From Thermococcus alcaliphilus (GTDB taxonomy: Archaea > Methanobacteriota_B > Thermococci > Thermococcales > Thermococcaceae), in contig NZ_JAMXLV010000021.1 of the NCBI RefSeq assembly GCF_024054535.1, forward strand, positions 186,001 to 250,000: a DNA stretch of 64,000 nucleotides, given 5' to 3'. Made by a program: the position numbers and the translations under genes. Positions 1-64,000 of the stretch are shown here, in pieces; positions within the stretch are counted from its first letter, which is position 1, and each line of letters starts with the position of its first letter. Below the pieces are notes generated by a model that saw only the letters and a program-made list of their open reading frames with translations, was not told where the DNA came from and ran no database searches.

Positions 1-47
1 AGTGAGTATCGCTAAGTATTCCTATTTTCATTTCTTCCCCCACTTGT

Positions 48-968
48 TTAAGTGGGGATGCGTATATTAAGTTTGTCCACAAGTTCTTTATACCTGTTCC
101 TTACCGTAACTTCTGTAACTCTCGCAACCTCAGCCACTTCTCTTTGGGTCATTTTTTCCCCTTCAAGAAGGCTCGCTATGTAAATAGCAGCTGCAGCTAT
201 TCCTGTCGGACCTTTTCCGCTTGTGAGTCCTTTTTCAATTGCCTGATTTAGTATCTTTACCGCCCTTCTTTTTGTCTTTTCACTTATCCCGAGCTGATCT
301 CCAAACCTTATAACGTAATCAATAGGGCTGGTTGGTTTTAGTCGAAGATTGAGCTCTCTAGCCAGATACCTATAACTTCTCCCAATCTCCTTTTTGTCAA
401 CTTTTGACACATCCTCTATCTCGTCCAGGGTTCTCGGTGCATTTGCAATCCTACACGCTGCGTAAAGACAAGCGGAAACCATTCCCTCTATGGATCTTCC
501 TCTAACTAGCTTGTTAATGACGGCCTTTCTGTACAAAACCGCCGCAATTTCTCTTATGTTCCTAGGGAGTCCCAGCTGGGAACCCATTCTATCAAGCTCG
601 CTCAAAGCGAACGCAAGATTTCTGTCTATAGCATCGCTTATTCTCATCCTTCTCTGCCACATTCTAAGGCGGTATATCTTTGTTCTAATGCTCCCTGAGA
701 TATCGCTCCCGTGAATATCTTTGTTTCTCCAATCTATATCTGTAGAGAGCCCCTTATCATGAAGCATTACAGTCTCTGGTGCCCCTACTCTAGAACGCTT
801 CTCCCTTTGTCCAGGCTCGAAAGCCCTCCACTCTGGCCCCAAATCCATAATCTCTTCAGCTAAAACATATCCGCAGTTGGAACAAACAATCTCAGCCCTA
901 CTTGGGTCATAAATCAAGCTTTCCGAACCACAAATAGGACACCTTTTAATACCTCCAAGTTGAGTCAA
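48..968 (-). CDS. tfb: Transcription initiation factor IIB (TFB)
   Basis: Archaeal TFB bridges TBP-TATA and RNA polymerase and reads the BRE element. The 306-residue protein has an N-terminal zinc ribbon (Cys at about 10, 13, 29 and 32), a B-reader segment containing GPEWRAF, and two cyclin-fold repeats; the second ends in [21 protein letters not shown], the BRE-reading helix-turn-helix. Length equals the family norm (about 300). The start is a TTG preceded by GGGGGTGAG with about 5 nt spacing. It lies 6 nt downstream of gar1 on the same strand, so the two form an operon. Thermococcales usually carry two TFBs; which paralogue this is cannot be decided here. Confidence 0.96.
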
Positions 969-974
969 AAGCTC

Positions 975-1283
975 TCACCCCCTCTTCTGGGGGGCAGGGC
1001 GCTTTTTCTTGACCTTTCCCTTATGCTTTTTACCAGCTTTAGAAGGAGCTTTTTTTCTGCGCTCATCAACGTATAAAACTTCCCCAACATATTTCTGAGG
1101 GTCTTTAACACGCGGCTTTACGGCAACATAGGGATAATTAACTGGACCAAAAACATCTTTAACAGTACCAATAAGCTGAAGATTCTTATCTACTACAGGA
1201 TCATTTAGTGCAGGTGCAAATGTTGAACGGAGTATCAAGAAACCCTGTTTGGCGTAATGAGAAACCTTGCCTAAACGCTTCAT
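975..1283 (-). CDS. gar1: H/ACA RNP component Gar1
   Basis: Gar1 joins Cbf5, Nop10 and L7Ae in the H/ACA ribonucleoprotein that makes pseudouridine in rRNA and tRNA. The 102-residue protein shows the compact Gar1 beta-barrel signature (core around GTVKDVFGPVNYPYVAVKP, residues about 39-58) and a very basic Lys/Arg-rich C-tail (about residues 75-102). ATG start preceded by a GGTGGGG-type site. An A/T-rich TATA-like stretch (minus strand, about 1305-1317) lies upstream. It is the first gene of a gar1-tfb operon. Confidence 0.93.
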   Translation of the reverse strand: MKRLGKVSHYAKQGFLILRSTFAPALNDPVVDKNLQLIGTVKDVFGPVNYPYVAVKPRVKDPQKYVGEVLYVDERRKKAPSKAGKKHKGKVKKKRPAPQKRG

Positions 1284-1397
1284 AGCCCCACCCCAATCGA
1301 AAACCTTTTAAATATATTTCTTTTAACCTTTTTAAACTTTTCGCAACACCACGGGAAATAGTAAGATTTTGTAGAAAAGTTTTTAAGCATGAGGTAT

Positions 1398-1410
1398 TTT
1401 TCCACTGGAA
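1398..1410 (-). repeat. Mini-ORB-like element upstream of TIP49
   Basis: On the minus strand the sequence reads TTCCAGTGGAAAA, matching 12 of 13 bases of the archaeal mini origin-recognition box TTCCAGTGGAAAC. It sits in the 206-bp gap between gar1 and the TIP49 gene, in inverse orientation to the element at 2951-2963. Orc1/Cdc6 binding is inferred from the motif alone. Confidence 0.5.
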
Positions 1411-1489
1411 TTTTCGCAACGTTAACCTTTTAAATTCTTGACTGTTTTAACTACAAACGGTTTCTAAAGAATTTGGGGGTGAGGGGGAG

Positions 1490-2815
1490 ATGCCTCTTAT
1501 TGAAGAAGTTGCAACCCACAGATTTGAAAGAATCGGCAGCCATTCTCACATAAAAGGGCTTGGATTAGATGAAAACGGTAAAGCCAAGTTCATTGCAGAC
1601 GGAATGGTAGGGCAAACAAGGGCAAGGGAAGCAGCAGGAATTGCCGTTAAACTCATTAAGAAAGGAAAATTAGCAGGTAAAGGAATCCTCCTTGCAGGGC
1701 CAACAGGAAGTGGAAAAACTGCAATTGCAATGGGCATCGCGAGGGAACTTGGAGAGGATGTGCCTTTTGTTCAAATCTCTGGAAGCGAGATATACTCCGC
1801 TGAGATTAAAAAGACCGAATTCCTAAAGCAGGCTTTGAGAAGGGCAATTGGAGTTAGAATAAGCGAGGAGAGAAAAGTTTACGAAGGAAAGATAGAGAGA
1901 ATACAGATCAATAAGACAAAACATCCCTTCAACCCTTATGTGGAAATCCCCGAGTCTGTTGTGATTACCCTAAAAACCAAAGACGATGAAAAGACAATCA
2001 GGGCTGGGAGAGAGATAGCATACCAACTTTTAGAGATGGGAGTAGAAGAGGGAGATGTCATTCAAATAGATGCCGAAACTGGTAGGATTTCAAAACTCGG
2101 GACGACAAAGGAAGAAGAAGGGCTGTTCTTTAAGAAAAAGACTGAAATGCCGAGCGGACCTGTGCTCAAGATTAAGGAATTCACATATACAGTAACTCTC
2201 CACGATTTAGACCTCGTAAACAGTCGTGCTGGCGGGATATTCAGCCTCTTCTTCGGAGGAGGTCTTGAGATTACAGACGAGATAAGAGAAAAAGTTGATG
2301 AAACCGTGAAACAGTGGATAGAGGAAGGAAAGGCAATTCTCGTGCCAGGAGTTCTCTTCATAGACGAATGCCACATGCTCGACATAGAGGCATTTTCCTT
2401 CTTAGCTAGAGCCATGGAAAATGAGCTGGCACCCATCCTAATCCTAGCAACCAACAGGGGCATCACAAAGATAAGGGGAACTGACTTGGAGTCACCCCAT
2501 GGAATACCAATAGATATGCTCGACAGACTGCTGATAATCAACACCGAACCCTACAAGAAGGAAGAAGTCAAGGAAATCGTAAAGATAAGAGCCAGAGAAG
2601 AAGGCATAGAAATTTCAGAGGAAGCTCTGGAGTATCTGGCAGAACTCGGAGAAAAGACAAGTTTAAGATATGCAGTTCAGCTTTTAGCCCCTGCAAGCAT
2701 CTTGGCTGGTGGTAAGAAGGTGGAAAAAGATCACATTGAGAAAGCAAGACAATATTTCGCCGATATAAAGAGAAGCACAGAATACGTCCAAAATCTTGAA
2801 GGAATGCTCCGCTAA
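1490..2815 (+). CDS. TIP49/RuvB-like AAA+ ATPase
   Basis: This is the archaeal homologue of eukaryotic RuvBL1/2 (TIP49, TBP-interacting protein), a hexameric AAA+ ATPase. Visible: Walker A GPTGSGKT at residues about 70-77, an inserted OB-like domain II (about residues 120-270), Walker B LFIDECH near residue 290, and sensor/arginine-finger region LLATN-like and LDRLL later. 441 residues is the usual family length. The start ATG follows GGGGGTGAGGGGG. It stands between two mini-ORB elements and upstream of orc1/cdc6. The function of archaeal TIP49 is not established; a role in transcription or replication remodelling is inference. Confidence 0.92.
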   Translation: MPLIEEVATHRFERIGSHSHIKGLGLDENGKAKFIADGMVGQTRAREAAGIAVKLIKKGKLAGKGILLAGPTGSGKTAIAMGIARELGEDVPFVQISGSEIYSAEIKKTEFLKQALRRAIGVRISEERKVYEGKIERIQINKTKHPFNPYVEIPESVVITLKTKDDEKTIRAGREIAYQLLEMGVEEGDVIQIDAETGRISKLGTTKEEEGLFFKKKTEMPSGPVLKIKEFTYTVTLHDLDLVNSRAGGIFSLFFGGGLEITDEIREKVDETVKQWIEEGKAILVPGVLFIDECHMLDIEAFSFLARAMENELAPILILATNRGITKIRGTDLESPHGIPIDMLDRLLIINTEPYKKEEVKEIVKIRAREEGIEISEEALEYLAELGEKTSLRYAVQLLAPASILAGGKKVEKDHIEKARQYFADIKRSTEYVQNLEGMLR

Positions 2816-2817
2816 GC

Positions 2818-2824
2818 TTTTTTT
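2818..2824 (+). terminator. T-run after TIP49 gene
   Basis: A run of seven T residues begins three bases after the TIP49 stop codon, followed by another T-rich stretch. T-runs of this type are the normal intrinsic termination signal for archaeal RNA polymerase. No hairpin precedes it. Confidence 0.5.
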
Positions 2825-2950
2825 ATTTATAAACTTATTTTAAGTCTAAATGCTTTTAAAGACCCCGCGAATTTTAGTCATAAATTTGCTCAACAAAGCA
2901 TATATACCCCTGATTACAACCTATGAAATGCCTTCCTCTGGATCATCTGC

Positions 2951-2963
2951 TTCCAGTGGAAAC
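2951..2963 (+). repeat. Mini-ORB (Orc1/Cdc6 binding motif)
   Basis: TTCCAGTGGAAAC matches the 13-bp mini-ORB core exactly. It is followed not by the G-string of a long ORB but by CTTTTAAAAGG. It lies about 145 bp upstream of the chosen orc1/cdc6 start. Confidence 0.65.
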
Positions 2964-3016
2964 CTTTTAAAAGGTGTTAAAATTATACTGAATTAAAATG
3001 AAGAATGCAAAAAATG

Positions 3017-3032
3017 AGCACAACTTTGTGCT
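3017..3032. promoter_or_regulatory. Palindrome upstream of orc1/cdc6
   Basis: AGCACAACTTTGTGCT consists of two perfect 7-bp inverted arms separated by CT. It is a plausible dimeric regulator site or origin element; no binding protein is known from the sequence. Confidence 0.4.
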
Positions 3033-3048
3033 ATAATAACTAACAAAA

Positions 3049-3062
3049 ACCAAAAAATTGGT
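3049..3062. promoter_or_regulatory. Second small palindrome before orc1/cdc6
   Basis: ACCAA-AAAA-TTGGT is a 5-bp inverted repeat, followed by GTCAAATTGTCAA, which repeats the TGTCAA/GTCAA word. It lies within 45 bp of the orc1/cdc6 start and could affect its promoter or the origin. Short arms mean chance is possible. Confidence 0.25.
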
Positions 3063-3106
3063 CAAATTGTCAAGAATTGGATAGATTTCCAATGGAGGGA
3101 CGAGGA

Positions 3107-4369
3107 ATGTTACAGGAAGGACAGACCAACCTAAGATCACTTTTTGAAAAATATCTCCATACACAGCGAATCTTCAAAAACAAGGATGTTTTGAGACACA
3201 GCTATACCCCCCGAGAACTTCCACACAGAAGAGAACAGATAGAAACTCTCGTTCACATATTGGTTCCCGTCTTAAGGGGGGAGACACCTTCAAACATCTT
3301 TGTGTATGGGAAGACCGGAACTGGAAAAACGGTCACCGTTAGGTACGTAACTGAGGATTTGATGAGGATATCTCAAAAGTACAATGTTCCAGTAGATGTT
3401 ATTTATCTCAACTGTGAGATTGTTGATACCCAGTATAGGGTTCTAGCGAACATAGTTAACCATTTCAAGGAAGAAAGTGGTGTAGAGGTTCCTCTTGTAG
3501 GATGGCCCACTGATGAGGTCTATGCGCAGTTAAAAAAAGTGCTGGACATGAGAGAGCGCTTTGTGATAATAGTCTTAGATGAGATAGACAAGCTTGTCAA
3601 GAAGAGCGGCGATGACATTCTGTACTCTCTAACAAGAATAAACACGGAGCTTAAAAAAGCAAAGGTGAGCATAATAGGTATCTCAAACGACCTGAGGTTC
3701 AAGGAGTACCTCGATCCAAGAGTTCTCTCAAGTTTAAGCGAAGAGGAAGTAGTTTTTCCGCCGTATGATGCTAATCAACTAAGGGATATACTTATGCAGA
3801 GAGCTCAAGAAGCTTTTTATGACGGTGTTTTGGATGAGGCAGTCGTTCCTCTCTGTGCTGCTTTGGCAGCGAGGGAACATGGAGATGCAAGAAGGGCTCT
3901 TGATCTGCTGAGAGTGAGTGGGGAAATAGCTGAGAGAGAAATGGCACCAAAAGTTACTGAAAAGCACGTATGGAAGGCCCAAGAAAAGATAGAGCAGGAC
4001 ACCATGGAGGAGGTAATTAAAACACTTCCCTTACATTCAAAGATTCTGCTTTATGCAATAGTCCTCCTCGACGAAAACGGGGAGTTACCGGCAAATACGG
4101 GTGATGTCTACTCCGTCTATAAAGATCTCTGTGATTACCTCGACCTTGAACCTCTAACCCAAAGGAGAATAAGCGATTTGATAAACGAGCTGGATATGCT
4201 CGGCATCATCAATGCTAAGGTCGTCAGCAAGGGCAGATACGGAAGAACAAAAGAGATAAGGCTCAACATAACACCCTATAAAGTTAAAAACATCTACCGC
4301 TTTGAAGAGACATTGAGGCCATTAATATCAGTAAGCATGCTTAAGCAGAGGAGGTTGTTCTATGGATGA
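3107..4369 (+). CDS. cdc6: Orc1/Cdc6 replication initiator
   Basis: Orc1/Cdc6 binds ORB elements at the origin and recruits MCM. Visible: Walker A GKTGTGKT at residues about 68-75, Walker B IVLDEID near 155, sensor-2/arginine region GDARRALDLLR, and a C-terminal winged-helix domain (about residues 310-420). The open frame reaches a TTG at 3077, but the ATG at 3107 has GGAGGGA at ideal spacing (8 nt) and gives 420 residues, the family length. It overlaps the DP1 gene by 8 nt, so initiator and polymerase subunits are cotranscribed. Confidence 0.96.
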   Translation: MLQEGQTNLRSLFEKYLHTQRIFKNKDVLRHSYTPRELPHRREQIETLVHILVPVLRGETPSNIFVYGKTGTGKTVTVRYVTEDLMRISQKYNVPVDVIYLNCEIVDTQYRVLANIVNHFKEESGVEVPLVGWPTDEVYAQLKKVLDMRERFVIIVLDEIDKLVKKSGDDILYSLTRINTELKKAKVSIIGISNDLRFKEYLDPRVLSSLSEEEVVFPPYDANQLRDILMQRAQEAFYDGVLDEAVVPLCAALAAREHGDARRALDLLRVSGEIAEREMAPKVTEKHVWKAQEKIEQDTMEEVIKTLPLHSKILLYAIVLLDENGELPANTGDVYSVYKDLCDYLDLEPLTQRRISDLINELDMLGIINAKVVSKGRYGRTKEIRLNITPYKVKNIYRFEETLRPLISVSMLKQRRLFYG

Positions 4370-6365
4370 ACTCGTGAGGGGCTTGATGTCAAACAACTAT
4401 CTAATAACTCCCCCCGCATATTTTCTTTTGTCTGAACACTACAACAAAGATTTTACCCTCCCAGAGCTCATAAAATTTGCAAAGGCAAAAGGGACCTTCA
4501 TAATAGATGAGATCATTGCAGAGGAGTTTTTGGAAGCTAAGGGAATTATAACAAAACCAAAACACCTAGAGAAGTTCATGACAGGTAAAAAACCTGAAGA
4601 ACAAAGCCCAGAAGAATTTGAAAAAGGACAAACGCTAGAAATCTCGGAAGCTGAAGAAGCTCCAGCTTTTGTAAGTGAAGCTGTAAGTGAAGTGGTTGAA
4701 GAAGCTGAGAAGCTCGAAATTCCAGAAAGCCAAGAGCATTTAACCTCTGAAATTGCCGAAGAACCCTCAATGGGGGAAATAGAGGAGACGAGTGAAGAAG
4801 CCGTAAGCGAACTTGTGGAAGAAGTGGAAACACTCGAAGAGGATAAAGAAGCTGTAGAAGAATTTGCAGGGGAAGAAGAGACAGAAGAATCTTTTGAGAC
4901 CAATGGAGAAGAGAATGGAGAAAATGGAGAGGTTAAAAGAAAGGTTATTTTCGATGAGTATGGTGTTCCACTCGTAGCTGAAGAAGAGTTACCTGAAGAA
5001 GAAAAGAAAACTTATTCTGTTTATGCCGATTTTAAGGTTTCTCCGAGAGAGGGATTTGAATTCATTGCCAAAGATATAGAAGCAGACTTTAAGGTTAAAT
5101 TTGATGTGAGAAACGTTAAGCTCAAGCCACCAAAGGCTAAAAACGGAACAACTAAGGAAGGAGAGGTCATTGTTAAGGTTTATGAGAACTACTTCAAAAG
5201 CAGGCTGAAAAAGATGAGAAGAATACTTCGTGAAAATCCCGAAGTTTCTGGTGTTATTGATATAGGAAAACTTAGCTACATAAACCCTGAGGGAGATGTG
5301 ACAATCATAGGGCTCGTAAACTCAAAAAGAGAGACAAGAAACGGATACATGTTTGAGGTTGAGGACTTAACCGGGATAATAAAAGTCTTCATAGGGAGAG
5401 ACAAAGAGGACTACAAAAAAGCCTTTGAAATAATGCCCGACAGTGTAGTGGCGTTCAAGGGGAGGTACTCAAAAAGAGGGATATTTTTTGCGGAAAACAT
5501 CTACCTTCCAGACGTCCCGCTGTACAAAAAGGAGAAACCGCCTCTCGAAGAAAAGGTGTATGCTGTTCTGATAAGTGACATACACGTAGGGAGCAACAAG
5601 TTCTGTGAAAAGGCATTCATGAAGTTTTTGGAGTGGCTAAACGGCAATGTAAACACAAAGACTGAAGAGGAGATAGTTAGCAGGATAAAATACATGATAA
5701 TAGCCGGCGATGTAGTTGATGGAATTGGCATATATCCTGGCCAGTACAACGAACTAAGCATACCAGATATTTTTGATCAATACGAGGCTCTTGCCAATTT
5801 GCTCTCCAACGTCCCCGAGCATATAACCATGTTCATAGGCCCAGGAAACCACGATGCTGCAAGAACTGCTCTGCCACAACCAGAATTTTATAGAGAATAC
5901 GCAAAACCCCTCTATGATCTTAAGAACGCTGTCATAATAAGCAACCCTGCCGTTATAGATTTACACGGAAGAGAGTTTCTCATTGTTCACGGAAGAGGAA
6001 TAGAGGACGTTGTTAGTTATGTTCCAAATATGAGCCACCACCAGCCCGTGAAGCCCATGGTGCAGCTCTTGAAATTAAGGCACTTGGCCCCAACTTTTGG
6101 AGGAAAAGTGCCCATCGCCCCAGATCCAGAGGATTTGCTTGTCATAGAGAGTGTCCCAGATTTAGTTCAGATGGGTCATGTCCACGTTTTGGACTACCAG
6201 ATATACAGGGGAGTTTTCTTGATAAACTCGGCAACTTGGCAAGCTCAAACGGAGTTTCAGAAGATGGTCAATATCGTCCCAACTCCCGCTAGAGTCCCAA
6301 TCATAGATGTGGAGACCGCCAGGCTAAGAATGATAGTTGACTTTAGTAAGTGGTGTGACGTCTGA
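4362..6365 (+). CDS. polB: DNA polymerase D small subunit DP1
   Basis: DP1 is the proofreading 3'-5' exonuclease subunit of PolD, the main archaeal replicase. The C-terminal half is a calcineurin/Mre11-type phosphoesterase: SDIHVGSN (about residue 404), AGDVVDG (447), GPGNHDA (493), VHGRG (542) and MGHVHV (603). An OB fold precedes it (about 290-390). Between an N-terminal helical domain (about 1-65) and the OB fold lies an unusually acidic, Glu/Ser/Ala-rich linker (about residues 75-190), probably disordered and accounting for most of the extra length. It overlaps orc1/cdc6 by 8 nt and precedes DP2 by 11 nt. Confidence 0.97.
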   Translation: MDELVRGLMSNNYLITPPAYFLLSEHYNKDFTLPELIKFAKAKGTFIIDEIIAEEFLEAKGIITKPKHLEKFMTGKKPEEQSPEEFEKGQTLEISEAEEAPAFVSEAVSEVVEEAEKLEIPESQEHLTSEIAEEPSMGEIEETSEEAVSELVEEVETLEEDKEAVEEFAGEEETEESFETNGEENGENGEVKRKVIFDEYGVPLVAEEELPEEEKKTYSVYADFKVSPREGFEFIAKDIEADFKVKFDVRNVKLKPPKAKNGTTKEGEVIVKVYENYFKSRLKKMRRILRENPEVSGVIDIGKLSYINPEGDVTIIGLVNSKRETRNGYMFEVEDLTGIIKVFIGRDKEDYKKAFEIMPDSVVAFKGRYSKRGIFFAENIYLPDVPLYKKEKPPLEEKVYAVLISDIHVGSNKFCEKAFMKFLEWLNGNVNTKTEEEIVSRIKYMIIAGDVVDGIGIYPGQYNELSIPDIFDQYEALANLLSNVPEHITMFIGPGNHDAARTALPQPEFYREYAKPLYDLKNAVIISNPAVIDLHGREFLIVHGRGIEDVVSYVPNMSHHQPVKPMVQLLKLRHLAPTFGGKVPIAPDPEDLLVIESVPDLVQMGHVHVLDYQIYRGVFLINSATWQAQTEFQKMVNIVPTPARVPIIDVETARLRMIVDFSKWCDV

Positions 6366-6376
6366 GGTGAAATAAT

Positions 6377-9300
6377 ATGGAACTTTACAGCGAGGATATG
6401 AAAAAATACTTCGAATCCCTCCAAAGGGAGATTGACAAGGCTTATGAAATAGCCAAACAAGCTAGAGCTCAAGGAAAAGACCCCGTGAGAGACATCGAAG
6501 TTCCCCAAGCAACCGATATGGCGGGAAGAGTTGAGAGTCTTGTGGGTCCAAGGGGAGTTGCTGAGAGAATAAGAGAGCTCGTAAAGGAATATGGAAAAGA
6601 ACTGGCCGCCCTCAAAGTTGTTGATGAAATAATAGAGGGAAAATTCGGAAAGTTTGAGAGCAAAGAGAAGCTTGCCGATCAATCTGTAAGAACCGCCTTG
6701 GCAATTCTAACTGAAGGTATTGTCTCCGCTCCGCTCGAAGGAATAGCCGATGTTAAAATAAAGAAAAATTCAGACGGAACTAATTACCTCGCAATTTATT
6801 ATGCTGGACCAATTAGAAGTAGCGGAGGAACGGCACAGGCTTTGAGTGTTCTTGTTGGAGATTACGTGAGAAGGAAGCTTGGCCTTGATAGGTTTAAGCC
6901 AACTGAAGAGCACGTGGAGAGATATGTTGAAGAGGTAGACCTCTACCATAGGGCTGTTACAAGGCTGCAATATCATCCCTCACCAGATGAGGTTCGTTTA
7001 GCTGTTAGAAACATCCCGATAGAGATAACTGGAGAAGCAACCGATGACGTGGAGGTAAGCCACAGAAACGTTCCGGGAGTTGAAACAAACCATCTGAGGG
7101 GAGGAGCGATCCTAGTTTTGGCAGAAGGAGTTCTTCAAAAGGCAAAGAAGCTTGTAAAGTATATAGACAAAATGGGCATTGAGGGATGGGAATGGCTAAA
7201 GGAGTTCGTTGAGGCAAAGGAAAAAGGCGGCAAAGAAGAAGAGAAAGGAAAAGAAGAAAAAGAAGAGAAAACAGAAGAAAAGACCACAGTAAAAGTTGAG
7301 AAAGGCTTCTACTACGAGCTTTATGAGAAGTTCAGAGCAAATATAGCCCCAAATCCAAAGTATACAAAAGAGATAATAGGTGGAAGGCCTCTCTTTGCTG
7401 AGCCTTCAAGAAATGGTGGCTTCAGGCTTCGCTATGGAAGGAGCAGAGTTAGTGGATTTGCAACGTGGAGCATAAACCCAGCGGTTATGATAATGGTCGA
7501 TGAATTCTTGGCTGTAGGAACCCAAATGAAGACCGAAAGGCCAGGAAAAGGTGCAATTGTAACTCCAGCAAGCACTATTGAAGGCCCTATTGTAAAGTTA
7601 AAAGACGGAAGTGTTGTGAGGGTTGATGACTACTACAAAGCCCTTGAGCTGAAAGACCAAGTCGAGGAGATTCTATATCTCGGAGATGCCCTTATAGCAT
7701 TTGGAGACTTTGTGGAGAACAATCAAACACTTTTACCTGCCAACTATGTGGAGGAGTGGTGGATTCAGGAGTTTGTGGAGGCAGTAAACAAAGTTTATGA
7801 GCTTGACCTCAAGCCCTTCCAAGAAAACGAGCGGGAAATTGTAGAGGAAGCTGCAGATTACCTCGACTTAGACCCAAAATTCCTTGCAAAGCTTCTTCAC
7901 GATCCGGTAAAGGTAAAGCCTTCAATTGAAGATGCTATACACCTCTCGCGCATTCTCAAGATACCCCTCCACCCATACTACACCCTCTACTGGAATACCT
8001 TGGAGGTTGAGGAGCTTATCTCTCTCCAAAACGCCCTTGTAAATGCCAACATAGAGTGGGAAGAGTATAGAGGGTTCAAATACGCAAAGAAAGTTGAAAT
8101 TCCCCTCCAGTCTCTCGGAAAAGCTAAAAGATATCTGGAGCTTCTTGGGGTCGAGCATAAAGTCTCTGAAGGCTTTGTTATAATTGATTACCCATGGTCC
8201 GCCGCGCTACTAACTCCTTTGGCAAATTTAGAGAAGAAAATTGAATTCAAAGAATTCCACACTCCCATAGACCTGATAAACGAGATAAGTGACGTTAAGC
8301 TTAGGGATAGGGGAATCAGCTGGATAGGGGCAAGAATGGGAAGACCAGAAAAGGCGAAAGAAAGAAAAATGAAGCCCCCTGTCCATGTTCTTTTCCCGAT
8401 AGGATTAGCGGGAGGAAGTTCGAGAGATATTTACAAAGCTGCCCAAGAAGGAAAAACGGCGGAAGTCGAGATAGCGCACTTCAAATGCACCAGCTGTGGT
8501 CATGTAGATATCTACCCCACATGTCCCAAATGCGGAAGCGAGGCTAAACTACTCTACCACTGTCCCAAATGCGGCTTTGAATCAACAATCGACACAGAAT
8601 GCCCAAAATGTGGTATAGAAATGAAAGCCTACCGCAAGAGAAGAATAAATCCCTCAGAACTATTAAACAACGCTATGCAAAATGTCGGAGTTTACACCCT
8701 TGACAGGCTCAAAGGCGTAATGGGTATGAGCTCCGCCCATAAGATAGCAGAACCCCTTGAAAAGGGAATACTAAGGGCAAGAAACGACGTCTACGTCTTT
8801 AAAGATGGTACAATAAGATTCGACGCCACAGATGCTCCGATAACTCACTTCAAACCCAAGGAAATAGGTGTAAGCGTTGAAAAACTGAGGGAGCTCGGCT
8901 ATACCCATGACTTTGAAGGGAAGCCCCTTGTAAGCGATGAACAAATAGTTGAGCTCAAAGTTCAAGATGTAATCCTTTCAAAAGAGGCTGGAAAATACCT
9001 TGTCAGGGTTGCTAAGTTTGTTGATGATTTGCTTGAAAAGTTCTACGGACTGCCGAGGTTCTACAACGTTGAGAAGATGGAAGATTTGATAGGGCATCTC
9101 GTGATTGGTTTAGCTCCTCACACTTCTGCTGGGATTATTGGAAGGATTATTGGGTTTGTTGACGCTCTTGTAGGCTATGCTCACCCGTATTATCACGCTG
9201 CAAAGAGGAGAAACTGCTTCCCAGGAAACACAAGAATAATGGTACAAATCAACGGAATTCCGCAGAGAATCACTCTGAAGGAGCTATATGAATTATTCGA

Positions 9301-11617
9301 AGAGGAACATTATGAAAACATGGTCTATGTGAAGAGAAAGCCAAAGGTCGACATTAAAGTGTATTCCTTTGACCCCAAGGAAGGTAAAGTGGTTCTGACA
9401 GACATCGAGGATGTTATAAAAGCACCAGCCACCGATCACTTGATTCGCTTTGAGCTTGAGCTGGGAAGAAGCTTTGAGACAACCGTGGATCATCCAGTCC
9501 TTGTATACGAGAACGGAAAGTTCGTAGAAAAGAGAGCATTTGAGGTTAAGGAAGGGGACATGATAATTGTACCAAATACTGAACTTCCAGAAAATGAGAT
9601 TGAATACTTTGACCTTCTTGAGGCATTTGCTACAGAAGATTTCAAGAATTTGTGGGACAAAATAATGGTACGTGGGATTGCAAACTGGCTCTCTTCAATT
9701 GGAGCAAAAGCTAAATGGGACTATATAAGACGTGATTCCATTCCATTGGCTGAGTTGATTAAAGTACTCCATGAGAAGGGACTCAAGTTTAAAGATGTTC
9801 CAGAATGTTACATCGGGTTTAAACGAGATAAGGTCAAGATAAAACGCTCTATACCAATAAAGTCCCTTATGAGAGTTATTGGCTACTACCTCGCAGAAGG
9901 TTACGCGAGAAAAAGTGATAGTGTTTATCAGCTCAGCTTTTCAATTGCTGATAAAGAAGCAAGAGAAGACCTTAAAACAGCACTCAGAGAGGCTTTTGGC
10001 GATGGCTTCGGAATATATGAAAGAAAAGAGAAAATTACCGTGAGCTCAAGAGTCTTATACCTCCTCTTTACTGAGGTTCTCAAAGCAGGAAGCAACGCTC
10101 ACAACAAGCGTGTTCCACCTATTGCATTCACACTTCCAAAAGAAGCTGTGGCAGAGATGCTTAAGGCTTATTTTGAAGGTGATGGAAGTGCTCTAAAAAC
10201 AGTGCCCCGTGTCGTAGTTTATAGCGTGAACAAGGCTCTCCTTGAGGACATTGAAACTTTATTGATATCCAAATTCAAGATAAGAGGGTATTACACTATT
10301 GACGAAAATGCAAACAGAGGGAACACCCGGGCTAGGCTATATTATATTGAACGCGGTACCCAGCCTCCAGTTTCAAAAGTATATGCCCTTAACATCGCCG
10401 GTGAACATTACCACAGGTTCTTTGAAGAGATTGGCTTCGTGACTAAACGTAAGAACTTACCGTACCAGCAGTATTCCTCAAAAAAGCCAAAAGATGATAA
10501 ATACCTTCTTAAAAATGGGTGGGCAGTGAAAGTTAAGCGTATTGAATATCGGAAACCAACTGAGGACTTTGTGTTCTCTCTCAACGCTAAAAAATACCAT
10601 AACGTGATAATTAATGAAAATATTGTAACACACCAATGTGATGGCGATGAAGATGCTGTTATGCTCCTTCTTGATGCTCTGCTTAACTTCTCCCGCTATT
10701 ATCTCCCAGAGAAGCGCGGTGGAAAGATGGACGCTCCGCTGGTAGTTACAACTCGCTTAGACCCAAGGGAAGTTGATAGCGAAGTTCACAACATGGATGT
10801 TGCTAGATATTATCCATTAGAGTTCTACAGGGCAACTTATGAGCTCAAATCTCCAAAAGAGCTCGTTGGAGTCATTGAAAGGGTAGAAGATCGCCTGGGC
10901 AAGCCAGAAATGTACGAGGGATTGAAGTTCACCCACGATACCGACGACATCGCTTTAGGTCCAAAAATGAGCCTCTACAAGCAGTTGGGCGATATGGAAG
11001 ATAAAGTTAGCAGGCAGTTGGCTCTAGCGGAACGTATTAGAGCGGTAAACGAGCACCACGTCGCCGAGACTATAATAAATTCCCACATAGTGCCAGATTT
11101 AAGAGGAAACCTGAGGAGCTTTACAAGGCAGGAGTTTAGGTGTGTGAAATGCAACACCAAATACCGGAGGCCACCCCTAAGCGGAAAATGTCCAAAATGT
11201 GGGGGTAAGATAGTGCTCACAGTGTCAAAGGGAGCAATTGAGAAATACCTCCCAACTGCAAAGATGCTGGTTACTCATTATAACGTTATAGATTACACAA
11301 GACAGAGGATCTGCCTAACGGAGAAGGACATAAAGGCGCTTTTCCAAAATGTATTCCCAGAGACCCAACGAACCCTCCTTGCTCTTGGAGCGGACATTTG
11401 TGAGAGAATGATAGCGGAAAGAACTGGGAAGATCACAAAGAAGAATGGATATCTCGATGAGTTAAAAGAAAACGGGAAACTGAAGAAAGCCGAAAAGAAA
11501 GAGAGTAAAAAAGAGAAATCTGCAAAACATGGGAAAAAGGAGGAGAAAGAAGAGACCAAGGCAAAGAAGAAAAAGACCAAAAAGGTCATCAGCTTGGAGG
11601 ATTTTTTCGGTAGTTAA
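6377..11617 (+). CDS. polC: DNA polymerase D large subunit DP2 (intein-containing precursor)
   Basis: DP2 is the catalytic, double-psi beta-barrel polymerase subunit of PolD. The 1746-residue precursor has KH-like and catalytic domains, a zinc-finger cluster with four CxxC pairs (about residues 703-746), a 474-residue intein (947-1420), the catalytic Asp motif CDGDED directly after it (Asp 1422 and 1424), and a second CxxC/CxxC zinc site (about 1589-1614). A Lys/Glu-rich insert sits at about 283-305. The Lys-rich C-tail ends in ISLEDFFGS, a degenerate PCNA-interaction (PIP) motif. Mature protein length is about 1272 residues, normal for the family. Same operon as cdc6 and DP1. Confidence 0.97.
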   Translation: MELYSEDMKKYFESLQREIDKAYEIAKQARAQGKDPVRDIEVPQATDMAGRVESLVGPRGVAERIRELVKEYGKELAALKVVDEIIEGKFGKFESKEKLADQSVRTALAILTEGIVSAPLEGIADVKIKKNSDGTNYLAIYYAGPIRSSGGTAQALSVLVGDYVRRKLGLDRFKPTEEHVERYVEEVDLYHRAVTRLQYHPSPDEVRLAVRNIPIEITGEATDDVEVSHRNVPGVETNHLRGGAILVLAEGVLQKAKKLVKYIDKMGIEGWEWLKEFVEAKEKGGKEEEKGKEEKEEKTEEKTTVKVEKGFYYELYEKFRANIAPNPKYTKEIIGGRPLFAEPSRNGGFRLRYGRSRVSGFATWSINPAVMIMVDEFLAVGTQMKTERPGKGAIVTPASTIEGPIVKLKDGSVVRVDDYYKALELKDQVEEILYLGDALIAFGDFVENNQTLLPANYVEEWWIQEFVEAVNKVYELDLKPFQENEREIVEEAADYLDLDPKFLAKLLHDPVKVKPSIEDAIHLSRILKIPLHPYYTLYWNTLEVEELISLQNALVNANIEWEEYRGFKYAKKVEIPLQSLGKAKRYLELLGVEHKVSEGFVIIDYPWSAALLTPLANLEKKIEFKEFHTPIDLINEISDVKLRDRGISWIGARMGRPEKAKERKMKPPVHVLFPIGLAGGSSRDIYKAAQEGKTAEVEIAHFKCTSCGHVDIYPTCPKCGSEAKLLYHCPKCGFESTIDTECPKCGIEMKAYRKRRINPSELLNNAMQNVGVYTLDRLKGVMGMSSAHKIAEPLEKGILRARNDVYVFKDGTIRFDATDAPITHFKPKEIGVSVEKLRELGYTHDFEGKPLVSDEQIVELKVQDVILSKEAGKYLVRVAKFVDDLLEKFYGLPRFYNVEKMEDLIGHLVIGLAPHTSAGIIGRIIGFVDALVGYAHPYYHAAKRRNCFPGNTRIMVQINGIPQRITLKELYELFEEEHYENMVYVKRKPKVDIKVYSFDPKEGKVVLTDIEDVIKAPATDHLIRFELELGRSFETTVDHPVLVYENGKFVEKRAFEVKEGDMIIVPNTELPENEIEYFDLLEAFATEDFKNLWDKIMVRGIANWLSSIGAKAKWDYIRRDSIPLAELIKVLHEKGLKFKDVPECYIGFKRDKVKIKRSIPIKSLMRVIGYYLAEGYARKSDSVYQLSFSIADKEAREDLKTALREAFGDGFGIYERKEKITVSSRVLYLLFTEVLKAGSNAHNKRVPPIAFTLPKEAVAEMLKAYFEGDGSALKTVPRVVVYSVNKALLEDIETLLISKFKIRGYYTIDENANRGNTRARLYYIERGTQPPVSKVYALNIAGEHYHRFFEEIGFVTKRKNLPYQQYSSKKPKDDKYLLKNGWAVKVKRIEYRKPTEDFVFSLNAKKYHNVIINENIVTHQCDGDEDAVMLLLDALLNFSRYYLPEKRGGKMDAPLVVTTRLDPREVDSEVHNMDVARYYPLEFYRATYELKSPKELVGVIERVEDRLGKPEMYEGLKFTHDTDDIALGPKMSLYKQLGDMEDKVSRQLALAERIRAVNEHHVAETIINSHIVPDLRGNLRSFTRQEFRCVKCNTKYRRPPLSGKCPKCGGKIVLTVSKGAIEKYLPTAKMLVTHYNVIDYTRQRICLTEKDIKALFQNVFPETQRTLLALGADICERMIAERTGKITKKNGYLDELKENGKLKKAEKKESKKEKSAKHGKKEEKEETKAKKKKTKKVISLEDFFGS
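9215..10636 (+). other. DP2 intein with LAGLIDADG endonuclease, C-terminal Gln
   Basis: An in-frame intein of 474 residues. It starts with Cys (CFPGNTRI), has the block B histidine in TTVDHP (intein residues 89-94), two dodecapeptide endonuclease motifs (VIGYYLAEG about 221-229 and LKAYFEGDG about 316-324), and ends VTHQ, followed by the +1 extein Cys. The C-terminal residue is Gln, not the usual Asn; the Pyrococcus abyssi PolC intein is known to splice with a terminal Gln. The insertion point interrupts the polymerase active-site motif N-CDGDED, so splicing is required for activity. The intact endonuclease motifs suggest a still-mobile element. Confidence 0.95.
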
Positions 11618-11679
11618 TCAACATAGGATAGACGAACAAAAAAGATAAATACTCCAAGTGCCAATATCTCTTGAGAAAG

Positions 11680-12366
11680 ATGAAATTAGTGCCTAGTGTG
11701 GCTTACCTTAGAATCCAGAGGCAGTTTTATGTAGGTTATTCGATGGCATTAGCCGGATGGATAGGGGAGCATCTGATTATTCGTAAGTCTCTTCCAAAGC
11801 CTTCTTTTGTTGATAGGGCTTTGAAAAAGCTTGGTTTTTCCCTCGTTGGGGAAGAAATTGGAGAAGACGAGTACTCGTATTTCTTTAAGAGAAAGGACGT
11901 AGGAATTTCTGCATTTTTTGAACCATCAAACGACCTGCTGTTTCTTCAGGTGTATCCTCTCAAAAAGAGAATAACCTCTGGTGTGAGCGTAAGGGCACAG
12001 TACATAGAGTTCTATGACCAGTTTGTTGTTTCAATTGAGCCTGCACAAAAGCTTCCCCCCGGAATAAGAAGTCTGGGCATTAATCCATTAATCCTTGAGG
12101 ACTACTACCCAATATCAACCCCCTATTGGGGAATGGTGCACGAGGACTGGGAAAACGACTTAAAGATGCTTGTCATGGTGAATGAGATATTCGAGGAGCT
12201 TGAGAGAAATGAATACCGCTGTCCAGTCTGCTTTTCCGAGCTGAGTGTGGAGGACAACTATCTAAAATGCCACACCTGCGGATTTGTATATACAGCTGAA
12301 AGCGAGTTCGAGAAGGTAGTATCAAGGTTCTCATTGGGCATTGGAGAGGAAGAGATTATCTTCTAG
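11680..12366 (+). CDS. Uncharacterised protein with C-terminal zinc ribbon
   Basis: I do not recognise a named family. The 228-residue product is soluble, and ends with a zinc ribbon (CPVC ... CHTC, about residues 183-206) followed by a short helix. The rest is mixed alpha/beta with no catalytic motif I can identify. No GGTG site precedes the start; AAAAAGATAAATA at about 11639-11651 looks like a TATA box about 30 bp before the ATG, so the transcript is probably leaderless or nearly so; a TTG at 11671 is an alternative. It follows DP2 by 62 nt but seems to have its own promoter. Confidence 0.75.
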   Translation: MKLVPSVAYLRIQRQFYVGYSMALAGWIGEHLIIRKSLPKPSFVDRALKKLGFSLVGEEIGEDEYSYFFKRKDVGISAFFEPSNDLLFLQVYPLKKRITSGVSVRAQYIEFYDQFVVSIEPAQKLPPGIRSLGINPLILEDYYPISTPYWGMVHEDWENDLKMLVMVNEIFEELERNEYRCPVCFSELSVEDNYLKCHTCGFVYTAESEFEKVVSRFSLGIGEEEIIF

Positions 12367-12420
12367 CTTTTCTCTTGCAGTAAAATTTATAAATGCATCC
12401 ATAAAGTAGTGATTGGGCGC

Positions 12421-12496
12421 AGCCCCGTGGTGTAGCGGCCAAGCATGCGGGACTTTGGATCCCGCCACCGGGGTTCGAATCCCCGCGGGGCTACCA
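12421..12496 (+). tRNA. tRNA-Gln (anticodon TTG)
   Basis: Cloverleaf: acceptor AGCCCCG pairs with CGGGGCT, anticodon stem CGGGA/TCCCG encloses the loop CTTTGGA (anticodon TTG, reads CAA), T stem CGGGG/CCCCG with loop TTCGAAT. Discriminator A at 12493, and the 3' CCA is encoded (12494-12496). No intron. A TATA-like AAATTTATAAATGC lies about 30-45 bp upstream. Confidence 0.95.
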
Positions 12497-12570
12497 AATT
12501 CCAGGGCTCCAGACCTTAAACTCTTTTTCCTGAACTCTTCAAAACCCGAATGCTTGTTTATTTGAATAAC

Positions 12571-12586
12571 TTCCAATGTATTGGAA
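12571..12586. promoter_or_regulatory. Palindrome in AT-rich gap after tRNA-Gln
   Basis: TTCCAATGTATTGGAA has 6-bp inverted arms with a 4-bp centre. It lies in the 247-bp, very AT-rich gap between tRNA-Gln and the orphan gene at 12744, about 155 bp upstream of that gene. Otherwise the gap holds only T-rich stretches compatible with tRNA transcript termination. Function unknown. Confidence 0.25.
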
Positions 12587-12743
12587 ATATCTAGGTTAGG
12601 ATATTCAACAATATTCCCAGTTTTTTAATATTGATAACAACTACTATTAGAATGTTTTTAATTTTGCATTAGTAATACCAAAAATATTATAGAGAAAAAT
12701 TTTTAACAAAAAACTGTGATAAAATAAAGGAGGTTGGTTAAGT

Positions 12744-13367
12744 ATGGAAACCTTGATTGAGGCGTTTCTTTTTAATGATACGAAGGAGGTTTTCATATAT
12801 ACCTATCCCAGTAGTCTTATGAAAGAGATTAGGAAAGTAATTAACCTAGGAGATCTCAAGGTGGTTAAGTCGTTTAATTACTTGGATATGGGTTCTATGG
12901 TTCTTGTTGGTCCCAAATTGGCAGCTAGCATAAAAAGTACTCATTTTGAAAAAGCTCAGTCAATGAAGTTAAAGGAAGAGATTTTTAGGCATCTAAACGG
13001 AGAGTCTTGTAGAGTTTTGGTAATGGCCGGAAAAATATCACCTTACACATATGCACTTGAAATGGCAAAAGACTATTTCATGGAAGTTATCCTGAAGAAT
13101 GGTTCTTATTCAATACTCCTAGGTTTGCAAAAAAGGAGGGCAAACAATCTCGAGGATACACTTCTTGAAGCATTCCCACTTAAAATACTGGAGAAGGTAT
13201 TTAACTGGGAACTCAAGTCAATTGAGGTTAGTACAGAAAAAATACGTATTTTCGGAAATGATGTCGTTTCAAAAGAGAAAAAGGTTGATCTAACATTGGA
13301 ACCAGGCATATGGCTCATTGGTCTCTCAGATGTCTTTAAAGACTATGTAACCTACTTCTCTCCTTAG
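12744..13367 (+). CDS. Orphan hypothetical protein
   Basis: A 207-residue protein I do not recognise. Composition is mixed alpha/beta with no transmembrane segment, signal peptide, zinc motif or nucleotide-binding loop. Its length and the pattern of short beta strands alternating with helices recall the RecA-like DUF257 proteins common in Thermococcales (one is at 16153), but no specific motif is shared, so this is only a suggestion. A clear AAAGGAGG site precedes the ATG. It is flanked by AT-rich DNA (upstream gap and a TTTTATTTTTCATTATTTTTTT stretch downstream) and stands alone. Confidence 0.75.
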   Translation: METLIEAFLFNDTKEVFIYTYPSSLMKEIRKVINLGDLKVVKSFNYLDMGSMVLVGPKLAASIKSTHFEKAQSMKLKEEIFRHLNGESCRVLVMAGKISPYTYALEMAKDYFMEVILKNGSYSILLGLQKRRANNLEDTLLEAFPLKILEKVFNWELKSIEVSTEKIRIFGNDVVSKEKKVDLTLEPGIWLIGLSDVFKDYVTYFSP

Positions 13368-13425
13368 GCTTCTGAACTCAAAAAACTTAAGAAATTTTAT
13401 TTTTCATTATTTTTTTGGTGATTGA

Positions 13426-14115
13426 ATGGTTAGGTTAACCTCCTTTGATGTATGGAATACCCTTTTAGATATTACTGTGATGATCAAGGCCCTTGGAAAG
13501 GCCCTTTCAGAGCTGCTTAATCTCTCAGAAGAAGAAGTCATGAAGAGAATCCTCGAAACAAGAGAGGAAATCAAGAACATTAGAAAATCTCAAAGCGGCA
13601 GTCCTGAGAAAGCTCTGGAGGAGAGCCAGGAACTCCTTGCAAAGGCATTGGATGTTGATGTTGAAATAGTGAAGAGGGCGGCTGCAAAGGCTACTTTAAC
13701 CATTGATGAAAGCATACTCCTCCCAGGAGTTAAGGAGACCCTCAAAGAGCTTCACAAGAAGTACATAATCACAACAACGGGCAACGTTATGTTCTGGCCC
13801 TCAGCATATACGAGGCTCATCCTAGAAAAGTTTGGGCTGGCTGATTACATAACCAAGCAGTTCTATTCTGATGAAATCAAAGCCTACAAGCCCATGAGGG
13901 AGGCGTTCTTAGCGCCGCTGAAGTATTTTAACGTCTCCCCAGAAGAGGCACTCCACATCGGTGACACGAAGGCTGAAGACTTTGAGGGAGCCTTAAAAGT
14001 CGGAATGTATGCATGCTGGATAAATCCAGAAGCAGAAAGAGTCGAGAGAATCCACGAGAGAGGCTTTGTTGTTAAAAGCGTAAAAGACCTTTTGGAAGTG
14101 CTTTCCCAGATTTGA
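13426..14115 (+). CDS. HAD-superfamily hydrolase
   Basis: A soluble 229-residue phosphatase-like protein of the haloacid dehalogenase superfamily with a helical cap domain. Motifs: I, FDVWNTLLD (residues about 5-13; nucleophile Asp in DVWNT, where the usual second Asp of phosphatases is replaced by Trp); II, TTTGN (about 118-122); III, Lys in IKAYKP; IV, HIGDTKAED (about 184-192). The DxxxT form of motif I is seen in dehalogenase-like members, so substrate and even reaction class are open. ATG start with GGTGATTG just upstream. Monocistronic. Confidence 0.88.
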   Translation: MVRLTSFDVWNTLLDITVMIKALGKALSELLNLSEEEVMKRILETREEIKNIRKSQSGSPEKALEESQELLAKALDVDVEIVKRAAAKATLTIDESILLPGVKETLKELHKKYIITTTGNVMFWPSAYTRLILEKFGLADYITKQFYSDEIKAYKPMREAFLAPLKYFNVSPEEALHIGDTKAEDFEGALKVGMYACWINPEAERVERIHERGFVVKSVKDLLEVLSQI

Positions 14116-14162
14116 TTTTCCAAATTTTTAATACTATCAAAACAGAAAAGTAGAAAAAGGGC

Positions 14163-15110
14163 TCAAACCTTTATACCGCCCATTATAAGAGCCATGGCTG
14201 CCTTTTGAGCATGTAACCTGTTCTCCGCTTGATCCCATACAACGCTGTTTGGTGAGTCTATAACGTCGTCGGTGACTTCCTCTCCCCTGTGAGCTGGGAG
14301 GCAGTGCATGAAGATGTAGTCCTTCTTTGCGTGCTTGACGAGCTCTTTGTTAACCTGGAATGGCATGAAGATCTTTCTCCTCTGCTCTGCCTCCGCCTCT
14401 TGTCCCATTGAAGCCCAGACGTCGGTGTAGATTACATCGGCATCTTTAACAGCTTTAACCGGATCGTGGAGGAGCTCAAAACTTCCACCGCTTTCGGCAG
14501 CATTCTGCTCTGCCCACTTTATAACCTTTGGATCGGGTTCGTAGCCTTCGGGAGTAGCAACAACAACGTTTGCACCTAGTTTTGTTCCGGCTATCATTAG
14601 GGAGTGTGCGACGTTGTTTCCATCGCCGACGTAAACAACCTTAAGCCCTTCAATTCTTCCCTTCTTTTCCTTTATGGTCATGTAGTCTGCTAAAGCCTGG
14701 CATGGGTGTGAGAAGTCGCTTAAACCGTTTATGACCGGAACGCTTGCATACTTTGCCAAATCCTCAACGTCCTTGTGGTCAAAAACTCTAGCCATTATAC
14801 CATCAACATACCTGCTCAAAACTCTTGCTGTGTCCGCTATCGTTTCTCCCCTTCTCAACTGCAAATCTTGGGCGTTTAGATATAGCCCATACCCACCAAG
14901 CTGATAGATTCCAACCTCAAAGCTTATTCTTGTTCTCGTGGAGGGCTTTTGGAAAATCATGGCTAAAGTCTTGCCCTCAAGAACGCGGTGTGGCTTCCCA
15001 ATTTTGTTCCAGATCTTCATCATTTCAGCTGTTTTAAGAATTGTCTCGATTTCTTCTCTTGTAAAATCCTGAAGGCAGAGGATATCTCTTCCGGCTAAAC
15101 TCACTACCAT
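14163..15110 (-). CDS. argF: Ornithine carbamoyltransferase
   Basis: Transfers carbamoyl phosphate to ornithine to make citrulline. The carbamoyl-phosphate motif STRTRISFE is at about residues 54-62, HPCQ at about 134-137, and the ornithine loop HCLPAHRGEE at about 270-279. The sequence is very close to the well-studied Pyrococcus furiosus enzyme. GTG and ATG codons exist further upstream, but the ATG at 15110 (MVVSLAGRD) follows GGTGAT at 4 nt and matches the family start; 315 residues. No other arginine genes are adjacent; in Thermococcales the enzyme works with carbamate-kinase-like carbamoyl-phosphate supply. Confidence 0.97.
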   Translation of the reverse strand: MVVSLAGRDILCLQDFTREEIETILKTAEMMKIWNKIGKPHRVLEGKTLAMIFQKPSTRTRISFEVGIYQLGGYGLYLNAQDLQLRRGETIADTARVLSRYVDGIMARVFDHKDVEDLAKYASVPVINGLSDFSHPCQALADYMTIKEKKGRIEGLKVVYVGDGNNVAHSLMIAGTKLGANVVVATPEGYEPDPKVIKWAEQNAAESGGSFELLHDPVKAVKDADVIYTDVWASMGQEAEAEQRRKIFMPFQVNKELVKHAKKDYIFMHCLPAHRGEEVTDDVIDSPNSVVWDQAENRLHAQKAAMALIMGGIKV

Positions 15111-15300
15111 GTGCATCACCGTCTAAAGCTTGGCATTTTCTTTAATAACTATTTCGTCGTTAAAAAATATCCGGCGGCGAAAATTTTCAAAAAATTTCTG
15201 AAAACTAATGGATAAATGTAAACCAACACAAACTAATATCTTGCTGAAGTTTTCAACAAGGCTAATAAGGGAAGCTCTCCTTTTATTGCCGGTGTGTGTG

Positions 15301-16044
15301 ATGGAAGGCTTAAAGGTCAAACTAGTAAACTACACTCCAAAACCCCTTGAAACAGTGACTTGGGCTGCGTTGATAAGCTATTGGGATGAGTGGGAAAGCG
15401 AAGCCTTCGAAAGAACAACTATGGAAGATGTTAAGAAGCATTTGCCGAAGGTTTTGGGCTATGGGCATGAGTCGATTTTGGAGCATGCTGTTTTTACCTT
15501 TGCAATTGAAGGATGCTCAAGAATCTGTAGTCACCAGCTCGTAAGACACAGGCTGGCAAGCTATACCCAACAGTCAATGCGCTACATCAAAATAAATCTC
15601 CAGGATGTTGAAGAAACTTTTGTTATCCCAGAGGGCATTAAAGAGAATCCAGAGCTATATGAAAAGTGGAAAAAGTTGATGAAAGAGGCGATAGAGCTTT
15701 ATGAAGAGACCTATGCCAAGGGAATACATCAGGAGGATGCTCGCTTCATTTTGCCACAGGCAGTGAGAACCAAAATCGTGGTCACAATGAACTTAAGGGA
15801 GCTTAAGCATTTTCTGGGTTTTAGAGCGTGTGAAAGGGCACAGTGGGAGATAAGAGAAGTTGCGTGGAAAATGCTCGAGGAGATAGCCAAGAGAGAAGAG
15901 CTGAAACCGATAATAAAATGGGCAAAGCTCGGGCCGAGGTGCATAGCCTTAGGCTACTGTCCAGAGAGAGAACTAATGCCACCTGGGTGCCTGAAGATGA
16001 CGAAAGAAAAGTGGAAAAGGCTTTTTGATGAGTCGGAGCAGTAG
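15301..16044 (+). CDS. thyX: FAD-dependent thymidylate synthase ThyX
   Basis: Makes dTMP from dUMP with methylene-tetrahydrofolate-type carbon donor and FAD/NADPH. The diagnostic ThyX motif RHRLASYTQQSMRY (pattern RHRxxSxxxxSxRY) is at about residues 82-95, and the C-terminal substrate region contains RACERAQWEIR. The frame is open back to 15208, but ATG 15301 with GGTG six nt upstream gives MEGLKVKLVNY, 247 residues, the family length. It is divergent from argF and stands alone. Confidence 0.95.
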   Translation: MEGLKVKLVNYTPKPLETVTWAALISYWDEWESEAFERTTMEDVKKHLPKVLGYGHESILEHAVFTFAIEGCSRICSHQLVRHRLASYTQQSMRYIKINLQDVEETFVIPEGIKENPELYEKWKKLMKEAIELYEETYAKGIHQEDARFILPQAVRTKIVVTMNLRELKHFLGFRACERAQWEIREVAWKMLEEIAKREELKPIIKWAKLGPRCIALGYCPERELMPPGCLKMTKEKWKRLFDESEQ

Positions 16045-16152
16045 ACGATGGAATCCTTATTCCACTACTTCTTTGAATTTAAGCATCAAAAAACCGAATG
16101 TTTCAAAACTTTTAAGTAGTTTTCCGCGTACTATAACTATGGTGAGGTATAA

Positions 16153-16809
16153 ATGCAGATAATTGATCTCTTATCACACATAAAACCTGGCGAGACCGTT
16201 GTTGTGGAGCATGACTCTACAGCTGTTCCTTCCTATGTTCTCTACATCCTCATAAAGGATGCCCTCAATGAAGGAAAGAGAGTGCTCATTGACGACTTCA
16301 TGGACACCCTTCACATATACAAGACCCAGCTGGAGCTAGCTGGGGTTGATGTTTCAATCTTTGATGAGATTCCAGTCATAAAGATAGGGGGAATTGCTGA
16401 GGTAGGCAAAATAGTGGGAATAATAAGCCCGCGTGGAGGAACCATAATCAGGAAGGAGTACGAAAGAATATACACGGGGGTTGTTTCCGAAGAGGAAACC
16501 ACAATAAACCCGGTGCTCGGGCTTGAAAAAGTGCTCCTGCTTTCAGAGGATAAGTTCGACCTCATGGCAACTCTCGCCGAAATATACCTACGTCTTGGAG
16601 ATAAGAGAAGAATAGCCATCTACTTCATAAACAGGGATGTTCTAAAGAACGTTCACCCTGTGGCACTACCAATTATCGAGTTTATGGCCACGACTCTCAT
16701 TGAAGTGGAGAAAAAGGGAAGGGTGTACACCCTGGAGGTTCTCAAGTCTATAACACCCGAGATAGATGGAAAGACCTTCAACTACGACCTTGACAGGCTT
16801 GAAGGCTAA
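16153..16809 (+). CDS. DUF257-like RecA-fold protein
   Basis: A 218-residue protein resembling the Thermococcales-specific DUF257 family: N-terminal IKPGETVVVEHDSTAVPSY, then VLIDDFMDTLHIYKTQLELAG and IKIGG, in the arrangement of that family. The fold of the family is RecA/KaiC-like but no Walker A Lys loop is visible, so ATP binding is doubtful. ATG is preceded by GGTGAGGTATAA and a TATA-like CTTTTAAGTAG lies about 45 bp before the start. It converges with the HIT gene, overlapping its end by 4 nt. Function unknown. Confidence 0.8.
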   Translation: MQIIDLLSHIKPGETVVVEHDSTAVPSYVLYILIKDALNEGKRVLIDDFMDTLHIYKTQLELAGVDVSIFDEIPVIKIGGIAEVGKIVGIISPRGGTIIRKEYERIYTGVVSEEETTINPVLGLEKVLLLSEDKFDLMATLAEIYLRLGDKRRIAIYFINRDVLKNVHPVALPIIEFMATTLIEVEKKGRVYTLEVLKSITPEIDGKTFNYDLDRLEG

Positions 16810-17291
16810 ATGAGCTCTTCTAATGCCTTTTTCAATTCCTTGTATGCCTCTTCGAGGGACTCTGGAATAACTTTCGTGTCCGCTATTACAGGCATAAAGT
16901 TAGTATCTCCATTCCACCTCGGCACGATGTGAAGGTGAACGTGGTCGTCTATGCCAGCCCCCGCTACTCTTCCAAGATTCACTCCCATATTAAACCCGTC
17001 TGGATTCATAGCTTTCTTTAAAGCCTTTATCATTAGTTGAGAAAGCTTCATAATATCTAAAAGTTCCTCATCGGTGAGATCTTCCCATTTTCCAACATGT
17101 CTGTAAGGAGCGATCATCACATGCCCAGGATTATAGGGATAGTTGTTCATGATAACGAATGCATGCTTACCTCTGTAAAGGATTAATCTCTCTTCATCGC
17201 GGTTTTCTTTGGGGAAATCACAAAATATGCAGCCGTTGTGCTTTGGGGAACGAATGTACTCGATGCGCCACGGTGCCCAGAGTATCTTCAC
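16806..17291 (-). CDS. HIT-family nucleotide hydrolase/transferase
   Basis: A 161-residue histidine-triad protein with motif HVHLHIVPRW (HxHxHxx, about residues 117-126), the active-site of AMP-lysine/Ap4A-type hydrolases. An N-terminal CIFC pair (about residues 21-24) and a later His could form the zinc site seen in some HIT proteins. The start is GTG with AGGTGAGAGC just upstream. It is convergent with the DUF257-like gene. Likely cleaves nucleoside phosphoramidates or dinucleoside polyphosphates; exact substrate not determinable. Confidence 0.92.
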   Translation of the reverse strand: MKILWAPWRIEYIRSPKHNGCIFCDFPKENRDEERLILYRGKHAFVIMNNYPYNPGHVMIAPYRHVGKWEDLTDEELLDIMKLSQLMIKALKKAMNPDGFNMGVNLGRVAGAGIDDHVHLHIVPRWNGDTNFMPVIADTKVIPESLEEAYKELKKALEELI

Positions 17292-17384
17292 GCTCTCACC
17301 TCAATTGGGAGAAAACATTGATATTAAAAAGGTTTCTCATAAAGTTTTTAATTCTCTCTCTGTATTCACCCTAGGTGGTAGGAT

Positions 17385-18617
17385 ATGAAAAGAAAAGGCA
17401 TTCTCATAATTCTCGATGGACTTGGAGACAGACCCGTAAAAGAACTTGATGGGAAAACTCCTCTTGAGTACGCAAAAACTCCAAACATGGATAAGCTCGC
17501 AAAGATCGGAATTCTCGGGCAGCAAGACCCCATAGCCCCGGGTAAACCTGCGGGAAGCGACACAGCGCATCTGGCAATCTTCGGTTATGATCCATATCAA
17601 ACCTACAGAGGAAGGGGCTTCTTTGAAGCCCTAGGGGTGGGATTAGACCTAGATGAGGACGACTTGGCATTTAGAGTTAACTTTGCCACAATCGAGAACG
17701 GAATAATAACCGACAGGAGAGCTGGAAGAATAAGCACGGAAGAGGCTCATGAGCTTGCAAAGGCAATTCAGGAGAACGTTAAAATACCAGTAGAGTTCGT
17801 ATTTGTCGGAGCAACAGGTCACAGAGCGGTTCTCGTGCTCAAAGGCATGGCCAAGGGATACAAGGTTGGAGAAAACGACCCTCATGAAGCTGGAAAGCCA
17901 CCACACAAATTTGAGTATGCCGATGAGGATAGCAAAAAAGTTGCGGAAATTTTAGAAGAATTTGTGCAGAAAGCGCATGAAGTTCTTGAGAAGCACCCGA
18001 TAAACGAAAAGCGCAGAAAGGAAGGTAAGCCAGTGGCAAATTATCTCCTTATTCGCGGTGCTGGAACCTATCCAAACATCCCAATGAAGTTCACCGAGGA
18101 GTGGAAGGTAAAGGCTGCTGCCGTTGTTGCAACTGCCTTAGTTAAAGGTGTTGCAAGGGCTATAGGCTTCGACGTTTACACTCCCGAAGGAGCCACGGGT
18201 GAGTACAACACCGACCCAATGGCCAAGGCAAAGAAAGTCGTTGAGCTCCTAAATGACTACGACTTTGTGTTCCTCCACTTTAAACCAACCGATGCAGCTG
18301 GGCACGATAACAACCCCATGAAAAAGGTGGAAATGATTGAAAAAGCCGATGAGATGATAGGATACATAATTGACAACATAGACTTTGAAAATACGGTAAT
18401 AGCAATCACTGGAGACCACTCAACCCCATGTGAAGTCAAAAACCACAGCGGTGATCCGGTTCCGTTGCTCATAGCCGGTGGAGGAGTTAGAGCAGATTAC
18501 ACAGAGAGCTTTGGCGAAAGAGAGTGCATGCGCGGAGGAATAGGAAGGGTCAGAGGAAAATACATAGTGCCAATGATGATGGACTTAATGGGGAGAACTG
18601 AAAAGTTTGGAGCTTAG
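17385..18617 (+). CDS. apgM: 2,3-bisphosphoglycerate-independent phosphoglycerate mutase, archaeal type
   Basis: Interconverts 3- and 2-phosphoglycerate in glycolysis and gluconeogenesis. Alkaline-phosphatase-superfamily metal site: ILDGLGD (about residues 9-15), nucleophile Ser in AGSDTAHL (about 57-64), HFKPTDAAGHDN (about 302-313), and ITGDHSTP (about 345-352). 410 residues is standard for archaeal aPGAM. ATG preceded by AGGTGGTAGG; TATA-like TTTTTAATTC about 45 bp upstream. Monocistronic. Confidence 0.96.
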   Translation: MKRKGILIILDGLGDRPVKELDGKTPLEYAKTPNMDKLAKIGILGQQDPIAPGKPAGSDTAHLAIFGYDPYQTYRGRGFFEALGVGLDLDEDDLAFRVNFATIENGIITDRRAGRISTEEAHELAKAIQENVKIPVEFVFVGATGHRAVLVLKGMAKGYKVGENDPHEAGKPPHKFEYADEDSKKVAEILEEFVQKAHEVLEKHPINEKRRKEGKPVANYLLIRGAGTYPNIPMKFTEEWKVKAAAVVATALVKGVARAIGFDVYTPEGATGEYNTDPMAKAKKVVELLNDYDFVFLHFKPTDAAGHDNNPMKKVEMIEKADEMIGYIIDNIDFENTVIAITGDHSTPCEVKNHSGDPVPLLIAGGGVRADYTESFGERECMRGGIGRVRGKYIVPMMMDLMGRTEKFGA

Positions 18618-18632
18618 CTTCCTTTCCTTACC

Positions 18633-19334
18633 TTATTTAAGATCTATTGTCTCAAATGAATCCGTTGTTAAGTCTACAATAAGCAACTTATTGGTTAGGC
18701 ACTCTCCACAATGAGTTATGATCTTTACGACCTCCGCTGCTTCTATGGTACCGATAATCCCTGCAAGTGGACCGAACATTGGTGTTTTTTCCATCTTTGC
18801 TTCATCAAGCCCTGAAAATAGCTCCTCTAAATTCTGGGTTTTTCCTGGAATGATGGTAGTAACCTCTCCGTAAAGCCCCTTGATGCCACCGTGTACTAGG
18901 GGGATTTTTGCTTTTTGACAGTATTTATCTATGATATATCGAGTGTGAAAATTGTCTAAGCAGTCAACAACCACATCAACTCCCTCTAGCACTTCTGCTA
19001 CATTTTCTTCTGATAATTTTTCCTCAAAGACCTCTACTTTTATGGTTGGATTAAATCGTTCAAGTTTCCATTTTGCAGAATTCACTTTGGAATTCTTTCC
19101 AACATCTTCTTCCCAATGGAGTATTTGACGATCCAAATTGCTAAGTTCAGGTTTTTCGTAATCGATGAGAAGAAGGGTTCCCACACCAGCACCGGCTAAA
19201 TAGTACGCCACAGGGCACCCTAATCCTCCAAGACCCACAACAGCAACCTTTGCAGATTTGAGCTTTTCTTGGTTCTCAATTCCATACAATTTGATCTCCC
19301 TATCCTGTCTTTTGATCTCATGATCTGTGAGCAT
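18633..19334 (-). CDS. E1-like adenylyltransferase (ThiF/MoeB/HesA family)
   Basis: ATP-dependent enzyme that adenylates the C-terminal glycine of a ubiquitin-like sulfur carrier. Visible: Rossmann GLGGLGCPVAYYLAGAG (about 34-50), the RQILHWEEDVG segment with the catalytic Arg, and VVDCLDNFHTRY (about 122-133). The two paired CxxC zinc motifs of classical MoeB/ThiF are not present; only HCGEC near residue 208 remains. At 233 residues it is a short form. RBS GGGGGTGG before ATG. Partner could be a MoaD/SAMP-like protein elsewhere; sulfur carrier not in this window. moaC is 27 kb away. Confidence 0.9.
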   Translation of the reverse strand: MLTDHEIKRQDREIKLYGIENQEKLKSAKVAVVGLGGLGCPVAYYLAGAGVGTLLLIDYEKPELSNLDRQILHWEEDVGKNSKVNSAKWKLERFNPTIKVEVFEEKLSEENVAEVLEGVDVVVDCLDNFHTRYIIDKYCQKAKIPLVHGGIKGLYGEVTTIIPGKTQNLEELFSGLDEAKMEKTPMFGPLAGIIGTIEAAEVVKIITHCGECLTNKLLIVDLTTDSFETIDLK

Positions 19335-19516
19335 AAAACCACCCCCATATCTTTGGCCTGATTACTAACTTTTTTGATATATAAAAACAATAAACTTGAT
19401 TTACATCAATTATTTTTGTTTATGGTCTCATAGTATATAAAATATTGCTTCGTCATTTGTAAGCATGTTCACCACTGTGCTAAAAACCCTAGAAAATAAA
19501 AGGTCAAATATAATAC

Positions 19517-20476
19517 TCAGATATTCCTAAGAGCCTCTATTAGTTTGTCATTTTCCTCTTTTTTTCGAATGCTGAATCTTATGTAGCCAGGCAATCCAAA
19601 ACTTGAGCAGTCTCTAACGAGTATTCTCTTCTCCACAAGCTTCTCAACCGTGGTTTTTGCATCTCCAACGTATTTGATGAAGAAGTTTGCATCGCTTTTT
19701 ACGTTTAATTCACGTTCTACTCGCTCTTTTTCTTTCCAGATTAGTGGCATTGTTCGTTTTAAGTGTTCAAATTCATCCGCTATGACAAACTCTAAAAACG
19801 CATAGCCAAGGGACCCAATGCTCCAAGGCATTCTTACACTTTTGAAGGCCTCCTCAAACCCAACAACATAGCCAACTCTAACCCCCGGCAAGCCATAGCT
19901 CTTTGTAAATGTTCTCAGCTTTACTATGTTTTCACTTTCGGGACTTTCTGCATCTTTCACGAAATCTATAAAAGCCTCATCTAGAACGAGAAGTGAATTT
20001 TCATCCTCCACTGCTTGGATTAAGGGTTTAAGCTCTTTCACCCCATAGAATTTCCCATCAGGGTTGTTGGGATTGCAGAAGAAGATAATACTACCTTTAT
20101 CAACTTTCTCAGCCATTGTTCTTGGATCATTTGGAGTCTTTATGATCTCAGCCCCAAAAATTTTTGCAATTCTCTCGTATTCTCCGTAGGTGTGCTCTGG
20201 AATGATCACTTTTCTTTTTTCTTTCATTGCGAGGATGCCAACTAGATATAAAGCTTCGGTTATTCCAGCCGTGACCGTTAATGGTTCCCCCACAATGTTC
20301 GAAAGTTCTTCTTCAAGCCCTTCCCAGTAGAGGTAGCGATTGCTTAGGGCTTTAGCACGCTCAACCATCTCATCTATCCATTCTGGAAGATAGGGGTTCA
20401 ATGAGGCTGAAAAGTCCAACAATCCCTCCCTTCTAGCGCCTCCATGCTGAGCGTTAAATTTAACAGGCTTAAGCAT
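19517..20476 (-). CDS. PLP enzyme, CobD-like (threonine-phosphate decarboxylase / HisC family)
   Basis: Fold-type I PLP enzyme of the HisC/CobD group. Visible: LDFSASLNPYLP near the N-terminus, the FCNPNNPDGK cofactor loop (about 155-164), VLDEAFIDF (about 190-198) and the Schiff-base Lys in RTFTKSYGLPGVRVG (about 216-230). Because its ATG directly follows cbiB, whose final codons (tgg agg tgg tag) also serve as its GGAGGTGG ribosome site, it most likely makes aminopropanol phosphate from threonine phosphate for cobalamin. A HisC-type aminotransferase role cannot be excluded by sequence. The frame extends to 20530, but the 20476 ATG is the supported start (319 residues). Confidence 0.88.
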   Translation of the reverse strand: MLKPVKFNAQHGGARREGLLDFSASLNPYLPEWIDEMVERAKALSNRYLYWEGLEEELSNIVGEPLTVTAGITEALYLVGILAMKEKRKVIIPEHTYGEYERIAKIFGAEIIKTPNDPRTMAEKVDKGSIIFFCNPNNPDGKFYGVKELKPLIQAVEDENSLLVLDEAFIDFVKDAESPESENIVKLRTFTKSYGLPGVRVGYVVGFEEAFKSVRMPWSIGSLGYAFLEFVIADEFEHLKRTMPLIWKEKERVERELNVKSDANFFIKYVGDAKTTVEKLVEKRILVRDCSSFGLPGYIRFSIRKKEENDKLIEALRNI

Positions 20477-20477
20477 T

Positions 20478-21338
20478 CTACCACCTCCACATAACCAAAG
20501 CAGATATAAGTATCCATTCACCCACAACAATCCAGTAGATTCTAAGAGCTCGTTTTATATCCTCAAGTTCTGGTGCTTTGCCATCAAAATGGTATGCCCC
20601 GTATTTCTCAAGCCAGACTCCTAAAACGGCGCTCATTGCCGCAATCGGTTTATCCCCATTTATTTTGAATTTGGCCTTTTTATAATGAGACACTACTTTT
20701 CTAGGGCCGAAAGGAAGAAACAAAAGAACGGTAAAACGTGCAGGAATAAAGTTTACAAGGTCGTCCATTCTAGCCGCAAACTTTCCAAAAAACTCGTATC
20801 TCTCATTCCTATATCCAATCATGGCATCGAGAGTGTTTATGGCTCTATACACCAATGCCCCGCTTAACCCAAAGAGGAGAAAATAGAAAATTGGAGCAAC
20901 CACACTATCCACGATGTTCTCGGCGAGGCTTTCGATTGCTGCTGAGTTAAGATGATACCTATCTAGGCTTTTCACATCTCTGCTCACAATCAAACCAACG
21001 TACTTTCGCTGTTCTTCGATGTCTTCCCTTATGGTGTTCTTTACATGCCAGGCAAGGCTTTTTATAGCAAAGGAGGTCTTTAAAAGGTAAGCACCCAAGG
21101 CAATGCTAAGCCATCTAGGCAAAAAGTACGGAAGTTTTGAAAGGAAAAAGGCAAAGCCAATCACAGCCATCGCCCCTAAAGACCCTATAACAAGGTCTAG
21201 AGCTGGGCTTCTCCTTCTGTAGTGTTTATCAAAAAATTCAATGAGCTTGCCAAACCACACTACAGGGTGAATTAAGGCGGGTGGTTCTCCTATCACCAAA
21301 TCCAACACCAACGCAAGGAGAAAGATTATCGGCTTCAT
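20478..21338 (-). CDS. cbiB: Adenosylcobinamide-phosphate synthase CbiB
   Basis: Integral membrane amide ligase that attaches aminopropanol phosphate to cobyric acid. 286 residues with about five hydrophobic segments; family signature [18 protein letters not shown] (about 13-30), [10 protein letters not shown] (about 119-128) and [14 protein letters not shown] (about 136-149), DAMIGYRN (about 171-178). No GGTG site is visible; the TATA-like GATAAAATATCC (minus strand, about 21357-21368) is about 25 bp upstream of the ATG, so translation is probably leaderless. Heads the operon with the CobD-like gene. Confidence 0.94.
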
Positions 21339-21355
21339 TTCGGCATCAACAGTGT

Positions 21356-21370
21356 TGGATATTTTATCCT
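21356..21370. promoter_or_regulatory. Cob-type palindrome variant at cbiB promoter
   Basis: TGGATATTTTATCCT matches the btuF/cobT operator-like sequence TGGATAATTTGTCCA at 12 of 15 positions. It coincides with the likely TATA box of cbiB, so part of the match may simply reflect TATA composition. Confidence 0.35.
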
Positions 21371-21446
21371 TTTAACTCTTTCCGGAGCTCAATTTAGGGA
21401 GAACTAGAATTATCAAAAAACTTTGATGGCAATATTTTGCCACGTT

Positions 21447-22202
21447 TCAAAATACTCTGCCATGAATTGAGACAAATGCCTTTCTTATTTCTTCATACTC
21501 TTCAAGAATCTCCTCGTTTGGTTCTTTTATTCCTCTCCTAACGTACCAGGCTGGATGTTTAAGGTAAATTGCATCAAGGCCAAGCTTTTTCAGGGCTTTC
21601 TGAGCGGTTCTGCCGACGGCAAAAATGGCTTTAGGCTTGAGGATATCGAGCTCCCTCTCCAAAAGCCCTAGCTCCTTTTCCCCAAATCCTTTCAGCTTGT
21701 TTTCCGGAGGATTGCACTTAACAACATTGGTGATGTACACAAAATCCGGGTTTATGCCGAGGGAGAAAAGCGTTTTCCTAAGAAGCATTCCCGAGGCATC
21801 TCTGTAGAAGCATATTCCCGTTAATCCGCACCCTTTTCTACCCGGCGCTTCACCTACCAAGGCAATTTTTGAACCAACCCATCCGTTTGCAAAGGGTAAG
21901 CCCTCAAAGGCTTTTATTTTCATCTGGTATTCATAGTTTCCTCTACTGCAGAACCTCAAGGGAGATCTAAGGAATTCATGATAGAGTTTCACAAGCTCGT
22001 GGGCCTTTTTCTCATCCTTCTCATCTTTGACCAGAAACCTTTCCTTCGGGTTGTAGAGGGTTTTAGCATAAACCCCATAGGTTTTTTCATCCAGAGAAAG
22101 AAGGTCTCTCCACGTCTTTAAGAATAGCGGCATAGTTTTGAAGTTTTTTGGATTTATATAAACTTCGCCAATCCTTTTAAGGCTCTCAAACCTCAGCAGC
22201 AT
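21447..22202 (-). CDS. Uracil-DNA glycosylase family protein
   Basis: UDG-superfamily base-excision enzyme. Motif 1 GEAPGRKGCG (catalytic loop), downstream YITNVVKCNPPENK, a central AVGRTAQKAL strand-helix and the C-terminal motif 2 HPAWYVRR. Cysteines at RFCSRG, KGCG, GICF and VKCN could ligate a 4Fe-4S cluster as in family 4/5 enzymes. The open frame reaches 22436, but the ATG at 22202 lies about 25 bp downstream of the TATA-like AATTATAAATCC (minus strand), indicating a leaderless 251-residue protein. Divergent from the gene at 22245. Confidence 0.9.
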   Translation of the reverse strand: MLLRFESLKRIGEVYINPKNFKTMPLFLKTWRDLLSLDEKTYGVYAKTLYNPKERFLVKDEKDEKKAHELVKLYHEFLRSPLRFCSRGNYEYQMKIKAFEGLPFANGWVGSKIALVGEAPGRKGCGLTGICFYRDASGMLLRKTLFSLGINPDFVYITNVVKCNPPENKLKGFGEKELGLLERELDILKPKAIFAVGRTAQKALKKLGLDAIYLKHPAWYVRRGIKEPNEEILEEYEEIRKAFVSIHGRVF

Positions 22203-22204
22203 AA

Positions 22205-22219
22205 AGGATAAAATGTCCA
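22205..22219. promoter_or_regulatory. Cob-type palindrome variant between UDG and cobZ operon
   Basis: AGGATAAAATGTCCA matches TGGATAATTTGTCCA at 12 of 15 positions and has inverted-repeat ends. It lies between the TATA box and start of the UDG gene on one strand and in the promoter of the 22245-dph6-cobZ operon on the other. Confidence 0.4.
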
Positions 22220-22244
22220 ATGGATTTATAATTTTGGTGGTGGC

Positions 22245-22484
22245 ATGGAGACAAAATTTTGTGAGGGAATAATTGTAAAAGGAAAAAGCCCACAGGAAAG
22301 CTACGCCCTCCACTTCTGGAAGGCTCCATGGAAAAAGGGATTTGAAGGGGCAATTAGCGGGACTGTAAAAGCTTATCCCTGGCTCTGCCTTAACTGTGGT
22401 GCAATAATTCCTTACGTGGAGGAGGCAGAGCTTCAAAAAGTCAAAGAGGAATACGAAGAGGCAAAGCTGGAGGGAAGGCTTTGA
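22245..22484 (+). CDS. Small zinc-knuckle-like protein
   Basis: A 79-residue protein with Cys at residue 6 and a CLNCG knuckle at about 48-52 (the cysteines could bind one zinc), an aromatic central part (HFWKAPWKKGFEG) and a charged C-terminal helix. I do not know a named function. Strong GGTGGTGG site three bases before the ATG. It is the first of three overlapping genes (with the PP-loop enzyme and cobZ): its stop codon overlaps the TTG start of the next gene (TTGA), which indicates translational coupling. Confidence 0.8.
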   Translation: METKFCEGIIVKGKSPQESYALHFWKAPWKKGFEGAISGTVKAYPWLCLNCGAIIPYVEEAELQKVKEEYEEAKLEGRL

Positions 22485-23125
22485 GGAGTGTAGCTTTTTT
22501 CTCAGGTGGAAAGGATGGATTATACGCTCTTTACCTTGCCGAAAAAAGAGGTATCAAAGTTCCCTATTTACTTGCTCTCAAGACTTCAATTGGACTATCT
22601 CCCCACTGGGAAAATTTTGATGCCCTTAAGATCATTGCAAATGCCATGGGGAAAACTCTCCTTACCTTTGACATGGCAGAAGGAGGAGATTCTTTAGCCA
22701 GATTCATAGCATCCCTTGAAGTTGATTATCTCATAGCAGGGGACATATTCCTAGAAGAACACCTAAAGTGGATGGAGTGGCTTGCTGAAAAAGCCGGTGT
22801 TAAAAGCTTAGAACCCCTGTGGGGACGAAATACGCTTGAGCTAGCCGAAGAGATTCTTAATGCTGGCTTTGAATATGCAATAATTGCAGTAAATAAGGAA
22901 AAACTTGGAAAAGACTGGTTAGGATATAAGTTTTCCTCCCTGGAAGATTTAGATGTATTCTTAGACAAGAACCCCGCCGTAGATCCGCTCGGTGAAAGGG
23001 GAGAGTTCCACACGGTAACACTCTCCGGCCCACTCTTTAGGGAGCGTTTTAAGCTTGAAAAGCTTTCCATTGAGAAAAGCGAAAAGTATTGGTGGTTAAG
23101 GTTTAAGGTGATGAGGGATGATTGA
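22481..23125 (+). CDS. PP-loop ATPase, Dph6-like (diphthine-ammonia ligase family)
   Basis: An N-type ATP pyrophosphatase with FSGGKDGLYALYLA at residues about 7-20 (SGGKDG instead of the common SGGKDS), and the family E-rich C-terminal region GEFHTVTLSGPLF (about 174-186) typical of the MJ0570/Dph6 group, whose eukaryotic member amidates diphthine on EF-2. 214 residues. The only in-frame start at the overlap is TTG 22481, with GGAGGG 6 nt upstream. It overlaps both neighbours, linking it with cobZ. Diphthamide role is from family knowledge; an amidotransferase role for corrinoids is a less likely alternative. Confidence 0.88.
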   Translation: MRSVAFFSGGKDGLYALYLAEKRGIKVPYLLALKTSIGLSPHWENFDALKIIANAMGKTLLTFDMAEGGDSLARFIASLEVDYLIAGDIFLEEHLKWMEWLAEKAGVKSLEPLWGRNTLELAEEILNAGFEYAIIAVNKEKLGKDWLGYKFSSLEDLDVFLDKNPAVDPLGERGEFHTVTLSGPLFRERFKLEKLSIEKSEKYWWLRFKVMRDD

Positions 23126-23552
23126 AAAGCTTAATTCCAAGGGAATAACCCTTGAAAAAATGCTCGATACCGCTCTGGAGCTCTACATCGGGGAAGAGAG
23201 AGAAAAGGTCAAAGAAAAACTCAAGGAAATCATGCACCACTATCTAAACGATATAAATATCCAAGCACTTTTGACAGCTGCTCTGCTCTTGGAGGAGAGC
23301 TTTGAAGTTGAAGGTGATCCCGTAAACCTAGTTGCCGATGAGCTCATCGGGATTAACATAGCTGAATATATTGGGGGCAAGATGGCACTCTTCAACTTCT
23401 TTTACTATGACACAAAAAAGCCCGGGATTTTAAAGGAGCTCCATCCTTTCCTGGACGATGCCATAGGAGGATTCATTGCCGGATGCATGACAAAAGTTTT
23501 CGAGCTCACTTCATCCGGGACTCCCAACGAAGGAAGAGAAAGAGGAATATAA
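23118..23552 (+). CDS. cobZ: Alpha-ribazole-phosphate phosphatase CobZ (PgpA-related)
   Basis: Removes the phosphate from alpha-ribazole phosphate or adenosylcobalamin phosphate, the last step of nucleotide-loop assembly in archaea that lack CobC. The 144-residue protein has the PgpA-related pattern: N-terminal helical LNSKGITLEKMLDTALELY, acidic NLVADELIGINIAEYIGG (about 73-90) and DDAIGGFIAGCM (about 112-123). Standing 183 bp before cobS supports cobZ over phosphatidylglycerophosphatase. It overlaps the Dph6-like gene by 8 nt. Confidence 0.85.
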   Translation: MIEKLNSKGITLEKMLDTALELYIGEEREKVKEKLKEIMHHYLNDINIQALLTAALLLEESFEVEGDPVNLVADELIGINIAEYIGGKMALFNFFYYDTKKPGILKELHPFLDDAIGGFIAGCMTKVFELTSSGTPNEGRERGI

Positions 23553-23670
23553 AGAAGATCGTGATGTAGTAACTCACGGCAAAAGGGAGTATACCCAGCA
23601 ACCCGAGAGTATATAAGAAGGTCAAAATCAAAACCAAGACAAGCAATTTTCGATAGCGTTCCTTTTTCAT
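23506..23670 (-). CDS. Small two-helix membrane protein
   Basis: An antisense frame of 54 codons, too short for usual gene-length cutoffs. The predicted product starts MKKERYRK, has a first hydrophobic helix (about residues 9-28), a turn with GILPFAVSYY, and a second helix rich in Phe, Ile and Leu (about 36-47), and ends in RWESRMK, giving positive charge at both ends. A TATA-like GCTTAAAAAG (minus strand, about 23692-23701) lies about 26 bp upstream of the ATG, the spacing of a leaderless gene. Its last 47 nt overlap the end of cobZ. It is divergent from cobS. No function is known; proof needs conservation or transcript data. Confidence 0.55.
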   Translation of the reverse strand: MKKERYRKLLVLVLILTFLYTLGLLGILPFAVSYYITIFFIFLFLFLRWESRMK

Positions 23671-23711
23671 GGATGGCACTTAGAGGCAGACTTTTTAAGC
23701 TTTCTTGCAAT

Positions 23712-23726
23712 TGGATTAATTAGCCA
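23712..23726. promoter_or_regulatory. Cob-type palindrome variant at cobS promoter
   Basis: TGGATTAATTAGCCA matches TGGATAATTTGTCCA at 11 of 15 positions with the same 15-bp length and the same TGG...CCA ends. It covers the expected transcription start of cobS, immediately before its AGGTGG ribosome site. Confidence 0.35.
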
Positions 23727-23735
23727 GGTGGTTGC

Positions 23736-24434
23736 ATGAGAAACATCATCCCCTTCATGACAAGAATCCCAATAAGGGGAGACTTCGAAAAAGCCAGGAA
23801 TGAGATATGGACCTTTCCTCTGCTTGCTACCCTTACTTCCTCTCTGCCCACCCTGATTTTATACCTTGACCTTCCTATGAAAAACATCTTAGCAATTCTC
23901 TCGCTTTACTCCACAATAGGCCTACTCCACTTGGACGGGCTAGCCGATTGGGCCGATGGAATTATGGTTAAAGGAGACAGAGAAAGGAAAATTAAAGCCA
24001 TGAAAGATCTAAACACGGGTATAGCTGGAATTTTTGCTGTTGTAATGGTACTTTTTGTTCAGATATACTCTCTAAACTATCTCCCATTTTATGCAATATT
24101 TCTAGCTGAGCTGAACTCAAAGTATGCAATGCTCCTTGCTTTAGCCACCAAAAAACCACTTGGATCAGGATTAGGATGGTATTTTATGGAAAAGATGAAC
24201 AAAAGGCAATTGGCTGTTGGCACCTTGTTATACTCGATCCTCATCTTCCCTATAGGATTTTATAACCCAAAGGCCATTTTTTCAGTTGTTGGACTTTTGG
24301 TTAGTGCATACGTCATGAAGGTTAGTATAGACAATTTCGGAGGTTTAAATGGGGACTGCATTGGAGCAATAGCGGAGATAACAAGAGCCGGAACACTTTT
24401 ACTTATGGCTTTTGTATTTATGCTATTGGAATGA
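23736..24434 (+). CDS. cobS: Adenosylcobinamide-GDP ribazoletransferase CobS
   Basis: Integral membrane cobalamin synthase that joins adenosylcobinamide-GDP with alpha-ribazole (phosphate). 232 residues with about six hydrophobic segments; signature [14 protein letters not shown] (about 64-77) with the metal-binding Asp residues, followed by [15 protein letters not shown], and [16 protein letters not shown] (about 205-220). ATG preceded by AGGTGG at 4 nt. The TATA-like CTTTTTAAGCTTT (about 23689-23701) is shared, on opposite strands, with the small membrane gene. Confidence 0.94.
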
Positions 24435-24487
24435 AGCTGACGCATAAGTTTAAAAGTTTTCTGAACCAAATTCTATTCGGTGAGAAT

Positions 24488-24682
24488 ATGCAAGAGATCG
24501 AGAAGGTTCTCTCCAAACTTCCTCCCGAGCTTAAAAAGGAGGTTTTTGATTATGCAGAGTTCCTTCTTAAAAAATATCGGGAGAAAAAAAGAAAGGGATT
24601 CACGTTTTCATGGGAAGGCAAAGTTAAGTCGGAGTTTTCCTCAGTTGAACTTCAACACAAGGCTTTGGAGTGGAGGACCTGA
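24488..24682 (+). CDS. VapB-like antitoxin (DUF2281 type)
   Basis: A 64-residue protein with the DUF2281-like N-terminus LPPELKKEVFDYAEFLLKK and a C-terminal basic, Trp-containing tail that would wrap the toxin. The frame opens at 24431, but GGTGAGAAT precedes ATG 24488 at correct distance. A TATA-like AAGTTTAAAAG (about 24449-24459) suggests its own promoter. Its stop TGA overlaps the toxin ATG (TGATG). Confidence 0.82.
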   Translation: MQEIEKVLSKLPPELKKEVFDYAEFLLKKYREKKRKGFTFSWEGKVKSEFSSVELQHKALEWRT

Positions 24683-25062
24683 TGTTTCTTGTGGATACAA
24701 ATATTTTCTTGGAGATCCTTCTTGGTCAAAAGAAGAAAGAGGAGGCAAAGAAATTTCTTTCTGAGAATATTGATAGACTTTATATGACAGATTTTTCTCT
24801 GCACTCAATTGGAGTGATACTTTTCAAATTAAGAAAACCAGAAGTTTTTGAAGAATTCATAGAAGATGTTCTTCCAAATGTGGAGATTCTCTCTTTACCA
24901 GTAGAGAGCTATCCAGAACTCATTAGGATACATAAGACCCTCAATCTTGATTTCGACGATGCCTACCAGTGTGCTGTTGCAAACGTTTTTGATCTTACAG
25001 TAGTCACTATGGACGCGGATTTCACAAAAGCTTTGAATTATGTAAAAATCCTCTTTTTGTGA
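24682..25062 (+). CDS. VapC-like PIN-domain ribonuclease toxin
   Basis: A 126-residue PIN domain: LVDTNIFLEILL at the N-terminus (catalytic Asp about 5), LDFDDAYQCAVA (about 94-105) and VTMDADF (about 113-119) supply the remaining metal-binding acids. It would cleave RNA unless bound by the antitoxin encoded directly upstream; GGAGG sits inside the antitoxin end. ATG 24682 is preferred over GTG 24670. It overlaps the region of the cobY start, so it is embedded between two cobalamin genes. Confidence 0.88.
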   Translation: MFLVDTNIFLEILLGQKKKEEAKKFLSENIDRLYMTDFSLHSIGVILFKLRKPEVFEEFIEDVLPNVEILSLPVESYPELIRIHKTLNLDFDDAYQCAVANVFDLTVVTMDADFTKALNYVKILFL

Positions 25063-25067
25063 TAGCA

Positions 25068-25619
25068 ATGATAATCATCTTAGCAGGTGGGAAATCTACC
25101 AGAATGGGAAAAGAAAAACCAGTATTGAAAATAGCAGATAAAGAAATGCTCCTCTGGGTTTACAATGAGAGCTCAAAGATAGATGAAACCCTTGTTGCTC
25201 TCTCGAAGAACACGCCAAAAACCAAGGAACTATGCCTCCGGGAGAGGATTCCCTTCGTCAACACGCCAGGAAGAGGATATGTTGAAGACGTTCAGTGGCT
25301 CTTGAAGGAGTTTGGACCATTTGTAAGTGTCTCAGCCGATCTGCCTTTCGTAAAGGCGTGTGATATTGCCCTCATAAGAAGCGAGCTTGAAAAGAAAAAA
25401 ACCAGCATCACTGGAGTTTTACCTTTAAACATAGTCCCAAAAGACCTTAGAGTTGCAACTTACAGAGGATACGCGATTGTAGGGATTAATGGAGTTTCCT
25501 ATGAGGGAGAAGAATTCGTTGAGCTAAGGAACCCTCTTTTGGCCTTAAACGTGAACACACCAAGAGAACTTGAACTTGCAAACAGAGTTGCCAAGCTCCT
25601 ACACCCCAAGTTCACTTAG
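25068..25619 (+). CDS. cobY: Adenosylcobinamide-phosphate guanylyltransferase CobY
   Basis: The archaeal nucleotidyltransferase that converts adenosylcobinamide phosphate to adenosylcobinamide-GDP (replaces bacterial CobU). MobA-like NTP loop [15 protein letters not shown] (about residues 4-18), SADLPFV (about 89-95) and a C-terminal LNVNTPREL. 183 residues. A GTG at 25059 overlapping the vapC stop is an alternative start; the ATG at 25068 gives the family N-terminus. Convergent with cbiP, overlapping by 21 nt. Confidence 0.92.
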
Positions 25620-27050
25620 GATGTAATTGAGGTCTAAGTTTTCTTCCACAACTCTGGAAAATCTTTCAATTTCCTCCTCCAGGCTCCACTCCTCGAGGCT
25701 TAAGGGCTCAAGACCCTTCTCCAAGCGAAGCATGTTTAAAAGCCGCTCTGTGAATGCGAAGTTGTGAAAGATTCCATGGAGATACGTTCCAAAGCTTCTC
25801 TCACCTATAGCCCCCTCGGGCTCGAAGGCTTTGGTACCGTTTATCTCCTTTATTATTGAGAACGGCCTCTCACTTGTGGATCGCCCCATCCTTATTTCGT
25901 AGCCCTCAACTTCCATTTTCTTGGCTTGCTCCCACAGTATTTTCGATTTCAGGTGGTTGGTTCTCTTTTCCATCGTGAAGATCGTTTTAGCTGGCAGAAG
26001 ACCGATGCCCCTAACCTTGCCTCTCTTTGACTCGACATTGTCTATTATCTCCTTCCCAAGCATCTGAAAGCCGCCGCAGATTCCCACAACGAATGAACCC
26101 TCGCGGTGAGCCTGAATTATGGCATCTTCAATCCCATTCTCCCTCATCCAGAGGAAATCTTCCACCGTGTTTTTGCTCCCTGGAATAATTATTAAATCTC
26201 CTTCAATCTCGTCGGCTTTTGTCACATAATCAACACCGTTGGCCCAATGAAGGGGCTCGAAATCGGTGAAGTTGCTTATATGTGGAAGCTTGATGATCTG
26301 TATGCGCAAGTCACCTTTAACTTTAGGAAACTCTGCTAAGGAATCTTCTTCTGGCAGTTTGTGATCCACATAGGGGATAACTCCCATGACCCTTTTCCCA
26401 TATCTCTGCTCCAAATATCCAAAGCCGGGTTCAAGGAGAGATTTATCACCCCTAAACTTGTTGAAAACAAACCCCATAACTAGCTCCCTTTCCTCCTCGC
26501 TTAAAAGCTCCATTGTGCCTACTATTGAGGCAAAACTACCCCCTCTATCTATGTCAGCCACGAGAATAACTTTGGCATTTGCATGCCTTGCAACCCGCAT
26601 GTTTGCAATATCATAATCCTTCAAGTTTATCTCCACAGGGGAACCCGCTCCCTCAATTACTACAACATCATGACTATGCATAAGCTCATCTAGAATCCTC
26701 ATGACCCTTTTAAAGAGCTCCTCCTTGGTGGAAAGCATGTATTCTCTGGCTGAGACACTCCCAATGGGCTTTCCCATAAAAACTACTTGACTTCTCATGT
26801 TCCCCTCAGGTTTTAGAAGAATAGGGTTGAACCTCACAGAAGGTTTCTTCTTACACGCCAAAGCTTGCAAATATTGAGCCCTGCTTATTTCTCCCCCTTC
26901 AATGCTTGGAGCAGAATTTAAACTCATGTTCTGGCTTTTGAAGGGAACCACATCGTAACCGAGATTTGTAAGAATCCTGCACAGTGCAAGGGCCAATAAA
27001 GATTTTCCAGCTCCTGAGGAAGTGCCTTGGATCATCAAAGCTCTACCCAT
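25599..27050 (-). CDS. cbiP: Cobyric acid synthase CbiP
   Basis: ATP- and glutamine-dependent enzyme that amidates four side chains of cobyrinic acid a,c-diamide. N-terminal dethiobiotin-synthetase-like P-loop GTSSGAGKS (about 9-17) and KSQNMSLNS, then [12 protein letters not shown], and a C-terminal class I glutamine amidotransferase domain with the nucleophile Cys in [12 protein letters not shown] (about 324-335) and HGIFHN later. The frame extends to 27131; ATG 27050 with GGTGATGG at ideal spacing gives 483 residues. Follows the BtuF-like gene by 28 nt, so cotranscribed. Confidence 0.95.
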
Positions 27051-27078
27051 AACCATCACCAAAAAGAGAAAAAAAGAA

Positions 27079-28098
27079 TCAGCCTGCCGTAGCTTCACAT
27101 ACGAGAGGCTGATATGTGAAGTTAAACACATCTGGATGTAAGAACTTTGCGATTTCCTCCAATCCCTCGACTATCCTTGGAGTTGGCCTTGAGACAATGT
27201 CATCACTGCTTAGAGTGTAAACCCTCCCATTTTTTACGGCATCAGTGTTCACAAGCTGAGTATTGCAAAGATCCTCCGCATTCATTCCCGCATGTGGAGG
27301 AAGGATTATCACTTCCGGATTCCTTGCCAAGACTTCTTCAATGCTTACTTGCGGCCATCCTTGAGTATCTCCAAAGATGTTTTCTCCCCCTGCCAATGTT
27401 ATGAGATCGTTAATGAAAGTACCGTTACCAGCGGTCATCAGAGGATCGCTCCAGACTATGTAGAACACCTTTACCCTCTGTACGTCTTGAACCTTGCTCT
27501 CTATCTCCTCAATTTTGTCCTTCATTTCAGCTACAACTTCTTTGGCTTTTTCCTCTTTATTCGTAACTTTTCCTAAAAGTTCAACTGCTTTGTAAATTTC
27601 ATCTATACTCTTTGGGTCAATGATTATAACTGGGGCTATCTTTTCAAGTTGTTCTAAGTATTTGAGATGCATTGAGGTGCCAATTATAAGGTCTGGATTC
27701 AAAGATGCTATCACCTCTATATTGGGATCAGAAAATCCCCCGACAACAGTTCTTCCTTCCTGAACATTCTCCGGATAGTTGTCGAATTTTGTGACTCCAA
27801 CAACTTTGTCGAGAGCACCTATGAAGTAAAGGGTTTCCGTGATACTAGGAGCTAAAGATACTATTTTTTGAGGCTCTTTCTCTATGGTGACTTCCCTTCC
27901 GGCAAAATCAACTATAGTTAATGGATATTTAGGAGCAGGAGTTTGGGTTTCGCTTCCTGTATTTGTTGTGGTTGTCGTGGATGTCACTTTTTCTTCAGTG
28001 GTTTCTGTTGTGGTAGGGGTGGTTTGAGTTTGCCCGATGCAACCTGCTATAACAACTCCAAACATAAGCAGTACCAGCACAATGGCTACCTTTCTCAT
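27079..28098 (-). CDS. Corrinoid ABC transporter binding lipoprotein (BtuF-like)
   Basis: Surface-anchored solute-binding protein of the siderophore/B12 class. Signal sequence (about residues 1-19) with lipobox VIAGC at Cys 20, a Thr-rich linker (about 22-55), then the PBP fold with [17 protein letters not shown] and NPDLIIGTS, and [18 protein letters not shown] at the end. GGTGAGGT precedes ATG 28098. Position between cbiP and the divergent cobT points to a corrinoid ligand; permease and ATPase genes are not adjacent, so partners must be elsewhere. Iron-chelate binding is the alternative. Confidence 0.88.
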
Positions 28099-28108
28099 GT
28101 ACCTCACC

Positions 28109-28123
28109 TGGATAATTTGTCCA
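28109..28123. promoter_or_regulatory. Operator-like palindrome, copy 1 (btuF side)
   Basis: TGGATAATTTGTCCA, an imperfect 15-bp inverted repeat (arms TGGA...TCCA). It lies between the likely TATA box of the btuF-like gene (minus strand, TTTTATTATTG about 28127-28137) and its expected transcript start, where a bound repressor would block polymerase. Identical in sequence to copy 2. Confidence 0.65.
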
Positions 28124-28156
28124 GCAATAATAAAAGGGAAGGGTATATAAACCTAT

Positions 28157-28171
28157 TGGATAATTTGTCCA
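28157..28171. promoter_or_regulatory. Operator-like palindrome, copy 2 (cobT side)
   Basis: Second exact copy of TGGATAATTTGTCCA, centred 48 bp from copy 1. It follows the cobT TATA box GGTATATAAAC (about 28142-28152) and precedes the AAGGTGAT ribosome site. The two copies thus cover both divergent promoters. Confidence 0.65.
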
Positions 28172-28182
28172 AGGTGATATCT

Positions 28183-29175
28183 ATGATGCTTGTTGTATTG
28201 GGAAACACCGAGGTGTCTCTAATACCAGGAATAAGCATGGCAGGAGCAACACCGGAGCTAACAAAACTAACTCCACCGGCAGATGCGGAATACCTTTTTT
28301 ACGAAAGGCCGAAAATAATAGATGCAATACCCGTAACTCCTGAGGGACATCCAACCCCTGCTATAATCACGAAAGCCGCAAAAGAGCTTGCAAACTTTCC
28401 GATTATTGTTGTAAGGGGAGGTACTTATTTAGCCCCTCTCGTCCCCCATGTGCACATAAGCAGCTATGTGGGAAGAGATTTTAGAAAAGAGAAAGCTTTG
28501 CCAGAAACTAGGGAAATAATAGACAGAGCATCCCTTTTTGGGGAAGAACTAAACAAGCTAAATCTGGAAGAAGTAGTTATTGGAGAATCAACACCGGGAG
28601 GAACAACAACAGCTCAAGCGGTTTTGTGGGCTCTTGAATACGATGCAAAGACTTCCTCGGCTTCTCCCGACAATCCCCAACCCTTAAAGGAAAAAGTAAT
28701 AGCAGAGGGGTTCAAAAGGGCGGGTATAAAAGAAGGAGAGCTTAAGGACAAACCATTAACAGCCTTGGAAGAGTTTGGCGACCCGATGATGGCCACGGTT
28801 GTAGGAATCGCTCGGGGATTCAAAGGAAAAGTAATACTTGCTGGTGGAACACAAATGCTGGCTGTTGCAGCATTGTTAAGAGCTATGGGGGAAGAACTCG
28901 AAAGGTTCACTATCGTCACCACGAAGTGGGTAATAAAAGACAAAAGTTCAACTTTCAAAGAAACAGCCGAGGAACTGGGGGTAGAGTACCAATATGCGAA
29001 CTTGGACTTTTCAAAGAGCAGATTTAAGGGTCTTAGAGACTATGAAAGGGGCTACGTGAAAGAAGGGGTTGGAGCCGGGGGAGCCGCATGGCTAGCACTA
29101 AAGAGGGGATTTACTGAGAGAGATATCGAGAGGAAAGTAGAAGAGCTCTACGAAAAACTCACAAAGAACCTTTAG
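28183..29175 (+). CDS. cobT: Nicotinate-nucleotide-dependent phosphoribosyltransferase CobT (archaeal type)
   Basis: Activates the lower-ligand base as alpha-ribazole phosphate for cobalamin. 330 residues; N-terminal [38 protein letters not shown] (about 130-147), and the glycine-rich [16 protein letters not shown] (about 222-237) and [13 protein letters not shown] near the end match the archaeal CobT-like family. The frame runs back to 27943 through the btuF region; ATG 28183 with AAGGTGATAT is the real start. Divergent from btuF; ends overlap cbiZ by 17 nt (convergent). Confidence 0.92.
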
Positions 29176-29746
29176 TTTTTTCCCACTTCTTCAAACTTTC
29201 TTTTAGAGCTTTCCTAACTGCCCTGCCTATGTCTATTCCAAGCCTTGTGGCGGTTCCTGCCCACTCCTGTTCTCCCTCGAAGGCAAACACCCCTATTCCA
29301 TCGCTTGTTGTTCCAGTGGCATTATAACCGAGATCCAATAGCGTGTATGTTTTTGCTTCTGTGGCCGTCATTATTGCATTTGCCATAGCTCCTAGAGTGA
29401 GCCCTTCTTCAATAACCAAAGCTATGTTGATTGTTTTGCTTAAAAATCGGGGAGGCTCATCTCCAGCTATTGCAGGATTAGTTATTCCAGCTGTGATGTA
29501 TGCCCTAACGTTTCCAGACTCTACAATAGAGAGAACCTTTTCTATATCCGCAGCAGTCATGAAACCTACAAAATTCTTCAGCCCATTTGCCCTCTCAAAT
29601 TCAAGACAGTCCTTCTTGTAATCACCATCATAATTTTTGTGAACCTGCATGAAAAAGAACCCGTTAGCTCTGAAAACTCCACCATTATGGGGCGCATTAC
29701 TGAGAGAAATCATTTGAGACTTAAAAGGGTGTACAAATGCCCTCAT
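29159..29746 (-). CDS. cbiZ: Adenosylcobinamide amidohydrolase CbiZ
   Basis: Hydrolyses the aminopropanol amide of (pseudo)cobinamide-type corrinoids to cobyric acid, letting archaea remodel scavenged corrinoids. 195 residues; family features LSNAPHNGG near the N-terminus, [29 protein letters not shown] (about 79-96), [19 protein letters not shown] (about 136-155). It starts 38 nt after rpl10e on the same strand with no clear ribosome site or own TATA, so it may depend on the ribosomal-protein transcript. Start codon uncertain. Confidence 0.9.
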
Positions 29747-29784
29747 GAAAGAAAAGGGAAAACTAAGGTTAATAAGCTTTTACC

Positions 29785-30327
29785 TCAAAGTGTTGACAGT
29801 ACTTTGGTTGTTACGTCGTTTCCTTCCTTGTCGTAGATTCTGTAGTAGCACTTGCATGGGAACTTCATGCTTGCTCTCTTCATTGCGGCGATTGCAAACT
29901 TTAGGTGCTGCCTGTTAACTCTAACGGTGAGGATCTTTTGATCTTTCTTAAGTCTTGCTGCCAATCCTATTGGCTTTCCAAAGGGCCTTCTCATACCGTT
30001 TCCGTAACGGTCAGCCTTTCTTCCAGTAGCCATTGGGTTTTCTCTAAGCACTTGGAACGGGTAAACTCTAATCTTGTAGTGGAAGTTGCTCCTACCGACG
30101 TTCTTCGTGAGGAATCTGTTAAGCTGGGTTCTTGCAGCTTCGAGTGCGTTTTGCCTAATCTGGACAGGTTCGGCTGTGTGAAGGCTAACCTCAAACTCAA
30201 AGTCTCCAGCAGGGTTTCCCATGTCGAAGATAGTAATTCTCGGACCGGGGGCACCTCTAATGTATTCCCTTCTCGTGTAAGCGGGCTTATCAACGTATCT
30301 GTCAATCTTGGCTGGTCTCAAAGCCAT
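29785..30327 (-). CDS. rpl10e: Ribosomal protein L10e (uL16)
   Basis: Large-subunit protein at the A-site tRNA corridor. [20 protein letters not shown] start, [13 protein letters not shown], and [20 protein letters not shown] (basic loop, about 110-129) identify the family; 180 residues is standard. ATG 30327 follows GGAGGTGAG at 4 nt; the GTG nine bases earlier is part of that site. A TATA-like CTTTTATAAGC (minus strand, about 30379-30389) lies upstream with TAAGCA-CTT-TGCTTA (30362-30376), a small palindrome, between it and the gene. Confidence 0.97.
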
Positions 30328-30474
30328 GCTTCTCACCTCCCAAATGAGCGTAATCTAAAGGTAAGCACTTTGCTTAGCTTATAAAAGTTTTGGATTCTTG
30401 ACTTGAAAGCTTTTTGGTGGTGGATATATAAAGGTTTTTATAATCAATGAGGTATCTTTCAACTGGGTGATACT

Positions 30475-31620
30475 ATGCAGTTTGAGGATGCTTATAGGGA
30501 AGTCTACGAAATAGTAAAGCCAAAATACAAACTTTTCACCGCCGGCCCAGTTGCCTGTTTTCCAGAAGTTCTTGAGATAATGAAAGTCCAGATGTTTAGT
30601 CACAGAGCAAAAGAGTATAAGCAGATGCACGTCGATACCGTTGAGAGACTCAAGAAGTTCCTTGAAGTTGAGAAAGGAGAAGTACTCTTGTTCCCAAGCT
30701 CCGGTACTGGAGTGATGGAAGCAAGCATAAGAAACGGTGTTTCCAAGGGCGGAAAAGTTCTTGTGACAATAATCGGGGCTTTTGGAAAAAGGTACAAGCA
30801 AGTTGTTGAGAGCAACGGGAGAAAAGCTGTAACTTTGGAATATGAACCTGGAAAGGCTGTCAAACCAGAGGATCTTGACGATGCATTAAAGAAAAACCCA
30901 GATGTTGAAGCTGTGACAATAACCTATAACGAAACTTCTACAGGTGTCCTTAATCCACTGCCGGAGTTAGCTAAGGTGGCAAAGGAGCACGATAAGCTTG
31001 TGTTCGTGGATGCTGTGAGTGCAATGGGTGGGGCTGACATAAAGTTCACCAAATGGGGAATCGATGTTGTCTTTGGAAGTTCCCAAAAGGCCTTTGGAGT
31101 TCCTCCTGGATTAGCTATTGGAGCTTTCAGTGAAGAATTCATTGAAATAGCTCACAAAATGGAAGAGAGAGGCTGGTATTTTGACATTCCAAGGTACATT
31201 AAGGTCCAAAACGAGAAGCAGGGGCCCCCTTCAACCCCAGCAATGCCCCAAGAGTTTGGCCTAAACGTTGTGCTTAGAATAATTAAAAAGATGGGCGGGA
31301 AAGAGAAGTGGCTCGACATGTACAGAAAGAGAAGCGAAATGATAAGAAACGGAGTAAGAGAGATTGGCTTAGAAATTCTCGCAGAGCCAGGTTACGAGAG
31401 CCCCACAATAACGGCAGTACTTACACCGGAGGGCATCAAGGGAGATCAAGTTTACAACGCAATGCGTGAGAGAGGATTCGAGCTTGCCAAGGGCTATGGT
31501 GAAGGCATAAAGGAGAAAACCTTCAGAATTGGAAACATGGGATACATGACATTTGAAGACATTGAAGAGATGCTCCAAAACCTGAAAGAAGTGATAGAAG
31601 AATTAAAAGCAAAGGTTTAA
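30475..31620 (+). CDS. Class V aminotransferase (alanine/serine-glyoxylate type)
   Basis: PLP-dependent aminotransferase of the AGAT/serine-pyruvate group. 381 residues; FTAGPVACFPEVLEIM (about 21-36), LFPSSGTGVMEA (phosphate-binding turn), VDAVSAMGG (Asp that contacts the pyridine N, about 183-191) and the Schiff-base Lys in FGSSQKAFGVPPGL (about 200-213). ATG preceded by GGGTGATACT. TATA-like GGATATATAAAGG about 45 bp upstream. Physiological substrate in Thermococcales is not certain; glyoxylate/alanine and phosphoserine-type substrates are both possible. Confidence 0.92.
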   Translation: MQFEDAYREVYEIVKPKYKLFTAGPVACFPEVLEIMKVQMFSHRAKEYKQMHVDTVERLKKFLEVEKGEVLLFPSSGTGVMEASIRNGVSKGGKVLVTIIGAFGKRYKQVVESNGRKAVTLEYEPGKAVKPEDLDDALKKNPDVEAVTITYNETSTGVLNPLPELAKVAKEHDKLVFVDAVSAMGGADIKFTKWGIDVVFGSSQKAFGVPPGLAIGAFSEEFIEIAHKMEERGWYFDIPRYIKVQNEKQGPPSTPAMPQEFGLNVVLRIIKKMGGKEKWLDMYRKRSEMIRNGVREIGLEILAEPGYESPTITAVLTPEGIKGDQVYNAMRERGFELAKGYGEGIKEKTFRIGNMGYMTFEDIEEMLQNLKEVIEELKAKV

Positions 31621-32210
31621 GCAACTTTCTCCAGCTTTATTTTTCCTTCTTTTTGAACAACCCGATAGATTGCGTTCACCCTTCTAAGGCCGCTCTTTAT
31701 GTCCCTATATAACTCGATAACCAGCTCAAACCTTGCAAGGGTTTTGTCGTCTATTCTAAGCCAGTGTTTTATTTCCTCTACTAAGTCCCTCGAGAGGACA
31801 AGCGAGGAAATTATAAACGGATAATCATCGATTATTTTGTCCAGCAGGTATGGAATGTCAATTGTATGGAGGGTGTCTATAACAACGTAATCGGGATTGA
31901 GTTTCTTAATCTCCTCTATAACCTCTTTAGTCCTCTGCTTGGTGCTCTTTTCATTGAACTCGGTGTCTATCACGTGGATGTTCTTCTTGAAAGGCTTAAA
32001 CTCCCCATAGGCAGTGACAACGGCTATTTTCCATTCTTCTGGAATGAGATGAATTATCGCCTCGATAAGCTTTGTTTTACCTGCCCTGCTTGTCCCAACT
32101 ACGAGAATGTCTTCTTTCTTTAATATGGACTCTTTAATCACTTCCAGCTGGTGTTTGGTTATGGTTTCGTATCTCAAAAGATCCTCCGGTGTAAAGATAT
32201 AGACGCCCAT
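31617..32210 (-). CDS. P-loop ATPase related to secretion-type ATPases
   Basis: A 197-residue P-loop protein with Walker A GTSRAGKTK (about 39-47) and a Walker B-like PDYVVIDTLH (about 99-108), where the usual acidic pair is reduced to a single Asp. The pattern (N-terminal helix, VVTAYGEFKPF strand, central RDLVEEIKHWL) resembles a minimal VirB11/GspE-like ATPase domain lacking the zinc and N-terminal domains. No pilin or membrane platform gene is adjacent. Converges with the aminotransferase, overlapping by 4 nt. Function unknown. Confidence 0.75.
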   Translation of the reverse strand: MGVYIFTPEDLLRYETITKHQLEVIKESILKKEDILVVGTSRAGKTKLIEAIIHLIPEEWKIAVVTAYGEFKPFKKNIHVIDTEFNEKSTKQRTKEVIEEIKKLNPDYVVIDTLHTIDIPYLLDKIIDDYPFIISSLVLSRDLVEEIKHWLRIDDKTLARFELVIELYRDIKSGLRRVNAIYRVVQKEGKIKLEKVA

Positions 32211-32570
32211 TTCTTTGTCACCAAAAGATATTTGGGTTTTGATGTTATTAACTATATGGTTGCAGTGCTGTAGGAACTTGGATATGATCTAAATCTCTGA
32301 GATGAGATACACTGTCTTTTGGGTTTTGTGAATTTTATGCAGGTATGGCCTCAATAGACGTTGCTCTTTCGGAAATTTACCTTTGATGCCTAAGAACTCA
32401 CTGTCTAATTTTAGTTAATTTTTTAAACCCTAATTTTTATCCCACCATGAACTCATGAGGCTCTCTCAAAAGAATGCGGGTTTCCCGCGTGAGAGAGCTG
32501 AGGTTTAGAGAAAGCTTTAAAAACCCACTTTGATGAATAGACTTAGGCATAACTTTGGAGGTGTGTTAAG
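32211..32570. other. 360-bp intergenic region upstream of EF-1alpha gene
   Basis: No open frame longer than a few codons. It holds the start-side promoter of the P-loop ATPase, two TATA-like boxes in plus orientation (AATTTTTTAAACCC about 32417-32430 and AAAGCTTTAAAAACC about 32511-32525), and between them a strong hairpin (32460-32498). The second box is about 25 bp before the expected transcript start of EF-1alpha. Confidence 0.6.
32460..32498 (+). ncRNA. Candidate structured RNA hairpin upstream of EF-1alpha
   Basis: Two nested stems: outer 9 bp GCTCTCTCA/TGAGAGAGC and inner 5 bp GCGGG/CCCGC with loop TTT, separated by a 7-nt bulge (AAAGAAT) on one side and one G on the other. A TATA-like box about 25-30 bp upstream of about 32450 could drive a short transcript through it. 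It does not fit a C/D box RNA, and the asymmetric bulge is wrong for a canonical H/ACA pocket. It may instead be a DNA-level element of the EF-1alpha promoter. Confidence 0.35.
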
Positions 32571-33857
32571 ATGGCAAAGGAGAAGCCACACGTTAATATA
32601 GTGTTTATCGGACACGTAGACCACGGAAAGAGTACAACAATCGGTAGATTGCTCTTCGACACAGCCAACATTCCAGAGCAGATCATCAAGAAGTTCGAGG
32701 AAATGGGTGAAAAGGGTAAGTCATTCAAGTTCGCTTGGGTCATGGACAGACTCAAGGAAGAGAGAGAAAGAGGTATTACAATCGACGTTGCCCACACCAA
32801 GTTCGAGACCCCACATAGGTACATCACTATTATCGACGCTCCAGGTCACAGAGACTTCGTTAAGAACATGATTACCGGTGCTTCACAGGCTGACGCTGCA
32901 GTTCTCGTCGTTGCAGCCACAGATGGTGTCATGCCACAGACAAAGGAGCACGCATTCCTTGCAAGAACACTCGGTATCAACCACATAATCGTTGCGATTA
33001 ACAAGATGGATATGGTCAACTACGACGAGAAGAGGTTCAAAGAGGTTGCAGCCCAGGTTACAAAGCTCTTGCAAATGCTCGGTTACAAGAACTTCCCAGT
33101 CATCCCAATCAGCGCTTGGGAAGGCGACAACGTAGTTAAGAAGAGCGACAAGATGCCCTGGTACAACGGCCCAACACTCATCGAGGCCCTTGACCAGATC
33201 CCAGAGCCAGAGAAGCCAGTTGACAAGCCACTTAGAATCCCAATCCAAGACGTCTACTCAATTAAGGGTGTCGGTACAGTCCCAGTCGGTAGAGTTGAAA
33301 CCGGAAGACTTAGGGTTGGAGATGTAGTCATCTTCGAGCCAGCATCAACAATCTTCCACAAGCCAATACAAGGTGAAGTCAAGAGCATTGAAATGCACCA
33401 CGAGCCACTTGAAGAGGCTCTTCCAGGTGACAACATTGGTTTCAACGTCAGAGGTGTCGGTAAGAACGACATAAAGAGAGGTGACGTCGCTGGACACACA
33501 ACCAACCCACCAACAGTTGTCAGACCAAAGGACACATTCAAGGCCCAAATTATCGTCCTCAACCACCCAACAGCCATTACAATCGGCTACACACCAGTTC
33601 TCCACGCTCACACAACCCAGGTCGCAGTTAGATTCGAGCAGCTCTTAGCTAAGCTCGACCCAAGAACCGGTAACATCGTTGAGGAGAACCCACAATTCAT
33701 CAAGACCGGTGACTCAGCTATCGTAATACTCAGACCAACCAAGCCAATGGTCATCGAGCCAGTTAAGGAGATACCACAGCTCGGTAGATTCGCTATCAGA
33801 GACATGGGTCAAACAGTCGCTGCCGGTATGGTTATATCCATCCAGAAGGGCGAGTGA
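32571..33857 (+). CDS. tuf: Translation elongation factor 1-alpha
   Basis: GTPase that delivers aminoacyl-tRNA to the ribosome. 428 residues with G1 GHVDHGKST (about 13-21), G2 RGITID (about 65-70), G3 DAPGHRDF (about 88-95), G4 NKMD (about 147-150), then two beta-barrel domains. Codon choice is markedly biased (CCA, ATC, GGT), as expected for a very highly expressed gene. GGAGGTG lies 5 nt before the ATG. The 3' end contributes to a terminator hairpin. Followed by rps10. Confidence 0.98.
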
Positions 33858-33876
33858 AGCCCTTCTCTAGCTTTTT
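33844..33876 (+). terminator. Hairpin plus T-run terminator of EF-1alpha gene
   Basis: A perfect 8-bp inverted repeat AGAAGGGC/GCCCTTCT (33844-33851 and 33859-33866) whose 7-nt loop contains the TGA stop codon, followed by a T5 run (33872-33876). It looks like a bacterial-style intrinsic terminator; hairpins are not required for archaeal termination, so the stem may instead stabilise the mRNA end. Confidence 0.55.
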
Positions 33877-33924
33877 CCTTTAAAATTATTACTTTTTCCA
33901 TTAGAACTTAGAGAGGTGGCAAAA

Positions 33925-34233
33925 ATGCAAAAAGCAAGAATTAAGCTTGCGAGCACAAACATAAGTGCTCTTAATGAGGTTACAGATCAAATCAAGCAGA
34001 TTGCAGAGAGGACAGGAGTTAGAATGAGCGGGCCTATCCCACTCCCAACCAAAAGGATAAGGATAACCACAAGAAAGAGCCCTGATGGGGAAGGAAGCGC
34101 AACTTTTGATAGATTTGAACTTAGAGTTCACAAGAGACTCATAGACATTGAAGCTGATGAGAGAGCTATGAGGCAAATCATGAGGATTCGTGTTCCTGAA
34201 GACGTGACAATAGAGATTGAGCTTATCTCATGA
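33925..34233 (+). CDS. rps10: Ribosomal protein S10
   Basis: Small-subunit head protein. 102 residues starting [52 protein letters not shown] (rRNA-binding loop, about 38-58) and [13 protein letters not shown] are diagnostic. The ATG at 33925 with GAGGTGG upstream is preferred over the GTG at 33916. Follows EF-1alpha, the usual archaeal order; a TATA-like CTTTAAAATTATT (about 33878-33890) may give it a separate promoter. Confidence 0.97.
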
Positions 34234-34250
34234 TTCTCATTATTTTTAGC

Positions 34251-34338
34251 GCCGGGGTAGCCTAGCCTGGGAAGGCGCGGGCCTGGAGAGTCCGTGGGCG
34301 TTAAGCCCGCCAGGGTTCAAATCCCTGCCCCGGCGCCA
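34251..34338 (+). tRNA. tRNA-Ser (anticodon GGA)
   Basis: Type II tRNA with a long variable arm. Acceptor GCCGGGG/CCCCGGC, anticodon stem CGGGC/GTCCG around loop CTGGAGA (anticodon GGA, reads TCC/TCT), variable arm TGGGCGTTAAGCCCG, T stem CAGGG/CCCTG with loop TTCAAAT. Discriminator G and encoded CCA (34336-34338). No intron. Confidence 0.95.
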
Positions 34339-34385
34339 ACACCCTTATAAACCTCCTCTTCTCATCTCCGTTGGTGAATAAAGCT

Positions 34386-34724
34386 ATGGAGAACTATCTC
34401 AAGCTTATCCCCAAGAGAAATGAAGAAATTGAATTAAGAAAGATCGATGGAAAGTATTATCTTCTAATTCCCATGACATCCAAACTGGATTTTCTCGCAA
34501 GAAAGCTTCATGGTAACTATAGACGAATAGAACTCGATGAAATAGGGGTTTTTGTATGGGAACTTTGCGATGGCACAAGGACAATAGAACAAATAGGAAA
34601 AAAAGTGAGAGAAAAATTTGGAGAAAATGCCGAACCGCTATATGAAAGACTTGTGACCTTTATCCTTGAGCTATACAAGAGAAATCTCGTTCTCTTGGGT
34701 GGGTGGGATGAACAAAGAGACTGA
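34386..34724 (+). CDS. PqqD-like peptide-recognition domain protein
   Basis: A 112-residue winged-helix protein of the PqqD/RRE type: LDEIGVFVWELCDGTRTIEQIGKKV is the characteristic strand-helix region (about residues 49-73, ending in a second helix-turn). Such domains normally bind leader peptides for a radical-SAM or other RiPP enzyme, but no such enzyme is encoded nearby. ATG 34386 lies 8 nt after GGTGA; TTG 34371 and GTG 34374 are alternatives. Overlaps the EamA gene by 17 nt, so the two are coupled. Confidence 0.8.
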   Translation: MENYLKLIPKRNEEIELRKIDGKYYLLIPMTSKLDFLARKLHGNYRRIELDEIGVFVWELCDGTRTIEQIGKKVREKFGENAEPLYERLVTFILELYKRNLVLLGGWDEQRD

Positions 34725-35553
34725 AGGGACTCTCTTGGCCCTTCTTGGCATGTTTCTCTATGGAATAGAACCCGTGGTAATCAAGGCAAACCCCACAAAT
34801 CCGCTAAGCTTTGCAGCATTTTCTGCCCTCATAGCTTCTTTAATCCTTTGGCCAATCGTTTTACTTACATCTAGCTGGAAAGAAGTAAAAGAAAATCCAC
34901 AGTATATTCCAAGAGCATTTTTGGTAGGGATGTTTGGAACTGCCTTAGCCTATATCGCTTATTCTTATGGGGCTCGATTAAGCACAGCGATAAATGCTTC
35001 TCTTATAACCAGGGCAGAAGTTCTTTTCTCGTTTGTTCTTGCTTATATCTTCCTAAGGGAAAAAATAACCAAACACCAGGTCTTCTGGTCATTTTCAATC
35101 ATTATTGGCTTGTTTTTGGTAATAACACAGGGAAAGGCATTAATACCAAGAAGGGGAGATTTGCTCCTCCTGTTAGTCCCCCTTTTCTGGCAGAGCGGGC
35201 ATGTGATAGCAAAGAAACTCCCTTACAATCCATTCCTTATAGCGGCATTTAGAAACACCTTTGGAGGAATCTTGCTCTTTTTGCTTGCTCTCTCTTCTGG
35301 ACTTGAGTTTTCAAAGCTTGCTGTAGCAGAGGGCATAATACTCTCATTTGGACAAGTGATATGGTACCTCGCAATAAAGCGGATAAACCTCTCAAAGGCG
35401 ACGGCAATAATAACACCTGCTCCCGCAGTAGCAATAGGGGTTGCAATCCTCCTTGGGGAAGAATTCACAGTATATCACCTAGTAGGGTTTGTGCTCATAA
35501 CCATTGGAACCTTTATGGTCAGCAGAATCAAAAGTGAACTAAAGGCGGCTTAA
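34708..35553 (+). CDS. EamA/DMT-family membrane transporter
   Basis: A 281-residue integral membrane protein with ten predicted helices in two repeated EamA halves (about 10-137 and 150-278), each beginning with a glycine/proline-containing helix. The family exports amino acids, nucleosides or sugars. ATG 34708 follows GGGTGGGTGGG. Substrate not determinable; coupling with the PqqD-like gene is unusual. Converges with the HisC-like gene, overlapping by 15 nt. Confidence 0.9.
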   Translation: MNKETEGTLLALLGMFLYGIEPVVIKANPTNPLSFAAFSALIASLILWPIVLLTSSWKEVKENPQYIPRAFLVGMFGTALAYIAYSYGARLSTAINASLITRAEVLFSFVLAYIFLREKITKHQVFWSFSIIIGLFLVITQGKALIPRRGDLLLLLVPLFWQSGHVIAKKLPYNPFLIAAFRNTFGGILLFLLALSSGLEFSKLAVAEGIILSFGQVIWYLAIKRINLSKATAIITPAPAVAIGVAILLGEEFTVYHLVGFVLITIGTFMVSRIKSELKAA

Positions 35554-36597
35554 TAATTCATCGGCATTTTTTGGAACCCTAAGCCGGACATAGGAATCGT
35601 CCAACGACCTAAAAGCTGAGCCCCTAACAGTTAATATCTTCCTTTCAAGAAAATAGTGGTAAGTGTCCCCTTCTCCCCATAAAAGCATTATTGGAGTCTG
35701 CATGTGGGTTTCAGCTATTTGGAATTTTTTCTTGAGGGTATTGATGATTTCTCTTTTTACAGCGGCTATCTTTTTCTTGCTTTCCTCGAGGAATTTTTGA
35801 TCCTTAAGTGCTTCAACTGCCAAAATCTCTCCAATTGTACTTATGGGAAACGGCAAATCTACCTTCTTATAAAGCTCTCCAAGCTTTCGGTTTTTTATAA
35901 CAGCATAGCCTACCCTCATAGATGCCAGCCCAAAGCCTTTTGAGAAAGAGCGGAGGACGATAAGATTATCATACTCAAGGTTTATTGCCGATTCTTCTTT
36001 TTCAACAAAATCCCCATAAGCTTCATCTACAAGAACCAAAACACCCTTCCTCTCGGCATCTTGAACGATTTCCTCAACTTCCTTGAGCCTTAACACCTGT
36101 CCAGTGGGGTTGTGAGGGTTGTCTAGGTAGAGAAGAGAATAATCTGAAGTGAGAGCATTTATAACTTCTCCAACATCGATTTTAAACCTGTTTTCCTTTT
36201 TTAGGGAAACCGATTCATAGGAACCTCCCATGGCAAGTACGTCGCTTATGTACCTCGTATACTGCGGGGAAATACCAAACACCTTGGAGCCCGGGCTTAT
36301 TACAAATTTGTTCACCTTTTCAAAACATCCGATGGTTCCATAACCAAAGAAAATGCTTTCTTCATCTACATCCCAGTATTCCGCAAGGGCGTTTCTAAGA
36401 TAAGTATACCTCACATCCGGATACGCAGAAAGGTCTACCTCTAAGTTTTTCAACTTCTCTTTTACCCTTTCGGAAGTTCCAAACGGATTTGTGCCAAGGG
36501 AACAGTCGAGGAATCCTGCCCCATGGCCAATCTTATCCGCATACCCTCCGGGCACCTCAAGGGTGAAGAGCTCTTCGCGGACTTTAAACCTCCTCAT
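35539..36597 (-). CDS. HisC/CobD-like PLP aminotransferase
   Basis: Fold-type I aminotransferase, 352 residues. Visible: [14 protein letters not shown] (about 31-44), [10 protein letters not shown] (about 156-165), [10 protein letters not shown] (about 186-195), Schiff-base Lys in [17 protein letters not shown] (about 215-231) and a C-terminal YVRLRVP. No other histidine genes are nearby. It overlaps panB by 14 nt, and GGTGAG sits within the panB end 7-8 nt before ATG 36597, so both are translated from one mRNA. Substrate could be histidinol phosphate, an aromatic amino acid, or a pantothenate-related keto acid; undecided. Confidence 0.88.
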
Positions 36598-37456
36598 CAA
36601 ATGTCTCACCTAATAGGCGCTCTATGACTTTCCTCCTTTTTTTCTCAAAGTCGTCCTTGTCAAGGAACTCCCAGTAGTATTCACCGCTTGGGAACTTGCC
36701 CTCTTTTACTTCCTCCCTATAATTCTCAAGCGCCAGCTGAATTATACCCCTCAAATCTGCGTATTTCTTTACAAATGGGGGCACATGCTCATAGACACCA
36801 AGGAGATCGTGCCATACCAGAACTTGCCCGTCCACATAAGGACCAGACCCGATCCCTATCGTTGGTATTTTGACTTCTTCAGTTACTAACTTAGCTACAT
36901 CCGCCAGAACGAACTCTAAAACAACTGCAAAAGCTCCAGCCTTTTCTAGTGCCTTTGCATCCCTAAGTATTTCTTCGATTTCTTCTTCGGTCTCTCCCGT
37001 TATATGGTAGCCTCCCAAACGAAGGTACCTTTGGGGAGTCAAGCCAGTATGCCCCATAACAGGTATGCCCGCCCTAACGAGCTTCTTTACAAGTTTTCTG
37101 TGATCGTAACCACCTTCAATCTTTACCGCATCCGCTCCTGCCTGGATTAACCGGGCGGCATTTCTCATCCCTTCCTCTACGCTAACTTCATAACTCATAA
37201 ATGGCATATCAGCGAGAACCAATCCTCTTTTAACGGCTTTTGCAACTGCCCTCGTGTGATAAACCATCTGCTCCATGGTCACATTTAGGGTGTTCTGCTC
37301 TCCATAGACCACCATTCCCAGCGAATCCCCAACAAAAATAATGTCAATCTTGGCTTTATCCGCTAGAAGAGCTGATGGATAATCGTATGCAGTCACCATC
37401 GTAATTTTCTCCTTCCCCTTCATTTCCATAATCTTCTTCGGTGTTATCTCCCTCAT
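36584..37456 (-). CDS. panB: 3-methyl-2-oxobutanoate hydroxymethyltransferase (ketopantoate synthase)
   Basis: First enzyme of pantoate/coenzyme A synthesis: ketoisovalerate plus methylene-tetrahydro(methano)pterin to ketopantoate. 290 residues, TIM barrel; metal and substrate motifs [15 protein letters not shown] (about 21-35), [14 protein letters not shown] (about 39-52), VKIEGG (about 111-116), and GHTGLTPQ (about 134-141). GGGAGATTGCC precedes the ATG. First gene of the panB-HisC-like pair. Confidence 0.95.
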
Positions 37457-37513
37457 GGCAATCTCCCTAAAGCCTAATAAACTTGGGGAAATATTAACCT
37501 ATCGGGTGAGAGA

Positions 37514-37939
37514 ATGAAAAGGTGGGAGCACTATGAGCACACTGCCGATATTGGAATAAGGGGATATGGAGAAACCCTTGAAGAGGCTTTTGAAGCCGTT
37601 GCAATTGCTCTTTTTGACGTAATGGTTAACGTTGAGAAAGTTGAGAAGAGAGAAGTAAGAGAAATCGAAGTTGAGGGAGAGGATTTATATTCCTTGCTTT
37701 ACAACTTCCTTGAAGAGCTCCTTATCCTCCATGACACGGAAGGACTGGTTTTTAGGGACTTTGAAGTTAAAATAGAAAAAACTGAAGAGGGGTACAAGCT
37801 CAAGGCAAAAGCCTATGGAGAAAAGCTGAGCGAAAAGCACGAGCCAAAAGAAGAAGTCAAAGCCATAACCTACCACGACATGGAGATAAAACAGCTCCCC
37901 AATGGAGAATGGATGGCACAGCTTGTCCCAGATATCTGA
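37514..37939 (+). CDS. Archease
   Basis: Cofactor protein that enables guanylation and turnover of the RNA ligase RtcB and, in Pyrococcus abyssi, prevents aggregation of and adds specificity to a tRNA m5C methyltransferase. 141 residues; [20 protein letters not shown] (about 8-27), AKAYGEK and the C-terminal [13 protein letters not shown] with metal-binding acids are diagnostic. GGTGAG upstream of the ATG. First gene of a four-gene cluster with its two known partners (the methylase next to it, RtcB two further on). Confidence 0.95.
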
Positions 37940-37948
37940 GGTGATCGG

Positions 37949-38863
37949 ATGGAAGAAGTTGCCAAAATGAACAGAGCATTCTACGAGAGGTATCAAAAGC
38001 TCGATGATGGGGAAGAATTCTGGAGGCTCATGATGGCGCCCTTGAGGCAGAGCATAAGAATCAACACCCTCAAAGCTCCCCTAGAGTACGTAAAGGCAAG
38101 GCTGGAAGAAAGGTACGAGCTTGAACCAATCCCCTGGGTAAAAGAAGGGTTCTTTATCAACACCAGAGAGTTCGGGGATATGATAGAGTACACCCTTGGG
38201 CTTGTCTTTCCTCAAGAGGCGTCCTCAATGATACCACCCGTTGTCCTAGATCCCAAGCCCGGAGAACTTGTCCTTGACATGGCGGCTGCCCCGGGAGCTA
38301 AAACGACACAAATAGCACAATACATGAAAAACGAAGGGTGCATAATAGCCAATGACTTAAAAAAATGGCGTGCTAATGTTTTGATAGCAAACCTAAACCG
38401 GTTTGGAGTGCTTAACGCAAGGGTTACCGTCAAAGACGGCACGTACTTTTCACGATTTGAAAATACCTTCGATAGAATACTCCTTGATGCGCCCTGCTCG
38501 AGTGTGGGGATGATAAGAAAAAGCTTCAAATTCTTGACAGATTGGAGCATGAAGAAGGTTATAAGATACTCCAACATTCAAAAAAAGCTAATAGTAGCAG
38601 CTTACAAAGCTCTAAAGCCCGGAGGAGTTTTAGTGTACTCAACATGTACCATAGATCCCCTTGAAAACGAAGAAGTTGTTGACTACCTCCTCTCCAAAAC
38701 TGACGCCAAGCTTGAGAAAATCAACCTACCTCTAAAATCAACACCTCCCGTTTTGGAGTTTGAGGGGAAGAAGTATTCCGAGGAGGTGAAAAAATGTCTT
38801 CGCATTCATCCACAGGACAACAACACAGAAGCGTTCTTTATAGCGAAAATAAGGAAACCATGA
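37949..38863 (+). CDS. tRNA (cytosine-5) methyltransferase, NOL1/NOP2/Sun family
   Basis: SAM-dependent m5C methylase. 304 residues; N-terminal RNA-binding segment, then SAM motif LDMAAAPGAKTTQIAQYM (about 110-127), motif IV DAPCSSVGM (about 179-187, product-release Cys) and motif VI STCTIDPLENE (about 231-241, catalytic Cys). It starts 9 nt after archease, as in P. abyssi where the neighbouring methylase is Trm4-like. Its stop overlaps the next start (ATGA). Confidence 0.94.
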   Translation: MEEVAKMNRAFYERYQKLDDGEEFWRLMMAPLRQSIRINTLKAPLEYVKARLEERYELEPIPWVKEGFFINTREFGDMIEYTLGLVFPQEASSMIPPVVLDPKPGELVLDMAAAPGAKTTQIAQYMKNEGCIIANDLKKWRANVLIANLNRFGVLNARVTVKDGTYFSRFENTFDRILLDAPCSSVGMIRKSFKFLTDWSMKKVIRYSNIQKKLIVAAYKALKPGGVLVYSTCTIDPLENEEVVDYLLSKTDAKLEKINLPLKSTPPVLEFEGKKYSEEVKKCLRIHPQDNNTEAFFIAKIRKP

Positions 38864-39264
38864 GCAAAAAAGTTAAGGAAATGCTAATAGAGCAGTATGG
38901 GTATGCTCCAGATTTGATTTTTGAAGTAAAAAGGAGTAAAAAGGTTTATGCTTATAAGCCCTGTGAGTTCGATCCAAAGACACGCACAGATAGGGGAATT
39001 TATTTTGGAAAAATCGAAAGTGATGGGATAAGGCTTACTATAGAGGGAAGCTTTTTAGTCGGTTCAAAAGCTACAAAAAACGTCGTTGAAGTTGATGAGG
39101 GAGAGGCGAAGCTCTGGCTAAGTGGAGAAGACTTGAAAACCTCAACCGAAACGAGAGGATGGGTAATACTAAAATGGGGCTTGTACTATCTCGGCTGCGG
39201 AAAAGCAAAAGACGGTATAATTAAAAACTACGTGCCGAAAGAAAGAAGAATAAACCCCAAATAA
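38860..39264 (+). CDS. Stand-alone PUA-like RNA-binding protein of methyltransferase type
   Basis: A 134-residue protein resembling the PUA-like C-terminal domain of RsmF-type m5C methyltransferases: YKPCEFDPKTRTDRGIYFG-type strand region and the closing WVILKWGLYYLGCGK (about 102-116). Here it is a separate gene whose ATG overlaps the methylase stop (ATGA), so it probably supplies an RNA-binding subunit in trans. The frame extends to 38794 but that start lies inside the methylase gene. Functional assignment is from domain resemblance only. Confidence 0.75.
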   Translation: MSKKVKEMLIEQYGYAPDLIFEVKRSKKVYAYKPCEFDPKTRTDRGIYFGKIESDGIRLTIEGSFLVGSKATKNVVEVDEGEAKLWLSGEDLKTSTETRGWVILKWGLYYLGCGKAKDGIIKNYVPKERRINPK

Positions 39265-39312
39265 CGCAATCTTTTAAAATTTTGAGAGCTATTTAATTTG
39301 GAGGTGAGAAGG

Positions 39313-40755
39313 GTGGAGATCCCATTAAAGAGAATAGATAAGATTAGGTGGGAGATACCGAAGTTCGATAAAAGAATGAGAGTGCCGGGAAGAGTTTATG
39401 CAGATGATACACTAATCCAAAAAATGAGACAAGATAGAACCCTCGAACAGGCCGCAAATGTGGCCATGCTTCCGGGGATTTATAAGTATTCTATAGTAAT
39501 GCCCGATGGCCATCAGGGTTATGGTTTCCCAATCGGTGGTGTGGCCGCTTTTGATGTGAAAGAAGGTGTCATAAGCCCCGGAGGCGTAGGTTATGACATT
39601 AACTGCGGCGTCAGGCTTATTAGGACGAACTTAACGGAGAAAGAAGTTAGACCAAAGATCAAACAGCTCGTCGATACTCTATTCAAAAACGTGCCAAGCG
39701 GACTTGGAAGCAAAGGAAGGATTAGGCTTCACTGGACGCAATTAGATGATGTTCTTGCAGATGGTGCAAAGTGGGCTGTGGATAACGGCTATGGCTGGAA
39801 GGAAGATTTAGAACATCTAGAAGAGAACGGGAGAATGGAAGGAGCGGATCCAAATGCAGTAAGCCAAAAAGCAAAGCAAAGAGGAGCCCCACAATTAGGC
39901 TCTCTAGGAAGTGGAAACCACTTCTTGGAAGTGCAGGTAGTTGACAAGATCTTCAATGAGGAAATCGCTAAGGTATACGGCTTGTTTGAAGGACAAGTTG
40001 TTGTTATGGTGCACACTGGGTCAAGAGGGCTTGGTCATCAGGTAGCAAGCGATTACCTAAGGATCATGGAGAAGGCAAATAGGAAGTACAATGTGCCATG
40101 GCCAGACAGAGAGCTTGTGAGCGTCCCATTCCAGACAGAGGAAGGACAAAGATATTTCAGTGCAATGAAAGCTGCGGCAAACTTTGCATGGGCTAACAGG
40201 CAGATGATTACCCACTGGGTAAGGGAGAGCTTTGAGGAAGTGTTCAAGCAAAAGGCTGAGGACTTAGGAATGAGCATAGTTTACGATGTTGCCCACAACA
40301 TAGCAAAAGTTGAAGAGCACGAGGTTGATGGAAGGAAAGTCAAAGTTGTAGTTCACAGAAAAGGTGCCACAAGAGCATTCCCCGCTGGGCATGAGGCTGT
40401 GCCAAGAGCTTACCGCAATGTGGGACAGCCTGTCTTAATTCCCGGCTCAATGGGTACTGCAAGCTATGTGCTTGCTGGAGCCGAGGGATCAATGAAAGAA
40501 ACCTTTGGTAGCACATGCCACGGTGCAGGAAGGGTTTTGAGCAGACATGCTGCTACAAGACAATTTAGAGGGGATAAGCTTAGAAATGAGCTCATGCAGA
40601 GAGGAATATACATTAGGGCGGCGAGCATGAGGGTTGTTGCGGAGGAAGCCCCCGGAGCCTACAAGAACGTCGATAACGTTGTTAACGTTGTTCATGAGGC
40701 GGGAATAGCAAATCTGGTGGCAAGGATGAGACCAATTGGAGTTGCAAAGGGCTAG
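39313..40755 (+). CDS. rtcB: RNA-splicing ligase RtcB
   Basis: Joins 2',3'-cyclic phosphate and 5'-OH ends after tRNA intron excision, using GTP and Mn. 480 residues, with [18 protein letters not shown] (about 65-82), YDINCGVRL (metal Cys, about 97-105), [10 protein letters not shown] (about 203-212), [10 protein letters not shown] (about 234-243) and the guanylated His in [12 protein letters not shown] (about 398-409). No intein, unlike the P. horikoshii gene. The start is GTG 39313, just after GGAGGTGAGAAGG; TTG 39298 lies before that site. A TATA-like CTTTTAAAATTTTG (39271-39284) gives it a possible own promoter. Confidence 0.97.
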
Positions 40756-40779
40756 GGCTAGCTTAATCCTTCCCATTTT

Positions 40780-41703
40780 TCATCTGAGGTCTCTGGTCAT
40801 AAATCTAGCGTAAGCAAAGGCAAACGGGAGGAGTAGGAAGGTTAAAAGCATCGAGAGATTGTCGAGCATCAAAATTAGGGAATCTCCAAGGGGAGCATAA
40901 TAGTTAGCTATTCTATCCCCGGCAAAAACTGCAATAACTAGGGCAGCATAGTGGTGAGCCGGGTTTATGAAGTGCAGTCTCTGCTCCCAGAGCTTGAGGT
41001 TTTCTTCCCACATCTCAAAAGCAGGTGTTTCATACGGGGGCATTTCTCCTGCTAGATGTTGGGCTATTAAGGAAACCACAGCTCCATATATCATCGTTAG
41101 AAAAACTGCCAGACCGATTGATATAAGCATAGATGTTTCGGGCTTTTTTAAGAGCGTCGAAAAGAGCATAGAGATGCTTAAGAAAACCATCGAATAGAGG
41201 AGTGTCAAGATAAATGCAACAAATCCTCTCAAGATCGAGTCTCCGTCGAGAGGAGTCCCATTGATAAGGAGAAAGGCAATCGTAACCACATATCCCACGG
41301 TGATTGTAATAGCCAAAACAAACGCATTGCCGAGGAATTTTCCATTTATAACCTCGTCTCTGTAAACGGGATGTGCAAGGAGCGTTTTTATAGTTCCGCT
41401 CTCAATTTCCTTGTTTATCGCATCTGCCCCAAGAGAAGCACCCAGGATAGCGCCGATTACCGTGAAGAACGTAAAGTTGAGAGTAAGCATAGTAGAGAGC
41501 GGTGTAGCAAAGATTTCTCCACTCACTCCAAACAAATCCATTGATAAATTTTCAACAGCGGGAGAAGTTAGCTCACTTAGGTTGTCCCTCAGGGAGTAAG
41601 AGAGCAGAAGAAGGAGAAGAACATAAATGCTAAGGAGTATTGCAAACCTTTTGCTTTTTATTGAGACATAGAGCTCCTTCATCGCAATGTTCAATGCCTT
41701 CAT
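40780..41703 (-). CDS. ABC-2 type transporter permease
   Basis: A 307-residue membrane protein with about six helices; cytoplasmic segment AINKEIESGTIKTLLAHPVY (about 97-116, first half of an ABC-2 coupling region). Clearly a paralogue of the permease at 44827 (AINGEKESGTLKV and the same KFLG motif). ATG 41703 overlaps the stop of the upstream surface-protein gene (ATGA) and follows GGTGGG. Last gene of the four-gene operon. Confidence 0.9.
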   Translation of the reverse strand: MKALNIAMKELYVSIKSKRFAILLSIYVLLLLLLSYSLRDNLSELTSPAVENLSMDLFGVSGEIFATPLSTMLTLNFTFFTVIGAILGASLGADAINKEIESGTIKTLLAHPVYRDEVINGKFLGNAFVLAITITVGYVVTIAFLLINGTPLDGDSILRGFVAFILTLLYSMVFLSISMLFSTLLKKPETSMLISIGLAVFLTMIYGAVVSLIAQHLAGEMPPYETPAFEMWEENLKLWEQRLHFINPAHHYAALVIAVFAGDRIANYYAPLGDSLILMLDNLSMLLTFLLLPFAFAYARFMTRDLR

Positions 41704-43889
41704 CTCCTGCCCACCTTCCTCATCATCCATATTACACCCCCAAAAGTTAGCACGAGTATTAGTATCCCAATGTATGCGGTATTAGAGCTCTGGGTCACTC
41801 TGACCGTAATCTGGGTGCTGGCTTGAGCTTGATCCCCCTTTCCGGTGATCGTTATTTGGTATGTTCCAGCTGGAGTTGTCTCGGGGACTTTTATCGTAAC
41901 AGTTAAACGGTTCTCCGATCCACTTATTCTTCTGACGCCTCCCTCAAAATACAGCGATCCAAGCTCGGGAATTACTTGGGGAGTAACCTTAACGTCCCAT
42001 CCTTGAGGAGCACTAACCTCAAATTTTATGTTTGTTATTGGAGCAGTTCCGGTGTTTTCGAGGGAAAGATAAGCGATTCCATCCTTACCGGCTTTAATGT
42101 TCACCATTGGTGTCTCCGGATACATCTCAAATTTGTATTCCCCGATAAGCTTCACTACTAGGTTTATCCTTTTCTCCAATCCAGAGGAGCTTTTAACGAC
42201 AATAGTTAGATTATATTCTCCAGGCTGGGCATTGAAAGGTGGAACTATTCTTAAAGCAACTTCCTTGGATTCTCCTGGGCTGATTTTTATCTTTCTGATA
42301 GGACTTTCCGCATAGTAAAATTCAGCTGACCATCCTTCCGGAATCTCAAAAGCCGAAAGCGAATACCAATCTTCTTCCTTTCCTAAGTTCTTTATGGTTA
42401 CTGCATACCTACCTATTGATCCTGCTACAATTGCAACTGTGTCTCCGCTTCCCTCAAGCTCGAAGTAGTAGGGAAGCTTTGTTAGAGTTATCTCCAAAGT
42501 TTTTTCCTCCCCATCTTCAACTGAAACTTCTTTTTCAACCAATTCATATCCCTCTTTTTCCACAAAAATTTTGTATTCTCCGGGTTTAAGCTCTATCTTA
42601 GCTCTTCCATAGCCGTCTGTGAAGGCAGTTTTGTTTCCAGTGCTAATTTTTGCTCCCTGTACAAAGTTGCCTTCCTCATCTTTAGCTGTCACGACTATTT
42701 TTGCGGGCTCTCCTTTGTACGTCTTGTAGATAAAAACACTCACGTTCTTTTCTATTCCGTTTATCGAGAACCCTAGTTTATGCTCACCAAGCTCAGCATT
42801 TCTTGGAGCCTCTACAAAAAGAGTTATCCCCTGCTCTCCTTCCAAAAGAAAAGACTTGACTCTCTGGTTACCCATGAGGAAATATGCATTCCATCCGGCA
42901 GGTTTCTCTGTTACTTCAAGCTTTACAGCTTTCTCCTCTCCCCTATTTTTTAGGATTATTGGGAATGTAACACTCTGACCGGCCTCAGTTTCAACACCGA
43001 GCATAGGAATTATAACATCAATGCCCTCATTTTCAATAACATCGAGGGTGATCTCGCCAATCTCTTCCCCAACTGCAAAGCGAATTCTCTTTGTTCCGCT
43101 CGCATCTTCGGGAATCTTTATAAAAAGGGTTAGGACAGCAGAAGCCTTGAGATTTAAAGCGATTTCATTGACCTCATATTTCCCACTCTCATCGAGAACT
43201 CTTACATCCCATCCCAAAGGCTTTGAGAGGATTTTTAGCTGTAAAGTTAATTCCTTGTTGCCGTTGTTGTAGACCGTTATTGGAATTTGAACTTCATCAC
43301 CAGCTTTCACCTTAAGCCCCTTGAAAGGATAGTAAACCTCATAATCCTTTCTTCTCTCTCTGTCAATCTCAACATTAGCGTAGTAAACCCCCAAAACATC
43401 TCCCGTGTATTCGAGGGCGAGTTTGTCGTGAACTCTGACAGAGTTTGCCTTTACCTCTATCTCATCCCCGTTTATGCTCAGCAACACGCTTTCATTGCCT
43501 GATTCTGTCACCTTTATGGAATAATCCCCTACTTCAAACGAAGCTCCGTTTTTAGGGGCTATCTCTTTGGTTAGAGGAGGCTTATATTGCAATGCAACAA
43601 AGACATCCTCGTTTTCAGCATTGTAGCTTCCAAGGACAACCCTCATGCTGCCAACTTCGGTAAGATTCCCCTGCCCAACAATTTTCTTTATTTCCTCATC
43701 CTCGTAGATTATAGCATACGGCTTCATTTCGTTCTTTTCCAAGGTGAGGTATATTTTGTATTCCCCTAGAATCAGACTCTCTCCTATCTTTACCCTACCT
43801 TCAAACACCGTCACCCAGGGTTGAGCGCTCATGAAGGGAAAACTCGAAAGCAAGAGAACAAAAATAATCAAGGAGGCCCATTTTTTCAT
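41700..43889 (-). CDS. Large secreted surface protein with NEW3-type repeats
   Basis: A 729-residue exported protein: signal peptide (about 1-22, hydrophobic core LIIFVLLLSSFPF), N-terminal beta-rich domain, at least four NPCBM-associated NEW3-like modules (each with an AGxxxxxPITVxNxG strand and a GW near the end), one carboxypeptidase-regulatory/PEGA-like module (EGNFVQGAKISTGNKTAFTD, about 400-420), and a C-terminal transmembrane helix followed by KVGRR, so it stays anchored with most mass outside. It sits between the ATPase and the second permease of an ABC-2 operon and is coupled to both by overlaps. Confidence 0.85.
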   Translation of the reverse strand: MKKWASLIIFVLLLSSFPFMSAQPWVTVFEGRVKIGESLILGEYKIYLTLEKNEMKPYAIIYEDEEIKKIVGQGNLTEVGSMRVVLGSYNAENEDVFVALQYKPPLTKEIAPKNGASFEVGDYSIKVTESGNESVLLSINGDEIEVKANSVRVHDKLALEYTGDVLGVYYANVEIDRERRKDYEVYYPFKGLKVKAGDEVQIPITVYNNGNKELTLQLKILSKPLGWDVRVLDESGKYEVNEIALNLKASAVLTLFIKIPEDASGTKRIRFAVGEEIGEITLDVIENEGIDVIIPMLGVETEAGQSVTFPIILKNRGEEKAVKLEVTEKPAGWNAYFLMGNQRVKSFLLEGEQGITLFVEAPRNAELGEHKLGFSINGIEKNVSVFIYKTYKGEPAKIVVTAKDEEGNFVQGAKISTGNKTAFTDGYGRAKIELKPGEYKIFVEKEGYELVEKEVSVEDGEEKTLEITLTKLPYYFELEGSGDTVAIVAGSIGRYAVTIKNLGKEEDWYSLSAFEIPEGWSAEFYYAESPIRKIKISPGESKEVALRIVPPFNAQPGEYNLTIVVKSSSGLEKRINLVVKLIGEYKFEMYPETPMVNIKAGKDGIAYLSLENTGTAPITNIKFEVSAPQGWDVKVTPQVIPELGSLYFEGGVRRISGSENRLTVTIKVPETTPAGTYQITITGKGDQAQASTQITVRVTQSSNTAYIGILILVLTFGGVIWMMRKVGRR

Positions 43890-43894
43890 TTGAC

Positions 43895-44809
43895 TCACCT
43901 CTTGTAAATAGTCCTCAAGAAAACGTCCTCCAAGCTTGGTTCTTCAACTTCAAGGCTCACAATTGTTATTCCCTTCCTTGCAAGAAGCTCTGAAAGCTGC
44001 TCCCTAATGTCCTCCTTTGCGAATATAATTGCCTTATTTTCGTTTACTTTTTGCACCCTTATAACTCCAGAAAGATCGATTTCTGGAAGCGCTTGCTTTG
44101 TCTCAACCTTTATCTCGTAGCCTTCAAGTTCCATGAATTCTTTCTTTATCTCTTCAAGCGTCCCCAGTGCCCTAAGTTTCCCCTTGACTATTATACCAAC
44201 TCTATCACTTAACTCCTCTACTTCGCTGAGTATATGAGATGAGAAAAACACCGTCTTCCCTTTTTTCCGTTCTTCTCTAACGATGCTTTTTACTAGGTAA
44301 GCCCCTTCCGGATCGAGGCCGCTTGTGGGCTCGTCCAGTATCAGCACTTCGGGATCGTTTATAAGTGCCTGAGCCAGCAAAAGCCTCTGCTTCATACCCT
44401 TTGAAAAGGCCTTGACTTTTCTATACCTTGCTTCCCACAGTCCTACAAGCTTTAAAAGTTCTTTAATGCGCTTTTCCTTCTCTTGTTTTGAAAAGCTGTA
44501 AAAGCTTGCAAAGAACTCCAAGTTCCTCCATGCTGTCAATTCTTCATAAAGCGTCGCATTTTCTGGGAGAAAGCCTATCCGCTCTTTGACTTTTATGGAC
44601 TCTCTGAAAACATCATTTCCGAGTATTCTCACAGTGCCTTTGTCAGGGATTATAAGTCCGAGCATGCTCAAAATAGTTGTCGTTTTGCCCGCTCCGTTTG
44701 GACCCAAAAATCCGAAAATTTCTCCTTTGTAAACTTCGAAGCTCAGTTCATCAACGGCTTTGAAATTCCCATAACTTTTGGTGAGGTTTTCAACTTCTAT
44801 GGCTTTCAT
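43895..44809 (-). CDS. ABC transporter ATP-binding protein
   Basis: 304-residue ABC ATPase of the ABC-2 (drug/lipid/Nod-type) group: Walker A GPNGAGKTT (about 37-45), signature AFSKGMKQRL (about 132-141), Walker B VLILDEPTSGLDP (about 153-165), H-loop SSHILSEVEE. The C-terminal 80 residues form the extra domain common to gliding/exopolysaccharide-type exporters. Overlaps the surface-protein region by its stop codon; ATG preceded by GGTGGTAGT. Confidence 0.95.
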   Translation of the reverse strand: MKAIEVENLTKSYGNFKAVDELSFEVYKGEIFGFLGPNGAGKTTTILSMLGLIIPDKGTVRILGNDVFRESIKVKERIGFLPENATLYEELTAWRNLEFFASFYSFSKQEKEKRIKELLKLVGLWEARYRKVKAFSKGMKQRLLLAQALINDPEVLILDEPTSGLDPEGAYLVKSIVREERKKGKTVFFSSHILSEVEELSDRVGIIVKGKLRALGTLEEIKKEFMELEGYEIKVETKQALPEIDLSGVIRVQKVNENKAIIFAKEDIREQLSELLARKGITIVSLEVEEPSLEDVFLRTIYKR

Positions 44810-44826
44810 ACTACCACCTCTGGCAT

Positions 44827-45798
44827 TTACTTAATCTCCATTTTGAGGAATTTTACATACGAAACAGGGGCAAGAAGCAAAGAAATTAGAGCCAATACCA
44901 GAACATTTTGCCAAATTAAGTTCAAACTCTCCAATATGGATCTCTCCTCGACTACAGCCTCTTCGTAAGCTAAGGCAGAGACTATTTCACTTATTTGGGT
45001 TTTCCCGCCGAACAATATTCTAGCTATCTCCTGGTAGTGATAGTTTGGCGAAACGTAGAGAATTTTCTCTGTAGTTGTTGTTATTTCACTCAGCCACTGC
45101 TGGTAAGCAGGATCTTTGAGAATTAGCTCTTCAAGCTGTTCTTCGGTAAGATTCGATGTATCTTCGGGAAGACTAGGAAGGGGTGGGAGTCCAACAAGAG
45201 CAAATGCAACTACACCAGCAATTGCTGAAAGAAGAAAGCTGAAGAATACAAAAACAAATATCCCCATTACAATAGCGTTTTTGGGCTTTTCTATAAAGGT
45301 TGAGATCAACACTCCCAAACTTAGAAAACTTATTCCATAGAGTAAGCTGAAGGGAAAGGTTACCAGAAACATTATTAAATCCGTTTTGGTAAGCGGAACG
45401 CCTAAAACAAGCGCAAATGCCACTGTTAGAACATAAAACAGCACCAAAGAAGCCCCAAGGTTGAGTATTCCCCCTAAAAATTTCCCAACAAGTATTTGGT
45501 CTTTGTACACGGGCTTTGAAGCCATTACCTTTAAGGTTCCGCTCTCTTTTTCTCCATTTATTGCGATTGCTCCCAAAAGAACGCTCATAAGGGCTATTGA
45601 ATAGTTAAAGGCGTTGGAGAAGCTTGAGAGAAACAACATTTGAAAAGGCGTTTTGTACATCCCTGTGCTCACTCCAAGTTTTCTTGAGCTGTATATCATC
45701 CCCAAGGAGAGTATTACAAAAAGCGCTGTCATTATTTGGAATTTCCTCGTTTTGATGCCGACTTCAAAATCCTTCACTGCGATGTTCATTACTTTCAT
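44827..45798 (-). CDS. ABC-2 type transporter permease (paralogue)
   Basis: 323-residue membrane protein with about six helices, paralogue of the permease at 40780: both start MKxxNIAxK and carry KESGTLKVMASKPVYKDQ-type segments. A longer extracellular loop (about residues 215-270, Leu/Glu/Thr-rich) distinguishes it. ATG 45798 follows GGTGATCACT; the longer frame to 45822 is not supported by a ribosome site. First gene of the operon; AAACTATTACTATTTTTAG upstream is A/T-rich enough for the promoter. Confidence 0.9.
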   Translation of the reverse strand: MKVMNIAVKDFEVGIKTRKFQIMTALFVILSLGMIYSSRKLGVSTGMYKTPFQMLFLSSFSNAFNYSIALMSVLLGAIAINGEKESGTLKVMASKPVYKDQILVGKFLGGILNLGASLVLFYVLTVAFALVLGVPLTKTDLIMFLVTFPFSLLYGISFLSLGVLISTFIEKPKNAIVMGIFVFVFFSFLLSAIAGVVAFALVGLPPLPSLPEDTSNLTEEQLEELILKDPAYQQWLSEITTTTEKILYVSPNYHYQEIARILFGGKTQISEIVSALAYEEAVVEERSILESLNLIWQNVLVLALISLLLAPVSYVKFLKMEIK

Positions 45799-45945
45799 AG
45801 TGATCACCAAGTCTGATAGCAACTCATATACTTAAAACTATTACTATTTTTAGTTTTATTAATCATTCAAAAAACAGAGTAAAAAGCAAAATAAGACAAA
45901 ATCAACAATCGAGGGATTATCAAATGAAAAAAGAAAAAACAGGTT

Positions 45946-46275
45946 TCACTCCTTTTCCAATACAACAGCGGTACCGTAGGCAAAAATCTCCGCTGCCCCT
46001 GAGGCAACTGCTGAAGTCATAAATCTAACCCCAATAACCCCGTTTGCTCCCATTTCCTTTGCATGCTGAATCATCCTCTGAAGGGCTATCTCCCTCGCCT
46101 CTGCAAGCATTTCAGTGTACTCCTTAACTTCTCCACCAGCAATATTCCTTAAACCGGCAAGTATGTCTTTTCCAAGGTGCTTTGCCCTAACGGTTGCCCC
46201 TCTTGCAATTCCAAGAACCTTGACTACCTTATACCCCGGAACATTCTCCGTTGTAGAAAGAATAAATTCCTCCAT
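45946..46275 (-). CDS. YbjQ/UPF0145 family protein
   Basis: 109-residue homopentameric-type beta protein: STTENVPGYKVVKVLGIARG (about 5-24), the helical GEVKEYTEMLAEAREIALQRM, GANGVIGVRFMTS (about 78-90) and YGTAVVLE are the conserved family segments. Often annotated as heavy-metal-binding, without direct proof. ATG 46275 follows GGGTGATGAAC. Divergent from moaC. Confidence 0.92.
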   Translation of the reverse strand: MEEFILSTTENVPGYKVVKVLGIARGATVRAKHLGKDILAGLRNIAGGEVKEYTEMLAEAREIALQRMIQHAKEMGANGVIGVRFMTSAVASGAAEIFAYGTAVVLEKE

Positions 46276-46362
46276 GTTCATCACCCAAATACTTCGAACT
46301 TCGAGGTAATTTTATATTCTAAAGCTTAAATACTTTTCTGGAGTAATAGGAGAGGTGAGAAA

Positions 46363-46824
46363 ATGGAGCTCACACATGTCGATGAAAAGGGCGTAAAAAT
46401 GGTTGAAGTTGGGCATAAGGATGTGGTCTTCAGGAAAGCCGTTGCAAAGGGAAGAATAAGACTAAAACCTGAGACCATCAAGCTCATCCAAGAGGGAAAA
46501 ACAAAAAAGGGAAACGTGATAGCAGCTGCGCAACTTGCAGGAATTTTGGCCGTAAAGAAAACTCCAGAGCTAATTCCCCTCTGCCACCCAATTCCACTAA
46601 CCGGAGTGGATATATCCTTTGAGTTCGGAGAAGATTACATCGAGGCAACTTGTGAGGTGAGAGCTTACTACAAAACGGGCGTTGAAATGGAAGCGCTAAC
46701 TGGTGTCAGCGTTGCCCTTCTCACGATATGGGACATGGTAAAGGCCGTAGAAAAAGATGCCAGCGGCCAGTATCCCTTTACAAAGATTGAAGAGATTAGA
46801 GTAGTGGAGAAGGTGAAGGAGTAG
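46363..46824 (+). CDS. moaC: Cyclic pyranopterin monophosphate synthase MoaC
   Basis: Acts with MoaA in the first step of molybdenum/tungsten cofactor synthesis. 153 residues; [15 protein letters not shown] (about 70-84), [22 protein letters not shown] (split motifs about 106-125) and [11 protein letters not shown] are diagnostic, with catalytic Lys/Asp positions present. AGGTGAGAAA precedes the ATG; TATA-like AAGCTTAAATAC about 40 bp upstream. Tungsten enzymes are essential in Thermococcales. Confidence 0.96.
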
Positions 46825-46857
46825 GGTTTATAAAATCCACCAGAGGTTTAGTGAGAG

Positions 46858-48558
46858 ATGAAGCTCAACAGTGAAGCGAAGGAAATATACAAGGCTATAA
46901 AAAATGAGATAAAAAGGAGAATCCAGCTCAGAGAAAGTCTAGCATACCTTGAGAAATTTTCGCTAACAAACAACAGAGAGGAAATATTAAGAAGACAGAG
47001 GTATCTGAAGGAAAATCTTCCGAAAATCAGCGAAGAGCTAAAGCCTCTCCTTTCAAAGATAAGACCCATAAGGTTTAGAAGGGAATATCTCCACGACAGG
47101 CTTCTTGTAGTCAGTGAAGAGGAATTCGAGAAGGCAAAAGCCCTTAACATATGTGACGTCTCTCTAGAGCCAGAAGAAGGCTATGACCTGTTACTGAGTA
47201 CAGTTGATTATGGCATTGATGTTGAACTTTCCATCAGCGAAATAGCTCCCGAGCTCTATATAATGCCCCTGTGGGAAAATCGGGAAACGCTTAAAGCTCT
47301 TGCCAGCATAGGGAGACTTCTAAACTCTCCTTCCGTTGCAGAGGAAATTTTGACAGAGCTAAGAAGACTTGAAAAAGTTGTGAAGAGGAGAGAGATTTTA
47401 GAGAACTTAGACGAAATACTTCGGAGAGAAGAGCAGAGAGTAAACACAAAGATTGAAGAGATGCTAAAGGAATTTAGCCTAACCCTGAGCGGAAAGGAAC
47501 TTTTGGAGTTCTTAAAAGAACTAAAGAGCGGAAATTATCAGGCGATATTCTCCCACTTCTCCCAGGTTGAGAACGAAATCCTGAGGGAGATAAGGAAAAG
47601 CGAAGAAAGACTTAGTAAACTGCTTAATCTTGACGTGGAGGTGTTTTCGAGAGATAACCTGTACCCAGTGGAAGTTTCTCCAGAGACTGTTGAACTCCTG
47701 AGGACAGAGCTCGAAAAAGAAACAAAGATTGAGATGTATTTAGTGAGCAGAGAAATCCTGAGGAAAATAAAGCCACTACTCCCGAAACTGAAAGAAGAGC
47801 TTCAAAAAGCTTATGAACTGGAATTCTTGAGGGCTGTGAAAGAATTTACCGAAAGCTTTGTCTTTCCAGAAATTGCCACCGGAGGGATAGCTTTCATAAA
47901 TGGAAGGCACCTCTTTATAGAAAACCCACAGCCGGTCAGCTACGTCGTTGGGAACGTTGCGAGCTTTGACGGCACAAGAGGAGAAAAGGTTGTGATTTTA
48001 ACTGGAGCTAACAGCGGTGGAAAGACCTCTCTGCTCGAACTCATCACCCAGATAGCTCTCCTCACCCACATGGGGCTTCCAGTTCCTGCGGAAAAAGCAT
48101 GGGTTGAGCCATTAGATGAGCTTTTCTTCTTCAGAAGGAAGCGCTCTTCCTACGGAGCCGGCGCTTTTGAAACCGCCTTAAAGGCTTTTGCCCGCGCTCT
48201 CACAAAAGAAGGCAAAAAGCTGATCCTCATAGACGAGTTTGAGGCGATAACGGAACCCGGCGCTGCAGTGAAGATTATTGGGGAGCTCCTTAAGGTAGCC
48301 CACGAAAAGGGGTTTTACGTCGTTATCGTCTCTCACTTAGGAGAAGACCTAAAGAGAGAGCTGTCCTTTGCGAGGGTTGATGGAATAGAGGCAGAAGGCT
48401 TGGATGAGAACCTCAACTTGATAGTAGATAGACAGCCCAAGTTTGGAAAGCTTGGAAAGAGCACTCCAGAGCTTATAGTGGAGAGGCTGGCAAAGAAAAA
48501 GCGCGGAAAAGAGAAGGAAATCTTCGAGAGGGTTTGGAGAGCGTTTAGGGAGAGCTAA
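46858..48558 (+). CDS. MutS-like ATPase (archaeal MutS-related protein)
   Basis: 566-residue protein with a long coiled-coil/clamp region (about residues 1-330, Glu/Arg/Leu-rich) and a C-terminal MutS ATPase: Walker A TGANSGGKTSLLEL (about 379-392), THMGLPVPAEKA, signature RRKRSSYGAGAFE, Walker B KLILIDEFEAI (about 452-462) and HLGEDLK. It lacks the N-terminal mismatch-recognition domain with Phe-X-Glu, so it belongs to the MutS2/MutS5-like archaeal group rather than mismatch repair MutS. Exact role unproven. No mutL-like partner is in the window. Confidence 0.9.
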   Translation: MKLNSEAKEIYKAIKNEIKRRIQLRESLAYLEKFSLTNNREEILRRQRYLKENLPKISEELKPLLSKIRPIRFRREYLHDRLLVVSEEEFEKAKALNICDVSLEPEEGYDLLLSTVDYGIDVELSISEIAPELYIMPLWENRETLKALASIGRLLNSPSVAEEILTELRRLEKVVKRREILENLDEILRREEQRVNTKIEEMLKEFSLTLSGKELLEFLKELKSGNYQAIFSHFSQVENEILREIRKSEERLSKLLNLDVEVFSRDNLYPVEVSPETVELLRTELEKETKIEMYLVSREILRKIKPLLPKLKEELQKAYELEFLRAVKEFTESFVFPEIATGGIAFINGRHLFIENPQPVSYVVGNVASFDGTRGEKVVILTGANSGGKTSLLELITQIALLTHMGLPVPAEKAWVEPLDELFFFRRKRSSYGAGAFETALKAFARALTKEGKKLILIDEFEAITEPGAAVKIIGELLKVAHEKGFYVVIVSHLGEDLKRELSFARVDGIEAEGLDENLNLIVDRQPKFGKLGKSTPELIVERLAKKKRGKEKEIFERVWRAFRES

Positions 48559-48560
48559 GG

Positions 48561-49472
48561 TTAATGACCATATAGTGTTCTAGACTGTTCTCTATATTTT
48601 TGGGCTTTTATGTAGAGGTAATGGCGGAATAACGTCAGATATATGGCACCAAACAGAGAAATAATTAGAACTATGTGAAGTGTTTTTGGGGTATGAAGCA
48701 TTGTTTGAATTATTCCATAAATTAGCTCGTTTTTACATGGGCTCATATCTTGGACGCCAAACACTGCTAAAAACCAATATACAAGCAAAGTACCTGTACT
48801 AATACCCCACAACAAAGCGGTTAACTTAACTGCTTTAGTAAATTTCCAGAACTTCCAGAGTAGAAGTAGTCCAAAGAAAAAGATGGCAATAGATACTATA
48901 ATCAATGAACTCCAGAGGCCAAGCCATTCTGGTCTTCTATTCAATAGTTCCAATAGATTGTTCAATAATCCCAACAGTTTACATGCTATCCACAGGGTAA
49001 AAACTAATCCAGAGGGGAGCCCAAGTATAAACCATCTACGTTGCTCTTTAAATGTAAGATTGGGCAAATTAACAGGCTTAGTGAAGTTTCCGAAAAAGAG
49101 AAGCCCTACTATAATTGCTATTAGTATGAGAGAAAGAAACGAGAAAAGCCAAAAAACTGCTGTATCATAATTAACGATTCCGGAGAACAGTGTTATGACC
49201 AATGTCTGAAACATTAGTACAAAGCTCACATCTCTGGCAGCCTCGAGAACTATGTAATCATTAGTTAAAAACCACATGGCAAACAGGAATATCATTGAAA
49301 GAGAAACGTATGCCGGTAAAATGCTGTATACAAACAAAGAATTTTCTGGATCTGAGTCAGCTATCACCGAAGCAAACAACAGCAGAATTGAGCCCACAGT
49401 AGCAGCTAAGGAATTTATATTATCAGAAGGCTCTCGTTTCCATCGCCTTATTTTTTCTTGAATCCAACTCAT
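48561..49472 (-). CDS. Multi-pass membrane protein, unknown
   Basis: A 303-residue membrane protein with about eight hydrophobic helices, a cytoplasmic basic N-terminus (WIQEKIRRWKREPSD) and a central segment RRPEWLGLW. I recognise no family. ATG 49472 has no GGTG site; TTTAATAATTT about 20 bp upstream may be its TATA box (leaderless). It is divergent from the rhomboid-like gene, with starts only 60 bp apart, and ends 2 nt after the MutS-like gene on the opposite strand. Confidence 0.75.
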   Translation of the reverse strand: MSWIQEKIRRWKREPSDNINSLAATVGSILLLFASVIADSDPENSLFVYSILPAYVSLSMIFLFAMWFLTNDYIVLEAARDVSFVLMFQTLVITLFSGIVNYDTAVFWLFSFLSLILIAIIVGLLFFGNFTKPVNLPNLTFKEQRRWFILGLPSGLVFTLWIACKLLGLLNNLLELLNRRPEWLGLWSSLIIVSIAIFFFGLLLLWKFWKFTKAVKLTALLWGISTGTLLVYWFLAVFGVQDMSPCKNELIYGIIQTMLHTPKTLHIVLIISLFGAIYLTLFRHYLYIKAQKYREQSRTLYGH

Positions 49473-49532
49473 CCCAATCAAATTATTAAATTTACAAACA
49501 TCCTTAAAAACTTTCGTAACTTAATATTAATC

Positions 49533-50366
49533 ATGAATATCACAAAAGAAAGAACGCTCTTTGTCGTAGTGTTCACAGGGATAATCTCCTTACTTCTCCT
49601 GCTTTATCTGGCACCGTTATCACTCAAAGAAAAGCTTGTAATGAATTATCGGGAGTTCTCGTTTTCAAATTTCCATGACTGGATTAGGCTGTACACACTT
49701 CACTTTGTCCATATGGATTTTTGGCACTTACTTGGGAATCTTTTTACATTTATCCTGATATTTCCTGTTGTATACCTCTTATCCGAAGCGGGAATGAGCA
49801 CAGATGCCTTTAAACGCTTTTTAGGGTTTCTGTTTCTCGTTATTCCCCCCATGATGAGCATTCTGGATTTGTTGGTTATGAGACGGTACAACCTTAGATA
49901 CGGGATGGGATTTTCAGGGATAGACTCAGCCCTGCTTGGAGCGTTTCCATATTTTTCTTCTCTCGTACTTCAGGAGAGATTTAAACTCAAAATCTCACCT
50001 ATGATGTTTTCGAACTCCTTTATCTTGATTGTAGGCGGATTGATATCGCTCATATATTCCATCTTTTTGGTAGCAGTTCCACTGATTTTAGGCGGGGTCT
50101 TATTGCTCATGTACACTGTATCAAAAGCCCTCAAAGAGTCAGAAATTCAACACTCCCAACAGAAAAAAGCTATCTGGAACTTCATTCTGGCAATTGTCAT
50201 TATGATGGTAGGAGGGAGTATCGGAGCATTTCCTCGGACTCTTGTGGGGAACTCAGGCTTGGTTAATATATTTGTCCACTATCTCGGCTTTGCAAGCACA
50301 TTATACGGCTTCCCACTGTTGGAGGAAGTGTTCAAAAATAGGAAGAAACTCAAAGCTAACCCTTAA
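49533..50366 (+). CDS. Rhomboid-like intramembrane protease
   Basis: A 277-residue membrane protein with at least six helices. Rhomboid-type landmarks: LYTLHFVHMDFWHLLGNLF (L1-loop/TM2 region with HxxxN-like motif), the Ser motif GMGFSGIDSALLG (GxSG), and a later helix His in FVHYLGFASTLYGF (HxxGxx pattern imperfect, G at +3 and +10). Start ATG 49533 lies about 28 bp after the TATA-like CTTAAAAACTTTC, hence leaderless; the frame back to 49458 is not supported. Catalytic dyad is inferred. Confidence 0.7.
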   Translation: MNITKERTLFVVVFTGIISLLLLLYLAPLSLKEKLVMNYREFSFSNFHDWIRLYTLHFVHMDFWHLLGNLFTFILIFPVVYLLSEAGMSTDAFKRFLGFLFLVIPPMMSILDLLVMRRYNLRYGMGFSGIDSALLGAFPYFSSLVLQERFKLKISPMMFSNSFILIVGGLISLIYSIFLVAVPLILGGVLLLMYTVSKALKESEIQHSQQKKAIWNFILAIVIMMVGGSIGAFPRTLVGNSGLVNIFVHYLGFASTLYGFPLLEEVFKNRKKLKANP

Positions 50367-51021
50367 TCCAACCTCTCTCCCTGTATCGTCCTCTGCTTTC
50401 GATTTCGTCCAGCTTTGCCTCAACTTCCTTCCTCTTCTCTGAACCCCTAATCTCCTCATAACCGTTCAGAACTTCTTCAAAACCTCTCTCAAACCACTTG
50501 TAATGCGTGCTCTCCATGGCCCTCCTGAGGAGATGCAGATCAACGCCTTGAGCCTCAAGAGATGAGTCGAACTCCGCAAGGCCGAAGTCGATAAAGTAAA
50601 TTTTCCCTTCCCTCAGAATCATGTTTGAGGTTGTTAGATCCCCATGAACTACTCCAGCTTCGTGGAGCTTACCTATCTGTCTGCCGATTTCCCTGCAGAG
50701 TTTCAAGCGCTCTTCTATGGGGACTGCTTCGAGGTATTCCTTTAGCCTATCTCCCGCTATGTACTCCATGACTATTTTCATATCTTTTAGGTCAACCTCG
50801 TAAACGTAGGGAACATTAACCTCAAACTCCTTCGCTCTGTGCAGAATCCTCGCTTCCCTTACAGTTCTCTCTTTTCTAAGCTTTTCATCTATCTCCTTTA
50901 TGCGGTAACGCTTTGGAATGCGGTGTTTTATGATAACCTTCTCCTCATCAAATGGGAAATACAACTCCCCAAAATCTGCCAGATAAATCTTTGCCTCCGC
51001 GCCCTGCTTTATCAGCTTCAT
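50356..51021 (-). CDS. bud32: KEOPS complex kinase Bud32
   Basis: Small atypical protein kinase/ATPase of the KEOPS complex that makes threonylcarbamoyl-adenosine (t6A) in tRNA with Kae1. 221 residues; glycine-poor loop KLIKQGAEAKIY, VIIKHRIPK (Lys), the catalytic loop HGDLTTSNMIL (about 128-138) and metal-binding IDFGLAE (about 147-153). GGGTGAAGC before ATG 51021. Here Bud32 is a separate protein, as in Pyrococcus. Overlaps the rhomboid-like gene by 11 nt (convergent). It is preceded by the 104-residue gene, 5 nt away. Confidence 0.96.
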   Translation of the reverse strand: MKLIKQGAEAKIYLADFGELYFPFDEEKVIIKHRIPKRYRIKEIDEKLRKERTVREARILHRAKEFEVNVPYVYEVDLKDMKIVMEYIAGDRLKEYLEAVPIEERLKLCREIGRQIGKLHEAGVVHGDLTTSNMILREGKIYFIDFGLAEFDSSLEAQGVDLHLLRRAMESTHYKWFERGFEEVLNGYEEIRGSEKRKEVEAKLDEIESRGRYRERGWIKG

Positions 51022-51026
51022 GTGCT

Positions 51027-51341
51027 TCACCCATTTATCTCAAGTGCCTGAATGACACTATGAGCATCTTCAAACACAAGCCTGATAGAGATAACGTCTT
51101 CAATTTTTAGCACTAACAAGGCATTTCCTTCTTTAAGTACCAACTTGGCCTCATCAATCTCATTTTCCTCAAGTTTTTTCATGGCATATTTAAGCTTTTC
51201 ATCTTTACTCTCGAGCATATCATCTAGAAGAGATGCTCTGTTTTCTATTTCAATGTCCAACAGTTTGTAGTCTGAAACCTTCTCTAAGAATTCCTTGAGT
51301 TTTTTAACTTCTTTAATGGGATAGATTCTAAGATCTTCCAT
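51027..51341 (-). CDS. Uncharacterised small protein upstream of bud32
   Basis: A 104-residue, soluble protein, mostly helical (VKKLKEFLEKVSDY, LKYAMKKLEEN) with a beta-strand C-terminal part (KEGNALLVLKIEDVISIRLVFED). No family recognised. ATG 51341 follows GGTGCTGTGAAT. Ends 5 nt before the bud32 start, so the genes are cotranscribed; a role in t6A modification or KEOPS (for example, an adaptor) is only a guess from this. Confidence 0.75.
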   Translation of the reverse strand: MEDLRIYPIKEVKKLKEFLEKVSDYKLLDIEIENRASLLDDMLESKDEKLKYAMKKLEENEIDEAKLVLKEGNALLVLKIEDVISIRLVFEDAHSVIQALEING

Positions 51342-51417
51342 ATTCACAGCACCACTTGTATTTGTCTTGTAAGTGTATTAAAGTTTCTCGAACATTTGGC
51401 AAAAGGTTTAAATACTA

Positions 51418-51439
51418 TGTCAACTTACATTGGTTGACA
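51418..51439. promoter_or_regulatory. Inverted repeat TGTCAAC-N8-GTTGACA at operon promoter
   Basis: Two perfect 7-bp arms, 51418-51424 and 51433-51439, with 8-bp spacer. They begin right after the TATA box GGTTTAAATACT (about 51406-51417) and cover the expected transcription start of the 51460 operon, whose last gene encodes an HTH protein. This is the position of an autoregulatory operator. Confidence 0.55.
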
Positions 51440-51459
51440 AGAATTCAATGGTGAAGTGA

Positions 51460-52134
51460 ATGAAAGTTGAGGGCGCATGGCCCATAACCCCTCTAGGAGT
51501 TTCAAGGATTTTTGTAATATTGGGATATTCTCTAATGATTGCGAGTTTAATTCTTCAAGTCCACGTTGGAGAACTTGTTTGGGTCGGAGTTACCCTTCTT
51601 GTACTCTCTGGGGGAAGGGGTATAGAGATTAAAGAAGATGGGCTTGTTTTAAAATATCTTTTCTGGAAGGTTAAGATACCTTTTGAGGAAATCAAAGAGG
51701 TAATGCTTGCGAATGAGCTCAGAGAGGCCAAATTATTTAGATACAACTGGAAAGATGCAGGACTTGTAGTGTTGCTCTTTATTATAACCCTCATTAAAGC
51801 CCCATGGAGAGAATTCCCTCTCCTTTTTCTCTGGATTTTTGTCATTTATGTTGCTTATTTCTTGTATCTCTTTGTTCCAATCTATAAAATTTGGGAAGAC
51901 TTCGGGAAAATCTTTTTGGGTATTGTAGTGCTGCTTCCCATATTCTCCGCCTTAGTTGGTGAAAACCCAGTTCTTGGAGTATTTCTTGGGATTGTATTTC
52001 TCGTGTTTACCGTTTTCTGGACAAGATTCGACTACATAATTGTCAATACTGTGGGAAAAGATAGTATTGTAATAGGATGCCCTGATGGAAAAAAAGCTAT
52101 CAAAATGTTTATGGGTGTTAAAAATGAAGCTTGA
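51460..52134 (+). CDS. Membrane protein A of HTH-linked operon (PH-like)
   Basis: 224 residues: two N-terminal hydrophobic helices (about 16-50), a beta-rich cytoplasmic segment GIEIKEDGLVLKYLFWKVKIPFEEIKEVML (about residues 54-84, described in pieces), two or three more helices (about 100-190) and a C-terminal tail DYIIVNTVGKDSIVIGC plus a terminal helix. The strand-helix pattern flanking the membrane part recalls bacterial PH-like (bPH2) membrane proteins; this is inference. Paralogue of the next gene (both start MKxEGxxP). Good GGTGAAGTG site before ATG. Confidence 0.8.
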   Translation: MKVEGAWPITPLGVSRIFVILGYSLMIASLILQVHVGELVWVGVTLLVLSGGRGIEIKEDGLVLKYLFWKVKIPFEEIKEVMLANELREAKLFRYNWKDAGLVVLLFIITLIKAPWREFPLLFLWIFVIYVAYFLYLFVPIYKIWEDFGKIFLGIVVLLPIFSALVGENPVLGVFLGIVFLVFTVFWTRFDYIIVNTVGKDSIVIGCPDGKKAIKMFMGVKNEA

Positions 52135-52834
52135 AGGGGTCAGGCCTTCGAACTTTAGTGGTATTCCATTGCTGATAGCCATTCTCTCTTTTGTTCTAAT
52201 ACTAGGAGCCATGGAGCTCTCCTATTGGTGGATGTGGACAGTTGGGTGGATTCTTATTTTTGCTTCATGGGGAGTATCGGCTAAAATTGAAAATAAAACC
52301 CTGATTCTCAAATATGCCTTCGGATTGTTGCCCATAAAGCTCAAAGGAGAAGACATCGAGGAAGTCTTAGTTTTGAACAGACTGGAAAAGGGTGTTCTTC
52401 TGAGGCATTTTCCCGGAATTGGAATGGCCTATATGGGTGTACTTGTATATGCATTATATCGTTATTTTGCACTTCCGGAAAACCTTCTGCCGGGCTATTA
52501 TGTGGGAGTTGTTGCACTCATTGTATTCTCGAGCTCTATACTAATTTCAATAGCGGTACCCCTTGGAAAAACCTCTCATAAACTTCTCATAACAGCAGCT
52601 ATTTCTATCGCTGGTGCATCTCTTTTATGGATTAAGAGCTCTGAAGTCGAATTGATCCCAACGATACCCTTCTTCTTAATTGTGATGGCTCTTTGGATAG
52701 TGTATGACATGGATACTGAAGATTATATTGTCCTGAAAACAAAGAAAGGTAAATACCTCTTAACCTCTAATGCTCCGAGAGATAAAGTGGAAAAAGCAAT
52801 TAAAGGAATTATGGAGGTTTTAATCGATGATTAA
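52124..52834 (+). CDS. Membrane protein B of HTH-linked operon (PH-like)
   Basis: 236 residues, tandem paralogue of protein A with the same order: two helices, then AKIENKTLILKYAFGLLPIK strand region (about 60-79), a charged helix EDIEEVLVLNRLEKG, further helices (about 105-200) and a C-terminal DYIVLKTKKGKYLLTSN plus final helix. ATG 52124 (MKLEGVRP) overlaps the end of gene A by 11 nt and follows GGGTGTTAAAA; the frame back to 52085 is not a likely start. Function unknown. Confidence 0.8.
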   Translation: MKLEGVRPSNFSGIPLLIAILSFVLILGAMELSYWWMWTVGWILIFASWGVSAKIENKTLILKYAFGLLPIKLKGEDIEEVLVLNRLEKGVLLRHFPGIGMAYMGVLVYALYRYFALPENLLPGYYVGVVALIVFSSSILISIAVPLGKTSHKLLITAAISIAGASLLWIKSSEVELIPTIPFFLIVMALWIVYDMDTEDYIVLKTKKGKYLLTSNAPRDKVEKAIKGIMEVLIDD

Positions 52835-53219
52835 GCTCCCGGAAAGCATGGAGAGAATCTGGAGTATGAGAGCCAAAGGAATGAGGGAAATAGAAATAGC
52901 AGAGAGTCTTGGAATTTCCAGGCAGGCCGTGAACAAAGCTTTGAAAGAGGCTAAAGCTAAGCTATTTGAGGCATTCTTTTCCTTGGCTGAGACATTTTCG
53001 TGGGAAATCGTGAGAGTAAACGCTGAAAAGGGTTTTATGGTTGCAAGAGGGAGATGTGGTGGTAAAACAATAAGGATTTACGCATTCTACCTGCCAGAGA
53101 AGGGGATAAGGGCATTTTTTGGCAATGAAATTCCAGAATTTATTCTTCAACACGCTTTGGAGTTTGGAATCATTAAAAAACTAGACAAGAAGGAGCTGAT
53201 AAATGCCTTGGAGAGATGA
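52827..53219 (+). CDS. Small HTH transcription regulator
   Basis: 130 residues: N-terminal helix-turn-helix, MRAKGMREIEIAESLGI (about 14-30) and SRQAVNKALKEAKAKL (about 31-46), of the sigma-r4/Lsr2-like or Fis-type orientation, followed by a beta-rich C-domain with GFMVARGRCGGKTIRIYAFYLP (about 68-89), perhaps a ligand or oligomerisation domain. GGAGG 8 nt before the ATG; overlaps gene B by 8 nt, so it is translationally coupled with two membrane proteins. The palindrome at 51418-51439 is its likely target (inference). Confidence 0.85.
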   Translation: MIKLPESMERIWSMRAKGMREIEIAESLGISRQAVNKALKEAKAKLFEAFFSLAETFSWEIVRVNAEKGFMVARGRCGGKTIRIYAFYLPEKGIRAFFGNEIPEFILQHALEFGIIKKLDKKELINALER

Positions 53220-53861
53220 CTAGTCCATTTTCTTCCTAATTCCTCTCCCAAAATCTAAGAACTCCCTTATTTTTGCTTTTCCTTTGGTGGTCTCGATAAG
53301 GTATTTTATAAGCTCCTCTTTTTTCTCTGGCAAAACTCCAGCCACAAATTTGACTTCGACATTGAATTCCCTCTCAAAGATATCTGCCTCGAATCTTTCA
53401 AGCGCCTTTTCAACTGCGTTGTAAAGGTTGTATGGAAAAACTATTTCAATGGGCTCCTTTTTGATAACCTCTATTATTCCCGCTTTTTCAAGGGCTTCAC
53501 TTGCCGTTTCACTATATGCCTTTATCAATCCACCATAGCCAAGCTTTGTTCCGCCAAAATACCTCGTTACAACGACCACAACGTTTTCCAGACCCTTGTA
53601 TTCAAGAACCTTAAAAACCGGCTTTCCGGCGCTTCCCCTCGGCTCTCCATCGTCATCATAGTGAACAAGAAGTGTATTGCCCTCTCTAACCCTATAAGCA
53701 GAAACATTGTGCGTCGCATCCGAGTGGGCTTCCTTAACCTTTCTAATGAACTCTTTAGCCTCTTTCTCTGATTTTACGGGCATAGCATAGCCGATAAAGA
53801 GAGAATCCACGTAGACTTTTTCAACCTTTTCAAATCCCCTAACTGTCTTGTAGCCCTCCAT
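53220..53861 (-). CDS. YigZ/IMPACT family protein (UPF0029)
   Basis: 213 residues: N-terminal IMPACT domain with DSLFIGYAMPV, SDATHNVSAYRV (about 63-74 of the long form), DDDGEPRGSAGKPVF and the very conserved VVVVTRYFGGTKLGYGGLIKAY segment (quoted in parts), then a C-terminal ferredoxin-like domain. The frame runs to a TTG at 53924 without a ribosome site; ATG 53861 lies about 25 bp after the TATA-like ATTCTTAAAGAAC (minus strand), hence leaderless, and matches the start of bacterial YigZ. The family is linked to translation control in eukaryotes; archaeal role unknown. Confidence 0.88.
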   Translation of the reverse strand: MEGYKTVRGFEKVEKVYVDSLFIGYAMPVKSEKEAKEFIRKVKEAHSDATHNVSAYRVREGNTLLVHYDDDGEPRGSAGKPVFKVLEYKGLENVVVVVTRYFGGTKLGYGGLIKAYSETASEALEKAGIIEVIKKEPIEIVFPYNLYNAVEKALERFEADIFEREFNVEVKFVAGVLPEKKEELIKYLIETTKGKAKIREFLDFGRGIRKKMD

Positions 53862-54044
53862 GAAAGGGAATAGAAAACGTTCTTTAAGAATCTTTTGCGC
53901 TTCTGTTCTTTGTGGTTTGGACAAAACTTTAGCTTATTTGTTGCCTATTGTTCAAATTTTTTCGTTAAATTCAGCCTTTTAAGTAGAAACTTTTTTATAG
54001 AGCACTAACGAAAGGCTCTTGTTTAACAAATGGAGGTAATTGAA

Positions 54045-55694
54045 ATGATGGTAGGACAAGGTGGACAGCCTGTTGTTATTCTTCCCGAAGGAACCCAGAG
54101 ATACGTTGGAAGAGACGCCCAGAGATTGAACATTTTGGCAGCTAGAGTCATAGCAGAGACCGTAAGAACTACCCTTGGTCCAAAGGGTATGGATAAAATG
54201 CTTGTCGACAGCCTTGGTGACATAGTCATCACAAACGACGGTGCAACGATTTTGGAGCAAATTGATGTCCAGCACCCAGCCGCCAAGATGATTATTGAAA
54301 TTGCAAAGACCCAAGACAAGGAAGCTGGAGATGGAACAACTTCAGCCGTTGTAATCGCGGGAGAACTCTTAGCAAAGGCTGAAGAGCTTTTAGACCAAAA
54401 CATCCACCCGAGCATAATTATTAAGGGTTACACCCTTGCAGCCGAGAAGGCTCAAGAGATACTTGACAGTATGGCAATCTCAGTTGAACCAGACAACGAG
54501 GAAATCCTCACAAAAATAGCCTCAACTTCAATAACCGGTAAGAACGCTGAGAGCCACAAAGAGCTTTTGGCAAAGCTTGCCGTTGAGGCAGTTAAGCAGG
54601 TTGCCGAAAAGATTAACGGGACATACACGGTGGACATTGACAACATCAAGCTTGAGAAGAAGGAGGGTGGAAGCGTAAGGGACACTCAACTCATCAAGGG
54701 TGTCGTTATCGACAAGGAGAGAGTCCACCCAAGAATGCCAAAGAAAGTTGAAAACGCAAAAATAGCCCTCATAAACGATGCCCTCGAGGTTAAAAAGACC
54801 GAAACAGATGCAAAGATAAACATTACGAGCCCAGACCAGCTCTATGCGTTCCTCGAGCAGGAGGAAAAGATGCTCCAAGAGATGGTGGAGCAAATAGCGG
54901 CAACAGGTGCTAATGTCCTCTTCTGCCAGAAGGGAATTGACGACTTAGCACAACACTACCTCGCAAAGCACGGTATCTTGGCAGTAAGGAGAGTTAAGAA
55001 GAGCGATATGGAGAAGCTTGCCAAGGCAACAGGTGCAAAAATCGTCACAAACGTTAAAGACTTAACAAGCGAAGACCTCGGCTATGCTGAGCTTGTTGAG
55101 GAGAGGAAAGTCGCTGGCGAAAACATGATATTCGTTGAGGGCTGCAAGAATCCAAAGGCAGTTACAATCCTCATTAGGGGTGGAACGGAGCACGTTGTCG
55201 ACGAAGTCGAGAGAGCTCTCGAAGATGCCATCAAAGTCGTCAAGGACGTCATGGAAGACGGTGCAATCTTGCCAGGAGGAGGAGCTACAGAAATTGAGCT
55301 CAGCATTAGACTCGATGAGTTCGCAAAGCAAGTAGGTGGAAAGGAACAGCTTGCAGTTGAGGCATTTGCTGAAGCTTTGAAAATCATTCCAAAGACCCTT
55401 GCAGAAAATGCTGGACTTGACACAATAGACGTCCTCGTTAAGGCCATAAGCGAGCACAAGAACAAAGGAAAAGCAATTGGTGTTGATGTCTTTGCCGGAG
55501 AACCAGCTGACATGCTTGAGAGAGGTGTCATCGAGCCAGCTAGGGTTAAGAGGCAAGCCATAAAGAGCGCAAGTGAAGTTGCAATAATGATCCTTAGAAT
55601 CGACGATGTCATCGCAGCAAAGCTTTCAAAGGGCGAAGGTAAAGGTGGAGAAGGAGAAATGGGTGGAATGGGCGGAATGCCCGGCATGATGTGA
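54045..55694 (+). CDS. thsB: Thermosome subunit (group II chaperonin)
   Basis: ATP-driven protein-folding ring subunit. 549 residues; [13 protein letters not shown] (about 38-50), NDGATIL (about 57-63), [15 protein letters not shown] (about 90-104), [13 protein letters not shown] (about 410-422) and the GGM-rich tail ([10 protein letters not shown]) are group II hallmarks. ATG 54045 follows GGAGGT with 7 nt; ATG 54030 is upstream but within that site. Thermococcales carry two subunits, alpha/beta (CpkA/CpkB); which this is is not decided (symbol tentative). Heat-shock control by Phr is known in the order; TATA-like CTTTTTTATAG lies about 50 bp before the start. Confidence 0.96.
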
Positions 55695-55773
55695 TTCTCT
55701 TCTTAATTTTTACTTTTCTCCTCAATTAAGCCTAAAAACAGAACTTAGAAAATTTCTAATAAAAAAGAAGAGA

Positions 55774-56907
55774 TCACCCAAGTACCGAGAGCAGAACTCC
55801 AGCAGCGACTGCAGTTCCTATAACTCCAGCAACGTTTGGTCCCATTGCATGCATTAGTATGAAGTTTCCGGGATCTTCCTTTGCGGCAAGCTTTTGAACA
55901 ACCCTAGCACTCATTGGAACTGCTGAAACACCGGCAGCACCGATCATTGGGTTTATCCTTCCACCGCTAAGCTTCATCATGAGCTTACCCAACAATACAC
56001 CACCAGCCGTTGCTGAAGCAAAAGCTATGACACCAAGGAGAAGGATTTTTATAGTGCTCAAAGTTAGAAAGCTCTCTGCCTGCATTGTTGATCCAACCCC
56101 AAGCCCAAGGAAAATCGTGACGATGTTCATTAGCTCTTCTCTTGCAGCTTTGCTAAGTCTTTCAACAACACCGCTTTCTCTGAAAAGGTTGCCGATCATG
56201 AGCATTCCAACCAAAGGAGCTGCTGAAGGTACAAGGAGGCCGATGATTATCATTGAAGCTATTGGGAAAATAACCTTCTCCCTCTTTGAAACCGGCCTTA
56301 GCTGTTCCATTCTGATTTTTCTCTCCTCTGGAGTTGTTAGGGCTTTAATAACTGGAGGCTGAATTATTGGGACGAGGCTCATGTAGGAATAAGCAGCCAC
56401 TGCAGTCGCACCAAGTAAATGGGGAGCGAGCTTAGTGGTTAGATAAATTGTCGTTGGTCCATCGGCACCACCAATGATACCAATAGATGCTGCCTCTTGT
56501 AGGTTAAAACCTAAGGCTACTGCAGTAAGCATTGCAATGAAGACACCAATCTGAGCCGCTGCACCAAGCAGTGCAGTCTTTGGATCGGCGATCATTGGAC
56601 CAAAATCCGTCATTGCCCCTAGACCAAAGAATATTAGCAATGGCACAACCTCTGTGTCAATAAGGTAGTGCTTAATTAGGAAGAACAGCCCCGGATGCTC
56701 TGGATCGGCACTCAAAATGCCAGTTAATGGGAGATTCACTAGTACGGCACTTATTCCAATCGGGAGCAACAACAATGGCTCCATCTCATACCTTATGGCC
56801 AAATACATCAGGATGAAGCCAACAATTATCATTATCACGTTCCCTATTGTTAGATGAAAGAGACCTATGTTGGCAAAGAAGTCAAGTATTGCTTGCTCAA
56901 TTCCCAT
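55774..56907 (-). CDS. mmdB: Sodium-pumping decarboxylase beta subunit
   Basis: Integral membrane subunit of methylmalonyl-CoA/oxaloacetate decarboxylase that carries out decarboxylation of carboxybiotin coupled to Na+ export. 377 residues with about ten helices; [20 protein letters not shown] (about 142-161, conserved Na+/carboxybiotin region), [23 protein letters not shown], and [22 protein letters not shown] (about 314-336) are diagnostic. Last gene of the mmd operon; starts 6 nt after the biotin carrier gene. Confidence 0.95.
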
Positions 56908-56913
56908 TCTCCA

Positions 56914-57396
56914 TCACCCTAGTTCTATTAGTGGTTGGCCAGTGTCGACGGTGTCTCCTTCCTTGACAAGAATCCTCTTGACGACTCCATCCTTTGGTGA
57001 GGGAATCTCATTCTCCATCTTCATAGCCTCTAAAATAAGCAACCCCTGACCAACCCTAACCTGATCACCCTCCCTAACCAAAACCCTAAGAATCTTACCA
57101 GGCATAGGCGCAGAAACCACATTCTCACCAGCCACCGAAGCTGGAGCTGAAGGAACCCCAACCGGAGCAGAAGCTGCTGGAGCTGGCGCAGGAGTAGCGA
57201 CAGGAGCACCAACCTGAACAGGAGCTGCCGAAGGAGCTTGAAGGGCTCCCATTGAAATTCCAAGATCCTTTGCTTCAACTTCGTAACTTTCTCCCTCAAA
57301 GCTAACTTTGAACTTTCCTCCACCGAGTTCTTCAACCTCAACCTCATAAGGAACGCCATCAACAATGACCTTAACTTTACCTTTCATCCTCACCAT
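56914..57396 (-). CDS. mmdC: Biotin carboxyl carrier subunit of the decarboxylase
   Basis: 160 residues: N-terminal beta domain, a flexible Ala/Pro/Val-rich linker (about 50-88), then the biotinyl domain with the biotinylated Lys in LEAMKMENEI (about 127-136) flanked by VLVREGDQVRVGQGLL and RILVKEGDTVDTGQPL. It shuttles CO2 from the alpha to the beta subunit. Its ATG overlaps the end of the delta subunit gene; an ATG 9 nt later is an alternative start. Requires BirA, not encoded here. Confidence 0.95.
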   Translation of the reverse strand: MVRMKGKVKVIVDGVPYEVEVEELGGGKFKVSFEGESYEVEAKDLGISMGALQAPSAAPVQVGAPVATPAPAPAASAPVGVPSAPASVAGENVVSAPMPGKILRVLVREGDQVRVGQGLLILEAMKMENEIPSPKDGVVKRILVKEGDTVDTGQPLIELG

Positions 57397-57779
57397 GCCC
57401 CCATTTCGTAGTTAAAGTTTTCAACCTCCTCAACCTGAGATTGAATACCATACAAACGCCAAGCATCGGAAGGTTTCTTTTTAAACGGCAAAGGTCTAAG
57501 TTGAGCGTTCTTCTCTGCTATGTAAGCCAAAATCGCAGCAGTGATCACTGCAAGTTTCTTTGGTTCAATTGAAGGCTTCTCCTCAACAACTACCTTCTCT
57601 TCCTTAGGCAAGGGCTTAACTTCCACAGGCTTTTCTCTCTCAATCAAAACTCTTTCAAGGTATCCTATTCCGTACATTGCCAGGGCTAGTATTGAGAGCA
57701 CTAGGAAAACTACCGTAACGCCCAAAATGGTAATATAAAGACCCTCAAGGAAAAACTCCCAAGTAACCATTTTTCGCAC
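57390..57779 (-). CDS. mmdD: Sodium-pump decarboxylase gamma/delta-type subunit
   Basis: 129-residue small membrane subunit: one helix near the N-terminus (EGLYITILGVTVVFLVLSILALAMY, about 9-33), then a Pro/Glu/Lys-rich stretch (KPVEVKPLPKEEKVVVEEK) and a C-terminal part KLAVITAAILAYIAEKNAQLR with W-R-LYGIQSQ. It matches the OadG/MmdD assembly subunit that ties the alpha subunit to the beta/carrier part. Lies 1 nt after the alpha-subunit stop codon. Confidence 0.88.
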   Translation of the reverse strand: MRKMVTWEFFLEGLYITILGVTVVFLVLSILALAMYGIGYLERVLIEREKPVEVKPLPKEEKVVVEEKPSIEPKKLAVITAAILAYIAEKNAQLRPLPFKKKPSDAWRLYGIQSQVEEVENFNYEMGAW

Positions 57780-57780
57780 C

Positions 57781-59349
57781 TCACAATGGTATATTGCCGT
57801 GCTTCTTTGGTGGAAGCTTTACACGCTTGCTTTCTAAAGCCTCCAACGCCATAATTATCTTTCCTCTAGTTTCCGCTGGGTCTATGACATCATCTATGTA
57901 GCCTCTGCTTGCGGCAACATATGGGTTAGCAAACTTCTCTCTGTACTCCCTTATCTTTTCTTGTCTAACTGCTTCTGGATTTTCTGCTTTGGCGATCTCC
58001 TTCCTAAAGATGATATTTGCCGCTCCTTCCGGTCCCATAACGGCTATCTCAGCCGTTGGCCAAGCGAAGACAAAATCTGCACCAAGGTGTTTGCTTCCCA
58101 TGGCCAGATAAGCTCCACCATAAGCCTTCCTCAAGATTACTGTGACCATTGGGACTGTTGCCTCTGAATAAGCATAGAGCACCTTCGCACCGTGCCTTAT
58201 GATTCCACCGTATTCTTGCTGAACTCCCGGCAAGTAACCGGGAACGTCAACTAAAGTTACTATTGGGATGTTGAAGGCGTCACAAGTCCTGACAAAGCGT
58301 GCAATCTTGTCGGAGCTGTCTATATCAAGAACTCCCGCTAAGTGAATTGGGTTGTTTGCCACAATTCCAACCGTTTGTCCGTTCATTCTTCCAAAGCCTA
58401 CAACGGCATTTGGAGCAAAGTAGGGAAGTATCTCAAGGAAGTCTGGATTTCCGTTGGCATCTCTATCAACAATCTCATAGATGACCTGCCTCACATCGTA
58501 ACCTTTGTTGGGATCATCTGGGACTATCTCATAGAGCTTCTCGCTTTTTCTAAACGGTGGGTCGTTAGTTGGATATCTAGGCGGCTTCTCCATGTTGTTT
58601 GATGGGAGGTAGCTTACCAATCTTCTTATAAGCATTAAAACTTCTTCGTCACTCTTTCCTATTAAATGAGCCTGTCCACTCTTTTGGGCATGAACCATTG
58701 CACCACCAAGCTGAATTGGAGAAACTTCCACACCAGTGACTGCCTTTACTACTTGGGGACCAGTAATGAACATGAAGCTTGCAGGGTTGTCAACCATAAG
58801 GATAAAATCGCCTATTGCCGGGCTGTATACGGCTCCTCCGGCACATGGGCCCATAATAGCTGTAATCTGTGGGACTACTCCACTAAGAACAGTGTTCATC
58901 TTGAATATCTCACCGTAGCCCTTGAGCGAGTCAACACCCTCCTGAATCCTTGCCCCACCGGAGTCGTTGAGTCCTATCACTGGTGCTCCTGCCTCTAAAG
59001 CCAGCTCCATGATGCGCTTTATCTTTGCCGCGTGCATTTCTCCAAGAGAACCGCCCATAACGGTGAAATCTTGAGCATAAACGAAGACCAATCTGCCGTC
59101 GATCGTTCCATAGCCGGTGATAACTCCATCTGCTGGTAGTTCCATCTTGTCAAGGCCAAACTCTGTGTTTCTGTGCTTAACGAACATCCCTATCTCTACA
59201 AAACTTCCAGGATCAAGGAGTTTTTCGATTCTTTCTCTCGCTGTAAGCTTTCCTTTTTCATGCTGCTTTGCTACCTTCTCCTCTCCACCCATCTTCAGAA
59301 TTTTCTCCTTCTTTTCATAGAGTTCCTTCACTTTTTCCTCCATGCTCAT
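57781..59349 (-). CDS. mmdA: Methylmalonyl-CoA decarboxylase alpha subunit (carboxyltransferase)
   Basis: Cytoplasmic carboxyltransferase that moves CO2 from (methyl)malonyl-CoA to the biotin carrier. 522 residues, acyl-CoA carboxylase beta fold: KLTARERIEKLLDPGSFVE (about 37-55), NDSGGARIQEGVDSLKGYGE (oxyanion glycine region, about 131-150), GPCAGGAVYSPA (about 165-176), VDVPGYLPGVQQE (about 367-379), LRKAYGGAYLAMGSKHLGAD (about 406-425). ATG 59349 is preferred (GGGGGC 7 nt upstream) over the start at 59370. In Thermococcales this complex may serve propionate/branched-chain catabolism with Na+ export. First gene of the operon. Confidence 0.95.
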   Translation of the reverse strand: MSMEEKVKELYEKKEKILKMGGEEKVAKQHEKGKLTARERIEKLLDPGSFVEIGMFVKHRNTEFGLDKMELPADGVITGYGTIDGRLVFVYAQDFTVMGGSLGEMHAAKIKRIMELALEAGAPVIGLNDSGGARIQEGVDSLKGYGEIFKMNTVLSGVVPQITAIMGPCAGGAVYSPAIGDFILMVDNPASFMFITGPQVVKAVTGVEVSPIQLGGAMVHAQKSGQAHLIGKSDEEVLMLIRRLVSYLPSNNMEKPPRYPTNDPPFRKSEKLYEIVPDDPNKGYDVRQVIYEIVDRDANGNPDFLEILPYFAPNAVVGFGRMNGQTVGIVANNPIHLAGVLDIDSSDKIARFVRTCDAFNIPIVTLVDVPGYLPGVQQEYGGIIRHGAKVLYAYSEATVPMVTVILRKAYGGAYLAMGSKHLGADFVFAWPTAEIAVMGPEGAANIIFRKEIAKAENPEAVRQEKIREYREKFANPYVAASRGYIDDVIDPAETRGKIIMALEALESKRVKLPPKKHGNIPL

Positions 59350-59472
59350 AAGAGTTGCCCCCATAACCATTGGTTAACTAATTTGTAGTTTGTAAACCCC
59401 TTTAAAAGGATTTTCATAGCCATAAAATGCTCAGAAGAGTACATGTACACAAACAAAAGAGTGAAAAAGGGC

Positions 59473-59895
59473 TCAGAGATGGGCTATTGGGGTTTCAGCA
59501 CCACAGGCTTCACACTTCAAGAAGTGGAAGCGGTCTCTCTTGATGATCTTTGTGTCCGGTGAGCCACACACAGGGCATATGACATACTCTTTGAGGTATT
59601 TCTTCATTTTGTTTGCTATGAGATACGGTGTAAAACGCCCCTGTAGGACAGCTCTTCTTCCTTCCAAGACACCCGCAGTAGCGACTTCCCTCAAGATAAA
59701 CTTAAGCAGATGATTTGGATCTCTGTTCATGGCCTCCGCGATATCCCTGAAGTTCTCGATTATAGTTTTGTTGCCTTCGATTGTTACCACTGCAGCAGGA
59801 ACCTCAAATCTTGATTCGTGATGCTTAACATTCTCTGGAAGTTCTTCATACGCTTTTTCCAAAAGCTTCTCATAATCATAATAATCGTACTCCAT
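59473..59895 (-). CDS. Translation initiation factor aIF2 beta
   Basis: Beta subunit of the heterotrimeric initiator-tRNA carrier aIF2. 140 residues: N-terminal helix ([15 protein letters not shown]), central alpha/beta domain [20 protein letters not shown], and C-terminal zinc ribbon CPVC ... CEAC (about 110-132). ATG 59895 follows GAGGTGAGAAAA. It lies 45 nt after mcm on the same strand and is likely part of the gins23-mcm-aIF2beta transcript. Confidence 0.96.
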
Positions 59896-59940
59896 TTTTC
59901 TCACCTCGCTATAGGTTCTATCTTCGCCTTATTAACCTTT

Positions 59941-62900
59941 TCACAAAACCTTGTAATACCCCGAACGAGGTTCATATATCATCGAATTGGCTTTGAGTTC
60001 TTCTAATATTTTCTCAACCTCACTCTTTCCTATCCCGTATTTGCTAGCCTCTTTTATTATTTCTTCCCTTGGGGCTCCGTAATCTTCTAAGTCTTGGAGT
60101 TCTTTTATTATGCCGAGAATCCTGTCCATCTTGTTGATCTTCTTTGATGATTTTCCGACCTCCAAGATGCTAACGTCAATGTTTCCTTCTTCATCCATTG
60201 CCGTCTTCCTTAGCGTATATTCCATAAGCTCAATTGCAGCTCTGGCGTCTTCTTTTGTGACAATCTCACTGAGCCTCATTTTTGCATGGGCTTCGCTGAG
60301 CCTTATGAGAGCCTCAAGTTGTCTTGCGGTAATTGGGATCGGTTTAATCCCTTCTTCACTACCTCCTCTCCCTATTGTCCTTCTCATTTTAACGTAGTAG
60401 CGCTTGATTTCTTCCATTGCCTCTTTACTGAGCACTGGTTTGATGTTCTTTCTTGCATAGGCTATGTACTTTTTGAGAAGCTCATGCGGTATCTTTGGAG
60501 CAACTGCCTCTGCCTCACCCTTCCTGACCTTAAGTATGTGCTCAGCTATCTCAGAATCGAGTTTTTCATCAGGTTCATCAAGAAGAACAAATATGAGGTC
60601 AAACCTGCTTAGGAGTGTTGGAGGCAAATCCACTTGCTCCGGAAGGGATTTCATCCTGTTAAACCTTCCATATTTAGGATTAGCCGCGGCTATAACCGTA
60701 GTTCTTGCATTCAGTGTTGCTGTAATTCCCGCCTTTGATATACTAACAGTTTGCTGCTCAAGGGCTTCGTGTATGGAACTCCTATCCCTGTCGCTCATCT
60801 TGTCTATCTCGTCAATGAGTGCAATTCCCATATCGGCTAAAACAAGAACCCCAGCCTCCAAAACCCAAGAGCCGGTTAATTCATCGCGCACTGCGGCGGC
60901 AGTAAGGCCGGCGGCGCTTGAGCTCTTCCCACTAGTATAGATAGCCCTCGGCGCTAAATTCGCCACATAACGGAGTATCTGGCTATTATGAACAAAGATA
61001 TCGTTAGCTATGAAGTTATGATGCTCGGGAACCTGAAGGTCATATACCCACGGATGCTCCGGCTTGTACTCCTCTATCTCTTCTATCCTGTCCCAGAAGA
61101 TGTCGGAACTGGCAAGGAGCTTGAGGACTTTAACCTCCTCTGAATTGGGTAAATGTGTTTCGAGGGTTCTGGCTATAACCCCAAGCTTTTCTCTGCTGGG
61201 CAACCTATCCCCCCGCTCGTAATGCAAATATGTGGAACGATTTACCCCCATTTCCTTTTGAGTGAGCCCAGCGCTCTTTCTAAGTTCTTTGAGAAGAGTG
61301 CTAACGCCAGGAACGACATCAACATTCGTGTTTGATTTGATATTCTGAGTCACTTTCTTAAGAACTTCCATCTTTCTCTGGAGCCCGAATCCGATGATGT
61401 CTCTGAACTTTACTGCGTCTTCCCCGGTTATAAAAAGCCGATAGTATGTCTTTTTCTCACCCATCTTTCCATTTGTTGCTCTACTCACGGTTTCATGGAG
61501 CTGAGACTTAACACCGAACCGCAGTAACAGGTGTTGTATACCCTTGGCGAGCTCTTTTGACGCAGAGACAACCGTTATCTTCGGCCTTCTTTTATCAACG
61601 GTTCCCTCGGCATCAAAGTACCCTCTGAGGAAGGCTTTTATATCCACATCCCGGGCACTAAACAGTTGAGGTGGAACCCTTTTCTCTGCAGAATTGCCGG
61701 AGATTTTAAGCCATTCAAGAAGACTGTAAAGTTCAACGCTGGATGCATAAACCTCGTGTGCAGTCTTTCCTTTGTGAGGACTTCTCACAGTTGGATTAAG
61801 ACCAACCTTGATTAGATATCTGCGAACCTTTTCTATGAGCTCTTCATTGTTGTTAGTGAAGTAAAGAGTCGCACTACCGCCTCTTTTTTGGGTGTGCCCC
61901 TCTCCTGCAACCAATCCAATAATGTACCAGAACTCTTCGTCTGCGAACTCTGGAAGTACTAGCCTGCTTTTTGCAGTCTTTGGTTTTTGAATGGGTGCCT
62001 TACTGAAGCTTACTGGTTTCCCATTTGCAGGAATAACCCTTGGAACTGCAATGAGATCTCCCACTTTTAGCTCTTCCGCTTTTCTTGTCTTGAAGGTTCC
62101 TTCATCAAAGACAAAGAAAGGATGTGTTGGTGTTACCTTTATTTCCCTTCCGCTCGCCGTCTTTATCCTGAACATTCTCTGTGGAGCGGTTCTCTTCCAA
62201 GCAATGTCTGCCCTAACTTTCCTCACCTTCAGCGTTGAAGCGTCGAGGGCGTAGATTTCGAGATCTATGGGTGCATAGTAGCCATCGTCAACGACACCAA
62301 GGGTTCCGCGTTGTTTTGCTTTTTCTATGGCTCCATCAACGAGCTCTCCGATCGGTCTAATGCTCCCATCCGACAGCACAACTTCTGTATTGTAGTCAAC
62401 ACACTTAGCTACTCCAGGATCTCCTACAAGTAGAACGTGGCTCTCTCCTCTTAGCCTTGTCCCATCTGGGAGTTGTTTCGTGTTTCCTCCAAATAACGCG
62501 AGAGCAATTCCGAGTTTTTCCTTTTTCATTCCATAAATAGCAGGAGCGATAGAGTCAACTATTACATCGACAATATCCTTCCTTTTTGCAAGCTCCTTAA
62601 TTTTCTGCTCATCCTCCGGAGTTATTTCGAGCTCTTCTATTTCCTTGCTTAACTGCTCCACATAGTTTGCTTCTATTATCTTTCGGAATATTGGTCTCTT
62701 ATCCCTCTGCTCTAAAACAACTCTCAAAATTCCGGTTATAACCACTCTATCTCCCGGAAGGGCAATATCCACAAGGTCGTCAAGCAAAATTACGTCAACA
62801 AAACGGGGCATTTGTCCACCTTTAAGGCTTTCAGGCCTGTCTTGGAGTCTAAAGCTCTGAAAGTTTAGAAAAGTGCTCTTATCAACGTCAAGCTCAACGT

Positions 62901-63405
62901 TCCTGCTTCCACAGGCTTCACATTTGTTGGGCTTGATTAAATTCGCATACGGTTTTTGAAGTCTCACCATCTCATGTCCGCAATCTTTGCAGATGTAAAC
63001 CGCCCTGGAAACGAAGGGCTTTACCTCGGTCATCCTTGTTATTATTCCCTCCACCTGGATGAATTTGTTTATATGCTCACTCCCAAGCTCCTTCACAAGG
63101 TAGCTCTTCGGCAGACCATGAAAACGGGCATGAATTAGAAAAGGCTCCTTCCTAAAGAAATCCTCCTGCAGGATTATTTGGATAGCATCTTCAGCCGCAA
63201 GGATAACTTCTTCGGGATTGTCTATAAGCTCTCCAGCGAGTTCGGGATCAAAGGCGTTTAAATGTTCCCAGTTTATCGCAATATATCTCCTAGGGACAAC
63301 TGTCAGCACATCCCTTATTTCATCTAAATAAACCTTGTTCCCGCTATCATCCGTATACTCTCTAAGAAACTTCACAAATCTCTCTATCATCTCCTCTTTG
63401 TCCAT
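59941..63405 (-). CDS. mcm: MCM replicative helicase (intein-containing precursor)
   Basis: Hexameric 3'-5' replicative helicase. 1154-residue precursor: N-terminal domain with zinc motif CKDCGHE ... CEACGS (about 139-165), then the AAA+ domain whose Walker A (GDPGVAK-SQ) is split after Lys by a 473-residue intein; after it: Walker B VLADMGIALIDEIDKM, arginine-finger region LLSRFDLIF, and C-terminal winged helix (about 1060-1150). Mature length 681 residues is normal. ATG 63405 follows GGGTGAG and overlaps the gins23 stop (TGATG). Precursor is inactive until spliced. Confidence 0.97.
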   Translation of the reverse strand: MDKEEMIERFVKFLREYTDDSGNKVYLDEIRDVLTVVPRRYIAINWEHLNAFDPELAGELIDNPEEVILAAEDAIQIILQEDFFRKEPFLIHARFHGLPKSYLVKELGSEHINKFIQVEGIITRMTEVKPFVSRAVYICKDCGHEMVRLQKPYANLIKPNKCEACGSRNVELDVDKSTFLNFQSFRLQDRPESLKGGQMPRFVDVILLDDLVDIALPGDRVVITGILRVVLEQRDKRPIFRKIIEANYVEQLSKEIEELEITPEDEQKIKELAKRKDIVDVIVDSIAPAIYGMKKEKLGIALALFGGNTKQLPDGTRLRGESHVLLVGDPGVAKCVDYNTEVVLSDGSIRPIGELVDGAIEKAKQRGTLGVVDDGYYAPIDLEIYALDASTLKVRKVRADIAWKRTAPQRMFRIKTASGREIKVTPTHPFFVFDEGTFKTRKAEELKVGDLIAVPRVIPANGKPVSFSKAPIQKPKTAKSRLVLPEFADEEFWYIIGLVAGEGHTQKRGGSATLYFTNNNEELIEKVRRYLIKVGLNPTVRSPHKGKTAHEVYASSVELYSLLEWLKISGNSAEKRVPPQLFSARDVDIKAFLRGYFDAEGTVDKRRPKITVVSASKELAKGIQHLLLRFGVKSQLHETVSRATNGKMGEKKTYYRLFITGEDAVKFRDIIGFGLQRKMEVLKKVTQNIKSNTNVDVVPGVSTLLKELRKSAGLTQKEMGVNRSTYLHYERGDRLPSREKLGVIARTLETHLPNSEEVKVLKLLASSDIFWDRIEEIEEYKPEHPWVYDLQVPEHHNFIANDIFVHNSQILRYVANLAPRAIYTSGKSSSAAGLTAAAVRDELTGSWVLEAGVLVLADMGIALIDEIDKMSDRDRSSIHEALEQQTVSISKAGITATLNARTTVIAAANPKYGRFNRMKSLPEQVDLPPTLLSRFDLIFVLLDEPDEKLDSEIAEHILKVRKGEAEAVAPKIPHELLKKYIAYARKNIKPVLSKEAMEEIKRYYVKMRRTIGRGGSEEGIKPIPITARQLEALIRLSEAHAKMRLSEIVTKEDARAAIELMEYTLRKTAMDEEGNIDVSILEVGKSSKKINKMDRILGIIKELQDLEDYGAPREEIIKEASKYGIGKSEVEKILEELKANSMIYEPRSGYYKVL
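60985..62403 (-). other. MCM intein with LAGLIDADG endonuclease and internal HTH
   Basis: 473 residues: Cys1 (CVDYNTEVVL), block B TPTHPFF (intein residues 91-97), endonuclease motifs IIGLVAGEGH (161-170) and LRGYFDAEG (259-267), a helix-turn-helix (about 371-417; AGLTQKEMGVNRSTYLHYERG), and the C-terminal splice block ending FVHN before extein Ser. It occupies the Walker-A site used by other archaeal MCM/CDC21 inteins. The HTH lies between the endonuclease and the C-terminal splicing segment; nucleotides about 61153-61293. All splice residues (Cys1, block B His, penultimate His, Asn, Ser+1) are present. Confidence 0.94.
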
Positions 63406-63899
63406 CACTTCTCACCCAACCACTCATTTCTAATTTGAGATATCTGGAGGTATATCCTTCTTTCCTCCAATGAAAGTCTGCTTAGGATCTCCAAGCTCCC
63501 GGGTCTGAACATTATTGCGTTGATTATCTTATTAAAGCGGAGCCTTTTGAGATATTGGTACTTTCTCTTTAAGTTGGAGAGCTTGGTCATTTTGGCATTT
63601 AAAATTTCTATATCCACATCGGTCTTGGTTTTTACATAATTTTCAAGGTAATAAATATAGAACTCAGCCCTTTCATACAGTCCCTCTGGAATTGAAGTTA
63701 TCGGCTCGCTGTTTTTTTCTTCGTTTATAACCTTCTCAAGCTCGCGGATGATTTTCTCACTCTCATCTATAATCTCCACTATGCCTCTTTCCCAAAGCTC
63801 TTTGGCTTTCCAATCTTCAATCAACGGGGTATCCCCAGCTTTCCAGCTCCCAAATGATTTTAACACCTTAACCGGAATCAATGCCCTCCCAACCAGCAT
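63405..63899 (-). CDS. gins23: GINS complex subunit Gins23
   Basis: Subunit of the archaeal GINS that joins MCM and the GAN nuclease (RecJ-like) in the CMG-like helicase complex. 164 residues: N-terminal beta (B) domain ending about residue 45 (LVGRALIPVKVLKSFGSWKAGD-type strands), then a helical A domain (about 75-164), the B-A order of Gins23 (Psf2/Psf3 type) rather than Gins51. It directly precedes mcm, as in Pyrococcus. ATG preceded by GGGTGAAAGGTA; TATA-like GCTTAAGAAC about 35 bp upstream. Upstream DNA to the window end holds no gene. Confidence 0.93.
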   Translation of the reverse strand: MLVGRALIPVKVLKSFGSWKAGDTPLIEDWKAKELWERGIVEIIDESEKIIRELEKVINEEKNSEPITSIPEGLYERAEFYIYYLENYVKTKTDVDIEILNAKMTKLSNLKRKYQYLKRLRFNKIINAIMFRPGSLEILSRLSLEERRIYLQISQIRNEWLGEK

Positions 63900-64000
63900 T
63901 ACCTTTCACCCTCTCATCGTATAGATTGTTGATGAACTGAAGTTCTTAAGCTTTAGCCCACCGAAGATAAAAATATAAACTCCTCATCCTTGACTATACA

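Follow-up and report, generated by a model that had tools for sequence, protein, structure and literature searches.

What does a small helix-turn-helix (HTH) protein control when its gene stands behind two membrane-protein genes and a single palindrome stands at the promoter of all three? We know of few ways in which archaea pass a signal from the membrane to a promoter without two-component systems, and this Thermococcus operon appears to be a membrane-linked switch of a kind not yet described in archaea, a reading that rests on related regulator, palindrome and membrane-protein units in a distant archaeal group. The operon lies in a stretch of 64,000 nucleotides (the window; contig C21 of genome G000), and those relatives of its HTH gene that bear names are from Thermococcus or Thermococci only. 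A sequence-only reading of the window had pointed out the palindrome and the genes behind it and knew of no described system with this order; a search of the literature likewise found no description of the motif or of the gene order.

The operon promoter, as read from the sequence, comprises a BRE (AAAAGG) and a TATA box (TTTAAATA) at 51401..51414 on the forward strand. The TATA box ends three bases upstream of a perfect inverted repeat, TGTCAAC-N8-GTTGACA, which the sequence-only reading had rightly placed beside it and which forms a putative 22 bp operator for the HTH protein (TGTCAACTTACATTGGTTGACA, 51418–51439, no strand assigned). In the window the palindrome occurs as a single copy even at two mismatches, with 0.09 copies expected by chance. 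Three forward-strand genes follow: membrane paralogue 1 (51460..52134, 224 amino acids), membrane paralogue 2 (52124..52834, 236 amino acids) and the HTH regulator (52827..53219, 130 amino acids). The first two overlap by 11 nt and the last two by 8 nt, in line with the tandem paralogues and coupled HTH gene proposed earlier. On the reverse strand at 51027-51347 lies a gene for a 106-residue protein of unassigned function, which evolves fast, overlaps the Bud32 kinase gene and is retained where the operon is absent.

Among 39 homologous promoters the distance from the TTAAATA core to the palindrome is fixed in nearly all cases. Most arm positions reach near 2 bits in the alignment, conservation drops right behind the repeat, and the conservation of the repeat is far above chance. 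Transcription in T. kodakarensis starts about 23 bp past the TATA box (PMC4247193), so the operator would span the stretch between TATA box and start, which is the position of a repressor site. Genome comparison thus shows the operon and the place of its operator, while repression as the direction of control we infer from the position of the site only. An RNA hairpin or terminator was considered and rejected: the repeat lies mostly upstream of the expected start, Rfam gave no match for it, and the arms, instead of covarying, stay the same from promoter to promoter, as those of a DNA site would. The hexamer TTGACA, which in bacteria is read by sigma region 4, is present in both operator arms; we treat this as a coincidence of possible interest and not as evidence. 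In one genome (G115; L135, near 4311, reverse strand) a GC-rich hairpin sequence replaces the TATA region upstream of the operator, as if the promoter had been cut by an insertion.

Across 115 genomes from the phylum, a profile search detected the HTH gene in 45 (full length in 44, truncated by a contig end in one), all of them members of the window's own family. Each of them has the palindrome in the promoter of the HTH operon, 38 with the exact core (GTCAACN8GTTGAC) and seven, G028 among them, with a site in the same place and one or two arm bases changed. The 38 genomes with the exact core all bear the HTH gene and hold one copy each, except for the fragmented genome G099, where two sites lie on two contigs with an HTH match beside each. 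None of the 70 genomes without the HTH gene contains the exact core, and none of them contains the membrane family. The membrane-family profile finds 43 genomes, all HTH-bearing and with the listed positions in the HTH operon; a divergent member was detected by BLAST in the HTH genomes G075 and G115, and at least a trace of the family is present in every HTH genome. The sequence-only reading had made its proposal depend on the genes co-occurring in other genomes, which they do in 45 of 45, a count of genomes that share descent and are not independent events.

Genomes of the window's genus that have the operon hold one site each at up to three mismatches over 22 bases, apart from an extra three-mismatch match in G007, and with no other second site in the genus we rejected a larger regulon. 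Because the site is essentially unique in each genome, the operon that encodes the regulator is apparently its sole target. Comparison of the genomes shows one site per genome and a strict co-occurrence of site, HTH gene and membrane genes. In G064 the membrane gene is reduced to a short remnant while operator and HTH gene are intact, which ties the site to the HTH protein.

The operon is found between the Bud32 and UPF0029 genes in the window's genus and beside a methyltransferase gene in most other genomes. G005 and G008 have clean empty sites, and G017, G025 and G031 hold decayed HTH remnants with no membrane genes left. These remnants are fossil C-terminal HTH fragments (L050, L048 and L049, respectively); upstream of L048 and L049 there is still a TATA-like box, together with what may be a single operator arm. 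An origin from a plasmid or virus was rejected, as searches of plasmids and viral contigs gave no match to the HTH protein, and searches of phages none to the membrane protein.

The model of the HTH protein (pLDDT 94.8) has three N-terminal helices (6-16, 21-28 and a long third at 32-56), four strands within residues 60-98 and then two helices, and so bears out the earlier suggestion that this protein has a beta domain of its own. Its N-terminal part, a sigma-region-4-like or Tfx-like HTH, matches sigma region 4 and similar HTH families below cut-off, and matches in fold searches of PDB and viral structures are confined to it. Within Thermococcaceae the DNA-contact helix, SRQAVNK, hardly varies, and the C-terminal domain has conserved residues R63, N65, E67, K68, G69, F70, R83 and Y85.

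The two membrane proteins of the window are paralogues, with cross-matches down to E values of 1e-7/1e-8 among their orthologues. A PH domain consists of a seven-stranded sheet capped by a C-terminal helix. The AF2 model of paralogue 2 (pLDDT 91.8), with about six transmembrane helices, runs through two transmembrane helices, four strands, four transmembrane helices, two strands and a C-terminal helix. Its strands lie at residues 5-7, 51-82 (four) and 199-214 (two) and its C-terminal helix at 218-233, in the numbering of the model, from which Met1 is missing; there is no large extracellular domain. Both window proteins give separate half-domain PH matches in Pfam, and in the family bPH_8 matches 22 of 41 members and bPH_5 18 of 41, with a best E value of about 2e-6. 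The window proteins themselves score 18.6 and 15.9 bits, below the bacterial PH gathering score of 27. PH chains are among the weak matches of a PDB fold search with the membrane protein (best PH E value 0.17, probability 0.96). When the transmembrane insertion was removed in silico, the Pfam PH match of paralogue 1 improved to 8e-5, with a bPH_4 match crossing the junction, and that of paralogue 2 reached only 1.5e-3, a result that is supportive of the PH reading but not decisive. Sequence and model together support reading these proteins, including paralogue 1, as a PH-like domain split by four transmembrane helices, with sequence scores below the gathering cut-offs. The PH-like strand segments of the sequence-only reading are supported by the modelled strands and the bPH_8 and bPH_5 matches, and are qualified by the sub-threshold scores and the weak PDB matches.

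Related genomes have from one to five membrane genes between the operator and the HTH gene. The gene order and palindrome noted earlier are conserved, but the membrane genes are not always two. Conservation is far lower among the membrane proteins than in the HTH protein; they form several groups, between which similarity can still be recognised. Between the window and L032 or L033 the synonymous divergence (dS) of paralogue 1 (51460-52134 in the window) is about 0.07, about seven- to fourteenfold below that of its operon neighbours, paralogue 2 and the HTH gene (0.5–0.96). Between L034 and L035, DNA identity is about 96% for paralogue 1, about 63% for paralogue 2 and about 92% for the HTH gene. 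Since genes within one operon differ in their histories, these comparisons show a turnover of cassettes in which, judged by divergence, single membrane genes are replaced or exchanged between species, with a recent exchange of paralogue 1.

The membrane-family profile was also run against 300 genomes of a different archaeal phylum and gave one match, in G414 (L157, 1463-2699). Here the membrane gene and that of an HTH relative overlap; the relative (45% identity over 99 residues) passes the sigma-region-4 cut-offs, and a perfect palindrome, AGTAAACCTACATAGGTTTACT, lies directly behind TTAAATA. Relative to Thermococcus this operator has the same base change in both arms, and the contact helix reads SKQAVSK instead of SRQAVNK. 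In G351 (L172, 4378-5454) the exact TGTCAACCACTATAGGTTGACA (TGTCAACN8GTTGACA) follows a TATA-like box and the gene order is reversed, with the HTH relative (35% identity over 91 residues) ahead of the membrane protein; the latter contains an unbroken bPH_5 domain (E value 6e-20) that passes the gathering score, with 71.6 against 22.5. In G594 the two genes occur as a pair that contains an in-frame stop, and a palindrome is not clearly recognisable. The trio of HTH protein, membrane partner and operator therefore recurs in a second phylum.

A wider HTH profile found further HTH relatives. At 13 of 17 distant HTH loci a 22-bp pattern, TGTNAR-N10-YTNACA, lies near the HTH start with no more than one mismatch, in most cases immediately after a TATA-like box. 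The remaining sequence of these loci would lead one to expect 0.24 such sites, an optimistic figure because the pattern was written after these sequences had been viewed; one of the 13 sites (L188) differs from the site judged best by eye. A membrane gene directly follows the HTH gene at 13 of the 17 loci, eight of these pairs overlapping by exactly four bases, and 12 of the 13 partners start with a short cytoplasmic motif of the G-W-L-P-x-E-P or W-C-x-x-P type ahead of the first transmembrane helix. Among the distant HTH relatives at L176-L192, membrane genes with G-W-x-P or W-C-P motifs stand behind the HTH gene, with up to three in tandem (L186). A 169-residue membrane protein behind one distant HTH gene (L185, 860-1369, reverse strand) looks PH-like by eye and has no Pfam match.

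It is possible, at somewhat less than even odds, that the Thermococcus operon represents a single branch of a wide and so far undescribed class of archaeal membrane-coupled autoregulators. Its members would share an HTH protein whose C-terminal domain is of beta type, an operator of 22 bp (TGTNAR-N10-YTNACA) directly behind the TATA box, and one or more co-translated membrane partners that are PH-like or dock through a short W-x-P motif on the cytoplasmic side. With parts of independent origin, such a class would mirror in archaea the membrane sequestration seen in bacterial anti-sigma and SdpRI-type systems, and might point to a function for the "dark matter" membrane proteins with W-C-P motifs.

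We put at roughly 0.6 the probability that the operon is a self-contained autorepressor switch, probably relieved by its own membrane partners and perhaps serving membrane immunity. The HTH protein, probably as a dimer, would bind its own operon at the palindrome, which separates TATA box and transcription start, and so block recruitment of RNA polymerase; the genome comparisons make both this binding and the autorepression highly probable. The membrane proteins made along with it would turn their PH-like domain toward the cytoplasm and, when the membrane is perturbed, would retain the HTH protein at the membrane or free it from the DNA in some other way, whereupon more membrane protein would be made. 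They would thus be the effectors and, probably, also the signal input. In Bacillus subtilis the autorepressor SdpR is held at the membrane by SdpI (PMC1626106), and by this analogy we give sequestration of the HTH protein only slightly less than an even chance. Fast single-gene turnover and exchange, together with the known involvement of membrane proteins with PH domains in the export of bacteriocins and in resistance to them (PMC8657885, PMC10311245), suggest that the swappable membrane proteins most likely guard against toxins, archaeocins or other membrane-active agents; an immunity-type role, also argued by analogy, we propose tentatively. A search for a toxin or archaeocin gene linked to the operon found none.

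Other explanations account for parts of the same evidence. The C-terminal domain of the HTH protein, with its conserved residues and confidently predicted fold, might sense a soluble ligand in the manner of classical one-component regulators, leaving the membrane proteins as regulated cargo that does no signalling. We think this unlikely: in two phyla the HTH gene is strictly coupled to the genes of membrane partners, with translational overlap, and many distant partners have a short W-x-P motif at the N-terminus, as for a shared docking site. PH domains often bind lipids. The membrane proteins, modelled with no large extracellular part, could therefore monitor and adjust the lipid state of the membrane and have no role in conflict; this is slightly less likely again, because a copy number of one to five, replacement of single genes among closely related species and a scattered occurrence speak more for conflict than for housekeeping.

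The operon might instead be a selfish unit resembling a toxin-antitoxin pair, in which over-made membrane proteins are harmful and the HTH protein is kept to restrain them. That no membrane genes were found without the HTH gene would suit this, as would the persistence of the HTH gene beside a broken membrane gene in G064 and the three genomes with HTH remnants and no membrane genes; but the asymmetry is seen in only one genome, no mobility genes were seen, and the two clean empty sites show the operon to be dispensable, so we consider such a unit improbable. That a different regulator, encoded elsewhere, binds the palindrome is very improbable, given that the site is present or absent together with the HTH gene and is found again in front of HTH relatives in G414 and G351, from the other phylum.

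Genomes of two phyla directly reveal a regulator, its single operator and its membrane partners, so that signalling from membrane to promoter becomes testable in the genetically tractable Thermococcus. The operon also offers a handle on fast-evolving membrane genes that otherwise go unannotated.

Archaeal initiation uses TBP and TFB. The earlier comparison with sigma/anti-sigma-like logic can accordingly be kept as a loose analogy only, given this mode of initiation, the lack of a sigma region 2 and a site in repressor position. An ECF sigma/anti-sigma pair was rejected on the same lines: the protein has a region-4-like HTH only, residues 60-130 form the beta domain and two helices, and the promoter is of BRE/TATA rather than bacterial type, with the site downstream of the TATA box. 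Tfx (TIGR00721; 1NR3, 8HNO) has a similar N-terminal HTH (hhalign probability 92% over residues 4-46) and also binds downstream of a promoter (PMC3087415). The C-terminal domains do not align, however, with the profile comparison covering HTH residues 4-46 only, and membership in the Tfx family was rejected at 18.9 bits against the TIGR00721 cut-off of 60.25. The same genome has a separate Tfx-like gene (contig C22, L027) whose orthologues match 8HNO and 1NR3.

On the membrane side, the bacteriocin-related PH proteins (YdbS/YdbT, DdE/DdF and SunI-like bPH_8 proteins) also combine transmembrane helices with a bacterial PH domain and often occur as gene pairs; in Thermococcus the PH-like domain is split by four transmembrane helices, the regulator is in the same operon, and the operon lacks bacteriocin and ABC transporter genes. 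DUF1673 (arCOG06827, "MGWCP motif") is an expanded membrane family of Methanosarcina with no assigned function (PMC4158269). Like the distant partners with their G-W-x-P motifs, it carries a short G-W-C-P motif in an expanded, fast-evolving family, a resemblance of motif only, and the distant partners have no Pfam match to DUF1673. The VARTIG loci resemble the operon as hypervariable loci of Thermococcales with variable membrane-protein genes, and the paper describing them mentions neither HTH nor PH domains (PMC8416519). The operon was rejected as a VARTIG locus, since in the window it consists of two membrane genes and an HTH gene, and a Pfam scan that covered these and flanking genes found no Ig domain. 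Catalogued anti-phage defence was rejected as well: in PADLOC the membrane proteins have no match and the regulator has weak matches to its HTH only.

SdpR is a winged-helix protein of the ArsR type. SdpI is not a PH protein, and Pfam finds neither an ArsR-type regulator nor the SdpI family among the operon proteins of the window. The Thermococcus operon differs from SdpRI in its one to five membrane paralogues, its archaeal TATA promoter and its unrelated regulator. In SdpRI a small DNA-binding autorepressor and a polytopic membrane protein share one operon, and SdpI acts both as immunity protein and as the receptor that holds SdpR at the membrane (PMC1626106); for Thermococcus such sequestration is proposed by analogy, and the two systems have in common a regulator and a polytopic membrane protein encoded in one operon, with an operator at the promoter that in Thermococcus is recognised by its conservation.
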